From contig JALOBN010000027.1 of assembly GCA_023228245.1 (NCBI GenBank), positions 1 to 36,242 of the forward strand: 36,242 nucleotides of DNA. The letters are read 5' to 3'. Below, piece by piece: positions 1 to 36,242 of this stretch (its first letter is position 1; each line of letters starts with the position of its first letter). Origin of the DNA: Candidatus Pacearchaeota archaeon (GTDB taxonomy: Archaea > Nanoarchaeota > Nanoarchaeia > Pacearchaeales > GW2011-AR1). The position numbers and the translations under genes were made by a program. The notes under the pieces were generated by a model, which searched no databases, had not been told where the DNA came from, and saw only the letters and a list, made by a program, of their open reading frames with translations.

Positions 1-127
1 CATGTACTCGATGGTCTGGTCCTCTGCGGCGTTCGCCTTGGCAAGCCAGGCATCCACCTTATCGCGCTCCCGCTGTAGGCGCGCGTATTCCACCTGCGCA
101 AGCTCCCGGTTGCGCTCCATCTGCCGC
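1..127. repeat. Terminal direct repeat, left copy (contig circularity)
   Basis: These 127 bases are identical to bases 36116-36242. The repeat lies inside a coding frame that continues unbroken from one end of the contig to the other, so it is best read as assembly overlap of a circular or circularly permuted molecule. An odd length of 127 is a common assembler k-mer size. It is probably not a physical terminal repeat. Confidence 0.93.
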
Positions 128-243
128 CGTGCGTCCCGGATCTTGCGGACACACCAGGACGCGGAGGACATCTCCGTGACCTGGAATTCCGGCTTGCGGA
201 TCTCGTCCTCGTCGTCGCCGAACTCGATGATTGGATCTGCCAT
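1..243 (-). CDS. gam: Mu Gam-like host-nuclease inhibitor, N-terminal part (gene spans contig ends)
   Basis: This is the N-terminal 81 codons of a 178-residue protein whose remainder lies at 35822-36242; the 127-bp overlap is counted in both entries. The ATG is at 241-243 and overlaps the stop of the upstream gene (TGATG). The protein begins MADPIIEFGDDEDEIRKPEF and continues with SSASWCVRKIRDARRQMERN, which fits the start of the phage Mu Gam family (conserved Ala/Trp-x-x-RKI segment followed by a long helix). Mu Gam binds DNA ends and blocks exonucleases such as RecBCD. The next gene downstream is a putative annealing protein, which fits a recombination module. A caller that ignores circularity will report a shortened gene. 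Confidence 0.8.
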   Translation of the reverse strand, partial: MADPIIEFGDDEDEIRKPEFQVTEMSSASWCVRKIRDARRQMERNRELAQVEYARLQRERDKVDAWLAKANAAEDQTIEYM

Positions 244-653
244 CAGTCGTCCCTCCTCTCTCGTGTGGTCGTGGGCCTCGAGGCCCCGCCGTAGACCATG
301 CCGATGTTGCGCAGGATGTCCGCGAAAATGGGGTGAACCCCCGCCGCCTCGCGGTCCCGGTCGTCGTCGGCATCCCGGCGCGCGTCGATGGCGTGGCTGG
401 CCGCAGACTCCACGGCCTGCGGCTCCGGCACGTTGTCCTCGGCCTGCCGGTACAGCGCGTTTTTGGCGTCGTCATCGAGGTAGGGGAGTACGTCGGCGGT
501 CCCGGGCTTGTCCGTGGCCTGCGGCTCCGCGTCGGCGTAGGGGTGCGCGGCGGTTACCTCGACCTCCGCCGCGTGGTCCGCGTCCGCCTTATGCAGCACG
601 CAGTCCAACCAAAAAGCCGCGTGGTCAAGGTAGGCGTAACAGTGGTACGTCAT
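243..653 (-). CDS. Hypothetical acidic phage protein, 136 aa
   Basis: I do not recognise this protein. The ATG at 651-653 is chosen because it overlaps the stop of the upstream gene (ATGA), and the stop overlaps the Gam start (TGATG); a longer in-frame start at 722 would intrude on the upstream gene. The N-terminus (MTYHCYAYLDHAAFWLDCVL) is aromatic and Cys/His-containing. The middle is low-complexity and rich in Ala, Asp and Glu, and the C-terminal part (HPIFADILRNIGMVYGG) looks folded. No membrane segment or catalytic motif is visible. It lies in the early block between a conserved phage hypothetical gene and the Gam-like gene. Confidence 0.65.
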   Translation of the reverse strand: MTYHCYAYLDHAAFWLDCVLHKADADHAAEVEVTAAHPYADAEPQATDKPGTADVLPYLDDDAKNALYRQAEDNVPEPQAVESAASHAIDARRDADDDRDREAAGVHPIFADILRNIGMVYGGASRPTTTRERRDD

Positions 654-1108
654 GACGCGGCCTCTTGTATTTCGGATAGCTCGGCTATCTGCTCTGCAAG
701 CCGTTCGGTCTCTGCAATGCATCGATCCTCGGTCCAGTTTTCCGGCGTATCGCCTGCATGTGCGCAGTCAAATCCGAAAAACCAGAGATCTTTTTCATCG
801 GTTGGGTATTTTCCTCCCTGGCCGGAAAATGTAATTCCTCCGTGCACATCGAAAAATAATTCAGGAGTCAATGCCCCGTGATCTGTATGCATGCTAGCGC
901 AGAGAATAGAAACGATACCCCTGTCTCCCACGGTTTGTTTTTTCCATTCCTCAAAAAACCTATTCAACGCGGGAGTTTCGGATGAATAATCGACACCGTA
1001 CAAAGGATGATCGGATGTAATTCCGACATAACCGCAAAGGTGCCCCATATCCGTCCTTATGACCACGCACCGGATTCCTTTTATGGCCCACCGTTTGATT
1101 TCGCTCAT
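650..1108 (-). CDS. Conserved phage hypothetical protein, 152 aa
   Basis: It contains LCGYVGITSDHPLYGVDY near residues 24-41, FFDVHGGITFSG near 84-95 and LWFFGFDCAHAGD near 107-119. I recognise this pattern (GYVG..HPLYG, then VHGG.T.SG, then W.FGFDCAH.GD) from many unannotated phage early genes, but no function is known to me. The start at 1106-1108 overlaps the stop of the upstream gene (ATGA), and the stop overlaps the next start. The C-terminal about 30 residues are a Glu-rich helix. Soluble; no signal peptide. Confidence 0.75.
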   Translation of the reverse strand: MSEIKRWAIKGIRCVVIRTDMGHLCGYVGITSDHPLYGVDYSSETPALNRFFEEWKKQTVGDRGIVSILCASMHTDHGALTPELFFDVHGGITFSGQGGKYPTDEKDLWFFGFDCAHAGDTPENWTEDRCIAETERLAEQIAELSEIQEAAS

Positions 1109-1389
1109 ACCCCTGCCTCCGGGTCGAACTGGACCCCGTCCATCTGCGGCGAAAACACCAGCTCATGCAGGATGCCGCGCTCCCTGAGCTCTCGCAGGCA
1201 CGCCCTAATCCCGCGCATGGTTCCGTAGACCCTGAAGCCCTCGACGCGGTCGTAGCGAAAAGCCTGGTTGCGCTTGATCAGCGCGACTGCCGCGTCCGAT
1301 GCGTGGCGCCCTCGTCCCTCGACCCGCAGGCCGAAGGTCTCCACGCTGTCGCGCAGGACCGTGACGCGCGCCGGATGATCTGTTATCAT
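1105..1389 (-). CDS. Hypothetical protein, 94 aa
   Basis: I do not recognise this protein. The ATG at 1387-1389 is preferred over an in-frame start at 1437 because a good Shine-Dalgarno (AGGAAAGGAG) lies just upstream and the ATG overlaps the stop of the transglycosylase gene (ATGA). The protein is basic and mixed alpha/beta, with an Arg-rich helix (YGTMRGIRACLRELRERG) near residues 54-71, and ends HELVFSPQMDGVQFDPEAGV. No motif identifies a function. Confidence 0.6.
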   Translation of the reverse strand: MITDHPARVTVLRDSVETFGLRVEGRGRHASDAAVALIKRNQAFRYDRVEGFRVYGTMRGIRACLRELRERGILHELVFSPQMDGVQFDPEAGV

Positions 1390-2009
1390 GCCGCTCTCCT
1401 TTCCTCTGATAGGCGACCGGCGCGGACTGTGCGCCACACCGGCCGCTCGACAATTGCTTCCGGCTCATGGCGAGCCTGTCCACGGGCCTTTTCCGTGCGC
1501 TCTTCCTTGGCCGTGCGCGAGCCGTCCAGGAGCTCCAGTCCTGCGCCCGCATCGTAGTTGACCATAATCCGCGGATCCCCTCCCGAACGCCGCGGCGTGA
1601 TTTGCCCCTGCGCGCGGACGACCACCACGATCGACCACACGGCATCCGCGTACGCCAGGCCCTGAGCGTCCAGGTTCCAGCGGTGATACATCGCAAGGCC
1701 GAGGCGCGGATCCCCGGCTGCGCGGGCGTTGCAAAGCGCCTGGAAGCGCTCCATGGCCACGACGTGGGCCCGGAGGTCGTCGCGATGCTGGTCGTGGTAG
1801 ACGCTGTTGAATTGCGCAAAGCCCCAATCGGTTGATCCATCCCAGGCGTTAAAGCGCTCCGCCGTCGGATCGAAGCTGGCCTCCCACTCCACACGCGAGA
1901 CGGCGACGGCGGGGTCAGTACCGGCGGCGAGGGCGGCATGCACCACCAGCTCGACGTGAGGGGCGGGCGCGGAGAAAAGACGGGCGACCAGGATGACAAC
2001 GGGGATCAT
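1386..2009 (-). CDS. Secreted lytic transglycosylase-like protein, 207 aa
   Basis: The N-terminal 15 residues (MIPVVILVARLFSAP) are a short hydrophobic segment that could act as a signal peptide or anchor. The next about 120 residues resemble the goose-lysozyme/SLT fold: E-A-S-F-D-P near residues 43-48 with Glu43 as the likely catalytic acid, and DWGFAQFN near 61-68 in place of the usual G-x-x-Q-x-N motif. The tail from about residue 150 is charged and probably disordered. Enzymes of this family cleave peptidoglycan glycan strands. The gene sits in the early block, away from the amidase lysis cluster, so a role in entry or wall remodelling is as likely as lysis. ATGA overlaps at both ends. 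Confidence 0.7.
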   Translation of the reverse strand: MIPVVILVARLFSAPAPHVELVVHAALAAGTDPAVAVSRVEWEASFDPTAERFNAWDGSTDWGFAQFNSVYHDQHRDDLRAHVVAMERFQALCNARAAGDPRLGLAMYHRWNLDAQGLAYADAVWSIVVVVRAQGQITPRRSGGDPRIMVNYDAGAGLELLDGSRTAKEERTEKARGQARHEPEAIVERPVWRTVRAGRLSEERRAA

Positions 2010-2158
2010 TGGTCGCCCCCAATCCGAGGACGCGCTACGGGCAGGTTCCGCTCCGCCTCAGCGCGTCGCAGCACGGAGCGGCGGAGCGCCACGGCAAGGG
2101 CGATGATGCCGCCGGAGACCAGCAGCGCAACCACGGCGCATAGCCAGCGGGGGATCAT
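2006..2158 (-). CDS. Small single-pass membrane protein, 50 aa
   Basis: The product is MIPRWLCAVVALLVSGGIIA followed by LAVALRRSVLRRAEAERN and a basic tail. It has one transmembrane helix (about residues 5-25) and then a positively charged, probably cytoplasmic end. The start at 2156-2158 overlaps the upstream stop, and the stop overlaps the transglycosylase start (both ATGA). A longer in-frame start at 2221 is rejected because it overlaps the upstream gene. Its position beside a transglycosylase suggests an envelope role; the function is unknown. Confidence 0.6.
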   Translation of the reverse strand: MIPRWLCAVVALLVSGGIIALAVALRRSVLRRAEAERNLPVARPRIGGDQ

Positions 2159-2319
2159 TCGCGCACCAACCTTTCCGCCTTTTCCATGGCAAGTTCCAGG
2201 CTGCGGCGCGTGTAGTGGCAATGCTCAGAGTCGTACGCCTTAAACGCCTCTATGAGCTCTTCCGTTGCTTTGCGTAGCATCTCGAGGCGCTGTCCGTCTG
2301 ACCCAGGTATAGCGCACAT
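2155..2319 (-). CDS. Small hypothetical protein, 54 aa
   Basis: The product begins MCAIPGSDGQRLEMLRKATE and ends ELAMEKAERLVRE. It is helical and charged, with an HCHY patch near residues 34-37. The start (2317-2319) overlaps the upstream stop as TGATG, and the stop overlaps the next start as ATGA, so it fits the coupled chain exactly and fills what would otherwise be a gap. No family recognised. Confidence 0.6.
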   Translation of the reverse strand: MCAIPGSDGQRLEMLRKATEELIEAFKAYDSEHCHYTRRSLELAMEKAERLVRE

Positions 2320-2510
2320 CAATAGTCGTCCAATTCGCGCTGTATCATGGCCTCACCCTCGCTGTCCTCGCACTCTCGTGGCGGCATATGCTCCTCGCAA
2401 TGTTTGACGATGGTTCCGTCGTAGACGTACTGCTTGCAACCACACGGGAGCGTTTTGATCGGGTCAGCCATGCTGCCCTTGCGAAATCTCCATGCCAGCT
2501 TGTGTTTCAT
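2319..2510 (-). CDS. Small Cys-containing protein, 63 aa
   Basis: The start at 2508-2510 is supported by a GGAGG site and an ATGA overlap with the upstream stop. The sequence has LPCGCKQYVYDGTIVKHCEE near residues 20-39, a C-x-C plus C/H arrangement that could bind one metal ion. The C-terminus is acidic (ECEDSEGEAMIQRELDDY). It is one of several Cys-rich miniproteins in the early region. Function unknown. Confidence 0.6.
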   Translation of the reverse strand: MKHKLAWRFRKGSMADPIKTLPCGCKQYVYDGTIVKHCEEHMPPRECEDSEGEAMIQRELDDY

Positions 2511-2773
2511 GCGCGCCTCCAGCTTATTTGCAGTTGTCCGGTCATCTGCCCGGACAGCGGAGCCAGGTTGTCGCGCACATACTCGGCGGTCTCCTTGTCT
2601 CCGCAGCAAACAAGGAACGGCATGTCGAAGCAGTGCCACTTCCCGGCTGGAGTGTCCGATGCGTTCATTTCGCGCCGCATCTCCATGTCGGCCCTAAAGG
2701 GCTCAGGGAAGCTGATGCCGAGCCTCCGCTCCATGTCTGCGATCGACAGGTTTCCAAGCATGATTGAGTTCAT
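2507..2773 (-). CDS. Conserved phage hypothetical protein, 88 aa
   Basis: It contains MLGNLSIADMERRLGISF near residues 5-22 and KWHCFDMPFLVCCGD near 45-59. I recognise this signature (NL.I.DME.R.G, then W/FHIFDMPF) from small phage early proteins of unknown function. The ATG at 2771-2773 is preferred over the ATG at 2761 because GGAGG lies 5 bases upstream and it overlaps the upstream stop. Confidence 0.7.
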   Translation of the reverse strand: MNSIMLGNLSIADMERRLGISFPEPFRADMEMRREMNASDTPAGKWHCFDMPFLVCCGDKETAEYVRDNLAPLSGQMTGQLQISWRRA

Positions 2774-2856
2774 GCGCGCCTCCGGGGCAGCAGGCTGGGC
2801 AGCAGGATCAGCGGGTCGGCAAGGAGCGCGATGAGAAAGAGGATTGCGAAGGTCAT
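2770..2856 (-). CDS. 28-residue hydrophobic peptide
   Basis: The peptide begins MTFAILFLIALLADPLILLP and ends SLLPRRRA: one very hydrophobic helix with a basic C-terminus. A clear AGGAGG site precedes the ATG at 2854-2856. The start overlaps the RHH stop and the peptide stop overlaps the next start (both ATGA). The site and couplings argue for translation despite the length. It could be a small membrane regulator; unknown. Confidence 0.5.
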   Translation of the reverse strand: MTFAILFLIALLADPLILLPSLLPRRRA

Positions 2857-3017
2857 GTGGGCCTCCTGCGCTGTTTACCTGCGGCGTTGGCGAAGTGCTC
2901 CTCCAGCGCCCTGCGGACTATGTCCCCTGCGGACCTCCCAGCGTCCTTTGCCTCAGAGAGGATCTTCGCCCGGAGGAGCGGGGGGAGGATAAAGGTGAAT
3001 CGCGTTTCGTTGTCCAT
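2853..3017 (-). CDS. Ribbon-helix-helix transcriptional regulator, 54 aa, probably leaderless
   Basis: The sequence MDNETRFTFILPPLLRAKIL continues SEAKDAGRSAGDIVRRALEE, matching the Arc/CopG ribbon-helix-helix pattern: a short polar strand (RFTFILP, about residues 6-12), helix A, a turn around GRSAG, and helix B. Such proteins bind DNA as dimers through the paired strands. A start at 3056 or 3026 is unlikely because those codons lie within the promoter. The expected transcription start (about 3018) falls on the ATG at 3015-3017, so the message is predicted to be leaderless. Tandem 10-bp repeats overlap the promoter, suggesting autorepression. Confidence 0.75.
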   Translation of the reverse strand: MDNETRFTFILPPLLRAKILSEAKDAGRSAGDIVRRALEEHFANAAGKQRRRPT

Positions 3018-3023
3018 AGCGAC

Positions 3024-3043
3024 CATAATAGGATATGATAGGA
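3024..3043 (-). promoter_or_regulatory. Tandem 10-bp repeat, putative RHH operator
   Basis: TCCTATCATA (3034-3043) is followed directly by TCCTATTATG (3024-3033), matching at 8 of 10 positions, one helical turn apart, and overlapping the spacer and -10 of the promoter. RHH repressors such as Arc, MetJ and CopG bind short repeated half-sites at about this spacing, so this is a natural operator candidate. Inference only. Confidence 0.5.
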
Positions 3044-3053
3044 GGTATGTCAA
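3025..3053 (-). promoter_or_regulatory. Sigma70-type promoter for the RHH gene and early block
   Basis: On the minus strand the -35 is TTGACA (3048-3053), the spacer is 17 bp, and the -10 is TATTAT (3025-3030). This is 11 of 12 consensus positions at ideal spacing. Initiation about 7 bases downstream would fall at or next to the RHH start codon. Confidence 0.8.
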
Positions 3054-3098
3054 CAACTATTTTCAACAATCGGCTACGAACACGTGTTAGGCGATCGG

Positions 3099-3827
3099 TC
3101 ACCTTTTCGCCTCGGCGGAGGATAGGGCGTCCAGGTGCGCCGCCATGATTTTCAGCTTCTTGATCAGGTTGTGCGCCGCCTCCAGTTTCCGGGCCGTCGT
3201 GTCAAATGAGTTGACGTAGTGCTCGATGGCCACGAAGATGCCTTTCTGCGTGTAGTTCTCGATGCCGGTCATGGCGAGGTGGGCGTTGGCTTTTTCCTGT
3301 TCGACGTATTCTTTGGCTTCTTCAATTAGCGCATCGACCTTGCGAGGGTCGTATGTCCTGGCGTCCTTTAATTCGGCATCCTCCGACTCGATCTTCTCCA
3401 TACGCTCAGTGAAGGCATCCGCGTCACGCTTTTTCTTCAACTCGTAATCATCGGCCCGAGTCCAGTCCGCAGGCTTCTCCCCGGTCTCGACTACGTGTTT
3501 GATCCGTTTCTCGCGTGCCTTTGCCTCCGCCTGCTTCTCCTTGGTTTCGATGGAGGCTATAACCTGATAGGCTTCCTGCAAATTCCCACACCGCGTGCGA
3601 ATTTGTTCCTGCCATTTTGCAATTTTGATATAGTTGTCAGCCGCACTATGACTGAATGAACATGAAGCTTTGATCCACGCGCCAAAGCTACCATGGCCAA
3701 CACGCTCCTTTGTTTCCACGAGATAATTTCCTATAAGAATCGCTTTTTCTATTGTGCCTGTTAGCGCGTCTTTTATTTCCTGGTGGAGTTTATTTACCTT
3801 TTCGGCAATGGTTATATCGGGATGCAT
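3099..3827 (-). CDS. DUF3102-like protein, 242 aa
   Basis: The N-terminal about 85 residues (KLHQEIKDALTGTIEKAILI, then GHGSFGAWIKASCSFSHSAADNYIKIA) match the DUF3102 pattern of plasmid and phage proteins, in which a LG.L..K...GHG.F..W motif is followed by a helix-turn-helix-like segment. The rest is a long, highly charged coiled coil (about residues 95-200). The ATG at 3825-3827 has GGAGGG 7 bases upstream and is preferred over the ATG at 3842. It is the last gene of the antirepressor unit. A DNA-binding or regulatory role is plausible but unproven. Confidence 0.65.
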   Translation of the reverse strand: MHPDITIAEKVNKLHQEIKDALTGTIEKAILIGNYLVETKERVGHGSFGAWIKASCSFSHSAADNYIKIAKWQEQIRTRCGNLQEAYQVIASIETKEKQAEAKAREKRIKHVVETGEKPADWTRADDYELKKKRDADAFTERMEKIESEDAELKDARTYDPRKVDALIEEAKEYVEQEKANAHLAMTGIENYTQKGIFVAIEHYVNSFDTTARKLEAAHNLIKKLKIMAAHLDALSSAEAKR

Positions 3828-4255
3828 GTGAATACCCTCCATTCAATACCAAGTGTTTCGAGAACTTTCTGCATCTTTGCAGACGGATTTCCCGTGATTA
3901 CGATCACGCGACTATGGAATGGGTAGAAGGTTCCATAGTAGGCAAGTTGCCCTATGGCCTGATAAATAACCGCGTCCTGATTTCCGTATTTAATTTCGAT
4001 TACACAAGCGGATGTTAGAACGTCTATTCTGCCGCTTTCCACGACAACCTGTTCCTGATGGTCTATTCCTTCGGCCCTCAAATGTTCGCAGAATTTGAAC
4101 TGTACAAGAGCCTCCCTATCGCGTAACTTGTAATGTTTCGATACCAATGAATTGTATTCCCGTCGCAAAACGCGCGCCCTCTTCTGTTCAAAGGCTATTT
4201 TTTCATGGAGCTTTAGGATCTCGGAAACGACAGGATCAGCCTCCAATGAGCCCAT
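3812..4255 (-). CDS. PD-(D/E)XK-fold nuclease-like protein, 147 aa
   Basis: After a charged helical N-terminus (1-48) comes a restriction-endonuclease-like core: Glu57 in a helix, Asp78 in SGRIDVL, and E-I-K at 87-89, followed by the helix AVIYQAIGQLAYYG. That order (E, D, ExK, then a Q-rich helix) is typical of PD-(D/E)XK proteins. An AAGGAG site precedes the ATG at 4253-4255. The gene overlaps the antirepressor gene by 20 bp and the DUF3102-like gene by 16 bp. The substrate is unknown; it may target DNA ends or host DNA. Confidence 0.65.
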   Translation of the reverse strand: MGSLEADPVVSEILKLHEKIAFEQKRARVLRREYNSLVSKHYKLRDREALVQFKFCEHLRAEGIDHQEQVVVESGRIDVLTSACVIEIKYGNQDAVIYQAIGQLAYYGTFYPFHSRVIVITGNPSAKMQKVLETLGIEWRVFTCIPI

Positions 4256-4718
4256 AGATCGCTCCTTCCTCGATTGCCTTCGTGATTTTCTCTCTGATGT
4301 AGACTAGGCCTTTGGGCGTGATGATGGTCATGCGGTTGACTATCATGCTCCCGTCCTCCGTTTCCGCGTTGGACATCCGTTCCTCCAGCTTCATCCGGCC
4401 CGCGTCAACATGCTCCTGTTTCGGGGCGTGGTAGTCCCAGTGAGTTCTCGGGTCACGCCGCTTCATTATCATCCAGGTGGAGCGTAGGAAGGCGTACAAC
4501 TGGGAAGGGCCAAGGTATTTTCCCGGAGCGATCTGGATCGAGAGCTCCTTGGCCGCCTCCCGGACCTCGTAGACCTTACCGCTCGAAACGATTGCGGCGC
4601 CAAGGTCTGCATTGGGTTTCATCGCGGCGATGGCGCCTTTCAACGCTTCGATAACGCGGCCACTTTGGGCAAGCGCGTTCTGCGCGTCCTCAAGGATGGA
4701 TAGGTGGTTGTCGCTCAT
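4236..4718 (-). CDS. Phage antirepressor C-terminal (KilAC/ANT) domain protein, 160 aa
   Basis: Residues about 48-145 match the ANT/KilAC domain: YEVREAAKELSIQIAPGKYL, then QLYAFLRSTWMIMKRRDP, and TIITPKGLVYIREKI. This domain is found at the C-terminus of P1/P22-type antirepressors. Here it is preceded only by a short helical region (1-40), without the usual BRO-N or AntA part. It is the first gene after a promoter and structured leader RNA (4719-4871), with GGAGG directly after the U-tract. This suggests it is controlled at the level of transcript elongation and acts in the lysis/lysogeny or early/late decision. Confidence 0.75.
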   Translation of the reverse strand: MSDNHLSILEDAQNALAQSGRVIEALKGAIAAMKPNADLGAAIVSSGKVYEVREAAKELSIQIAPGKYLGPSQLYAFLRSTWMIMKRRDPRTHWDYHAPKQEHVDAGRMKLEERMSNAETEDGSMIVNRMTIITPKGLVYIREKITKAIEEGAIYGLIGG

Positions 4719-4837
4719 TGCGCCTCCAACAAAAAAAGTCGGGCCACAGGACTGCGGGGGATGAATCCCGCGGGCGTTGGAGGTCGCCCTGTCCTATGGC
4801 CCGATCTCCTCCAATGTTGCCGGGCATCACTCCGGCA
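4719..4837 (-). ncRNA. Structured leader RNA, copy 1 (pseudoknot, three-way junction, U-tract) before the antirepressor gene
   Basis: Elements in RNA order: 5' hairpin P0 with 6-bp stem TGCCGG/CCGGCA and 8-nt loop (4837-4818); pseudoknot strand TTGGAGG (4814-4808); P1 strand (4804-4791) pairing with 4752-4739, 14 bp; P2 stem GGGCG/CGCCC with 8-nt loop ACCTCCAA (4789-4772); P3 stem GCGGG/CCCGC with 8-nt loop (4771-4754); seven T's (4737-4731); then GGAGG. The P2 loop CCTCCAA is complementary to the pseudoknot strand over 7 bases, and also to the Shine-Dalgarno TTGGAGG. The stem plus U-tract could terminate transcripts from the late operon and attenuate those from the promoter at 4843. A second copy lies at 28757-28879. 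Confidence 0.7.
4731..4804 (-). terminator. Intrinsic terminator / attenuator formed by P1 and U-tract of leader copy 1
   Basis: A 14-bp closing stem (4804-4791 with 4752-4739, one G-U pair) enclosing two small hairpins is followed by C and seven T's on the minus strand. It lies after the last lysis gene (stop at 4885) and before the antirepressor ATG, so it can end the late transcript as well as act inside the leader. Confidence 0.7.
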
Positions 4838-4842
4838 CGTTG

Positions 4843-4871
4843 AATATACTTCCTTTGGGTTCCGGTGTCAA
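4843..4871 (-). promoter_or_regulatory. Sigma70-type promoter for the antirepressor unit
   Basis: The -35 is TTGACA (4866-4871), the spacer is 17 bp and the -10 is TATATT (4843-4848). Initiation is expected at about 4836, on the first base pairs of the P0 hairpin. The distance from the -10 to P0 (5 bases) is the same as at the 28885-28913 promoter. Confidence 0.8.
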
Positions 4872-4884
4872 CCCGCCAGCGCCC

Positions 4885-5328
4885 CTATGGTATCGCGTGC
4901 CCCAGGAGCCCGGCTCCGACAGCCACGCCGATAACGGCCAGGATGGCGACAAGGCGGGTCACCACGAGCTCCGCGTCACGGTCCTGCACATTTTTACGCT
5001 CCACACGCAGAGCGGCCTCCCCAGCCTCGGCCTTGGCCTTCCAGCCGTCGCGCTCCGCCCGGATGCCCGCCAGGTCCGCCAGGAGCGGGGCCACGGCGGC
5101 CTTGACGGCCTCGTCAGCCGCCTCCGTTGCCGTCCGGTCCACCTCCGCCTGGATCTCCTCGGCCATCCGCGCCCACTCGGTACCGGTTAAGCAGATCAGC
5201 GATTCGGGCTTTCCCGCGCTCGATGGCGCCGTCTCGGACTCCGCGCACCTCCCCGGCATTGGGCAGAGCATCCACCACAGCATCAGCAGGCAGAGCAGCC
5301 ACGCGGGCCGCCTCGGAATCATGGGCAT
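4885..5328 (-). CDS. Membrane protein with N-terminal signal and C-terminal TM, 147 aa (lysis region)
   Basis: It has a hydrophobic signal-like N-terminus (AWLLCLLMLWWMLCP, residues 9-23), then a helical charged region rich in Ala and Glu (about 50-115), then a C-terminal transmembrane helix (LVAILAVIGVAVGAGLL). The ATG at 5326-5328 has AGGAGG 6 bases upstream. It overlaps the preceding membrane gene by 215 bp in another frame, an arrangement familiar from overlapping spanin genes. However, I see no clean lipobox, and the C-terminal TM is atypical for an outer spanin. The role in lysis is inferred from position. Confidence 0.6.
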   Translation of the reverse strand: MPMIPRRPAWLLCLLMLWWMLCPMPGRCAESETAPSSAGKPESLICLTGTEWARMAEEIQAEVDRTATEAADEAVKAAVAPLLADLAGIRAERDGWKAKAEAGEAALRVERKNVQDRDAELVVTRLVAILAVIGVAVGAGLLGHAIP

Positions 5329-5551
5329 CCTTGGCCTCCTTTTTGATCTTATCAGCGGTAGCCGGCGCGTCCTTGCCCTCCACCTTGTCCCGCGCCACCA
5401 GGAGCAGGACCCCGAGCAGCGCCATCCCGGCCAGGATCGAGAGCGCCACGACGGCTACCCAGCCCAGGACCTTGGCCAGCGGACCATGGGTTGCGGACCA
5501 GGCGCGGAGGGCGGCGATACGGGCGGCGAGCCAGGCAAAGGCACGGGTCAT
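5114..5551 (-). CDS. Inner-spanin-like membrane protein, 145 aa
   Basis: The start at 5549-5551 overlaps the stop of the holin-like gene (ATGA); a longer frame back to 5776 is a shadow. The first 25 residues are amphipathic, followed by one transmembrane helix (LGWVAVVALSILAGMALLGV, about 29-48), a charged helical stretch (KIKKEAKDAHDSEAARVAAL) and a Gly-rich end. An N-terminal TM with a helical periplasmic arm, overlapping a downstream secreted protein gene, resembles an Rz-type inner spanin, but sequence similarity is not obvious. Confidence 0.55.
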   Translation of the reverse strand: MTRAFAWLAARIAALRAWSATHGPLAKVLGWVAVVALSILAGMALLGVLLLVARDKVEGKDAPATADKIKKEAKDAHDSEAARVAALPADAVVDALPNAGEVRGVRDGAIERGKARIADLLNRYRVGADGRGDPGGGGPDGNGGG

Positions 5552-5799
5552 CCCGGCATCCCCTCCAGGGGATTCGCCTTCGCGGGTGGCGCGGGCGCTG
5601 CTGGGGTCCAGTGGAACACCTTCTCCGCGAGGAGATTCAGGTCCACGGTGACGAACACGACGGCGACGAACGCGGATAACTTCAGCACGTCGTCCACCTT
5701 GATATCCGGCAACCACCCGCGACCCACGGCGAAGCTGCCGCCGATGGCGATCAGAGCGGCAAGGATTTTGGCCCACAGGCTGGCATCTTTCGCTTTCAT
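5548..5799 (-). CDS. Putative holin, 83 aa
   Basis: It is small with two predicted transmembrane helices (ILAALIAIGGSFAVGRGW, about 12-29, and LSAFVAVVFVTVDLNLLA, about 41-58) and a Pro/Ala-rich C-terminus. It lies directly downstream of the amidase, with GGAGG before the ATG at 5797-5799. Size, topology and position fit a class II-type holin that permits endolysin release; no family motif identifies it. Confidence 0.55.
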   Translation of the reverse strand: MKAKDASLWAKILAALIAIGGSFAVGRGWLPDIKVDDVLKLSAFVAVVFVTVDLNLLAEKVFHWTPAAPAPPAKANPLEGMPG

Positions 5800-5833
5800 G
5801 TTTTGACCTCCAAGGTTATTTTGCGTTTACAGA

Positions 5834-6505
5834 TCATGCCGCGTGCTCCACTTCCGCCGCGACGGTCGCCTTGAACGCGGCCCACTCGTCCTGATTTTCG
5901 TAGAACCATTTATGGCACGGTCCCTCATGTGTCTGGATCCCCCACGGCGTCCCCTTGCCGGTGACGTGGGAGTGCAACCATATCCTCTCTAGCGGGTCCC
6001 AGTTGTGTTCCCGGCAAAGCGAGACGCACACCTCGATGGCTGACATCATAGTGTCCCCGGTCGGTCGTCCCGTGGAGTCGGGATGGCAAAGCTCGATCCC
6101 CACCGTTCCCCTGTTTGGGTTCGGTCCGAAAAGCCGGATGGCCTCATGGGCGAAGTTGGGGTAGTTGTCCCCGGCGTGGAACGCCTCGCGGTCCCACGGG
6201 ATGGTGCGGTAGACATCGACGCCGTCGACGATGGCGTTGGCGGACCCGTAGCCCCGACGCGGTGCGATCTTGCCTTCGCGGAGGATCTGCAGAAGCAAGG
6301 CCTCGCGCTCAGCCGGCCCCATAGCGTCCCATGCAAAGCCTGGGAACTGGATATTCAAGTCCCCGCGCTCCTGCCAATACTCGATGATTGCCGGGGGGCG
6401 CTGGCCAGCCACGCCGGGCCAGTGGATCACGATCCCGCGCGGGACTATGGGGACCATGGAGCAGGAGCCGAAGTTGGGCGTCAGGTAGGCATCGACGTAC
6501 CTCAC
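5834..6505 (-). CDS. N-acetylmuramoyl-L-alanine amidase endolysin (Amidase_2), 223 aa
   Basis: This is a zinc amidase that cuts the bond between MurNAc and L-Ala of peptidoglycan. Visible motifs are IVIHWPG with His28, REAFHAGDN near 106-113 and GTVGIELCHPD near 133-143. LHSHVTGKGTPWG near 177-189 carries His178/180 and EGPCHKWF carries Cys197, consistent with the T7-lysozyme-like His/His/Cys zinc site. There is no separate wall-binding domain, the usual layout for phages of Gram-negative hosts. There is no signal peptide, so release depends on a holin. The start overlaps the upstream stop (ATGA). Confidence 0.88.
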   Translation of the reverse strand: MRYVDAYLTPNFGSCSMVPIVPRGIVIHWPGVAGQRPPAIIEYWQERGDLNIQFPGFAWDAMGPAEREALLLQILREGKIAPRRGYGSANAIVDGVDVYRTIPWDREAFHAGDNYPNFAHEAIRLFGPNPNRGTVGIELCHPDSTGRPTGDTMMSAIEVCVSLCREHNWDPLERIWLHSHVTGKGTPWGIQTHEGPCHKWFYENQDEWAAFKATVAAEVEHAA

Positions 6506-6819
6506 GACGCCCTTCCCTCTTTGGCGTCGCGGAGGCCCTTGATCTCCTCGCGCATCGTGCGGCCAAGATCGTCGACGCCCTTGGAAATGAAATCGAGTCG
6601 CACCTCAATCTTGCCGTACTGGACCGCCCGCTCCTGTTCCCCGTTGGCGATGACCTCGATCTTGCTCCATGCGCGTTCGACGCTGCCGCAAAGCTCGTCC
6701 ATCTTTGCCTCCTGCTTTCCGATCTCGATCGCGGCCTTGCGCCGGTTGGAAAAGAAGATCACAACGGAACAGATCCCAGCGGCCCCGCCGATGAGCGGGA
6801 GAATCTCGGTTATCGTCAT
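6502..6819 (-). CDS. Membrane-anchored coiled-coil protein, 105 aa
   Basis: An N-terminal transmembrane helix (ILPLIGGAAGICSVVIFFSN, about residues 6-25) is followed by about 75 residues of charged coiled coil. This topology is shared by XhlA-like and other holin-associated phage proteins encoded beside endolysins. It lies just upstream of the amidase with ATGA overlaps on both sides. A holin-partner role is inference from layout. Confidence 0.55.
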   Translation of the reverse strand: MTITEILPLIGGAAGICSVVIFFSNRRKAAIEIGKQEAKMDELCGSVERAWSKIEVIANGEQERAVQYGKIEVRLDFISKGVDDLGRTMREEIKGLRDAKEGRAS

Positions 6820-7292
6820 GCTGTCTCCTTTGGGTGCTTGGCTTTGATCTCTGCGATGGCCTTTCGGTAGGCCAGGTACTCGGCGTCCGTCGGGTCCGCT
6901 ATACCCAGCGCCATAAGCTTCAGCTCGTCGTCCTGCGTGTAGGCGGCGTGGATCTCCGCCTTGATCGCGGCGATGCGTGCGGCCTCCACCTCGGCGGCGG
7001 TTGGCGGGTCCGGATGGCGGGACACGATGATGCGGCGGCGGGTGTCACGGATGTCCTCGTACTGGAGGGTAGCGGCGCCCTTGTCCATGGATACTCCGCC
7101 CACTGGACGCTGCCCAATCACCTTGCCGAAGTCGGGATTGTCGATTAGACGCTTGATGCACTTGCCGTCGGCGTTCACGATCTGCCCAGGGTTGCCGACA
7201 ACCTCGTCAGGCCCGCACTCGCGGTCCCGCTCGGAGACCATCCGGTAACCGGTGATAGTGCCGTCAGGGAGTGTTTCGAGTTTGTAGATCAT
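6816..7292 (-). CDS. Putative tail-fibre-associated protein, 158 aa
   Basis: I do not recognise a named family. The N-terminus (MIYKLETLPDGTITGYRMVS) is beta-rich. The C-terminal third (AEIHAAYTQDDELKLMALGI, then DAEYLAYRKAIAEIKAKHPK) is helical and resembles the C-terminal part of phage tail-fibre assembly and small tail proteins that follow fibre genes. It overlaps the large tail gene stop and the next start (ATGA). Confidence 0.5.
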   Translation of the reverse strand: MIYKLETLPDGTITGYRMVSERDRECGPDEVVGNPGQIVNADGKCIKRLIDNPDFGKVIGQRPVGGVSMDKGAATLQYEDIRDTRRRIIVSRHPDPPTAAEVEAARIAAIKAEIHAAYTQDDELKLMALGIADPTDAEYLAYRKAIAEIKAKHPKETA

Positions 7293-10200
7293 GCGTATAT
7301 TCCTATCTGTTCTATTTGCAGAATGACGGATGACGATGTCGGCGCAAGTAGATAGACGTTGTAGTCAAATTGGTCTCCCGAAACAGGAACGTCTATCATG
7401 CCAACGCGCTCGATGATTGAAGTCGATGGACCTCCAAGATAGATACCGTCCATCGGCGTCATGTCATCATAGTTTATGTCCCACGTAGTTCCAGTGGGCC
7501 TGAAACAGATAAAAGCGCAGGGCGTAATAGATGGTCCACCCTGTCCGTGCATCCTGTATTTCAGCTTCACACCGCGAACATTTGTATATCCATTGTTGAT
7601 TATGCCTTGCGTGTACCATGTATTCAGAGTAAACGACGTTACGCTAACAAGCTGGTAGACTGCATTGGCGTACTTCTCCCCGAAGTATTGCCCCATCGGA
7701 TAGCTGCCTTCGACAAGCGCCGCGTTCGGCGTTTGAAACAGGATCTTCCCCGTGGCGTCCTTGACCTGGAATCCTTCTGCCGCGTCCACGCTCGCCTCGC
7801 GCCCGTAGCTGTCCGTCCACACCGACGGGCTGTTGTAGTTGCGGCTACCCTGCGCGCTGAGGCGGATGTTCCGCGCCGCCGTCATCACCTCGTGCGGGTC
7901 GTAGTAGGGGCGGCCGGTGAGGTAGTGCGCCGTTGTCAAGGTCCGCGACGGGTCGAGTACGAAATCGCCCATGGCGCTGTCGGCCTCCGATCCTGCGCCG
8001 CCGTAATCATATCCAAAATAGATATTCCCCGAGATGTTTACGCCGGAACAATCTCCGCCAGCCATCCCCTCTGCGCATTCCACTCCATTAAGATATAAAG
8101 CGACTGATCCTGCCGTCGTGTTTGGTTTGCAGAGTATGCTATGCTTTACCTGTAGCGCCGCATTGGTTGTAAATGCAGGCGTTATCTTTTTAAAATATAC
8201 ACCAGCAGTCTTATACAGGTTGGCAACAATCCTATCAGTGGATTGATCGTAGTAGATCATCAAGCCACCGGTGGGACCTATAGCGTTGAAGAATATCCGT
8301 TTATTGCCAACCTCGGCGCAATCAAAGGTAAATCCGGGGCGAACAGAGAATGCTATATCGTCGTCAAATGGATACGCAAAGTCCAGGCTCCCCGCCGCAC
8401 GGGTCGAAGGCGTGAAGGGCGTGGCGTAGGGGGAGTTTTCAAGCTGTCCGTCGAGTATCCAGCATACACCAGCTACGTTTGATAGTAGCGTAAAATACCT
8501 TGCAGTATGGGCATCTGTGGTTCCGGATGTGGAAATATAATTTAGTCCGGGAGCTAGTGTCCACGAAGTATTTAGTCCCTGGTCTATAAAATCGCTCATT
8601 TCGATGCTTACAGCAAAGCCCGTTTCGCAATAAACCCACATGCTTCCCGAATAGGCCGTTGACGCGGAGAGGGATATTGATCTATGGACGGCTCCGCTTG
8701 CAGCACCGCTAAATGTTACTCTTGTCGCTGTTCTCCCGAGGGAAGCTACATATTCCAGGACTGCCGTAGCCCCGTTGATACAAGTTTTCCCTCCGGTTGC
8801 CGTTGACCAATCGGATGGGTATAGCGCCGCCAGCAGGTTCGTCGTCGCCTTCCACACGCCGACGGCTCCGCGCCCTGGCCACAGGCAACGCGGGTTCAGC
8901 ACCGACCCGATGTATGGCGGCTCAAACACGGTGCGCTTGCCGGGCAGGAGCTTAGGCATCAAGGTCCCAAAGCTCCCGTGCCAGGATAGCTCCGGCGTCT
9001 GGCAGTCAAGGAGGGCGTCGCCGTCAGGGAGGCGGTCGTCGTCGGTCGCGTCGTCGGCCTCGAACGACAGCTGTACGGAGCGGTTACCGATGAACTGGAA
9101 TTGTTCCGCGAGGTTCGTGGAAATGCTGTCCCATGGCCCCGTGGTATTGTTGCAGTAGGCGGACCCGACGTACTTCAAGCACATTTTGAACGACGCCGTT
9201 GACCATGCCTCGTCATAGACAAGCACGGCACGGCGCTTGCGGTCGTAGTCGGTATTGTAGGCGTAGAGAGACAGCGCCGCCTTGGTGGGCCATGCGTCTC
9301 CCTCGTGGACCACGCAGATATCAAACAGGGCATTGGTGAAGTACGCTTCCGGGACTGCGCACCCAGGGTTCCCCACGACGGGGTAAAGCCTTGCTTGCCG
9401 CGCATAGGAGTAGATCGCTTGGTAGTAGGCCTTGGTTGCATCAGATAGGGACGCCTCGTACTTCACTTCATCGACAAACAATCCGTCAACGCCAGGATAC
9501 AGCGAAACCCACGATGCAATCTCATCCTTGACGTTTTGCAGTGACTTGGCGGCGAACGTGGATGCGACGTATCCCAGGACCTTCACGCCAGCGCCCTGCA
9601 TCTTCTTGATGGCGTCGGTGTAGTTGCCGTCCGTCGATGTACCTGGCCCGCTCGACGGGTTGGCGACCACGTAGCACTGGATGCCCTGATGTTCCCGCGC
9701 CTGGAGGATGATCTGCGCCCAGTTGGCCTCAATGCCTCCGCCGGTCGGGTAGATGTAGAGCGGGATGAGCAAGGACGCTTCCGGGAGGACTACGGTTGCA
9801 GCCTGCGGGTCAACATAGGACCCGGACCCGGCCGCAAGGTTCGCGTTGCGAGTCCCGACCGGTTCGCCTTGCGTTGTGACGGCGTTTGCCGAATACGCCT
9901 CGATGCCCTCCAGGACATACTCGTAGATCGCGTCCCATGGGCGCTCGGTTACTTCGACAACCACGCACTTGTTGGACTGCCCAAGGAATGCAGCCTCGGT
10001 CTGGAGTACGATCGTGCCAAGGGCAACCGCTGTTCTAGATTCGAGGCGGTAGGTAAACGGAGCGTATTGATAATGCCGTTTGAGGCCGGAGGAAAGCCGC
10101 GTGGCATCCGCTTCCGTGGTCAAGTATCCGGCGTCCAGTTTCAAAAGCAGATCGTTGGACACAGTCTGCCGCGTGCGGTGTATCGTGCTTTTGACTATGG

Positions 10201-11221
10201 CGTTTCCACGGATATCAAGCCGCTTGATGTACTCAGTAACTGCGCCGCCGTTGTAGAACTTAACCGGGAATCTTTTAGTCTCCGCTGTTCCGGACAAGTT
10301 GACAACGTCATAATCAGACAGCTCGTCGATGACCGCGTCTGTTACCGCCAACACCTCGTATCCGTCGATTGCGAAGTCGGCGAACATGCTCTCGACGTTC
10401 GACGAGGTTGGATAGTAACCGCCTGCCGCTATCGGGATGAGGCACTTGTATACCTCAGTGGCACCTTGCGTCTCGGAAAACACGATTTGATCCGCGAGGA
10501 CCTGGTGCTCGTACCAGTCAACTTCCACGTCCTTGTACTGACGCTCTGCTTTCCGGGTGGAGAGCGGCCCAAGGCAGTTACCCGAAACACCCGTGGAGAA
10601 CGTGAAGGATGCCGTTGCTGTTGCCGGGTACACGTCGAACAGCGCGAGAACACCGGCAGCCGTGAAGTAAAAGACGTAGCCGAATTGGAATTGAAGCTCG
10701 TCCAGGAAGTCCCAGTATTTATTATCCAGGTCGTCGTTGGAAAAGTAGTCGATGGTCTTTGATATCGTGGCGATCCCGGCAAGGTCTCCGGCTGAGAATC
10801 CGGCCATGTACGCAAGCTGGTGCACGATGGAGTGCGCAGTATCGGCAGGATTGCAGACCGAATACCCTGCCCAGGTGAAGTATTCGTTGATGCGATGGCG
10901 CAAGAGTTGCCCCATGTCGGTGGCTTCGATGGCGAACGACTTCGGGCGTGCGTCCATCTCATGCGAAAGCTGCGGGGTCAGGATTCCCTTGAACCACGCG
11001 GACCCGTCCTTTGTTATCGTGATCGCGATGTCTCCGGTATCCGCCACGATCTTGTTGAACGTAGCCGACGACCATCGCATCTCCAGTGTCAGGCGGTCGC
11101 CTTTAGCGCGCATGTCGTTCCACAGGCAACGCCTCAACGACACAGTTTTTTGCAGGACAAGGGACGTGATATCAGCCGTGGATGCGTCGGAGTAGGTCAG
11201 CGTGTAAACCCAAGTGCTCAA
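7289..11221 (-). CDS. Large tail tip/receptor protein with spherulin-4-like domain, 1310 aa
   Basis: The N-terminal about 450 residues look like a siphophage tail-tip hub: a baseplate-type segment (WSSATFNKIVADTGDIAITI) and an insertion rich in aromatics. Residues about 483-700 match the spherulation-specific family 4 fold (LLIPLYIYPTGGGIEANW, GYVAST, LYPGVDGLFVDEV), a TIM-barrel family with probable polysaccharide hydrolase activity. Residues about 860-1060 look like a LamG/concanavalin-type beta sandwich (VALYLNGVEC). The C-terminal about 250 residues are beta-rich. The start is TTG (11219-11221), overlapping the tape-measure stop (TTGA), with GGAGG upstream. Likely functions are host binding and capsule degradation. 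Confidence 0.8.
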   Translation of the reverse strand: MSTWVYTLTYSDASTADITSLVLQKTVSLRRCLWNDMRAKGDRLTLEMRWSSATFNKIVADTGDIAITITKDGSAWFKGILTPQLSHEMDARPKSFAIEATDMGQLLRHRINEYFTWAGYSVCNPADTAHSIVHQLAYMAGFSAGDLAGIATISKTIDYFSNDDLDNKYWDFLDELQFQFGYVFYFTAAGVLALFDVYPATATASFTFSTGVSGNCLGPLSTRKAERQYKDVEVDWYEHQVLADQIVFSETQGATEVYKCLIPIAAGGYYPTSSNVESMFADFAIDGYEVLAVTDAVIDELSDYDVVNLSGTAETKRFPVKFYNGGAVTEYIKRLDIRGNAIVKSTIHRTRQTVSNDLLLKLDAGYLTTEADATRLSSGLKRHYQYAPFTYRLESRTAVALGTIVLQTEAAFLGQSNKCVVVEVTERPWDAIYEYVLEGIEAYSANAVTTQGEPVGTRNANLAAGSGSYVDPQAATVVLPEASLLIPLYIYPTGGGIEANWAQIILQAREHQGIQCYVVANPSSGPGTSTDGNYTDAIKKMQGAGVKVLGYVASTFAAKSLQNVKDEIASWVSLYPGVDGLFVDEVKYEASLSDATKAYYQAIYSYARQARLYPVVGNPGCAVPEAYFTNALFDICVVHEGDAWPTKAALSLYAYNTDYDRKRRAVLVYDEAWSTASFKMCLKYVGSAYCNNTTGPWDSISTNLAEQFQFIGNRSVQLSFEADDATDDDRLPDGDALLDCQTPELSWHGSFGTLMPKLLPGKRTVFEPPYIGSVLNPRCLWPGRGAVGVWKATTNLLAALYPSDWSTATGGKTCINGATAVLEYVASLGRTATRVTFSGAASGAVHRSISLSASTAYSGSMWVYCETGFAVSIEMSDFIDQGLNTSWTLAPGLNYISTSGTTDAHTARYFTLLSNVAGVCWILDGQLENSPYATPFTPSTRAAGSLDFAYPFDDDIAFSVRPGFTFDCAEVGNKRIFFNAIGPTGGLMIYYDQSTDRIVANLYKTAGVYFKKITPAFTTNAALQVKHSILCKPNTTAGSVALYLNGVECAEGMAGGDCSGVNISGNIYFGYDYGGAGSEADSAMGDFVLDPSRTLTTAHYLTGRPYYDPHEVMTAARNIRLSAQGSRNYNSPSVWTDSYGREASVDAAEGFQVKDATGKILFQTPNAALVEGSYPMGQYFGEKYANAVYQLVSVTSFTLNTWYTQGIINNGYTNVRGVKLKYRMHGQGGPSITPCAFICFRPTGTTWDINYDDMTPMDGIYLGGPSTSIIERVGMIDVPVSGDQFDYNVYLLAPTSSSVILQIEQIGIYA

Positions 11222-12960
11222 TTGTTTATCGCCTCCGCCGCCTTGATCTCATCGCGAATCAGGAGCGCGAAGTCCCGAAGATCCGAGATGTAGGCGCCCT
11301 GCGCGTTGACCGCCACGTTGATCGTCGTAGCGTGGTACGTTGCGGTCCCTGCCGTCGAAGTCGATCCGCCGGTGTTCGCCACGTACTGCTCACCGGACGC
11401 AGTCAGGTCCCCGAAGTCGATGGGTTCGAGGTATGTGGGGGTTGCGGTAGCCGCCGCAGTAGCCGCCGCTATGACTGCCGCGAGCTGCGCCGCAAGGTCC
11501 CCGGCGGTATCGCGGGATTTGTCTAATATGCCTTTTTGGAAAGTGTTGTAAACCCAGTCATTGACAACCTTGGAACTCCATACCAGGATCGTTCCAAGAA
11601 GCTGGAAAGGAAGGATGGCCGCCCTGATCGCCTTGCCTATTCCGTCGAACACGAAAATGATTGCATTGAAAACCGGCAACAGGAAGTTGTACGCCGATGC
11701 GAACAGATCGCAGAGGTAGCGGATGACGGGTCCGAACGCTTCAAGGATCGGCATTATGAACGCTCCAAGTGTCTGCCCGATGATGGACAGAGCGCCTATC
11801 AGCGGGGTAAGCAGGCTGTCTATCGTCGGCTCCAGCGTGGCGACAAACGAGCGCAGGATGACTCCCAGTGGGTCCATGATGATGCGCACAGTGTCGATGG
11901 AGGTTATGAGGCTGAGGAGGCTTGATCCGACGGATGAGATAATGCCTATGATCCTGGACAGATCCTGCGTGCCTTGCGACTGGTAGCCCTGCGATCCTGC
12001 GGAGGTCCCCCCGGCAAAGTCTTCGAGTCCTTCCTGGATGCTGTCCCCTATGCCGGTCAACAGGCTTTCAATCTGGTACTCTGGTCCTCCTCCTGCGTAT
12101 CCCATCCAGCCCTGGTCGGTACCATCTACTGTTTCGCCTGCCACTCCTGATCTAGACGTACCGGATACACCTCCGGCAACTGCCGTGCTGTTCCTGTTTA
12201 TGAAGTTCTGAATCGTTTCAATCGCGGATTCGGTGCGCTGGATTATTTCGGTATTCGCTGCCGACAGCTTCCGCGCTTCATCGTATGCCCCCTGCGCCAT
12301 CTGCATGGGGTATAGGTATGATGGTTGGTTTCCAGATTTTGTGTAGGCCTGCGATGCTTCATAGGCAAGCTGGCCCTTTGCGGCCTCGGAGGCTGATAAC
12401 GCGCTGACCTTGGCCCTCGCGTCGGCAAGATCATTTTGTTTTGCCGTAAGTGTTTCGGTAGCCTCGGCTAGGTCCTTCGTTCGCTTGATCTCTGTAAGCT
12501 GTTCCGTACTCGCATACTTGATCATTAGGGCGTCGAACTCGCGTCCAAACTCTACGAGTTTTTTGGTGGCGAGATCGGTCGGACTTATCAGGTCGATAAA
12601 GAAGGACCTGAACGGATCCAGCGCGGTCGCTATCGCTCCACCAATGCTTGCCTTCAGACTGTCAACCGCGCGCTGAAAGTTGGCCGCAGAACCCGGTGTC
12701 TTCGCCATCTCGGGATTCAGCTTGATAAAAGCGTCTTCACACTCCGCGGCTCCCTGGTAGACCTTGAGCAGCGCCATGGTTACGCCCGCGAGCGCGCCCG
12801 CGCCCATCATCGTGGACGCGAGCTTGTTGACACCCTCCATGCCCTTGGTGAGGTCCTTCATCTTGCCGGTCAGACCTTCGGCGTTGGCTTTGGCCGAGTC
12901 TATCCCGGCCTTGCTTTCATCTTTTGAGCGGATTCTGTAATCAAGTACGGGCGTTGCCAT
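11218..12960 (-). CDS. Tail tape measure protein, 580 aa
   Basis: The composition is rich in Ala, Gly, Ile and Leu, with long helices. There is an N-terminal coiled region (SKAGIDSAKANAEGLTGKMK), several hydrophobic stretches near residues 340-470 (IIGIISSVGSSLLSLITSID, FIMPILEAFGPVIRYLCDLF) and an Ala-rich segment near 495-512. It lies directly downstream of the frameshifted tail chaperones and upstream of the tail tip gene, the invariant position of tape measure genes. The length would predict a fairly short siphophage tail if the usual length-to-residue proportionality holds. GGAG site upstream of the ATG at 12958-12960. Confidence 0.85.
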   Translation of the reverse strand: MATPVLDYRIRSKDESKAGIDSAKANAEGLTGKMKDLTKGMEGVNKLASTMMGAGALAGVTMALLKVYQGAAECEDAFIKLNPEMAKTPGSAANFQRAVDSLKASIGGAIATALDPFRSFFIDLISPTDLATKKLVEFGREFDALMIKYASTEQLTEIKRTKDLAEATETLTAKQNDLADARAKVSALSASEAAKGQLAYEASQAYTKSGNQPSYLYPMQMAQGAYDEARKLSAANTEIIQRTESAIETIQNFINRNSTAVAGGVSGTSRSGVAGETVDGTDQGWMGYAGGGPEYQIESLLTGIGDSIQEGLEDFAGGTSAGSQGYQSQGTQDLSRIIGIISSVGSSLLSLITSIDTVRIIMDPLGVILRSFVATLEPTIDSLLTPLIGALSIIGQTLGAFIMPILEAFGPVIRYLCDLFASAYNFLLPVFNAIIFVFDGIGKAIRAAILPFQLLGTILVWSSKVVNDWVYNTFQKGILDKSRDTAGDLAAQLAAVIAAATAAATATPTYLEPIDFGDLTASGEQYVANTGGSTSTAGTATYHATTINVAVNAQGAYISDLRDFALLIRDEIKAAEAINN

Positions 12961-13297
12961 GCTTTTGACTCTCCGCTTCTATCTTCTCGCCGAACACTCC
13001 GCGCGTGATGGATACGACTTCCATCGTGCGGACCGGCTGGTCCATGAACCCACCGCCGAACGGCAGGTGGTGCAGCGCCCCGGTCATGCCGTCCAGGCTT
13101 TCCAAGGCCCCGTGGACGATGGCGCCGTATTCCTGATTCGCCTCCTCTATGTCACGGGTAGGGAAGCGCCCGCCCCAGCAGTAGACGAGAGCAACTTGGC
13201 GGACTCTCCATTGCTCCGTCGCACTAAAGGGGTAGACTTCACCCACGTTTCGACAACGTAGCGATACAGCGTCAAGGAGGTCTTGATTAGGTCCCAT
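12941..13297 (-). CDS. Tail assembly chaperone, GT-type extension read by -1 frameshift
   Basis: This frame is open from 13297, but its ATG is probably not used. The upstream chaperone gene carries the slippery heptamer C-CCT-TTA at 13231-13225; a -1 slip there joins residue 117 to SATEQWRVRQ in this frame and gives a 211-residue product ending at 12941. The extension contains LVYCWGGRFPTRDIEEANQE and a C-terminal LHHLPFGGGFMDQPVRTMEV segment. It is located immediately upstream of the tape measure gene, as in lambda G/GT. It overlaps the tape measure start by 20 bp. Confidence 0.8.
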   Translation of the reverse strand: MGPNQDLLDAVSLRCRNVGEVYPFSATEQWRVRQVALVYCWGGRFPTRDIEEANQEYGAIVHGALESLDGMTGALHHLPFGGGFMDQPVRTMEVVSITRGVFGEKIEAESQKHGNART

Positions 13298-13575
13298 ACC
13301 TCCTTAGACGAGACCTTGCCCTCACTCGACTGATGGGTGAATGTGTGGTCTTCGATGCAGGCCTGGGCAACGTCGTCAACGCCGGTGGGGTCCTTGTCGT
13401 TCATGCGCATCGACTCGGCCTTTGTGGGTTCCCGCATGATGATCCATTCGTCCTTATACATGGCGATGAGCGGACCATCGGCAGGGTCCACCTTGTCCGG
13501 GTCTGATTCCCATGCCTTCGCCAACATGATTTTGGTGCGGAAAATTCCCTTCGCTCGCGCTTCCTCGATGATCAT
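13147..13575 (-). CDS. Tail assembly chaperone, G-type, 142 aa (frameshift donor)
   Basis: The start at 13573-13575 overlaps the upstream stop (ATGA). The protein (MIIEEARAKGIFRTKIMLAK, then DKVDPADGPLIAMYKDEWII) is acidic and mixed alpha/beta, as in phage tail assembly chaperones. Most ribosomes should end at 13147; some slip back one base at 13231-13225 to make the longer GT form. The overlap with the downstream frame is 151 bp. The chaperone pair coats the tape measure protein during tail assembly. Confidence 0.8.
   Translation of the reverse strand: MIIEEARAKGIFRTKIMLAKAWESDPDKVDPADGPLIAMYKDEWIIMREPTKAESMRMNDKDPTGVDDVAQACIEDHTFTHQSSEGKVSSKEVWDLIKTSLTLYRYVVETWVKSTPLVRRSNGESAKLLSSTAGAGASLPVT
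13225..13231 (-). other. -1 programmed frameshift site C CCT TTA
   Basis: In the frame of the upstream chaperone the codons are ACC CCT TTA. The heptamer fits the X XXY YYZ rule exactly, and the -1 codons CCC TTT are in the frame of the downstream open frame. I checked that 13230 is a codon first base of the upstream gene and 13231 of the downstream frame. Confidence 0.8.
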
Positions 13576-13844
13576 TTCTTCACTGCCCCTTTCTTTTCCC
13601 TGCGGTATTCTTCCTGGATGATCGTGATGATCTCCATCGCCTTTTCCGGTTGCTCGAACGCCCCGCCCGCGATGGGCAGGTGCAGCATGTCCCCGGACTC
13701 GCGCGCGCACGAGGCGCGGAACGCTGCGATCTCAAAGCCGAAACGAGGCTTCAGGATGCGCTGCCCGTCGAACGTCGCACGCGCTTCATCGCGCAGTTGC
13801 TTGCGGTCTGCGTCCGTCAGCTTGTCGGGCTTCTTCCACTCCAT
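13572..13844 (-). CDS. Tail protein related to the chaperone C-terminus, 90 aa
   Basis: The ATG at 13842-13844 follows GGAGGGG and is preferred over a start at 13898. The C-terminal half (MLHLPIAGGAFEQPEKAMEI followed by ITIIQEEY) is clearly similar to the end of the GT extension (LHHLPFGGGFMDQPVRTMEV followed by VSI). The two may be duplicates, or this small protein may bind the same partner. It sits between the tail tube and the chaperones. Confidence 0.65.
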   Translation of the reverse strand: MEWKKPDKLTDADRKQLRDEARATFDGQRILKPRFGFEIAAFRASCARESGDMLHLPIAGGAFEQPEKAMEIITIIQEEYRREKKGAVKK

Positions 13845-13852
13845 GTCCCCTC

Positions 13853-14821
13853 CTACAGGTAGGCGGTCGCCCGCGCATCGCGCAGCGTGATCGTGCATAG
13901 GTTGTCGTCCGCGTCCTCCTCGGCCTCGAAGGTCAGCGGGAGGTTCGGGCGCTCCGGTCCCGACACGTTGGCGTTGCCGTCGGTGACGAATGCCAGCGGG
14001 ATGCTGATGGTCAGCGTGTAGTATTTGCCGGTGAGGATCGCCTCGGTGCTCGTGAAGACGAACACGAGTGCGGTGCTTGCCCCTGCGGCGAACGTCGCGT
14101 CACGTGTGGCCGCGGAAGTGGTGTCCCACAGCACGTCGATGCTCCCCGACACGGACCTGGCCTGCGGCTCCGGTTCCGCCATGTAGCCTCCCGCCGCGTA
14201 GGCCGTGAAGAGGTCGTTCTCCAGGTTGTTTTTGTAGCTGATCTTCCCGCTCTTGATGTGGTAGGCGGCGCCGCCCACGGTGAACGCGGCGTGGACGAAG
14301 TTGAACGGTACCTTGGTGGACGGGGTGAGCGCGTCCATCGTGTCCGTCTCCTCGTGCCTCCCCACGACATTGAATGTGGCCCGAAGGTAGTCGCCGCCCT
14401 TGAACTCCAGGTCCATGGAGTCCAGCTTGACTGCATAGCCCTTGATCGCAGCCACGCGGTCGATGGCGATGGTCAGCTCCGGCAGCGAAGAGGCCGCCAC
14501 GGAGGACATCGGGGTGAACACGTGGTCATAGACCGCGCTCGAGTCGACGGCAGCCGGGGCGACCTCTGCGCCCATGACTGCGGCGATGAGGAGCCCGATC
14601 TCGTCCGGGTAGCACTTGCCGCCGAACGACCCGCCAACCTTCGTCCCGAGGATGTGGTGCGCCCCGGTGCCCTTGCGGGCTACCAGCCTGTCAGCGTTGC
14701 CGATCACCGGCTGGAGCTTGATGTCCTCCTTGTCGAAGGAGAACGCGACCGTCTGAGCAACCAGCGTCGACCAGTTGGCCTGTTTGCCGATCTGGAGTTT
14801 CGCGCCTACGCCTGCATACAT
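13853..14821 (-). CDS. Major tail tube protein, 322 aa
   Basis: The N-terminal segment (GAKLQIGKQANWSTLVAQTV followed by AFSFDKEDIKLQP) and the beta-rich body with GGSFGGKCYPDEIGLLIAAV match siphophage tail tube proteins of the type that begin with a strand, a loop and a Gly-rich turn. Position supports this: it lies between the tail terminator and the chaperones/tape measure. At 322 residues it is longer than minimal tube proteins, so the C-terminal about 80 residues (TLTISIPLAFVTDGNANVSG) may be a decorating Ig-like domain. Start at 14819-14821 with a GGGGG site. Confidence 0.8.
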   Translation of the reverse strand: MYAGVGAKLQIGKQANWSTLVAQTVAFSFDKEDIKLQPVIGNADRLVARKGTGAHHILGTKVGGSFGGKCYPDEIGLLIAAVMGAEVAPAAVDSSAVYDHVFTPMSSVAASSLPELTIAIDRVAAIKGYAVKLDSMDLEFKGGDYLRATFNVVGRHEETDTMDALTPSTKVPFNFVHAAFTVGGAAYHIKSGKISYKNNLENDLFTAYAAGGYMAEPEPQARSVSGSIDVLWDTTSAATRDATFAAGASTALVFVFTSTEAILTGKYYTLTISIPLAFVTDGNANVSGPERPNLPLTFEAEEDADDNLCTITLRDARATAYL

Positions 14822-14831
14822 ATCGTGCCCC

Positions 14832-15314
14832 CTAGTACCTGTCCAAGAGTTTGCGGATGTCGACCCCGATGGTTGCTATCCGGATGCCCGCACTGTCCGG
14901 ATCGGTCGGGTAGTAGATCATGCGAGTGGTGGATATCAGATCGACCTGCGCCGTCATGGTGCGGTCGTCCCTGATGGTCTCGCGGATTGCCTCGATGTAG
15001 CGGAGGATGCGCTTCGTCCCCTCTGACGGAGACCCGTCGGAGATGGCGACAAGGATCTCCGCTGCAAGCTGGATCTCGTCGTGTCCCGAGTCGGCGTCAG
15101 AGAGGACAGGCGCCTCGGTCGGGTAGATGAGGACCACGGGATACGTCGCATGCCCCCACGGGTCCGCGTCGGAGACCTCGTAGAGCACGGGGTCGGCCAA
15201 CACCATGCCGTCGGCGCGTTCCGTCTCGATGGCGCGCAAATTGGTTGGCACCTTGGAGGCGAGCCATGCCTTGAGGTCGTAGAGGATGTCCTCGACGGGG
15301 CTATCAGCCGCCAT
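14832..15314 (-). CDS. Tail terminator / tail completion protein, 160 aa
   Basis: The pattern DILYDLKAWLASKVPTNLRA at the N-terminus, then YPVVLIYPTEAPV, then a helix (EGTKRILRYIEAIRETIRDD) and a C-terminal strand (GIRIATIGVDIRKL) is typical of phage tail terminators that cap the tail tube before joining to the head. It lies between the HK97 gp10-like gene and the tail tube. The ATG at 15312-15314 has GGAGG upstream and overlaps the preceding gene by 11 bp. Confidence 0.7.
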   Translation of the reverse strand: MAADSPVEDILYDLKAWLASKVPTNLRAIETERADGMVLADPVLYEVSDADPWGHATYPVVLIYPTEAPVLSDADSGHDEIQLAAEILVAISDGSPSEGTKRILRYIEAIRETIRDDRTMTAQVDLISTTRMIYYPTDPDSAGIRIATIGVDIRKLLDRY

Positions 15315-15810
15315 TCCCGGCCTCCCAGTATTTCTTGATGTGCTCCGCCAGGGCCAGCTCGGCGAGTTTCGAGGACTGCCCAGAGAACACGGTGTAGTCG
15401 ATGGCGGCCCCGATGAAGGACCGGCGCGGCATGACTACAGAATGCGCCCGCACACGCTTGGCGAAAAACACGCGACCACCAGGGCCTACCCACCGCATGG
15501 CCTTCTTGTTCACGGGTCGGATTTCTGGGATCTGAATTGTTCCGCCAAACTCATGGATGCGCGCATAAACCACGTTGGTGCCGATGCCGTACTCAAAGTC
15601 CGAAACGCGGCGCGCCATGATCGAAGAACGCAGGCGCCCGGTGCGAACCTTGAGGGCTTGGCCTGTAAGAAAATGCTGTTGCGAATTTGCCGCCATGCGC
15701 TGGGTCACACGTGCCAGGACAAGGTTGTGCAGGCCTGGGATGTGTTGTTCCCAGCGCTTGAACGCCGCATTAACCTGCTTGTCGTCCACGTCGAGGCGGT
15801 AGGTGATCAC
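15304..15810 (-). CDS. HK97 gp10-like head-tail joining protein, 168 aa
   Basis: The start is GTG (15808-15810), overlapping the upstream stop as GTGA and preceded by GGAGGGG; a frame back to 15870 has no support. The sequence has the HK97-gp10/virion morphogenesis pattern: VKTGRLRSS-like RTGRLRSSIMARRV near residues 56-69, YGIGTNVVYARIHEFGGTI near 74-92, and a helix with PRRSFIGAA near 128-136. These proteins act at the head-tail interface. Confidence 0.75.
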   Translation of the reverse strand: MITYRLDVDDKQVNAAFKRWEQHIPGLHNLVLARVTQRMAANSQQHFLTGQALKVRTGRLRSSIMARRVSDFEYGIGTNVVYARIHEFGGTIQIPEIRPVNKKAMRWVGPGGRVFFAKRVRAHSVVMPRRSFIGAAIDYTVFSGQSSKLAELALAEHIKKYWEAGNGG

Positions 15811-16415
15811 AGACCCCTCCGATGCGACCGGTAGCCGTCGAGCACGTGGCGGACGGTTTTCGGCGCCCACTCGTCAAGGAACGTGACACCGCCCTGCGTG
15901 ACATTCAGGCCCGTCAACTCCCACTGCTTGCCGGTCTTGCGCTTCCACAGAAACCCGATGAACTCGAAGCAGGCGCCTACCAGGTCGAACGGGACCAGTG
16001 TGGTACCTGCCCCATAGCCGCCAGTGTAGACCACCTTGACGTTCTGTACGCCCTCAGAAAACACGTCGTCGATGAGGTGGATGACGCCATTGTCCCCGTC
16101 GATGCGCAGGCTCGTGGCGTTGATCTTGGTGTCTGCGCCAAACACCCCGTCGTCGTCGACATAGACCGCGATCTCGGATGCGCTGGAGGTGATGGGATAA
16201 TTCTTGGTGTAGAGCACATCGCGGCCGTTGCCGTTGTAGATCTCCGTGAGGCTGCGGCTTTTCAGCTTCCGCCCCGTGTAGCGCTCCATCCAGTAGGTGA
16301 CGACCGTAGCGATGGAGCACAGCACGCCGTCCGACGCCACGTCCCCGGAGGTGATCCCCAGGTATTCCTTGATGTCGGCGAGGGCCGGGAGGAAGTAGGT
16401 GGACTCGTACGTCAT
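15807..16415 (-). CDS. Head-tail connector protein, 202 aa
   Basis: The N-terminal helix pair (LPALADIKEYLGITSGDVAS, then IATVVTYWMERYTGRKLKSR) and the central strands (VKVVYTGGYGAG near residues 126-137, followed by a helix VPFDLVGACFEFIGFLWKRK) match phage gp6-like connectors that join the portal to the tail. It follows the radical SAM gene by 7 bp, with GAGGG before the ATG at 16413-16415. Its position after portal and capsid genes agrees. Confidence 0.75.
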   Translation of the reverse strand: MTYESTYFLPALADIKEYLGITSGDVASDGVLCSIATVVTYWMERYTGRKLKSRSLTEIYNGNGRDVLYTKNYPITSSASEIAVYVDDDGVFGADTKINATSLRIDGDNGVIHLIDDVFSEGVQNVKVVYTGGYGAGTTLVPFDLVGACFEFIGFLWKRKTGKQWELTGLNVTQGGVTFLDEWAPKTVRHVLDGYRSHRRGL

Positions 16416-16422
16416 GCTTCCC

Positions 16423-17244
16423 TCATTTCAGGTAGACGATCTTCCCGTCGATCGGCGTGTTGAAGTCGCACTTCTCGCAGGCGCCCGAGTAGATCCCTTT
16501 CGCCTCCTCGGCCTGTAGGCGCAGGCGCGTCGGGTGGTTCATAAGCTCCGTCAGGCTGTTCTCGAACACGTTGCCGTAGGTCTGCGGGTCCTTCAGGTCC
16601 GTGGAGATCCCGCACGTGCAGATCTGGCAGGTACCGTCCGGGAAGACGGTGATATTGCTTAGGTTCTCACAGAACACGCGGACCGGCGCGGTCTGCTTTT
16701 CGTCTTCGCTTGCCCACCGCTCGGGAATGTTCGTCCTGCGGTAATTCAACCGCACGTGCCCAGGGAAGTCCTTCCACAGCTCGCCGAACTGCTGTTCTGT
16801 TCCGCGGTTTCCGCTCCAGACCACCATGTGAACCTGCGCGTCACGGACCTTAGCCTTGAAGTCGTCATAGTGCGCGCGGATGTTGGCCTGGACTTCCTCG
16901 AAGTTGAGGCCCGTGGTGAACTCGTAGGCCTCCTTCGTGCCGCCGTTGAACGAACAGATATAGGCCTCGACGTGCGGGACGAATGGAATGCGCTTGGCGT
17001 TCGTAGTGAAAACGACGGGGCGTTTGTGGTACTCGTCCATGATGTGCAGATACTCCTCGGCGTTGTCCAGCGTATTGATGTCGCCGAGCGTGTTCATCAC
17101 GAGTCGCTCCACTTCCGGCTCGTCGTTCAGCCGTTTCCACAGATCGCGGAACCGATCGACGGGCATGGTGCCGTGGAACATCCACGTCTTGCAGGTCTTG
17201 CATGCGGTGCCACAGGAGAACGTAGGGACAAGCATGATATCCAT
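16423..17244 (-). CDS. Radical SAM protein with SPASM-like C-terminal cysteines, 273 aa
   Basis: The cluster-binding motif is C-x3-C-x2-C at Cys11, Cys15, Cys18 (PTFSCGTACKTCKTW), which holds the [4Fe-4S] cluster that cleaves S-adenosylmethionine. GDINTLDN near 54-61 and YICSFNGGTKEAYEF near 95-109 fit the barrel. C-terminal Cys192, 206, 209, 211, 256 and 259 resemble a SPASM/twitch auxiliary cluster domain, typical of peptide- or sugar-modifying enzymes. The start at 17242-17244 has GGAG upstream and overlaps the methyltransferase stop (TGATG). It is the last of three enzymes inserted between capsid and connector genes. The substrate is unknown. Confidence 0.85.
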   Translation of the reverse strand: MDIMLVPTFSCGTACKTCKTWMFHGTMPVDRFRDLWKRLNDEPEVERLVMNTLGDINTLDNAEEYLHIMDEYHKRPVVFTTNAKRIPFVPHVEAYICSFNGGTKEAYEFTTGLNFEEVQANIRAHYDDFKAKVRDAQVHMVVWSGNRGTEQQFGELWKDFPGHVRLNYRRTNIPERWASEDEKQTAPVRVFCENLSNITVFPDGTCQICTCGISTDLKDPQTYGNVFENSLTELMNHPTRLRLQAEEAKGIYSGACEKCDFNTPIDGKIVYLK

Positions 17245-17705
17245 CAGCGTTTCTCCATGAGCCACTCGATGTTCCCGTGAACATCCGGGGCACAGCGCAG
17301 GATTTTGAACTTGCGCGCAGTGTAGTAGCCGTACCGCTTGCCGATGTCCGTGTCTGGGTCGAAGTAGTCCAAGGACTTGCGGTGAAGATGGTGCAGGTGC
17401 GTCAGGTCGATCCATGAGTTTTCATGCTGGAACGACGGCGTCCTGATCTTCAGTAAACCGCCGACGGTAAGGATGCGCCATGCCTCCTCGACGGCTCTGA
17501 TGGGCTTCGCCAGGTGCTCGATCACGTCGTACATGATCGCGGTGTCGAAAGCCCCGTCGTCGAACGGCCACGGTATGACATCGAGGTCGTGGACGATATC
17601 GGGTTTCGCCTCAGGGTTGAAGTCGACGTTGACCGCGCCTTTGGTTTTCTCCCACCCGCTTCCAAGGTTGACCGTCCTGGAAAGGGCCCTCTCCGATTCC
17701 GTCAT
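17244..17705 (-). CDS. Class I SAM-dependent methyltransferase, 153 aa
   Basis: Motif I is VNLGSGWEKTKGAVNVDF (about residues 12-29). A post-I acidic segment DIVHDLDVIPWPFDDGAFDT follows, and DVIEHL (60-65) precedes the helix AVEEAWRILTVGGLLKIRTP. This matches the Methyltransf_11 type common in glycan and small-molecule clusters. The ATG at 17703-17705 has AAGGAGG upstream and overlaps the glycosyltransferase stop (ATGA). It is short, with little beyond the core fold. It is probably a partner of the adjacent glycosyltransferase and radical SAM enzyme. Confidence 0.85.
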   Translation of the reverse strand: MTESERALSRTVNLGSGWEKTKGAVNVDFNPEAKPDIVHDLDVIPWPFDDGAFDTAIMYDVIEHLAKPIRAVEEAWRILTVGGLLKIRTPSFQHENSWIDLTHLHHLHRKSLDYFDPDTDIGKRYGYYTARKFKILRCAPDVHGNIEWLMEKR

Positions 17706-18721
17706 GCAGCCGCCTCCTTGAGCCAGATGTTTTGATTGATCAGCGCCATGAAGCTGCGCGCCGATTTGTCCCACGTGATGTCCCTGCGGATACGTGCCGC
17801 TGCCGCGCGCCCCCTGCGAAGCGCCTCGTCGTAGTCGGAGTAGACCTGCGCCATCCGGCGCGCCAGGTGCTCCGGGTCAGGGGATACGGCAGGCGTGGAG
17901 TGGTAGATGGACCTAGACCCGTCGTCGTTCAGTTTGACGGTACGCACGTCCTTCATGGAGAACTTGAGCGTGTAGCCCTCGCGCTCGGAAATGAAGTCGT
18001 TCGGCCCGCTCCATGGGGTGTAGATGCAAGGAAGCCCCGTTGCCATGGCCTCGGCCAGCGTCAGGCCGAACCCCTCCCCCATCGTAGGGAAGAGGAATGC
18101 GTGGGAAATGCCGTAGAGCGCCACGAGGTTCTCCGTGCTGTAGTCCCGTGTGTCCACGTAGACATGGTGTTCGGCGAACGGTACGACGCGCTCCTCCTTC
18201 GTCTGCTGCGTGGTCTTCATCACGAGGACGGAGCGCTTCCACTCGGCGCGGTACTTGTGCTCGAAAATCTGCCACCCAAGGGCCACGTGCTCGTATCCCT
18301 TGCGGGGATTGGATGCCCCGACCCACAGGTAGCGGAACGGCTCTCCCTTGGGGAACGTGCGCGTCACGTAGGCGAAGCGCTCCACGTCCACGCCTTCCCA
18401 GCACACGACCACGGGCTTGTCGGTGTACTTCTCAAACACGTGTTTGTTGTGGCGGCAGGGAACCACAATCAGGTCAGCAAGTTGTAGCGGCGGCACCCAC
18501 TCCGGCGGGAGCGTCTCGCCCTCGTACATCGTATACAGCACGTTGTACTTGCCGAAGATCGGGAGGAACCCGGTAGGGACGACGATGTGGACGGCGATGT
18601 CGGCGGCGTCGCTGATCTCCACGCCCTGAGCTTCCAGGGCCGCGCGGAGCATGCGCTGGTGCGTGCTGTACCCGTAGCCGTTGCCCTTCATGTTGTAGTT
18701 GGCCGTCCACTGGAGTTTCAC
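17702..18721 (-). CDS. GT4-family (GT-B fold) glycosyltransferase, 339 aa
   Basis: The C-terminal half carries the GT4 hallmarks: RYLWVGASNPRKGYEHV near 130-146, then E-x7-E at Glu216/Glu224 in PTMGEGFGLTLAEAMATGLP, which contacts the nucleotide-sugar. The N-terminal half has a Rossmann-like region (FGKYNVLYTMYEGETLPPEW). The start is GTG (18719-18721) overlapping the zinc-ribbon gene stop (GTGA). It is cytoplasmic with no membrane anchor. Placed right after the capsid gene, it may decorate virion proteins or another phage product; this is inference. Confidence 0.85.
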   Translation of the reverse strand: MKLQWTANYNMKGNGYGYSTHQRMLRAALEAQGVEISDAADIAVHIVVPTGFLPIFGKYNVLYTMYEGETLPPEWVPPLQLADLIVVPCRHNKHVFEKYTDKPVVVCWEGVDVERFAYVTRTFPKGEPFRYLWVGASNPRKGYEHVALGWQIFEHKYRAEWKRSVLVMKTTQQTKEERVVPFAEHHVYVDTRDYSTENLVALYGISHAFLFPTMGEGFGLTLAEAMATGLPCIYTPWSGPNDFISEREGYTLKFSMKDVRTVKLNDDGSRSIYHSTPAVSPDPEHLARRMAQVYSDYDEALRRGRAAAARIRRDITWDKSARSFMALINQNIWLKEAAA

Positions 18722-18873
18722 TTCGCCACCTTCAAGATGACGCGGGGGTCTTTCGGCCCCCACGTCCGCGTGTCCTTCGGCTCCGTGCGCCCGCCACACC
18801 GTGTGCATTCTAGCGCGACGATTGCCGTAAAGACGATTCCACAGTGCGGGCAGACCCGCACGATCCGGCTCAT
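18718..18873 (-). CDS. Zinc-ribbon miniprotein next to the capsid gene, 51 aa
   Basis: The product begins MSRIVRVCPHCGIVFTAIVA and contains a second pair C-T-R-C, giving C-x2-C...C-x2-C (Cys8, 11, 23, 26), followed by a basic tail ending VILKVAK. The ATG at 18871-18873 is two bases after the capsid stop, suggesting translational reinitiation, and its stop overlaps the glycosyltransferase GTG. It could be a nucleic-acid-binding or scaffold protein; unknown. Confidence 0.7.
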   Translation of the reverse strand: MSRIVRVCPHCGIVFTAIVALECTRCGGRTEPKDTRTWGPKDPRVILKVAK

Positions 18874-18875
18874 GT

Positions 18876-20213
18876 CTACGCCGCCGTCACGATCCGACCG
18901 TACATGTTGGCCATGTGCTGCGCGAAGGCGTAGCGATTGAACAAGGCGAAGATCACCTCGTGCGAGAGGCCGCGGGTGAACGGGTCCACGAAGAAGCTGG
19001 TGCTCCTCGCGCGTTCGCCGATGATGAAGCCCTTGAGATCGCCGAACAGGATGAAGCCGGTGCTCGCGGCGCTCGTGCTGGGCCCCTTCGGAACCTCAGA
19101 GATGGGCCACCCGTGAACCGTCTGCGGGCCTCCTGCGGCCAGGGACGGGATGAACAGCGGCCGCCCCGTGGTGTCCTTGAGGCCGTAGATGTAGTTCCAC
19201 AGGATGGTCCGGTGCGCGAAGAAGCGGGGATTGGGGGCGTGCAGCACCTTGGCGATAAGGCCGCGGATGTCACTCTCCAGCAGCTCGGAGAAGTTGCTGG
19301 ACCCCGTGTCGAACGTCTGGCTGTATCCGGCGCTCTTGAACACGCCGGAGCACGGGTCACCGGCACCGATGAACACGGCGCTGTCGATGGTCTGACCGTT
19401 GGCTTCGGAGAACTGGTCCATAAGCTGGTTGACGAGGCCGCCTCGGACCTGCGCGTCTTCCATGTCTTCCACGGTAATCCGCGTATACCCGTCCAGCCTT
19501 TTGGCCGTCAGGGTCGTGCGCGCCACGGTCGGGTTGACCTCTGTCGCCGCCGTCGCCTCGTTGGTGATGATCACGCCGCCCAGGCTGTTCACGGTCGCGT
19601 CTTCCTTGTTGACGTACTTGACGTCCGAGAGCATGCGCTCGATGCGGCAGAACTGGAGGGCCACGGAATCGTCCCGCGTGTAGCTGGACCACTCGTCGGA
19701 GAACTCGTCCGGGGTGAGCCATCCGCCCGCTGTCGTGGTCCCCTCGTTCATCCCGGCCTTGATGATGGCCTGTTCCTGCCCAGGGTTTTTCTTGGCCATT
19801 TCGTACATGTCCAGGAAGGTCTTGACGAAAGCCTCGGCGCGCTGCGGGTTGGCCTGCATGTTCGCACGGAACATGGCGTGGTCAGCTCCCTTTCCTTTGA
19901 GACCGAGGTTGGCCATCTCGGCCTTGAACCTGTAGCCCTTGTACATCCCTGGGGCTCCGGCGGTGATGCCAAGACCCACGGACTTGCCGTCGGACGCGAC
20001 TTCGGAAGCCATCCCGCCGAACTGGCTGCGCAACTTCGCGGCTTCCGCGGACAGGGCGTCCATGGCGGCCTTGTTCTTCGCCTCTGCCTTGGCGTCGGCT
20101 TTTTCCTGCGCGTCTTTCTCGATGGCCTTGATGAGCTGTTCCTCGTACTCGGCCTTCTTGACAGGGTCGGCTTCCTTCGCGATCAATGCGCGAAGCAGTT
20201 TGATTTCGTTCAT
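18876..20213 (-). CDS. Major capsid protein, HK97 fold, 445 aa
   Basis: Residues 1-70 are a charged coiled coil (PVKKAEYEEQLIKAIEKDAQ), the scaffolding delta domain normally removed by the prohead protease. The HK97-fold body includes TTTAGGWLTPDEFSDEW near residues 158-174, TRITVEDMEDA in the spine region, a P-domain near 268-330 and FFAHRTILWNYIYGLKD. It is preceded by the protease (ATGA overlap) and has AGGAG before the ATG at 20211-20213. It forms the procapsid shell. Confidence 0.9.
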   Translation of the reverse strand: MNEIKLLRALIAKEADPVKKAEYEEQLIKAIEKDAQEKADAKAEAKNKAAMDALSAEAAKLRSQFGGMASEVASDGKSVGLGITAGAPGMYKGYRFKAEMANLGLKGKGADHAMFRANMQANPQRAEAFVKTFLDMYEMAKKNPGQEQAIIKAGMNEGTTTAGGWLTPDEFSDEWSSYTRDDSVALQFCRIERMLSDVKYVNKEDATVNSLGGVIITNEATAATEVNPTVARTTLTAKRLDGYTRITVEDMEDAQVRGGLVNQLMDQFSEANGQTIDSAVFIGAGDPCSGVFKSAGYSQTFDTGSSNFSELLESDIRGLIAKVLHAPNPRFFAHRTILWNYIYGLKDTTGRPLFIPSLAAGGPQTVHGWPISEVPKGPSTSAASTGFILFGDLKGFIIGERARSTSFFVDPFTRGLSHEVIFALFNRYAFAQHMANMYGRIVTAA

Positions 20214-20836
20214 ATCGAACTCCTGGTTGAGATGTATGTGTCCGCGATGTCCACGCGCTTGGACTCGCTTTGATTCTGCGTGATGGCTTCGGGGTCGCGC
20301 GCAGGGGCAGCGCCCTTTGTGCCTTCCGCTTCCTCATGCGAGGCCAGCATCTTGGCGATGGCGGAGAGGGGCGCGCCTCTACGAGACGCGGCATCCCTGA
20401 GAATCGTTGCCGAAGCGTTGGCGGGCACGGGCACGGCGGAAACCTCCAGGAGCTCCCAGGCCTTGTACGTGCGCACGCCGTCTATGATGTCGATCTTCTC
20501 CATCTCGGGAAGGAACCCTATGGAGAACGAGGAGGCGAAACCCTCGTCGAACAGGTATTTGATTTCCTGTCCCAGTTGAGTATCCGCGAACTGTATGTCA
20601 AGCAACAGCGCCTTGTCAGACGATTTCGCGCTCAGGGGCTTGCCAATGATGGCGCGGACGCTCCAGTCGTGGTCCGCCAGGATCGATCCGTATTTCAGGA
20701 AGTGGTCCAGATTGGTGACTCCGCCGGGTAGGACGCGCTCACCCTGCCGGTCAAGGTCGTCAGTGGTGGCCGCAATGGTGTATCGGTTTTCCTTGGCGTC
20801 CTTTTTAACCATGACGCCAGATAGGTATTTGTTCAT
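20210..20836 (-). CDS. HK97-type prohead protease, 208 aa
   Basis: The start at 20834-20836 follows GAGGGGG and overlaps the portal stop (ATGA); the longer frame to 21016 lies inside the portal gene. Conserved segments are DRQGERVLPGGV near 29-40, ILADHDW with His56, and SSFSIGFLP with the likely nucleophile Ser105. These are the His and Ser of the S78 (HK97 gp4) peptidase family, which trims capsid delta domains during head maturation. The C-terminal 45 residues are polar and probably self-cleaved. Confidence 0.88.
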   Translation of the reverse strand: MNKYLSGVMVKKDAKENRYTIAATTDDLDRQGERVLPGGVTNLDHFLKYGSILADHDWSVRAIIGKPLSAKSSDKALLLDIQFADTQLGQEIKYLFDEGFASSFSIGFLPEMEKIDIIDGVRTYKAWELLEVSAVPVPANASATILRDAASRRGAPLSAIAKMLASHEEAEGTKGAAPARDPEAITQNQSESKRVDIADTYISTRSSI

Positions 20837-22893
20837 GGGTTTTCCCCCTCGTAGATGGGTACGTGTATGCAGCGGCAGTTGATGACTTCCTCGGGAGCCC
20901 CGGCAGGGTCCAGCGGGAACGCGCACCCGTTGGAGAACGTCGCGCCGAATGGGACCACCTTGCCGTCCAGCGCCCGATGGGAGTCGCGGACATTCGCATT
21001 CCTTGCGCTGATCCACTTTTTCGCAACGGGGAACGTGCTCGCCATGCTCTTGTCCCTGGCCTCGCTGTAGGCGCCATGGACCTCGGTGCGCGCGATGGTC
21101 CTGGCGTGGTGGGACATTTCGCCCATGACGCCGTTGCAGTTCTTGACCAGCAGGTCCGCGGCGTCGATCTCGGAAAGCCCCTGTTCGGTGGCCTGCTTCA
21201 TGGTCTCGCGGATCTTCTCGACAAGGCGCTTGCGGGCGTTCTCATTGATCTCGACAACCTTCGACGTATGCAACGCAATGGAGGCAAGTGCCTCTTCCGA
21301 CGCAACGTCGAATGTCCCGCCCACGATGGTCCCGGCGCCCGTTCCCAGGGCCATCTCGATCCACTTGGATAGAATGCGTTTCATCTTGTCGTCGTCGAAC
21401 AACTGTTCGATCTCAGTCGATGACACGGGGTCCTGCGACATTTTCAACACGGATCCATCGGCGCCGTATCCCTTCAGGAGCTTTCCAAAAAGTTTGGCCT
21501 CGATGTCGGCAAAGTATTTTTTCAGGTCGCGGTCACATCCGTTGGCTTTCGGTCCTATGACGCGCATGACTTCGCGCCACTTGTCGGAGCGTACCGCTTC
21601 CAGTTTGGCGTCCTCGATCTCCCGCACCTTGGCGCTGTGCGTGACCACGGTCTCCCCGCGGACCTGCTTCGGCTCCGTGGGGGCAGGGGCAAGGTACGCG
21701 GCGGGTGCGCTCATGGGCTCGTCGCGCCACGGCTGCGGCTGAAAGCCTAGATCGAATCGCTCGTTGATCTCGTTGGCGGTGAAGCCGATGGCGTAGAGCT
21801 TCGTAGCCGCGTCCACCTTTTGCAGGAAGGCGTTGTTGATGGCGTCCACCTTGCGCAGGTTGAACTTGCCCGTGTAGCCCAGGGGATTTAACATCGAGGC
21901 GTTGAACTTGTCCTCGACGCGCGTCATGATCGGGACCAGGGAGCGAATCCAGAACGACAAGTCTGCGCTCTGTGCGGTGGCGTAGTTGGTGTCCTCGTAG
22001 AGGCTGATGACGCTCTTGGGGACCTGGAAGATCATGCACATTTCGTCACGGCCGTTTTTCAGCTGGCCCAGGAACTCCATGTCGCGCTGATTGATGCCGA
22101 GCTTTTCGACCGATGCCCCGCCGTCCATAATCAACGCCGAGTGCGCGTTCTCCACGCCTTTGCGCGATCTGATCAGGCGCTCATTCTCGGCCTTGAACTC
22201 GGGATCGGAAAGCATCTCCGGAAACTTGAAGACCACGGGGGGCGTGGCGTCGTTCTTGAAGAAGTTGCGGTTGTACCGAAGCGCGTCATATCCGCTCTCG
22301 GCGGTGAGGCGCGCGGCACGCAAGGGGGCGAGCCCGCGGATGGGGTCCTTGGGGTTCCAATACTTGTCGAAGAGCAAACGTTCCCGCTCGATAAATTCCC
22401 GCTTGTTCTTCACCATGTGCCACCAGCCGACAGTCGCGCCGTTTGACGCCACTGCCGGCCTCATGTCGTCGCTGTTCCATACCCACAGGTACGCCGGGAC
22501 CCCGTCGCGCGCCGTCTCCTTATCCATGGCTACGTGCCACTCCCCGGAGGTCTCCAGGCTGATGATGACGGCCTCGAACAGCTGCGTGTTGGACATCCAC
22601 GGGTTCGGGTTGCGGAACAGGTCTACGATGGTCCCGGAGGTGAGCGGCTTCTCTGACCCGGTTTTGTAGATGTCGAACGGCACGGCGGCGATGTTGCGCG
22701 CCTTGGCGTTGACGCAGGCGTAGACGGCCGCGAGCTGGGCGTAGGGGTCGGTCAGCGAGGAGTCGTCCTCGATGTGGAAGATTTTCTTGAGGATCGGGTC
22801 GGTCAGCTTGTAGGTCCTCGTGCTCGTCTTAGTGACGGCCCAGGAGAACATGCGGCGGGAGACCACGGCGGCGATGTCACGCATAACACCCAT
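20833..22893 (-). CDS. Portal protein fused to a C-terminal MuF-type domain, 686 aa
   Basis: The first about 400 residues are an HK97-type portal: YAQLAAVYACVNAKARNIAA near 50-69, EAVIISLETSGEWHVAMDKE, LAPLRAARLTAESGYDALRY, and the wing helix FNASMLNPLGYTGK. After a linker, the C-terminal about 100 residues match the MuF/SPP1 gp7 minor head domain (ARTEVHGAYSEARDKS, then NVRDSHRALDGK and VINCRCIHVP). In most phages these are two genes. The start at 22891-22893 overlaps the TerL stop (TGATG). The portal dodecamer is the DNA gate of the capsid. Confidence 0.9.
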   Translation of the reverse strand: MGVMRDIAAVVSRRMFSWAVTKTSTRTYKLTDPILKKIFHIEDDSSLTDPYAQLAAVYACVNAKARNIAAVPFDIYKTGSEKPLTSGTIVDLFRNPNPWMSNTQLFEAVIISLETSGEWHVAMDKETARDGVPAYLWVWNSDDMRPAVASNGATVGWWHMVKNKREFIERERLLFDKYWNPKDPIRGLAPLRAARLTAESGYDALRYNRNFFKNDATPPVVFKFPEMLSDPEFKAENERLIRSRKGVENAHSALIMDGGASVEKLGINQRDMEFLGQLKNGRDEMCMIFQVPKSVISLYEDTNYATAQSADLSFWIRSLVPIMTRVEDKFNASMLNPLGYTGKFNLRKVDAINNAFLQKVDAATKLYAIGFTANEINERFDLGFQPQPWRDEPMSAPAAYLAPAPTEPKQVRGETVVTHSAKVREIEDAKLEAVRSDKWREVMRVIGPKANGCDRDLKKYFADIEAKLFGKLLKGYGADGSVLKMSQDPVSSTEIEQLFDDDKMKRILSKWIEMALGTGAGTIVGGTFDVASEEALASIALHTSKVVEINENARKRLVEKIRETMKQATEQGLSEIDAADLLVKNCNGVMGEMSHHARTIARTEVHGAYSEARDKSMASTFPVAKKWISARNANVRDSHRALDGKVVPFGATFSNGCAFPLDPAGAPEEVINCRCIHVPIYEGENP

Positions 22894-24326
22894 CAGGCGG
22901 CCCCCACGTAGGCGACATGCGGGACACGGCGACGGGCAGCCATCTCCCACGCCCCGGACATCGCGTCAACCTGGTCATCGTGCGACCCGGACGGGAACTC
23001 ACTGCACTCCTGGAGGAAAGCCTGATTCCACTCGCCGAGGAGTAGGTGGACATTGCCAGCCTCGAAGATCGGCTCCAAAGGCGAAACGCGCACCAGCTTG
23101 TCCCCGGCTGGTACGATGGCCTCGACGCTGCGGATGCCTGCCAGGATCTCCTTGATGCGGGTGTGCGTGTCCTTGTAGCCGGCAACGGACTCGGTACCGA
23201 CGCGCACTCCGGGGCCGTCCATCTGCGCAAGCTGCACGATGCGGCGGTCCCTCTCGGGGGCCTCCCAGCGCCCGCGCACCACGTCCTTGATCCAAACGTG
23301 CGGTACGTGGTCGCGGTACTCGACGGCCATCAGACACCCTGCGGTGTAGTCAGGATCGCTCTTGATGACCTCCTTGACCGTGGAGGCCAGGTCCCAGGCG
23401 CGGACCCATCGCAGACCGTCAGGGGCCGTGGCTTCGATCTGCACCTTGTCGGTTTTCAGCATGTTACCGGACCGCGGCTGCGGGTCGCACTGAAGAAGGG
23501 ATGCCGTCCCGTAGGTTCCCAAGGAGGCCCTCTGTGCGTCGTACCACGCGCGGTCGAAGCGCTCCGGGAAAAGGGTGCCGGTCTGATATGCGTCGTCGAA
23601 CGCCGGAAAGCGGATCACCTCGAACTGCGGGAATAACGGATTGGAGGCCTTCGCCTTGATGGCACGGCCTATCAGGTCGTCAGTGTGCCAAGGGGTGGCA
23701 AGCACGATGGAAATGGACTCCGGAGCCCGGCGGGTTAGGAAGTCGTTGGTAAACGAGTCCCAGATCCGGTCACGGATCACCTTGGACTCGGCGTCCTGCC
23801 GGTTCTTAAGGTAGTCGTCCACGATGCCAAGGGAGTAACCTCTCCCCGTCATGGCCCCGCCAAGTCCGATGGCCGCCATGCCCCCGGTGTGCCCAGCGAT
23901 GCCCCAGCGCGATACCGCGGCACTGTCCCCGGCAAGTCCGATCCCAGGGAACACGCCCTGATACTCGGGGCTCTGCACGATGCGGCGAGCGAAGCGGGAT
24001 AGGTCGTCGGCAAGGTCGGCGGCGTAGGTGGCAAGCATCACGTCCGAGTCGGGGAACTCGCCCAGGAACTTCGGCGGAAGGTACCGGGATATCAGGTCGC
24101 TCTTGCCATGACGGAACGGGACAGCCGTGATGAGGAACGTGGACTCTCCTCTGCGGTAGGCGGCAATGGCGGCGTCGATGCGTTCGCAGATAGCGCGTGT
24201 ATGGCGTCCGACGATGAACGGGTCCGAACGCTGCCAAGTGAGTTGCATAAACTCCAGGTGATGGCGGCGGGCCATCTCGTGGTTGATCTCGGCGAGTGAC
24301 GGATAGGTGCTAGTTGCGGCTTGCAA
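22893..24326 (-). CDS. terL: Terminase large subunit, about 477 aa
   Basis: Walker A is VPFRHGKSD (about residues 69-77), with Arg upstream as in many terminases. Walker B is SLGIVDDY with acidic residues near 170-171, and the coupling motif is LATPWHTDD. The RNase H-like nuclease has RAWDLAST and, near the C-terminus, GSHDDQVDAMSGAWEM. It packages DNA through the portal. I prefer a TTG start at 24324-24326, which has GGAGG 6 bases upstream, over ATG at 24275, which lacks a site. This overlaps the TerS gene by 17 bp. Confidence 0.9.
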   Translation of the reverse strand: MQAATSTYPSLAEINHEMARRHHLEFMQLTWQRSDPFIVGRHTRAICERIDAAIAAYRRGESTFLITAVPFRHGKSDLISRYLPPKFLGEFPDSDVMLATYAADLADDLSRFARRIVQSPEYQGVFPGIGLAGDSAAVSRWGIAGHTGGMAAIGLGGAMTGRGYSLGIVDDYLKNRQDAESKVIRDRIWDSFTNDFLTRRAPESISIVLATPWHTDDLIGRAIKAKASNPLFPQFEVIRFPAFDDAYQTGTLFPERFDRAWYDAQRASLGTYGTASLLQCDPQPRSGNMLKTDKVQIEATAPDGLRWVRAWDLASTVKEVIKSDPDYTAGCLMAVEYRDHVPHVWIKDVVRGRWEAPERDRRIVQLAQMDGPGVRVGTESVAGYKDTHTRIKEILAGIRSVEAIVPAGDKLVRVSPLEPIFEAGNVHLLLGEWNQAFLQECSEFPSGSHDDQVDAMSGAWEMAARRRVPHVAYVGAA

Positions 24327-24822
24327 GCTGCGCCTCCGTCTTTGCGGCCAGGGCCCGGAAGGTGACAAGCTCGTCGTCTGTCAGCTTGGAAAGATCATGT
24401 TGCACCGTGAGCCGGATCTCCAGCGACTTCTGGTAAAGGCCCTCCAGCTCCAGGAGGCGGGTGCGGTAGTCAAGAGCCTGTTTGGCGATTGATGCAATAT
24501 CGGAGGACCGCACTCGGCGGCGCACCTTCGCAAGCTCCCCGTTGACTTCGACCTCTTCCAGAGGACCGGTCAGGTCGCCGTCGAGGCGCTTCTCCAGGCG
24601 TTCGGTGATCTTGCGCAGGGTGGCAATGTGCATCTCCAGGGAGCCGGGGGTGCCGATGCGCCAACGGTCGCCAATGAGGCCTTGCTTGCGGCCCCAGGTG
24701 AGCGCGTTTTGGATCATGCGGTCCGAATGCCCCAGGCGGGCCGTTAGCGCCTCGCGCCCCTCCCCGGTAGCCTTGTGCTCCGCGCAGATGTCGAGCATGG
24801 TCAGCTCGCGTGGCGTCAGCAT
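24310..24822 (-). CDS. Terminase small subunit-like DNA-binding protein, 170 aa
   Basis: The N-terminal about 55 residues (LTPRELTMLDICAEHKATGE, then LGHSDRMIQNALTWGRKQGL) look like a helix-turn-helix. The middle (about 62-140) is a charged helical oligomerisation region and the C-terminus is polar. This layout and its place directly before TerL fit a small terminase that recognises the packaging site. The ATG at 24820-24822 overlaps a short upstream open frame (ATGCTGA) but has no strong ribosome site; ATG at codon 9 is an alternative. Confidence 0.7.
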   Translation of the reverse strand: MLTPRELTMLDICAEHKATGEGREALTARLGHSDRMIQNALTWGRKQGLIGDRWRIGTPGSLEMHIATLRKITERLEKRLDGDLTGPLEEVEVNGELAKVRRRVRSSDIASIAKQALDYRTRLLELEGLYQKSLEIRLTVQHDLSKLTDDELVTFRALAAKTEAQLASRN

Positions 24823-24908
24823 GCGGGCCCCGCAGACAAAGAGCCCCCGAGGTGGAGGATGACCCCAGGGGCAGGCGGCAGTACGGTAAAGGAGTGGTAG
24901 AGCAGCAT
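24816..24908 (-). CDS. Possible 30-residue leader peptide upstream of terS
   Basis: The open frame begins MLLYHSFTVLPPAPGVILHL and ends SAGPAC, with its stop overlapping the terS ATG (ATGCTGA). Such coupling would explain how terS is translated without its own ribosome site. The upstream Shine-Dalgarno is weak, and the length is too small to judge coding quality. Confidence 0.25.
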   Translation of the reverse strand: MLLYHSFTVLPPAPGVILHLGGSLSAGPAC

Positions 24909-24945
24909 CTACACCCTATCCGTGCCATCAGTCCATTTTCTCTAA

Positions 24946-25206
24946 TTACTCTATTGGTATCCCGGTATTGCAGTCATGGCGGTAGAGGGACCTGATGGCG
25001 GCCTTGACCACGTCGCAGAGCTGCGCGAAACCCATCCCCGGGGGCAGCCGGCAGAGCCAGGCGTAGGCCTCCTGTTCCGCGTCTTCGCGGTCCTCGCGGC
25101 CCGAGAACAGGCGGCGGGCTTCGGATCTGATGTAGTGGCGCAGCTCGTCGTCAGCCCATAGCTGCGCCCAGGTTGTGGCGTCCGTGTTCCCCTCCCAGGT
25201 TTGCGG
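24946..25206 (-). CDS. Sigma-70 region-2-like protein frame without a normal start codon
   Basis: The frame is open from 25239 and reads AQLWADDELRHYIRSEARRL, FSGREDREDAEQEAYAWLCR, then a helix VVKAAIRSLYRHDCNTG. The E/R-rich HYIRSEARR...REDREDAEQEAY pattern resembles region 2 of sigma-like phage proteins. There is no in-frame ATG, GTG or TTG before the conserved part. The coordinates given cover only the part after the upstream gene's stop. It could be reached by -1 frameshifting at A-AAA-G (25230-25226) in the preceding gene, by a non-standard start, or the contig could have an indel error. A GGGAGGGG tract lies at 25196-25189. Confidence 0.5.
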   Translation of the reverse strand, partial: PQTWEGNTDATTWAQLWADDELRHYIRSEARRLFSGREDREDAEQEAYAWLCRLPPGMGFAQLCDVVKAAIRSLYRHDCNTGIPIE

Positions 25207-25208
25207 AG

Positions 25209-25814
25209 CTACATTCCGCCGAGAGCTTTTATCAGCGCATCAAGCTTTCTCTCGACATCGGATATCCTGCCTTGATCCGTTTTGAATTGCCCGTGTATCT
25301 TGGGAAATTCGTTTTCGACGGACTGTAGCCGGTTGTAAACACCGATCAGAGATCCAAACTCAGACCCGATATCCTGGAGTTTGTCCACCCTGGATTCAAG
25401 CCTATGTAGATCGGCGTCAAACGCCTGCACGTCTGTCATTTTCCGCAGTTCGGTTGCGGTTATAGGGCTCGCCACTTCCCTTCCTCGCCCATATTTATTT
25501 GACGTCGGTTCCTTATATGGCCTTGGATTTCTATTTGCCATATCTGTTTTAATTTTAGATATCATCACTTGTGTCTTTTTCTCATTCTTGAGTTTATCAA
25601 TAGATTCAATGCGCCACATAAAATGGCTTATCTTGCCGGATTTTAATTCGATAAATTCTATACCTGCGTCCGATAGGCCCCTCACAAATCTTTTATAATC
25701 ATTACCGCTTCGTACGTGATCTGGTTCCATTCCTAAATATCTAGCGACGTCAACGGTGGCCATATAACCGGCTTTTTTAAGATTATCCCATTGCCTATTT
25801 CGACCTATCGCCAT
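25209..25814 (-). CDS. Hypothetical protein, winged-helix-like N-terminus and coiled coil, 201 aa
   Basis: The N-terminus (WDNLKKAGYMATVDVARYLG, then GNDYKRFVRGLSDAGIEFIE) could be a winged-helix DNA-binding domain. Residues about 125-200 form a coiled coil (ADLHRLESRVDKLQDIGSEF) ending IKALGGM. It is more AT-rich than its neighbours, with codons unlike the terminase genes, so recent acquisition is possible. GGAGGGG precedes the ATG at 25812-25814. The sequence A-AAA-G near its end may allow a -1 slip into the sigma-like frame. I do not recognise the family. Confidence 0.6.
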   Translation of the reverse strand: MAIGRNRQWDNLKKAGYMATVDVARYLGMEPDHVRSGNDYKRFVRGLSDAGIEFIELKSGKISHFMWRIESIDKLKNEKKTQVMISKIKTDMANRNPRPYKEPTSNKYGRGREVASPITATELRKMTDVQAFDADLHRLESRVDKLQDIGSEFGSLIGVYNRLQSVENEFPKIHGQFKTDQGRISDVERKLDALIKALGGM

Positions 25815-25840
25815 CTTCCCCTCCCTCTCTCCGTCTTACA

Positions 25841-25857
25841 GCCGTTCAACGAACGGC
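25841..25857 (-). other. Perfect 7-bp hairpin between genes
   Basis: GCCGTTC and GAACGGC are separated by three bases, in the 51-bp gap upstream of the gene at 25209-25814. No U-tract follows on either strand, so it is more likely an RNA processing or stability element than a terminator. Confidence 0.4.
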
Positions 25858-25865
25858 GCGAATGC

Positions 25866-26078
25866 CTACGGCTTCGTCACCTTCCCCAGCCAGTCCTTGT
25901 GACACCAACAGTCACAGGTCTGGAAGTTGTGCGTCGGTTCACGTTGGCACGTCAGGCATACCCCGTGCTCCTGCGCGTATCGGTGGTCGTAGGCCCAGCT
26001 TACGAACTCATCTTTCAGTTGACGCTTGTGCATACGTCTCCATGATGCATCGCGTAACAGACGTTTGATGATATTCAT
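25866..26078 (-). CDS. Small Cys/His-rich protein, 70 aa
   Basis: The C-terminal half has VCLTCQREPTHNFQTCDCWC followed by HKDW: C-x2-C ... C-x-C-x-C-H, a likely zinc site. The N-terminus (MNIIKRLLRDASWRRMHKRQ) is strongly basic. A DNA- or RNA-binding role is plausible. The start overlaps the upstream stop (ATGA). Confidence 0.6.
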   Translation of the reverse strand: MNIIKRLLRDASWRRMHKRQLKDEFVSWAYDHRYAQEHGVCLTCQREPTHNFQTCDCWCHKDWLGKVTKP

Positions 26079-26389
26079 GGCGTTGCCCTCCTCCTCTCGT
26101 ACTCATCGATGACCATCGCCTCCGTCACCCCGGCAGCCGCGTCCCACGGGTAGTAGCGCCTGCTTTCGATCCACGTAGTGGCGCGCCTCTTGATGTCCTT
26201 GATCCGCTGCTCGCGGCACTCGTGATTCCTTGCGCCTGCTACATACGGGCTCCCTGTCGCATCCTTCATCGCCTGGTCGAGCACATGCAGCGCGAGAAGG
26301 CGATACGGCGCCATACTGGAGTCACGCGACTCCGGGACGGCGAAAACCGGCATATTCGACACTCCGGGCATCGTGATGTGGACGCTCAT
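26075..26389 (-). CDS. Hypothetical protein, 104 aa
   Basis: The ATG at 26387-26389 overlaps the VRR-NUC stop (ATGA); a longer frame to 26542 is a shadow. The protein has a helix near residues 28-42 (YRLLALHVLDQAMKDATG), then RIKDIKRRATTWIESRRYYP and a C-terminal AMVIDEYERRRATP. The segment with a WIES-like helix, near the end of the replication cluster, resembles small phage proteins of unknown role encoded downstream of nucleases. Confidence 0.55.
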   Translation of the reverse strand: MSVHITMPGVSNMPVFAVPESRDSSMAPYRLLALHVLDQAMKDATGSPYVAGARNHECREQRIKDIKRRATTWIESRRYYPWDAAAGVTEAMVIDEYERRRATP

Positions 26390-26694
26390 ATTTTCTCTAC
26401 GTCCTTGGCGCTGCGGGCCAGGATGCACCGGACCCCGCGTTCCGTCATGTCGGCAAAGAACTCCGCCTGCTTTTCGGACAACTTGTCCTTTCCTGCCTTC
26501 ACCTCGACCCACAGGGGGACCGTGGAAGACCTGGGGTAACAAAGCAGATCCGGGATCCCGCTTTCGCGCGGACGGTTGAGCGGCCCGTGGGTGTGAATCA
26601 CCCGGAAGCCACGGAAGCGAAGAAGCTCGTCACAATCGCGCTCTATGTCGTTGTGCGTAGGCTCCGGCATGATGCTTGATAAATCGTTGTTCAT
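26386..26694 (-). CDS. VRR-NUC domain nuclease, 102 aa
   Basis: The VRR-NUC core of the PD-(D/E)XK superfamily is visible: RFRGFRVIHTHGPLNRPRES, then GIPDLLCY (Asp near residue 49), then LWVEVKAGKDKLSEKQAEF (E-x-K near 64-66 followed by the Q-containing helix). Stand-alone VRR-NUC proteins in phages are structure-specific nucleases, probably acting on replication or recombination intermediates. It follows DnaB with an ATGA overlap. Confidence 0.85.
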   Translation of the reverse strand: MNNDLSSIMPEPTHNDIERDCDELLRFRGFRVIHTHGPLNRPRESGIPDLLCYPRSSTVPLWVEVKAGKDKLSEKQAEFFADMTERGVRCILARSAKDVEKI

Positions 26695-27998
26695 CTGTCT
26701 ACCCCTTGCGCAACACTGCGCTCGTGATACGGTTTTGGCGTGTACTCTTTTTCCGAATTCTCAAAGCGCACGTACTCCTTGAGAAACGTCAGGTCAAATA
26801 TCGCCGTTGGCCCTGTCCTGTTTTTTGCGATGTTGCAATGCACAGTGCATCCAGTCTCCGTGTCGTCGCTCTTGTGCATAAGGATTACTACGTCAGCGTC
26901 CTCCTCAATCTCCCCGGACTGCCTCATGTCGGCAAGGCAAGGGGCGCCCTCGCTGTTGTTGCGGTTGACCTGGGAAAGCACGACGATGGGAATGTGCAGC
27001 TCGCGGGCCAGTCCTTTGAGCATCTTGGATATCTCGCCCACGCGCTCCCATTTAGGTTGCCGTGATTCCCCGTGTTTCAGGAGCGTCAGGTAGTCCACGT
27101 AGATTATGGACGCCCCTAGGCGGCGCATTTTGCGAGCCCGTGACATCATGATACCCACTGGGATGTTTGGCGTATCGTCGATCCATAGCGGGGTTTCACG
27201 CAGGCGTTCTCCAGATTCGAGGAGACGGCTCATGTCGGTTGCCTTCATGTATCCGTTCATCATCGCCATAGTGTTGACCGATCCGACGGACCCGAGGGCT
27301 CGTACCGTCATAAGCTCCCCGGACATTTCGGCGGAAAAGAAACCTACACTGTTACCGTCGGCAGCCTGTTTGATTGCCATAGTCAAGGCGAATGCTGTCT
27401 TTCCAACCGATGGCCTGGCGCCTATAATAATAAGCTGCTCCGGTTGGAATCCTCCTGTTGCGTTGTCCAGTGCCGAAAATCCGGTGGCAACCCCGGAAAG
27501 TTTTCCGCGTGCCGAAACTCTGGCCTCAATAAGTTTGAGAGTCGGTATGAGGAGCTCGCCTATAGACCTTATTCCTGTATCCCGGTTCATCACCATTCCC
27601 GTTAGGCGCTGCTCGATCTCTCCTACAAGGTCGTCCGCTGTTTTGGTCGCATCGTCCAGTAAGCCCTTGACCTCATGCATCATGCGCACCACCTGGCGCT
27701 TGCGCGATAGATCGCGTACCTTACCGGCGTAATACGCTATGTTCGCCGATGTCCATGAGTCCATGGTTGATACCATGACGGACTCTTCCGAGGCTCCGGA
27801 GTCCATGAGTTTTGACGCTATAGTCTTCGCGTCGGCCTTAACTCCTTGGCTTATGGTGTTGGATATTACGGCAAATATGGCCGCATTCCTGGTGTTATCG
27901 AAGTCGGAAGTGGAAAGGTCCAGGCCGTCAAGCGCATCGTTATCGCATATTAACATCTCGAGCGTGCGCCATTCGGCCTCGTGATCTGACAACTTCAT
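26691..27998 (-). CDS. dnaB: Replicative DNA helicase, DnaB family, 435 aa
   Basis: The N-terminal DnaB domain occupies about residues 5-95. The RecA-like ATPase has Walker A in IIIGARPSVGKTAF (Gly193 to Thr201), Walker B near ASIIYVDYLTLL, the VVLSQVNRNNS loop and GEIEEDADVVILMHK. It unwinds DNA at the fork and would be loaded by the initiator encoded just upstream. The start at 27996-27998 has GGAGG upstream and an ATGA overlap. The phage lacks its own polymerase, so it must recruit host polymerase. Confidence 0.93.
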   Translation of the reverse strand: MKLSDHEAEWRTLEMLICDNDALDGLDLSTSDFDNTRNAAIFAVISNTISQGVKADAKTIASKLMDSGASEESVMVSTMDSWTSANIAYYAGKVRDLSRKRQVVRMMHEVKGLLDDATKTADDLVGEIEQRLTGMVMNRDTGIRSIGELLIPTLKLIEARVSARGKLSGVATGFSALDNATGGFQPEQLIIIGARPSVGKTAFALTMAIKQAADGNSVGFFSAEMSGELMTVRALGSVGSVNTMAMMNGYMKATDMSRLLESGERLRETPLWIDDTPNIPVGIMMSRARKMRRLGASIIYVDYLTLLKHGESRQPKWERVGEISKMLKGLARELHIPIVVLSQVNRNNSEGAPCLADMRQSGEIEEDADVVILMHKSDDTETGCTVHCNIAKNRTGPTAIFDLTFLKEYVRFENSEKEYTPKPYHERSVAQGVDR

Positions 27999-28756
27999 GA
28001 TGCCTCCTTGGGCCTGGGTGGGGACCACGGGTATCCGCATTTCGGGCAAATGCTCGTGGCGTCCTGGAAATCGGTGTCGCAGTTTTCGCAGTGCTTGACG
28101 CGCGTGTCGGTTTTGGGCTTCTTGGGAGATAAAGGCATGTCGCGTTGAATCCAGTTTCGGATCGTCTTGTAATGGTCCTTGTATTTTGTAGCAGGGAATT
28201 TATTTCCTACTCCGTTGGAAAATTCATCTCGCTTTTTGGTGTACGCTTCTTCCCCAAAGTCGGCAATAAGTTTGTCTCGCTGGGCCTCTGTTAAAAACGT
28301 ATCCGGTGCTACTTCTATTTTTTGAGGTTTTGGTTTTGGTTGTATACCGACTTCCGTTCCATTCAATTCAATTCCATTCAATTCAATTCTATTAGGCGTT
28401 ACTGGTATTGTAATTGTATTGTACTCGTCCGGTACTGGTAATTTTGACGGCTTCGGCTTCTGGATATACTGATATATATTCCAATTCGGGTGATGCATAA
28501 ACCATTCCCCGTCAACAAAATACGAACGCATTAGCCCGCACGAGTTTAATTTTTCAAGATCGGCCTTGAATGTCTCGGCTTTGTAATTATTTAGCGGATG
28601 AACCCTTGCTTTGAATAAAGATACAGATACTTTACACCTACCGGAATCGTCCGATTGCGTTATCATATATACATACAATTTGAATTGAGCCGGAGTAAGC
28701 GACTGCACTTGCTCGCTGTCCCATATGCCAGGATCAATCATGCGCTTACGTGCCAT
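27995..28756 (-). CDS. Replication initiation protein with C-terminal zinc ribbon, 253 aa
   Basis: The N-terminus (MARKRMIDPGIWDSEQVQSL followed by TPAQFKLYVYMITQSDDSGR) is the winged-helix start typical of phage replisome organisers. Next come HPNWNIYQYIQ near 88-98, a repetitive linker (RIELNGIELNGTEVG), a DnaD-like or helicase-loading region, and a C-terminal C-x2-C...C-x2-C ribbon (HCENCDTDFQDATSICPKCG). It sits just before DnaB with an ATGA overlap. GGAGG follows directly on the U-tract of leader RNA copy 2. The repeats inside the gene may be the origin. Confidence 0.8.
   Translation of the reverse strand: MARKRMIDPGIWDSEQVQSLTPAQFKLYVYMITQSDDSGRCKVSVSLFKARVHPLNNYKAETFKADLEKLNSCGLMRSYFVDGEWFMHHPNWNIYQYIQKPKPSKLPVPDEYNTITIPVTPNRIELNGIELNGTEVGIQPKPKPQKIEVAPDTFLTEAQRDKLIADFGEEAYTKKRDEFSNGVGNKFPATKYKDHYKTIRNWIQRDMPLSPKKPKTDTRVKHCENCDTDFQDATSICPKCGYPWSPPRPKEAS
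28359..28440. other. Repeats inside the initiator gene, putative replication origin
   Basis: Plus-strand CCATTCAATTCAATT occurs twice in tandem (28359-28373 and 28374-28388), followed by an AT-rich stretch and two copies of TACTGGTA (28400-28407 and 28433-28440). In lambda-type phages the origin is a set of iterons inside the initiator gene O, so this is the best candidate for an origin here. The repeats also encode RIELNG units in the protein linker. Confidence 0.45.
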
Positions 28757-28879
28757 GCCGCCTCCAAAAAAAGAGACGGGCCATTGAGCGTGAAGGTGGT
28801 ATTCCTTCGGCGTGCACGGTCGCCTGCTCAATAGCCCGTTTCCTTCCGTGCATAACTCGCCCGGCTACCACCCCGGGCG
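28757..28879 (-). ncRNA. Structured leader RNA, copy 2 (pseudoknot, three-way junction, U-tract) before the replication initiator
   Basis: Elements in RNA order: P0 hairpin CGCCCGG/CCGGGCG with 8-nt loop (28879-28858); pseudoknot strand TGCACGG (28852-28846); P1 strand (28839-28826) pairing with 28789-28776, 14 bp; P2 stem GGCG/CGCC with 8-nt loop ACCGTGCA (28824-28809); P3 stem GAAGG/CCTTC with 7-nt loop (28808-28792); T-tract of seven (28772-28766); then GGAGG at once. The P2 loop CCGTGCA pairs with TGCACGG over 7 bases. The sequence differs from copy 1 (4719-4837) in every helix, yet each helix is kept. Confidence 0.7.
28766..28839 (-). terminator. Intrinsic terminator / attenuator formed by P1 and U-tract of leader copy 2
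   Basis: A 14-bp stem (28839-28826 with 28789-28776, one U-G pair) encloses two short hairpins and is followed by CTC and seven T's on the minus strand. The next gene's GGAGG begins at the last T, so terminator and ribosome site are merged. Confidence 0.65.
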
Positions 28880-28884
28880 TCTTA

Positions 28885-28913
28885 AGTATACCACTACCAC
28901 TTAGGCAAGTCAA
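28885..28913 (-). promoter_or_regulatory. Sigma70-type promoter for the replication and late genes
   Basis: The -35 is TTGACT (28908-28913), the spacer is 17 bp and the -10 is TATACT (28885-28890), so 10 of 12 consensus positions. It overlaps the end of the upstream gene. Initiation is expected at about 28878, on the first base pairs of the P0 hairpin, the same geometry as at 4843-4871. Confidence 0.78.
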
Positions 28914-29112
28914 GCTCTGCCTCCTGGATCATCCGCCGCAGCGTGTCGCGCCTCTCGCACAGCCCCGCCGCACGCGCGTTGTACGTCGTGGTCTGCGCAC
29001 GCGTGACGCCATGGGTCTGCATCGTGTGCAGGTAGCGTGCACGCAGCGAGTCGAGGCGTGCCTCCGTGTCGGCCAGGTCGTCATGCAACCGCTTGCTTTC
29101 GGCGTTTTTCAC
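28894..29112 (-). CDS. Small coiled-coil protein, 72 aa
   Basis: The product is charged and helical (DDLADTEARLDSLRARYLHT, then RRDTLRRMIQEAELDLPKW). The start is GTG (29110-29112), overlapping the stop of the N6/N4 methyltransferase (GTGA). Its first residues (KNAESKRLHD) repeat the start of that methyltransferase (ENAESKRLHD), from a duplicated DNA stretch. Function unknown. It is the last gene of the early block; the replication promoter lies at its 3' end. Confidence 0.6.
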   Translation of the reverse strand: MKNAESKRLHDDLADTEARLDSLRARYLHTMQTHGVTRAQTTTYNARAAGLCERRDTLRRMIQEAELDLPKW

Positions 29113-29891
29113 AGCTTCGCCTCCATGCCTTCAAGCTCCATCTGCTTCGCCTGCGGCTTCTGGTCGTCGAACAGGCGCGGCTGTGCGTATGCGTCCTTGA
29201 TCCGCTTGCAGGCAATGTCGAAGTACCGTTCCTCGATCTCGATGCCGATGAAGCGGCGGCCCAGGTTGGCGCAGGCTACTCCGGTTGTGCCGGAGCCCAT
29301 AAAGGGGTCGAGGATAAACTTCGCGTCCGGCATAAATCCAATGCACCATTGCATAACCTCTGCGGGTTTCTGCGTTGGGTGGAACCTTTCCTCAGGCTTG
29401 TCTTTTCGGAATCCTGCCCATAAGTAATGCATTATCTCGATGTGGCCAAGAAAGGATGTCCATGCAATTTCGCACTTTGAAAGCGTAGTCATGGTCACCA
29501 TCTTGTCCCACACAAGCCAGCCGCCCGTAGCCGGGAACCCGAAATAATTACCGCCCCATATTATTTGATCGGAGCTGGCGGAAAATATCGCATCGAAAAT
29601 AGATTGATCGGGCTTTACGTCCCAATCCTTGGCCTCGTAGCCCTTCGGCCTCGCACCTGCCCATGCTTTGTATTTGCGCTGGCTTCCGTCTTTTCTCATC
29701 CCGCAGGACATGGAAACATTTTCATGGTCAACCCCAATCCCATACGGCGGGTCCGTAATCACCGCATCCACCTTGCCGAGCGTCGGCAGGATCTCCAGGC
29801 AGTCCCCCAGGTACAGCACCGCGTCACCGATCTCCACGCGCTTCCGCCATGGGTCATGCAACCGCTTGCTTTCGGCGTTTTCAGCGGTCAT
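29109..29891 (-). CDS. Adenine-N6 / cytosine-N4 DNA methyltransferase, 260 aa
   Basis: The catalytic motif D-P-P-Y is at about residues 47-50 (DAVITDPPYGIG) and the SAM-binding motif DPFMGSGTTGVACANLG lies near 197-213, the order of the beta class (N6_N4_Mtase family). WGGNYFGFP and HPTQKPAEVMQWCI are also typical. The ATG at 29889-29891 has GGAGG upstream and overlaps the end of the C5 methyltransferase gene by 11 bp. There is no restriction partner nearby, so it is probably an orphan enzyme that protects phage DNA. Confidence 0.9.
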   Translation of the reverse strand: MTAENAESKRLHDPWRKRVEIGDAVLYLGDCLEILPTLGKVDAVITDPPYGIGVDHENVSMSCGMRKDGSQRKYKAWAGARPKGYEAKDWDVKPDQSIFDAIFSASSDQIIWGGNYFGFPATGGWLVWDKMVTMTTLSKCEIAWTSFLGHIEIMHYLWAGFRKDKPEERFHPTQKPAEVMQWCIGFMPDAKFILDPFMGSGTTGVACANLGRRFIGIEIEERYFDIACKRIKDAYAQPRLFDDQKPQAKQMELEGMEAKL

Positions 29892-30696
29892 ACGTCCTCC
29901 ACGTCTCTGCAATCGCCTTGAAAATCGGGTAGGCCTGCTGCGGGACAACCGCATTTCCCAAGGCCCTCACTCGGTCCACCCTTCCGGGAAACCCATGTAC
30001 CACTCGCACCACGTCGGGTTCAGCTGCCCACCAATCTGCACCACGAGCGGCTCCGTACATTGCGCTCCCGGCATCCGAGCTCCGCCCTTCGCGGATTGGC
30101 AGTCCCTCGATAGCAACGTCGGGAACATCTCCGGCTTCAGGGCTATCGCCCGAAGTTGCCTTCCCCTCTTTATTCCGTCCGTTGACGCCGCCCCGTTCGC
30201 ATCGCTTGTTTTCATTGTGGGCCACAATGAAAATTCTGTTTCTCCGGTGCCACGCCCCGACGGAGCAAGCTGGAACAAGGAGCGGCACGACCTCGTATCC
30301 CGCAGCTTCCAGGTCAGTGCAAACGCGCTCGAATACCATTCCCTGCTCGATAGACAGGAGGCCAGGAACGTTCTCAGCGACAACCCAGGCCGGCGCAAGC
30401 GCACGTACGACTCTAAGCATCTGCGGCCATAGGTGGCGGTCGTCCTGCGTGCCTCCTCTCTTTCCTGCGACGGAAAACGGCTGGCACGGGAATCCGCCGG
30501 AAACAAGGTCAACTGGACCGAGGTCGGCGTCGGGGAAGTCCTTGATGTCTGCGCACCTGTGGACTCCCGGCCAGTGCTTGGCCAGGACTCGGCGGCAGTA
30601 GTCGCTCCGTTCGACCTGGGCGATGGTGCGGAAACCTGCCCACTCAGCGGCAAGGTCAAGCCCTCCGATACCTGAGAACAACGAAACATGAGTCAC
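29881..30696 (-). CDS. C5-cytosine DNA methyltransferase, 271 aa
   Basis: Motif I is SLFSGIGGLDLAAEWAGF (5-22), motif IV GGFPCQPFSVAGK with catalytic Cys71, and motif VI AENVPGL with Glu108. Motif VIII is RRNRIFIVAH, and the C-terminal motif is RALGNAVVPQQAYPIF. The target-recognition stretch between VIII and IX is short, as in many phage enzymes. The start is GTG at 30694-30696, overlapping the upstream stop (GTGA), with GGAG upstream; the frame back to 31032 is a shadow. It likely protects phage DNA from restriction. Confidence 0.9.
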   Translation of the reverse strand: MTHVSLFSGIGGLDLAAEWAGFRTIAQVERSDYCRRVLAKHWPGVHRCADIKDFPDADLGPVDLVSGGFPCQPFSVAGKRGGTQDDRHLWPQMLRVVRALAPAWVVAENVPGLLSIEQGMVFERVCTDLEAAGYEVVPLLVPACSVGAWHRRNRIFIVAHNENKRCERGGVNGRNKEGKATSGDSPEAGDVPDVAIEGLPIREGRSSDAGSAMYGAARGADWWAAEPDVVRVVHGFPGRVDRVRALGNAVVPQQAYPIFKAIAETWRTYDR

Positions 30697-30815
30697 CACC
30701 TTCTCCCGAACGTCTCGCGGTTCCACGCCCTCATCCTGCGCTCCCAGTCCGCGTCCTCCGCCTCGCGCTCCACCCTGCGGCGCCGGATCGCTTCGATGGC
30801 TGCGGCGCGGGTCAT
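30693..30815 (-). CDS. Small basic protein, 40 aa
   Basis: The sequence MTRAAAIEAIRRRRVEREAE continues DADWERRMRAWNRETFGRRW: a single charged helix rich in Arg. Start and stop overlap neighbouring genes as ATGA and GTGA. No family recognised; the length makes function prediction unsafe. Confidence 0.5.
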   Translation of the reverse strand: MTRAAAIEAIRRRRVEREAEDADWERRMRAWNRETFGRRW

Positions 30816-31042
30816 GGTTTGCGCTCCCACACGTGGTATAAACCGCATCGCTTGCATGCGCGTTGCCTCCATCCGTTTCGCTCCATACTCTCGGCCCATC
30901 GGTGCCAGTCGCCGTATCGTCGCGGTTCGTCGGCTCGATGTCGGCATGTGTGCGCCTTGTCGAAACCACCATGCACAGGGCAGGACATTGGGTTGATATC
31001 GCAACGGCACTTATGGGTAAGGAGTGTATCAACGCGGGTCAC
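30812..31042 (-). CDS. Cys-rich zinc-binding-like protein, 76 aa
   Basis: The start is GTG (31040-31042), overlapping the upstream stop (GTGA). It has HKCRCDINPMSCPVHGGFDK in the N-terminal half and ACKRCGLYHVWERKP at the end, giving a C-x-C...C-x2-H and a C-x2-C pair. This resembles small phage metal-binding proteins. Function unknown. Confidence 0.6.
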   Translation of the reverse strand: MTRVDTLLTHKCRCDINPMSCPVHGGFDKAHTCRHRADEPRRYGDWHRWAESMERNGWRQRACKRCGLYHVWERKP

Positions 31043-31209
31043 TGGGCACGCTCCGGTTTCTGCCACCTGTAGACGTATCCGCCGCCTCCATGCTTCGGAA
31101 GCATCGACCCGAGGGCTCCGCAGACCGAGCACCACCCGCGCGGATAGATGGATGTCTGAGGATAAAACCATGTAACCTTGCCGTCTGGATGCCTGCATCG
31201 CTTGCTCAT
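31039..31209 (-). CDS. Small Cys-containing phage protein, 56 aa
   Basis: The product begins MSKRCRHPDGKVTWFYPQTS and contains WCSVCGALGSMLPKHGGGGY followed by VYRWQKPE. The W-C-S-x-C-G-A pattern is common in short phage early proteins. It begins at an ATGA overlap with the upstream stop and ends in a GTGA overlap. Confidence 0.65.
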   Translation of the reverse strand: MSKRCRHPDGKVTWFYPQTSIYPRGWCSVCGALGSMLPKHGGGGYVYRWQKPERAQ

Positions 31210-31979
31210 TTGCCGTCGTCTCCTTGTTTTGCGATGCGGTCCTTGATCTCGTCCGCCATGATGGAGCTGAGGTTGTCGTATGCCCTTGTCAGCGTCTTGA
31301 CGCCGTTAGCCAGGCCTCCCAGTTCGCTTCGGTACGTGGGCAGGTGCAACGTGATGCGCTCCAGCTCATCGATGCGCCGGTCCATGTCGTTCATCCGCGC
31401 CCAGTGGCTTTTCTCCTTGCGCTCCAGCTCTGCCACGCGGTCCTCCAGCGTTGGGTTGTCCAGCGCGGGGTCCTCGCGCGTGGCGTCCGTGGGGGTGGGA
31501 TCTGGGTAGCGTGAGCTAGCCCTTTCGACCGCGCTTTCCTTGCGAATGGGAGTCCAGCTATCTCCTGTCCAGCATTCGTGTACCCCAGCAACAAACGCCT
31601 CCAGCTCTCGCCTGCGGGTCATGGCCTCCCACTCTGCAACGCGCTCTCTTTCAGAGGCCCATGTGCGGAATATGCCGGGCTCCGCAGGCTCGGCGGGGAC
31701 GGGCTCGGGACGGTAGCAGGCGTACCTGGGTTCTGCACTGGTTTTATGTTTTTTATTCCACCGGCAACCGCCTTCTATGCATCCGAAGGTATTGTACGAT
31801 CCTCGATTCCCGCACCTCACCATCTGCCCGGCGTCGGGAGCATGGTCCAGGGCGCGGATGGCGTTATGTAATCGTGTTTCAGGATGCTCCCCCTTGTGGG
31901 ATTCGTCGCCTTGGCGGGTCCATACTTCCCATAACTTCGCCGCCTCGATGACGGCCTGCTCTTCGCGTGTTGAGCTCAT
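31206..31979 (-). CDS. Hypothetical protein with C-terminal coiled coil, 257 aa
   Basis: The N-terminal third (EEQAVIEAAKLWEVWTRQGD, then LHNAIRALDHAPD) is helical, the middle has CIEGGCRWN and a Pro/Ala-rich segment, and the last 90 residues form a coiled coil (TLEDRVAELERKEKSHWARM). The ATG at 31977-31979 follows AAGGA and overlaps the upstream stop. The LW..W/HN.I.ALDHAP section recurs in phage early proteins of unknown function. Confidence 0.55.
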   Translation of the reverse strand: MSSTREEQAVIEAAKLWEVWTRQGDESHKGEHPETRLHNAIRALDHAPDAGQMVRCGNRGSYNTFGCIEGGCRWNKKHKTSAEPRYACYRPEPVPAEPAEPGIFRTWASERERVAEWEAMTRRRELEAFVAGVHECWTGDSWTPIRKESAVERASSRYPDPTPTDATREDPALDNPTLEDRVAELERKEKSHWARMNDMDRRIDELERITLHLPTYRSELGGLANGVKTLTRAYDNLSSIMADEIKDRIAKQGDDGK

Positions 31980-32128
31980 TTCGCTTTTCCTTTCTTCTCG
32001 GGGACACAGGCGGGACATGCATCGTAGTTCAACGCGCAGTTCCGATCCTTCTCATGTAGGCTTCGATGTCTGCAACGCTCATGGCATGTCTTCCGCTTCG
32101 CGCACGGCTTCATCCACTGCGCTTTCAT
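31976..32128 (-). CDS. Cys-rich miniprotein, 50 aa
   Basis: The product begins MKAQWMKPCAKRKTCHERCR and contains NCALNYDACPACVPEKKGKA. Six cysteines and several histidines in 50 residues suggest a small zinc-binding domain. Start (32126-32128) and stop overlap the neighbours as ATGA. Function unknown. Confidence 0.6.
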   Translation of the reverse strand: MKAQWMKPCAKRKTCHERCRHRSLHEKDRNCALNYDACPACVPEKKGKAK

Positions 32129-32442
32129 GCTTTGCCTCCGTGCAGTGCATCCAAAAGATCGTCAAACTCCCTGACGTACTTTGGCCCCTGGTAGCCCTGG
32201 GGCGCATGGTTTGCGTATAGCTCCCATACTGCTTTGTATTCTGGATCTTCGTGGATCGCCGCCAGACGATCCGCGAATACCTGAGCCGCCTCCCTCAGCT
32301 TCGCTCCCATGGCGAGGAGCGGGTCGATGTCCTCCACAAGGTATATCCGATCCTGAGATAGGGACCGAATACGCACTACGTCACCATGACCAGACGTAAG
32401 GCGAACGGCATCCATTGGTGTGTACTTCACCGGCTCATTCAT
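32125..32442 (-). CDS. Hypothetical protein, 105 aa
   Basis: The ATG at 32440-32442 has AAGGAG upstream. The N-terminus (AVRLTSGHGDVVRIRSLSQD followed by RIYLVEDIDP) is beta-rich and the second half is helical (AAQVFADRLAAIHEDPEYKA). No family recognised. It overlaps the small XRE gene by 8 bp. Confidence 0.55.
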   Translation of the reverse strand: MNEPVKYTPMDAVRLTSGHGDVVRIRSLSQDRIYLVEDIDPLLAMGAKLREAAQVFADRLAAIHEDPEYKAVWELYANHAPQGYQGPKYVREFDDLLDALHGGKA

Positions 32443-32620
32443 GGGGCGCTCCTTTCTTACATGCTCCACGGATCTTTTCGATCTCGGTAACGGTAGGAAC
32501 AACCTTGCTGTTTTCTATTTCCGAGATGCGCAAAGTAGACATACCGATTTTCACTCCTATCTCTCGCATGGTCTGACCGGTATGTACTCGAAGCAAATGT
32601 AGAGAGTCTCCGATGGTCAT
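32435..32620 (-). CDS. Small XRE-family helix-turn-helix protein, 61 aa
   Basis: The sequence LRVHTGQTMREIGVKIGMST followed by LRISEIENSKVVPTVTEIEK is a single XRE/Cro-type domain (helix 2 TMREIGVKIG, helix 3 TLRISEIEN) with nothing else. It could be a Cro-like repressor. The start overlaps the Lar-like gene stop (ATGA). No operator was identified. Confidence 0.75.
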   Translation of the reverse strand: MTIGDSLHLLRVHTGQTMREIGVKIGMSTLRISEIENSKVVPTVTEIEKIRGACKKGAPHE

Positions 32621-33192
32621 GCCCCGCTCCTGTATGACGGCCCGTCCGGCGCCTTCGGTGCGGGATGCGCGGCAAAGTAAGCGCGGGCCAGTTTGACAAT
32701 CGCTTCGTAGCCATATTCAAAATCTCCGCCCTCCGTCTCCTCATTGCCGTCCTCATATTCCGGCGCCAATTTCTGCCTGGCAATCTGTCGCAAGGTATCC
32801 ACCGCCTCCGCCAGCTCCGCACGCATCTCGGCAAGCTTGGCGTCCATGAAGGCGAGTTCATCACGCAGGGTTGCCTCGATTTTGGCAACTTCCCTCTGCT
32901 TCATTTGGTCGAACTTGGCCTTCATCTTGTCGAAGTTATCACTCATCTCTTCCCCCTTTCGAGCATCTCGCTCCAGCTCCGAGATCCGCTCCGCCTGCGC
33001 CTTGTTCGCTGCCGCAAGCGTGGAGATATCGGGATGCGCGCGGTTCCAGGCGGCGGAGGCTCCATCGCGGGTTTCGGTCAGCGGACCCGATGCCCCGCAA
33101 GTGCAAATGCAGTGATAGTAGTCAACGGTCCCGATTTGCATATAATGGTGCACTCCCGCCACCCCTCCGCATCCGCATGGGTTCAGGGTCAT
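32617..33192 (-). CDS. Lar-like restriction alleviation / zinc-ribbon protein, 191 aa
   Basis: The first about 50 residues (NPCGCGGVAGVHHYMQIG, then YYHCICTCGASGPLTETRDG followed by ASAAWNRA) match the Lar/DUF551-type phage domain: C-x-C-G-G, then C-x-C-G, ending in A-x-x-x-W-N-x-R/A. The remainder is coiled coil (DNFDKMKAKFDQMKQREVAK). Lar proteins of lambdoid phages relieve type I restriction. The long extension here is unusual. An ATGA overlap supports the start at 33190-33192. Confidence 0.65.
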   Translation of the reverse strand: MTLNPCGCGGVAGVHHYMQIGTVDYYHCICTCGASGPLTETRDGASAAWNRAHPDISTLAAANKAQAERISELERDARKGEEMSDNFDKMKAKFDQMKQREVAKIEATLRDELAFMDAKLAEMRAELAEAVDTLRQIARQKLAPEYEDGNEETEGGDFEYGYEAIVKLARAYFAAHPAPKAPDGPSYRSGA

Positions 33193-33458
33193 GGCGTGGC
33201 ACCCCTGCGTATCGTCGGACTGCCAATCGACGCCCAGGCTGATTCTATAGGCGCCTCCTTTCGCAACCTGGCCATATATTCATCGATGGCTTTTGCGGCG
33301 CGGTTGTAGGCATTCAAGGCGGCGCATTTGTTTCTCGAAGCCTCATCCTCTCGCTGTCTTGCGTCTGCAATAGCCTGTTCGCATTTGAGCAGTTCTTTTT
33401 CCAGGTCTGCGAGCGGAACCACCGGCCTGTCGTCGATATCCATCTTGGCTTCCATCAT
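33189..33458 (-). CDS. Small helical protein, 89 aa
   Basis: The product is charged and coiled-coil-like (LADLEKELLKCEQAIADARQ, then AYNRAAKAIDEYMARLRKE). The start overlaps the upstream stop (ATGA). Function unknown; no motif. Confidence 0.55.
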   Translation of the reverse strand: MMEAKMDIDDRPVVPLADLEKELLKCEQAIADARQREDEASRNKCAALNAYNRAAKAIDEYMARLRKEAPIESAWASIGSPTIRRGATP

Positions 33459-33754
33459 GTCCCTGCCTCCTTGCGTGCGTCGATGACGGCGGAGTCGATA
33501 CTACGCGCTTCGATGGCGCCTTTTCGCCATTGCCCAAGGGTAAACCCCGCAACCGTCGTACTGTCCGGGTCGTGCTCGAACAACAGTAGGTAGTCTGCCG
33601 CCAGCACAATAGCCGCCTTTCGGAATCGCTCCGCCGCATCCGCCAGCTCGCGCAGGGCCTTGTCCTTGCGGTCGATGGCGGTGTCCTGTTTCTTGATGCG
33701 ACTGATTGCGTCGGTATAGTCCTCCTCAAAGTGGAACAACGTCTTTTTACCCAT
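33455..33754 (-). CDS. Hypothetical protein, 99 aa
   Basis: The ATG at 33752-33754 follows GGAGGAGGAG, which begins directly after the tRNA 3' end; the frame back to 33769 is not needed. The protein has a helix (KDKALRELADAAERFRKAAI) and ends in a mixed segment (AGFTLGQWRKGAIEARSIDS). Function unknown. Confidence 0.55.
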   Translation of the reverse strand: MGKKTLFHFEEDYTDAISRIKKQDTAIDRKDKALRELADAAERFRKAAIVLAADYLLLFEHDPDSTTVAGFTLGQWRKGAIEARSIDSAVIDARKEAGT

Positions 33755-33768
33755 CTTCTCCTCCTCCA

Positions 33769-33841
33769 AGCCGCCGCGCCGATTTGAACGGCGGACCTCG
33801 TGATCACAAATCTAGCGCTCTACCAACTGAGCTACGGCGGC
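33769..33841 (-). tRNA. tRNA, anticodon UGU (Thr-like), with disrupted anticodon stem
   Basis: Acceptor GCCGCCG/CGGCGGC is perfect, the D-arm is GCTCAGTTGGTAGAGC, and the T-arm CGCCG-TTCAAAT-CGGCG is perfect. The anticodon arm is CTAGA-TTTGTGA-TCACG: pairs 27-43, 30-40 and 31-39 form, but 28-42 and 29-41 are mismatched. The loop gives anticodon TGT with G at position 37 instead of the usual A. CCA is not encoded. It lies inside the early operon between two short genes. The arms support a genuine tRNA fold, but the decoding arm is odd. Confidence 0.8.
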
Positions 33842-33853
33842 AAATAACGCGCA

Positions 33854-34006
33854 TCACCTGGACACCTTTGGCTCCTTTTTACGTTCTTTGTATTGGTCAC
33901 AGTTATGAGTTCTGTATATGTAGACAGCATGGATATTGGTGCATGATCCCTGATTTATATTGCTTTTGGGATTCGCCTTGCACCAAACACAGTTAGTACA
34001 TTTCAC
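33854..34006 (-). CDS. Cys-rich miniprotein, 50 aa
   Basis: The start is GTG (34004-34006) with AAGGAG 8 bases upstream. The product begins (V/M)KCTNCVWCKANPKSNINQ and contains GSCTNIHAVYIYRTHNCDQY. Cys3, 6, 9, 22 and 36 suggest a zinc site. I recognise similar short C-x2-C-x2-C phage proteins without a known function. It lies between a structured non-coding region and the tRNA. Confidence 0.65.
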   Translation of the reverse strand: MKCTNCVWCKANPKSNINQGSCTNIHAVYIYRTHNCDQYKERKKEPKVSR

Positions 34007-34027
34007 CGTGTCGTCTCCTTTCAAAAG

Positions 34028-34122
34028 GCGGATTGATTCGGCGCCGAAGTGGCTCTCGTTGCCCTAACTCGGCGTTCCCGGATAGACTCCGGTCCGATCT
34101 TGCTTCTTCCGAATCAATCCGC
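34028..34122 (-). other. 14-bp perfect inverted repeat enclosing two hairpins
   Basis: GCGGATTGATTCGG (34122-34109 on the minus strand) pairs perfectly with 34041-34028. Inside are a CCGG-N7-CCGG hairpin (34092-34078) and a CGCCGA/TCGGCG hairpin (34074-34042). After the closing stem come C, four T's and a Shine-Dalgarno. The closing stem has the same length as P1 of the two leader RNAs, but the inner sequence is not alignable, so kinship is uncertain. Confidence 0.55.
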
Positions 34123-34125
34123 ATA

Positions 34126-34184
34126 TGGAGCGTACCGGAGTCGAACCGGTTTTTTCGCGCCCAGGCTCCGCCCTGCCACGCCCC
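34126..34184 (-). ncRNA. tRNA-like element lacking an anticodon arm
   Basis: The 59-nt element folds as acceptor GGGGCGT/ACGCTCC, including a G3-U70 wobble pair, with A at the discriminator position. It has a 4-bp D-like arm (CAGG-GCGGAG-CCTG), an 11-nt unpaired stretch where the anticodon arm should be, and a perfect T-arm ACCGG-TTCGACT-CCGGT. G3-U70 plus A73 is the alanine identity set, also used by tmRNA. It could be a tRNA mimic, a remnant of a tRNA or tmRNA, or coincidence. Confidence 0.4.
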
Positions 34185-34190
34185 CAAAGT

Positions 34191-34217
34191 GGCGGACCGG
34201 GATTCCTCCGATCCGCC
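34191..34217 (-). other. 10-bp hairpin, 7-nt loop
   Basis: GGCGGATCGG and CCGGTCCGCC (minus strand) flank AGGAATC, giving ten pairs with one T-G. It lies 6 bases upstream of the tRNA-like element and is not followed by a U-tract, so it is not a terminator. Confidence 0.5.
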
Positions 34218-34385
34218 GACGCAAGTTGGACTAAAAGAGCAATCCCGCAGTTACAGCGCGGTCCTGTCGCATTGGGTGTCACGGCGCTCACTCCGTCCCC
34301 AAAGCTGTTGACCAGAAATCCAGAAGCTCCCCCTCCTCGACCCGGCGCATGGCCTGGGAGTGATGTGAAACCCGCACAACGTGCG

Positions 34386-34640
34386 TTAGACACGGCTCGC
34401 CTCGATGGCGGCCAATATCTTGCTCTGTAAGCACACCCATGCCCGCGAGCACGTACGCACCCCCATGGAATGGATCATACCGTGGTGCTCCGCACAGAGG
34501 GCCAGGAGGTTGCTCGCCTTGTCCGTTCCTCCGGCGCCGCGCGTTCGAATGTGGTGCGGCCATTTCATGGAAGGCTTTTCGCAAACTTCGCAAAACGGAT
34601 GTGCAGTCCTATATGCGAGGTACTCCTTAGAGTATGTCAT
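34386..34640 (-). CDS. HNH endonuclease-like protein, 84 aa
   Basis: The HNH core is FCEVCEKPSMKWPHHIRTRG followed by AGGTDKASNLLALCAEHHGM: C-x2-C, the H-H pair, N-L and a final C-x2-H-H, which fits a zinc-stabilised HNH fold. The ATG at 34638-34640 has GGAG upstream and overlaps the preceding gene by 14 bp. In the early block it may process recombination intermediates or cut host DNA. It is far from the terminase genes, so it is not the packaging-associated HNH. Confidence 0.8.
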   Translation of the reverse strand: MTYSKEYLAYRTAHPFCEVCEKPSMKWPHHIRTRGAGGTDKASNLLALCAEHHGMIHSMGVRTCSRAWVCLQSKILAAIEASRV

Positions 34641-34929
34641 ACGACTCCACCAGCTTGATATTATATTCAGCCGCCCTGACATGACACCACTCGATAGCCG
34701 CCGCTTCCACTACCGAAGTTGCGTCCGCCTCGCTTATAGGGACAGATTTCCCGAGTATCATTACACGCGGCCATTCCGGGCAGTCCTCTTTCATCGCGGC
34801 CTTCATTTCGCTCATGTGATACCCGAGTGATGCGGCTATCGTGGCAAGATGCCCATGGAGATGATGGGACGCTGAGAACGGTCCCGTGCTCCTTGGCTTG
34901 CTTTGATAGCCGCACTTCGGGCAAATCAT
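34627..34929 (-). CDS. NinB-like putative recombination protein with N-terminal Cys pair, 100 aa
   Basis: After MICPKCGYQSKPRSTGPFSA the body reads HHLHGHLATIAASLGYHMSE, VPISEADAT, then EWCHVRAAEYNIKLVE. The pattern of a His/Ser-rich loop, K/E-rich helix, P-x-S-E-A-D-A-T and a final helix resembles phage NinB-like recombination mediators, but I am not certain. It lies directly downstream of the putative annealing protein (ATGA overlap). Confidence 0.5.
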   Translation of the reverse strand: MICPKCGYQSKPRSTGPFSASHHLHGHLATIAASLGYHMSEMKAAMKEDCPEWPRVMILGKSVPISEADATSVVEAAAIEWCHVRAAEYNIKLVESYDIL

Positions 34930-35819
34930 CTTGCCGACTCCGCGGGATCGTCGTCCTTGAATCCCTTGTCCGCATCGGCCGAAAGACCATCCCTCTCCTT
35001 GGCGGTTTTCATCCGATCAGTCACCAGCTTTTCCAGGTCGGCGCACTCGGACGAGAAACGTGGAACTTCCCATCCCTTGGTATGTATCGTTCCGCGCTTC
35101 TCCTCGATCAGCCCCGTGTCGAAGGCGGCCTGGATGCGGGCGATGTATGGCGCGAATGGATCGGCTTTCGACCCTTCCGGCTCGGAGTGTCCCATCGGCT
35201 CCTCTTCCTCTGGGTCAGCGATGTCCTGCGTGAAGATATCGGACGCGGCGCACGCCGTGATCGTCGCATCCACGACGGCGCGCTTCTTCGCCATCTTCAG
35301 CACGGTATTGTACGTGTCGGCGATGTCGGGATTTTCCTGCCTGGAAGAATCCTTGTACTTGACCCAGCACCATGCCCCGTCGATCTTTTTCATCCCGTAG
35401 CCCTGCTTGCGGTATTCCTGTTTTTTCTCCTTGGAGTCCGCCGGGATAGGGTCTCCAGTGTCCTCGAAATCAGCGATGTTACGGTAGCGGTACTTGCTTT
35501 CCATCGTCGAACAGTTGCCGACGCCCTGCCCAGCGAAAGCCCCGCCCTGGTGCCACAGGTCACACGTGACCTCGTACTCCCGATGCCCACCTGGAAGATC
35601 GTTCCGCGTAACGGTGAACTTCGGGAGAAGGCGGAAAGTGAAGCCGAGTTTTTCCGCCCCCGCTTTCAGCAAGGAAACTTTGTCGGTCCCTGGGATCTTG
35701 CCGTAGTGGGTTCCGGGTTGCATGACGGATTTCATCAAGGCTTGGATCTTGTCCACCTGAGCCTTGACTTCCGTCACCTCCATGCCCATCTCGGACGGCC
35801 GTACCATGATATCGCCCAT
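34926..35819 (-). CDS. Putative ssDNA-annealing recombination protein, 297 aa
   Basis: The start at 35817-35819 has GGAGG upstream; a frame back to 36098 lies within Gam. Segments are MKSVMQPGTHYGKIPGTDKV, LLKAGAEKLGFTFRLLPKFT, GHREYEVTCDLWH and VLKMAKKRAVVDATITACAA followed by SDIFTQDI. The last (KMAKKRA..DA......SD.FTQD) is a signature I associate with phage single-strand annealing / Rad52-like proteins. Position beside Gam supports a Red-like role in recombination of phage DNA. The C-terminal 70 residues are charged and likely flexible. Confidence 0.65.
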   Translation of the reverse strand: MGDIMVRPSEMGMEVTEVKAQVDKIQALMKSVMQPGTHYGKIPGTDKVSLLKAGAEKLGFTFRLLPKFTVTRNDLPGGHREYEVTCDLWHQGGAFAGQGVGNCSTMESKYRYRNIADFEDTGDPIPADSKEKKQEYRKQGYGMKKIDGAWCWVKYKDSSRQENPDIADTYNTVLKMAKKRAVVDATITACAASDIFTQDIADPEEEEPMGHSEPEGSKADPFAPYIARIQAAFDTGLIEEKRGTIHTKGWEVPRFSSECADLEKLVTDRMKTAKERDGLSADADKGFKDDDPAESAR

Positions 35820-35821
35820 CC

Positions 35822-36242
35822 CTATTCCTCCTTCGTTTCGACGTAGAACTTGTCCTCGCCGTCGATCAGCTCGACGCAGTCGGGGACCTCTCCGGTGGCC
35901 TCGATGAGTTTCTTCATCGCGGCCTTGGGTACGCTCTTCTTGATCTCCACGATGCTGGGGGTCCTCGCCTCGGCGTACGCGACCACGGCGACGGCGTCCT
36001 TGTACTCCATGCGCCCAGGGGTGGCCTTGAACCCGGCGCGGCCGAAGGGCAGGTCGATGCTCCGCTTCTTCCGCCCCTCGATGGCGGTCTTGATCCACGG
36101 CTCCAGCTTGGCGCTCATGTACTCGATGGTCTGGTCCTCTGCGGCGTTCGCCTTGGCAAGCCAGGCATCCACCTTATCGCGCTCCCGCTGTAGGCGCGCG
36201 TATTCCACCTGCGCAAGCTCCCGGTTGCGCTCCATCTGCCGC
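35822..36242 (-). CDS. gam: Mu Gam-like host-nuclease inhibitor, C-terminal part (gene spans contig ends)
   Basis: This part supplies the rest of the 178-residue protein that starts at 243 (bases 36116-36242 duplicate 1-127). It contains the long helix (RERDKVDAWLAKANAAEDQT), then LPFGRAGFKATPGRMEYKDA, then KKSVPKAAMKKLIEATGEVP and a C-terminal DGEDKFYVETKEE. The LPFG..GF..TP turn and the K-x-x-V/I...K-x-x-L ending are typical of Gam. The stop at 35822-35824 lies two bases before the start codon of the annealing-protein gene. Confidence 0.85.
   Translation of the reverse strand, partial: RQMERNRELAQVEYARLQRERDKVDAWLAKANAAEDQTIEYMSAKLEPWIKTAIEGRKKRSIDLPFGRAGFKATPGRMEYKDAVAVVAYAEARTPSIVEIKKSVPKAAMKKLIEATGEVPDCVELIDGEDKFYVETKEE
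36116..36242. repeat. Terminal direct repeat, right copy (contig circularity)
   Basis: Identical to bases 1-127. Joining the ends restores the complete Gam-like gene without a frameshift, so the molecule is circular or circularly permuted with 36,115 unique bases. Confidence 0.93.

Follow-up and report, generated by a model that had tools for sequence, protein, structure and literature searches.

Structured leader RNAs with a pseudoknot and a terminator-like closing helix at the two gene blocks of an uncharacterised phage

Relation to described RNAs

The C4 RNA of phages P1 and P7 and the CI RNA of P4 are immunity RNAs. C4, an antisense RNA, precedes an antirepressor gene, and Rfam includes its family. 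In the window analysed here, a contig of 36,242 nucleotides assigned to Candidatus Pacearchaeota archaeon (JALOBN010000027.1, assembly GCA_023228245.1), the first of two leader RNAs (copy 1) is likewise structured and precedes an antirepressor gene. In contrast to C4, the leaders have no match in Rfam, with no C4 RNA found in scans of the window and its two loci, and other members precede replication or structural genes.

In the guanidine-IV riboswitch (GGAM-1), formation of the full terminator stem is reportedly opposed by a kissing loop, which promotes readthrough (PMC11611296), and one tested construct is described as having a stem followed by seven U residues and the start codon (PMC11611296, PMC7736828). 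Complementarity between loops is supported in the present leaders, where it may oppose termination. On the other hand, their terminator-like helix holds two hairpins, and a second pseudoknot is predicted in addition. Furthermore, guanidine-IV has highly conserved ligand-binding loop nucleotides, whereas the loops of the hairpins designated P0, P2, and P3 here differ between members.

The putL and putR RNAs of phage HK022, as described in PMC9378689, resemble the leader in being phage RNAs near early promoters that occur in two copies per genome and have no dedicated protein. A put-like location just after the promoters of long operons is also found here, where the promoters are taken to be early from the genes that they precede. 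Compared by architecture, however, the 73 nt of put form two stem-loops in a V shape, whereas the leader combines a three-way junction, two long-range contacts, and a tail like that of a terminator. The EAR and conAn2 RNAs are like the leader in heading a long operon (PMC8955417), a comparison by position; conAn requires the protein ConAn1.

No Rfam family reached the gathering threshold at the leaders in the sequences scanned (the window and loci L098, L217, L177, and L179), and when the two window loci were scanned permissively, the matches were weak and unrelated (E values of 1.4 to 3.3). Those Rfam 15 scans returned no guanidine-IV match, a result that is meaningful only if Rfam 15 includes that family. 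The view of an earlier note on this DNA that the element belongs to no known class holds for Rfam 15. Among the matches listed from the open-licence PMC literature on phage leaders, kissing loops, and pseudoknots, a scope that excludes most subscription papers and preprints, no such RNA was described. As far as we could search, the leader RNA is a new motif.

The two leaders and their gene blocks

The earlier note had described, at two sites, an ordered leader in which a promoter is followed by a hairpin (P0), a strand of 7 nt, a helix of 14 bp (P1) with two hairpins (P2 and P3) inside, seven U residues, and a Shine-Dalgarno (SD) sequence. This order was borne out in both copies, which lie on the minus strand and end at a start codon (Table 1), as were the near-consensus quality of the promoters, the equal 5-nt spacing between the -10 element and P0, and the pseudoknot (pk1), in which the 7-nt strand can pair with all of the P2 loop but its first A. 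Reading of the sequences also verified the both-sided changes claimed between the copies, which affect four P1 pairs and four pseudoknot pairs. A purine-rich linker lies between the 7-nt strand and P1 in both leaders. For copy 1 and copy 2 alike, none of 200 dinucleotide shuffles reached an energy as low as that of the real fold (z = -5.02 and -4.50, respectively), and the score in the descriptor scan was 104.5 for each copy. Both elements are real structured leader RNAs, and they are very probably cis-regulatory.

Table 1. Features of the two window leaders and composition of the leaders of L098 and L050
Feature	Position	Strand	Details
Copy 1 promoter	4843..4871	-	TTGACA-17-TATATT; 11/12 consensus positions
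Copy 1 P0	4818..4837	-	6-bp hairpin, 8-nt loop AGUGAUGC, 5 nt past -10
Copy 1 pk1 5′ strand	4808..4814	-	UUGGAGG
Copy 1 P1 5′ strand	4791..4804	-	UCGGGCCAUAGGAC; half of 14-bp helix
Copy 1 P2	4772..4789	-	GGGCG/CGCCC, loop A+CCUCCAA = ACCUCCAA
Copy 1 pk1 3′ strand	4783-4777	-	CCUCCAA, within P2 loop
Copy 1 P3	4754..4771	-	GCGGG/CCCGC, loop AUUCAUCC
Copy 1 P1 3′ strand	4739..4752	-	GUCCUGUGGCCCGA
Copy 1 U7 tract	4731..4737	-	C before U7
Copy 1 SD region	4719..4730	-	GUUGGAGGCGCA; ATG at 4718
First gene after copy 1	4236..4718	-	KilAC/ANT antirepressor-domain protein (PF03374)
Copy 2 promoter	28885..28913	-	TTGACT-17-TATACT; 10/12 consensus positions
Copy 2 P0	28858..28879	-	7-bp hairpin, loop GGUGGUAG, 5 nt past -10
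Copy 2 pk1 5′ strand	28846..28852	-	UGCACGG
Copy 2 P1 5′ strand	28826..28839	-	ACGGGCUAUUGAGC; half of 14-bp helix
Copy 2 P2	28809..28824	-	GGCG/CGCC, loop A+CCGUGCA = ACCGUGCA
Copy 2 pk1 3′ strand	28819-28813	-	CCGUGCA, within P2 loop
Copy 2 P3	28792..28808	-	GAAGG/CCUUC, loop AAUACCA
Copy 2 P1 3′ strand	28776..28789	-	GCUCAAUGGCCCGU
Copy 2 U7 tract	28766..28772	-	CUC before U7
Copy 2 SD	28765-28761	-	GGAGG; ATG at 28756
First gene after copy 2	27995..28756	-	Phage replication initiation protein (phrog_1408), then DnaB
L098 leader			TTGACA-17-TATGCT, P0, CUGGGGGG, 16-bp P1, P2 loop GG+CCUCCCAG, P3, UUCUGUUGCGAGG-AUG
L050 leader			TTGCTC-17-TAAAAT, P0, UAGACG, 16-bp P1, P2 loop CGUCUA, P3, U-rich tail

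The P2 loop of copy 1 together with the next base (4783-4776) is also complementary over 8 nt to the SD region of the same leader (4730-4723, minus strand). The SD region is thereby an alternative partner for the P2 loop, a rival to the pk1 strand, that copy 2 does not have.

According to the list of open reading frames, all plausible genes of the window lie on the minus strand, as does its sole tRNA. The two leaders head the two long gene blocks of this phage, one each. In the copy 2 block, the replication initiation and DnaB genes are followed by terminase, portal (PF04860), capsid (PF05065), and endolysin genes. The copy 1 block would continue past the window start to about 28.9 kb, provided that the window is an opened circular genome; the DnaB protein of the window is also listed on a contig of 36,256 bases. 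Each leader is probably a switch that sets whether its block is transcribed.

Between the early and late genes of the copy 2 block, just upstream of the small terminase open reading frame, there is a strong hairpin on the minus strand (24872-24843, -20.5 kcal/mol) with the tail UCUUUGUCU. The next promoter-like site past it on the same strand is at 20619 and agrees at 9/12 positions. Elsewhere in the window, a small, possibly ribbon-helix-helix-like gene (3053-2853, minus strand), whose protein had no match in Pfam or PHROG, is preceded by a near-consensus promoter that ends about 7 nt before the ATG, so that its mRNA would be leaderless. A like arrangement of promoter and ATG was seen at another small gene in the phage of L050 (L223, near position 12890, minus strand).

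Further members and a second long-range contact

Scanning of 80 of 91 TerL relatives yielded the leaders of L098 and of L122, L125, and L126, and a scan with the replication initiator, covering 79 loci with a MARKRM-type initiator (50 viral and 29 genomic), yielded one new member, L050. The TerL of L098 is 75% identical to that of the window. The L098 leader lies upstream of a replisome organiser gene (PF09681) and DnaB, and in its tail after P1, UUCUGUU, the longest U run is two. The L050 leader is followed by a small open reading frame and then by the initiator gene, and one leader copy was detected in the 31,968 bases of that phage. These two and the window copies have a common plan in unlike sequence. 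The comparison supports a plan in which a promoter is followed by P0 near +1, pk1, a P1 of 14-16 bp around P2 and P3, a contact between P0 and P3, a U-rich tail, and a gene start.

The pk1 descriptor, with terms for P1, P2, P3, pk1, promoter, P0, and SD, was written after the window copies had been seen and was therefore not blind; it gave the four members scores of 95.2-109.2. The top score across five Markov-1 replicates of 3.07 Mb was 81.2, and the best other real match, a tandem repeat in L038, scored 85.0. A first descriptor, without the U-tract, had failed to detect copy 1 and had placed several GC-rich matches above L050, which came seventh; the revised version was made afterwards. With the helices of the four members aligned in register from the loop ends, the paired cells were 56/56 in P1, 16/16 in P2, 12/12 in P3, 24/24 in P0, and 24/24 in pk1, full pairing in L098 and L050 being partly by construction because the search demanded it; the Markov controls are the test. 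Both-sided differences were present at 14/14, 3/4, 3/3, 5/6, and 5/6 positions, respectively. The helices and the pseudoknot are thus kept with different letters in L098 and L050 beyond the Markov controls, which supports the selection on RNA structure that had been proposed from the two copies. The family is small, with four members on three phage contigs. A covariance model of the two window copies, which the earlier note had suggested as a check, gave low scores for L050 (18.2 bits, E = 0.015) and L098 (13.9 bits, E = 0.16), with L050 out of register; common descent as against convergence is unproven owing to these scores and the misalignment.

A second contact, missed by the earlier note and first noticed by eye in the four members, is complementarity between the P0 loop and the P3 loop. 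It consists of GAUG/CAUC in copy 1 (4 bp), UGGUA/UACCA in copy 2, GGGC/GCCC in L098, and UAGCG/CGCUA in L050. Taken singly, neither the weak copy 1 pairing (p = 0.16) nor that of L098 (p = 0.17) is significant; the combined shuffle p for the four members was 0.003. The P0 loop of L098 is an equally good match to the P3 loop of copy 1 and also matches 4 bases of its own P2 loop.

Before this contact was noticed, L122 and L125/L126 had already turned up with descriptors combining P1, pk1, and a T run or a promoter, a stem, and a T run. Their leaders are located after TerL, and a portal gene (phrog_145) is next in L126. L122 and L126 both have perfect P0-P3 loop complementarity of 6 bp (GCAAAG/CUUUGC in L122 and CCAUAG/CUAUGG in L126), with two both-sided changes between the two leaders, whose identity over 200 bases is 94%. 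For the six leaders, the combined shuffle p was 1.3e-5, or 2.1e-4 with L122 and L126 counted once, and among the 720 ways of assigning P3 loops to P0 loops, the true one alone reached the observed sum. A loop-contact scan used a promoter, a P0 near +1, complementary loops, and P1 as its terms, leaving out pk1, U-tract, and SD. It ranked the six leaders first with scores of 75.5-84.4, by a small margin for the lowest member, followed by the GC-rich L229 at 74.3 as the next real match and a maximum of 73.8 in eight Markov replicates of 4.49 Mb; it was written once all six were known, and L316-L329 were left out. Because the interior of L122 and L126 has a different predicted minimum-energy fold, with a pk1 of only 6 and 5 bp, respectively, we count these two as cousins of the four members.

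The best-ranked TerL match among 50,697 phage records was 34.0% identical (from the best 20 of 1729 matches), all matches being below 60%, and the best 120 of 1574 database relatives of TerL were 46-80% identical. The nearest relatives occur on JGI and Logan contigs, with an initiator of 65% identity on an 18.4-kb contig (P0002) and a TerL of 80% identity (P0082). DnaB and the antirepressor gene, used as single-protein viral queries, gave no relative. The pk1 descriptor detected no leader in the 21 new loci among 22 derived from DnaB or in 80 of at least 583 helicase-methylase loci. The same was true of the loci of five TerL matches (with wider flanks for three) from GTDB genome samples, which were searched for TerL only (0/6, 0/296, 3/398, and 2/398). 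Eight stretches (6 + 2) from the phage-record collection were also scanned, with no leader found. Searches by blastn with five leader queries against INPHARED gave no matches or only short, weak ones, and an exact pattern of the P1 and P2 letters common to both copies matched 0 stretches. A pattern of the P1 end, T7, and SD returned 17 stretches, which by eye resembled ordinary terminators preceding genes. In a crude scan, position 5262 of L071 equalled copy 2 (21.5 each); it was dropped, as the complement follows directly after the P1 5′ strand and no promoter was seen.

A leader of another type was observed on the plus strand of L186 (position 2618) and L187 (position 14680), which correspond to L139 and L150. 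It consists of TTGACA-16-TATGGT, overlapping stems GGTCGAAGT/ACTTCGACC and CCGCC/GGCGG, and T6, followed by a gene start, and looks like a different attenuator. In L008 and L010, a similar, apparently structured stretch precedes the MARKRM-type initiator gene, just upstream of position 10001.

Attenuation and competing explanations

We infer, with a probability of roughly one half, that the leader is a cis-acting transcription attenuator, set by the order of folding and by factors that favour or block its 5′ contacts. P1 and the U-rich tail would constitute an intrinsic terminator. P0, pk1, and the P0-P3 contact could form ahead of the synthesis of the P1 3′ strand, and these early contacts would tie the 5′ end to P2 and P3, hinder the winding of P1, and thereby let RNA polymerase read through. 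If the 5′ contacts were prevented, P1 would close first and transcription would stop. A protein, an antisense RNA, or the speed of the polymerase may govern these contacts. The proposed logic resembles that described for the guanidine-IV riboswitch. P2 may stack on pk1 in a column of about 12 bp alongside the 14-bp P1, the 7 bp of pk1 being bridged by a single A.

The first 8 bases past P1 contain 7 and 6 T residues in the window copies, 5 in L098, 7 in L050, 7 in L122, and 6 in L126, and a T run of at least four begins within 3 nt of P1 in five of the six leaders, L098 being the exception. An SD-like sequence and a start codon lie within 45 bases of P1 in all leaders except L122 (5/6). With a U-rich tail in six of six leaders and a gene start near P1 in five, the simplest reading places a terminator ahead of the gene. 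In a nested model of transcripts ending before the P1 3′ strand, pk1 was the favoured helix in the window copies, with mean pair probabilities of 0.69 and 0.97, and the value was zero in both with P1 complete. As counter-evidence, the nested model gave no preference for pk1 before P1 in L098 (0.012) and L050 (0.0). P1 and pk1 may compete, although the two look sterically compatible. Of the possibilities that had been raised earlier, namely an attenuator, a riboswitch, and a put-like RNA, the attenuator fits best, although sequence by itself cannot decide. A metabolite riboswitch is less likely, and a small-molecule ligand unlikely, since the loop letters are unlike between members and not conserved.

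Another reading, which we consider unlikely, is that the leader is a processive antitermination RNA like HK022 put and Bacillus EAR, which as it emerges would bind RNA polymerase and confer readthrough of pauses and terminators across the whole operon. The copies lie directly after the promoters of two long blocks whose plausible genes, by the open reading frame list, are all on one strand, and putL is likewise described as lying near +1 of an early promoter with no dedicated protein (PMC9378689). The hairpin at 24872-24843 would be a candidate site within the copy 2 block, the next promoter-like site coming only at 20619. However, under a stricter script the coding strand of the window has no more than 2 sites that resemble terminators. 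A looser scan listed 10 on the minus strand, and the totals (13 versus 16.4 and 24 versus 18.6 in shuffled sequence) were not clearly above the controls. This scarcity of strong sites speaks mildly against both the put and the conAn/EAR readings. Also against antitermination are the single copy detected in the phage of L050, the two stem-loops and 73 nt of put, which are unlike the leader, and the U-tract after P1, which would have no role. Rather unlikely, too, is an element for 5′-end stability and translation, in which P0 and the pseudoknot would shield the mRNA from 5′-dependent decay and the U-rich stretch would aid ribosome binding. P0 starts 5-7 nt past the -10 element in all six leaders, which would place the 5′ end within a hairpin; the U-rich tail adjoins the SD in the window copies, L098 keeps the structure without a U run, and the 8-nt complementarity of the copy 1 P2 loop to its own SD would suit such a function. 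Nevertheless, that complementarity is, by eye, missing in copy 2, L122, and L126, and a plain 5′ hairpin would be sufficient, which leaves two long-range contacts and a terminator-like closing helix unexplained.

A small RNA that ends at the U-tract and acts in trans on other leaders, for example as an immunity RNA like C4 or P4 CI, is improbable. Transcription from the promoter to the terminator would yield a free RNA about 110 nt long, and copy 1 precedes an antirepressor-domain gene; on the other hand, the leaders match neither C4 nor another Rfam family, the loop sequences of the two copies are unlike, and action in cis is suggested by the start codon and SD-like sequence that five of six leaders have no more than 45 bases downstream. 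A recent duplication with chance pairing and no function would account for the many letters that the window copies have in common, chiefly around the P1 base, P2, and SD. This is very improbable in view of two further members of unlike sequence, of which the Markov nulls fall short.

If the attenuator reading is right, an unrecognised structured RNA controls whole phage operons and, with only its fold kept, is missed by sequence searches. It would also be a small natural system for testing whether termination can be decided by the order of folding and by contacts between loops, and a clear argument for descriptor searches of viral metagenomes. A bolder proposal, unlikely as it stands, is that the device is a new phage RNA class that acts by topology and not by letters, in which early contacts would ring the 5′ end, block the terminator, and license a whole operon without a phage protein, and which would be kept in unrelated phages. 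If that were true, one such device would drive the two halves of a phage genome and persist across phages although hardly any of its sequence is conserved.
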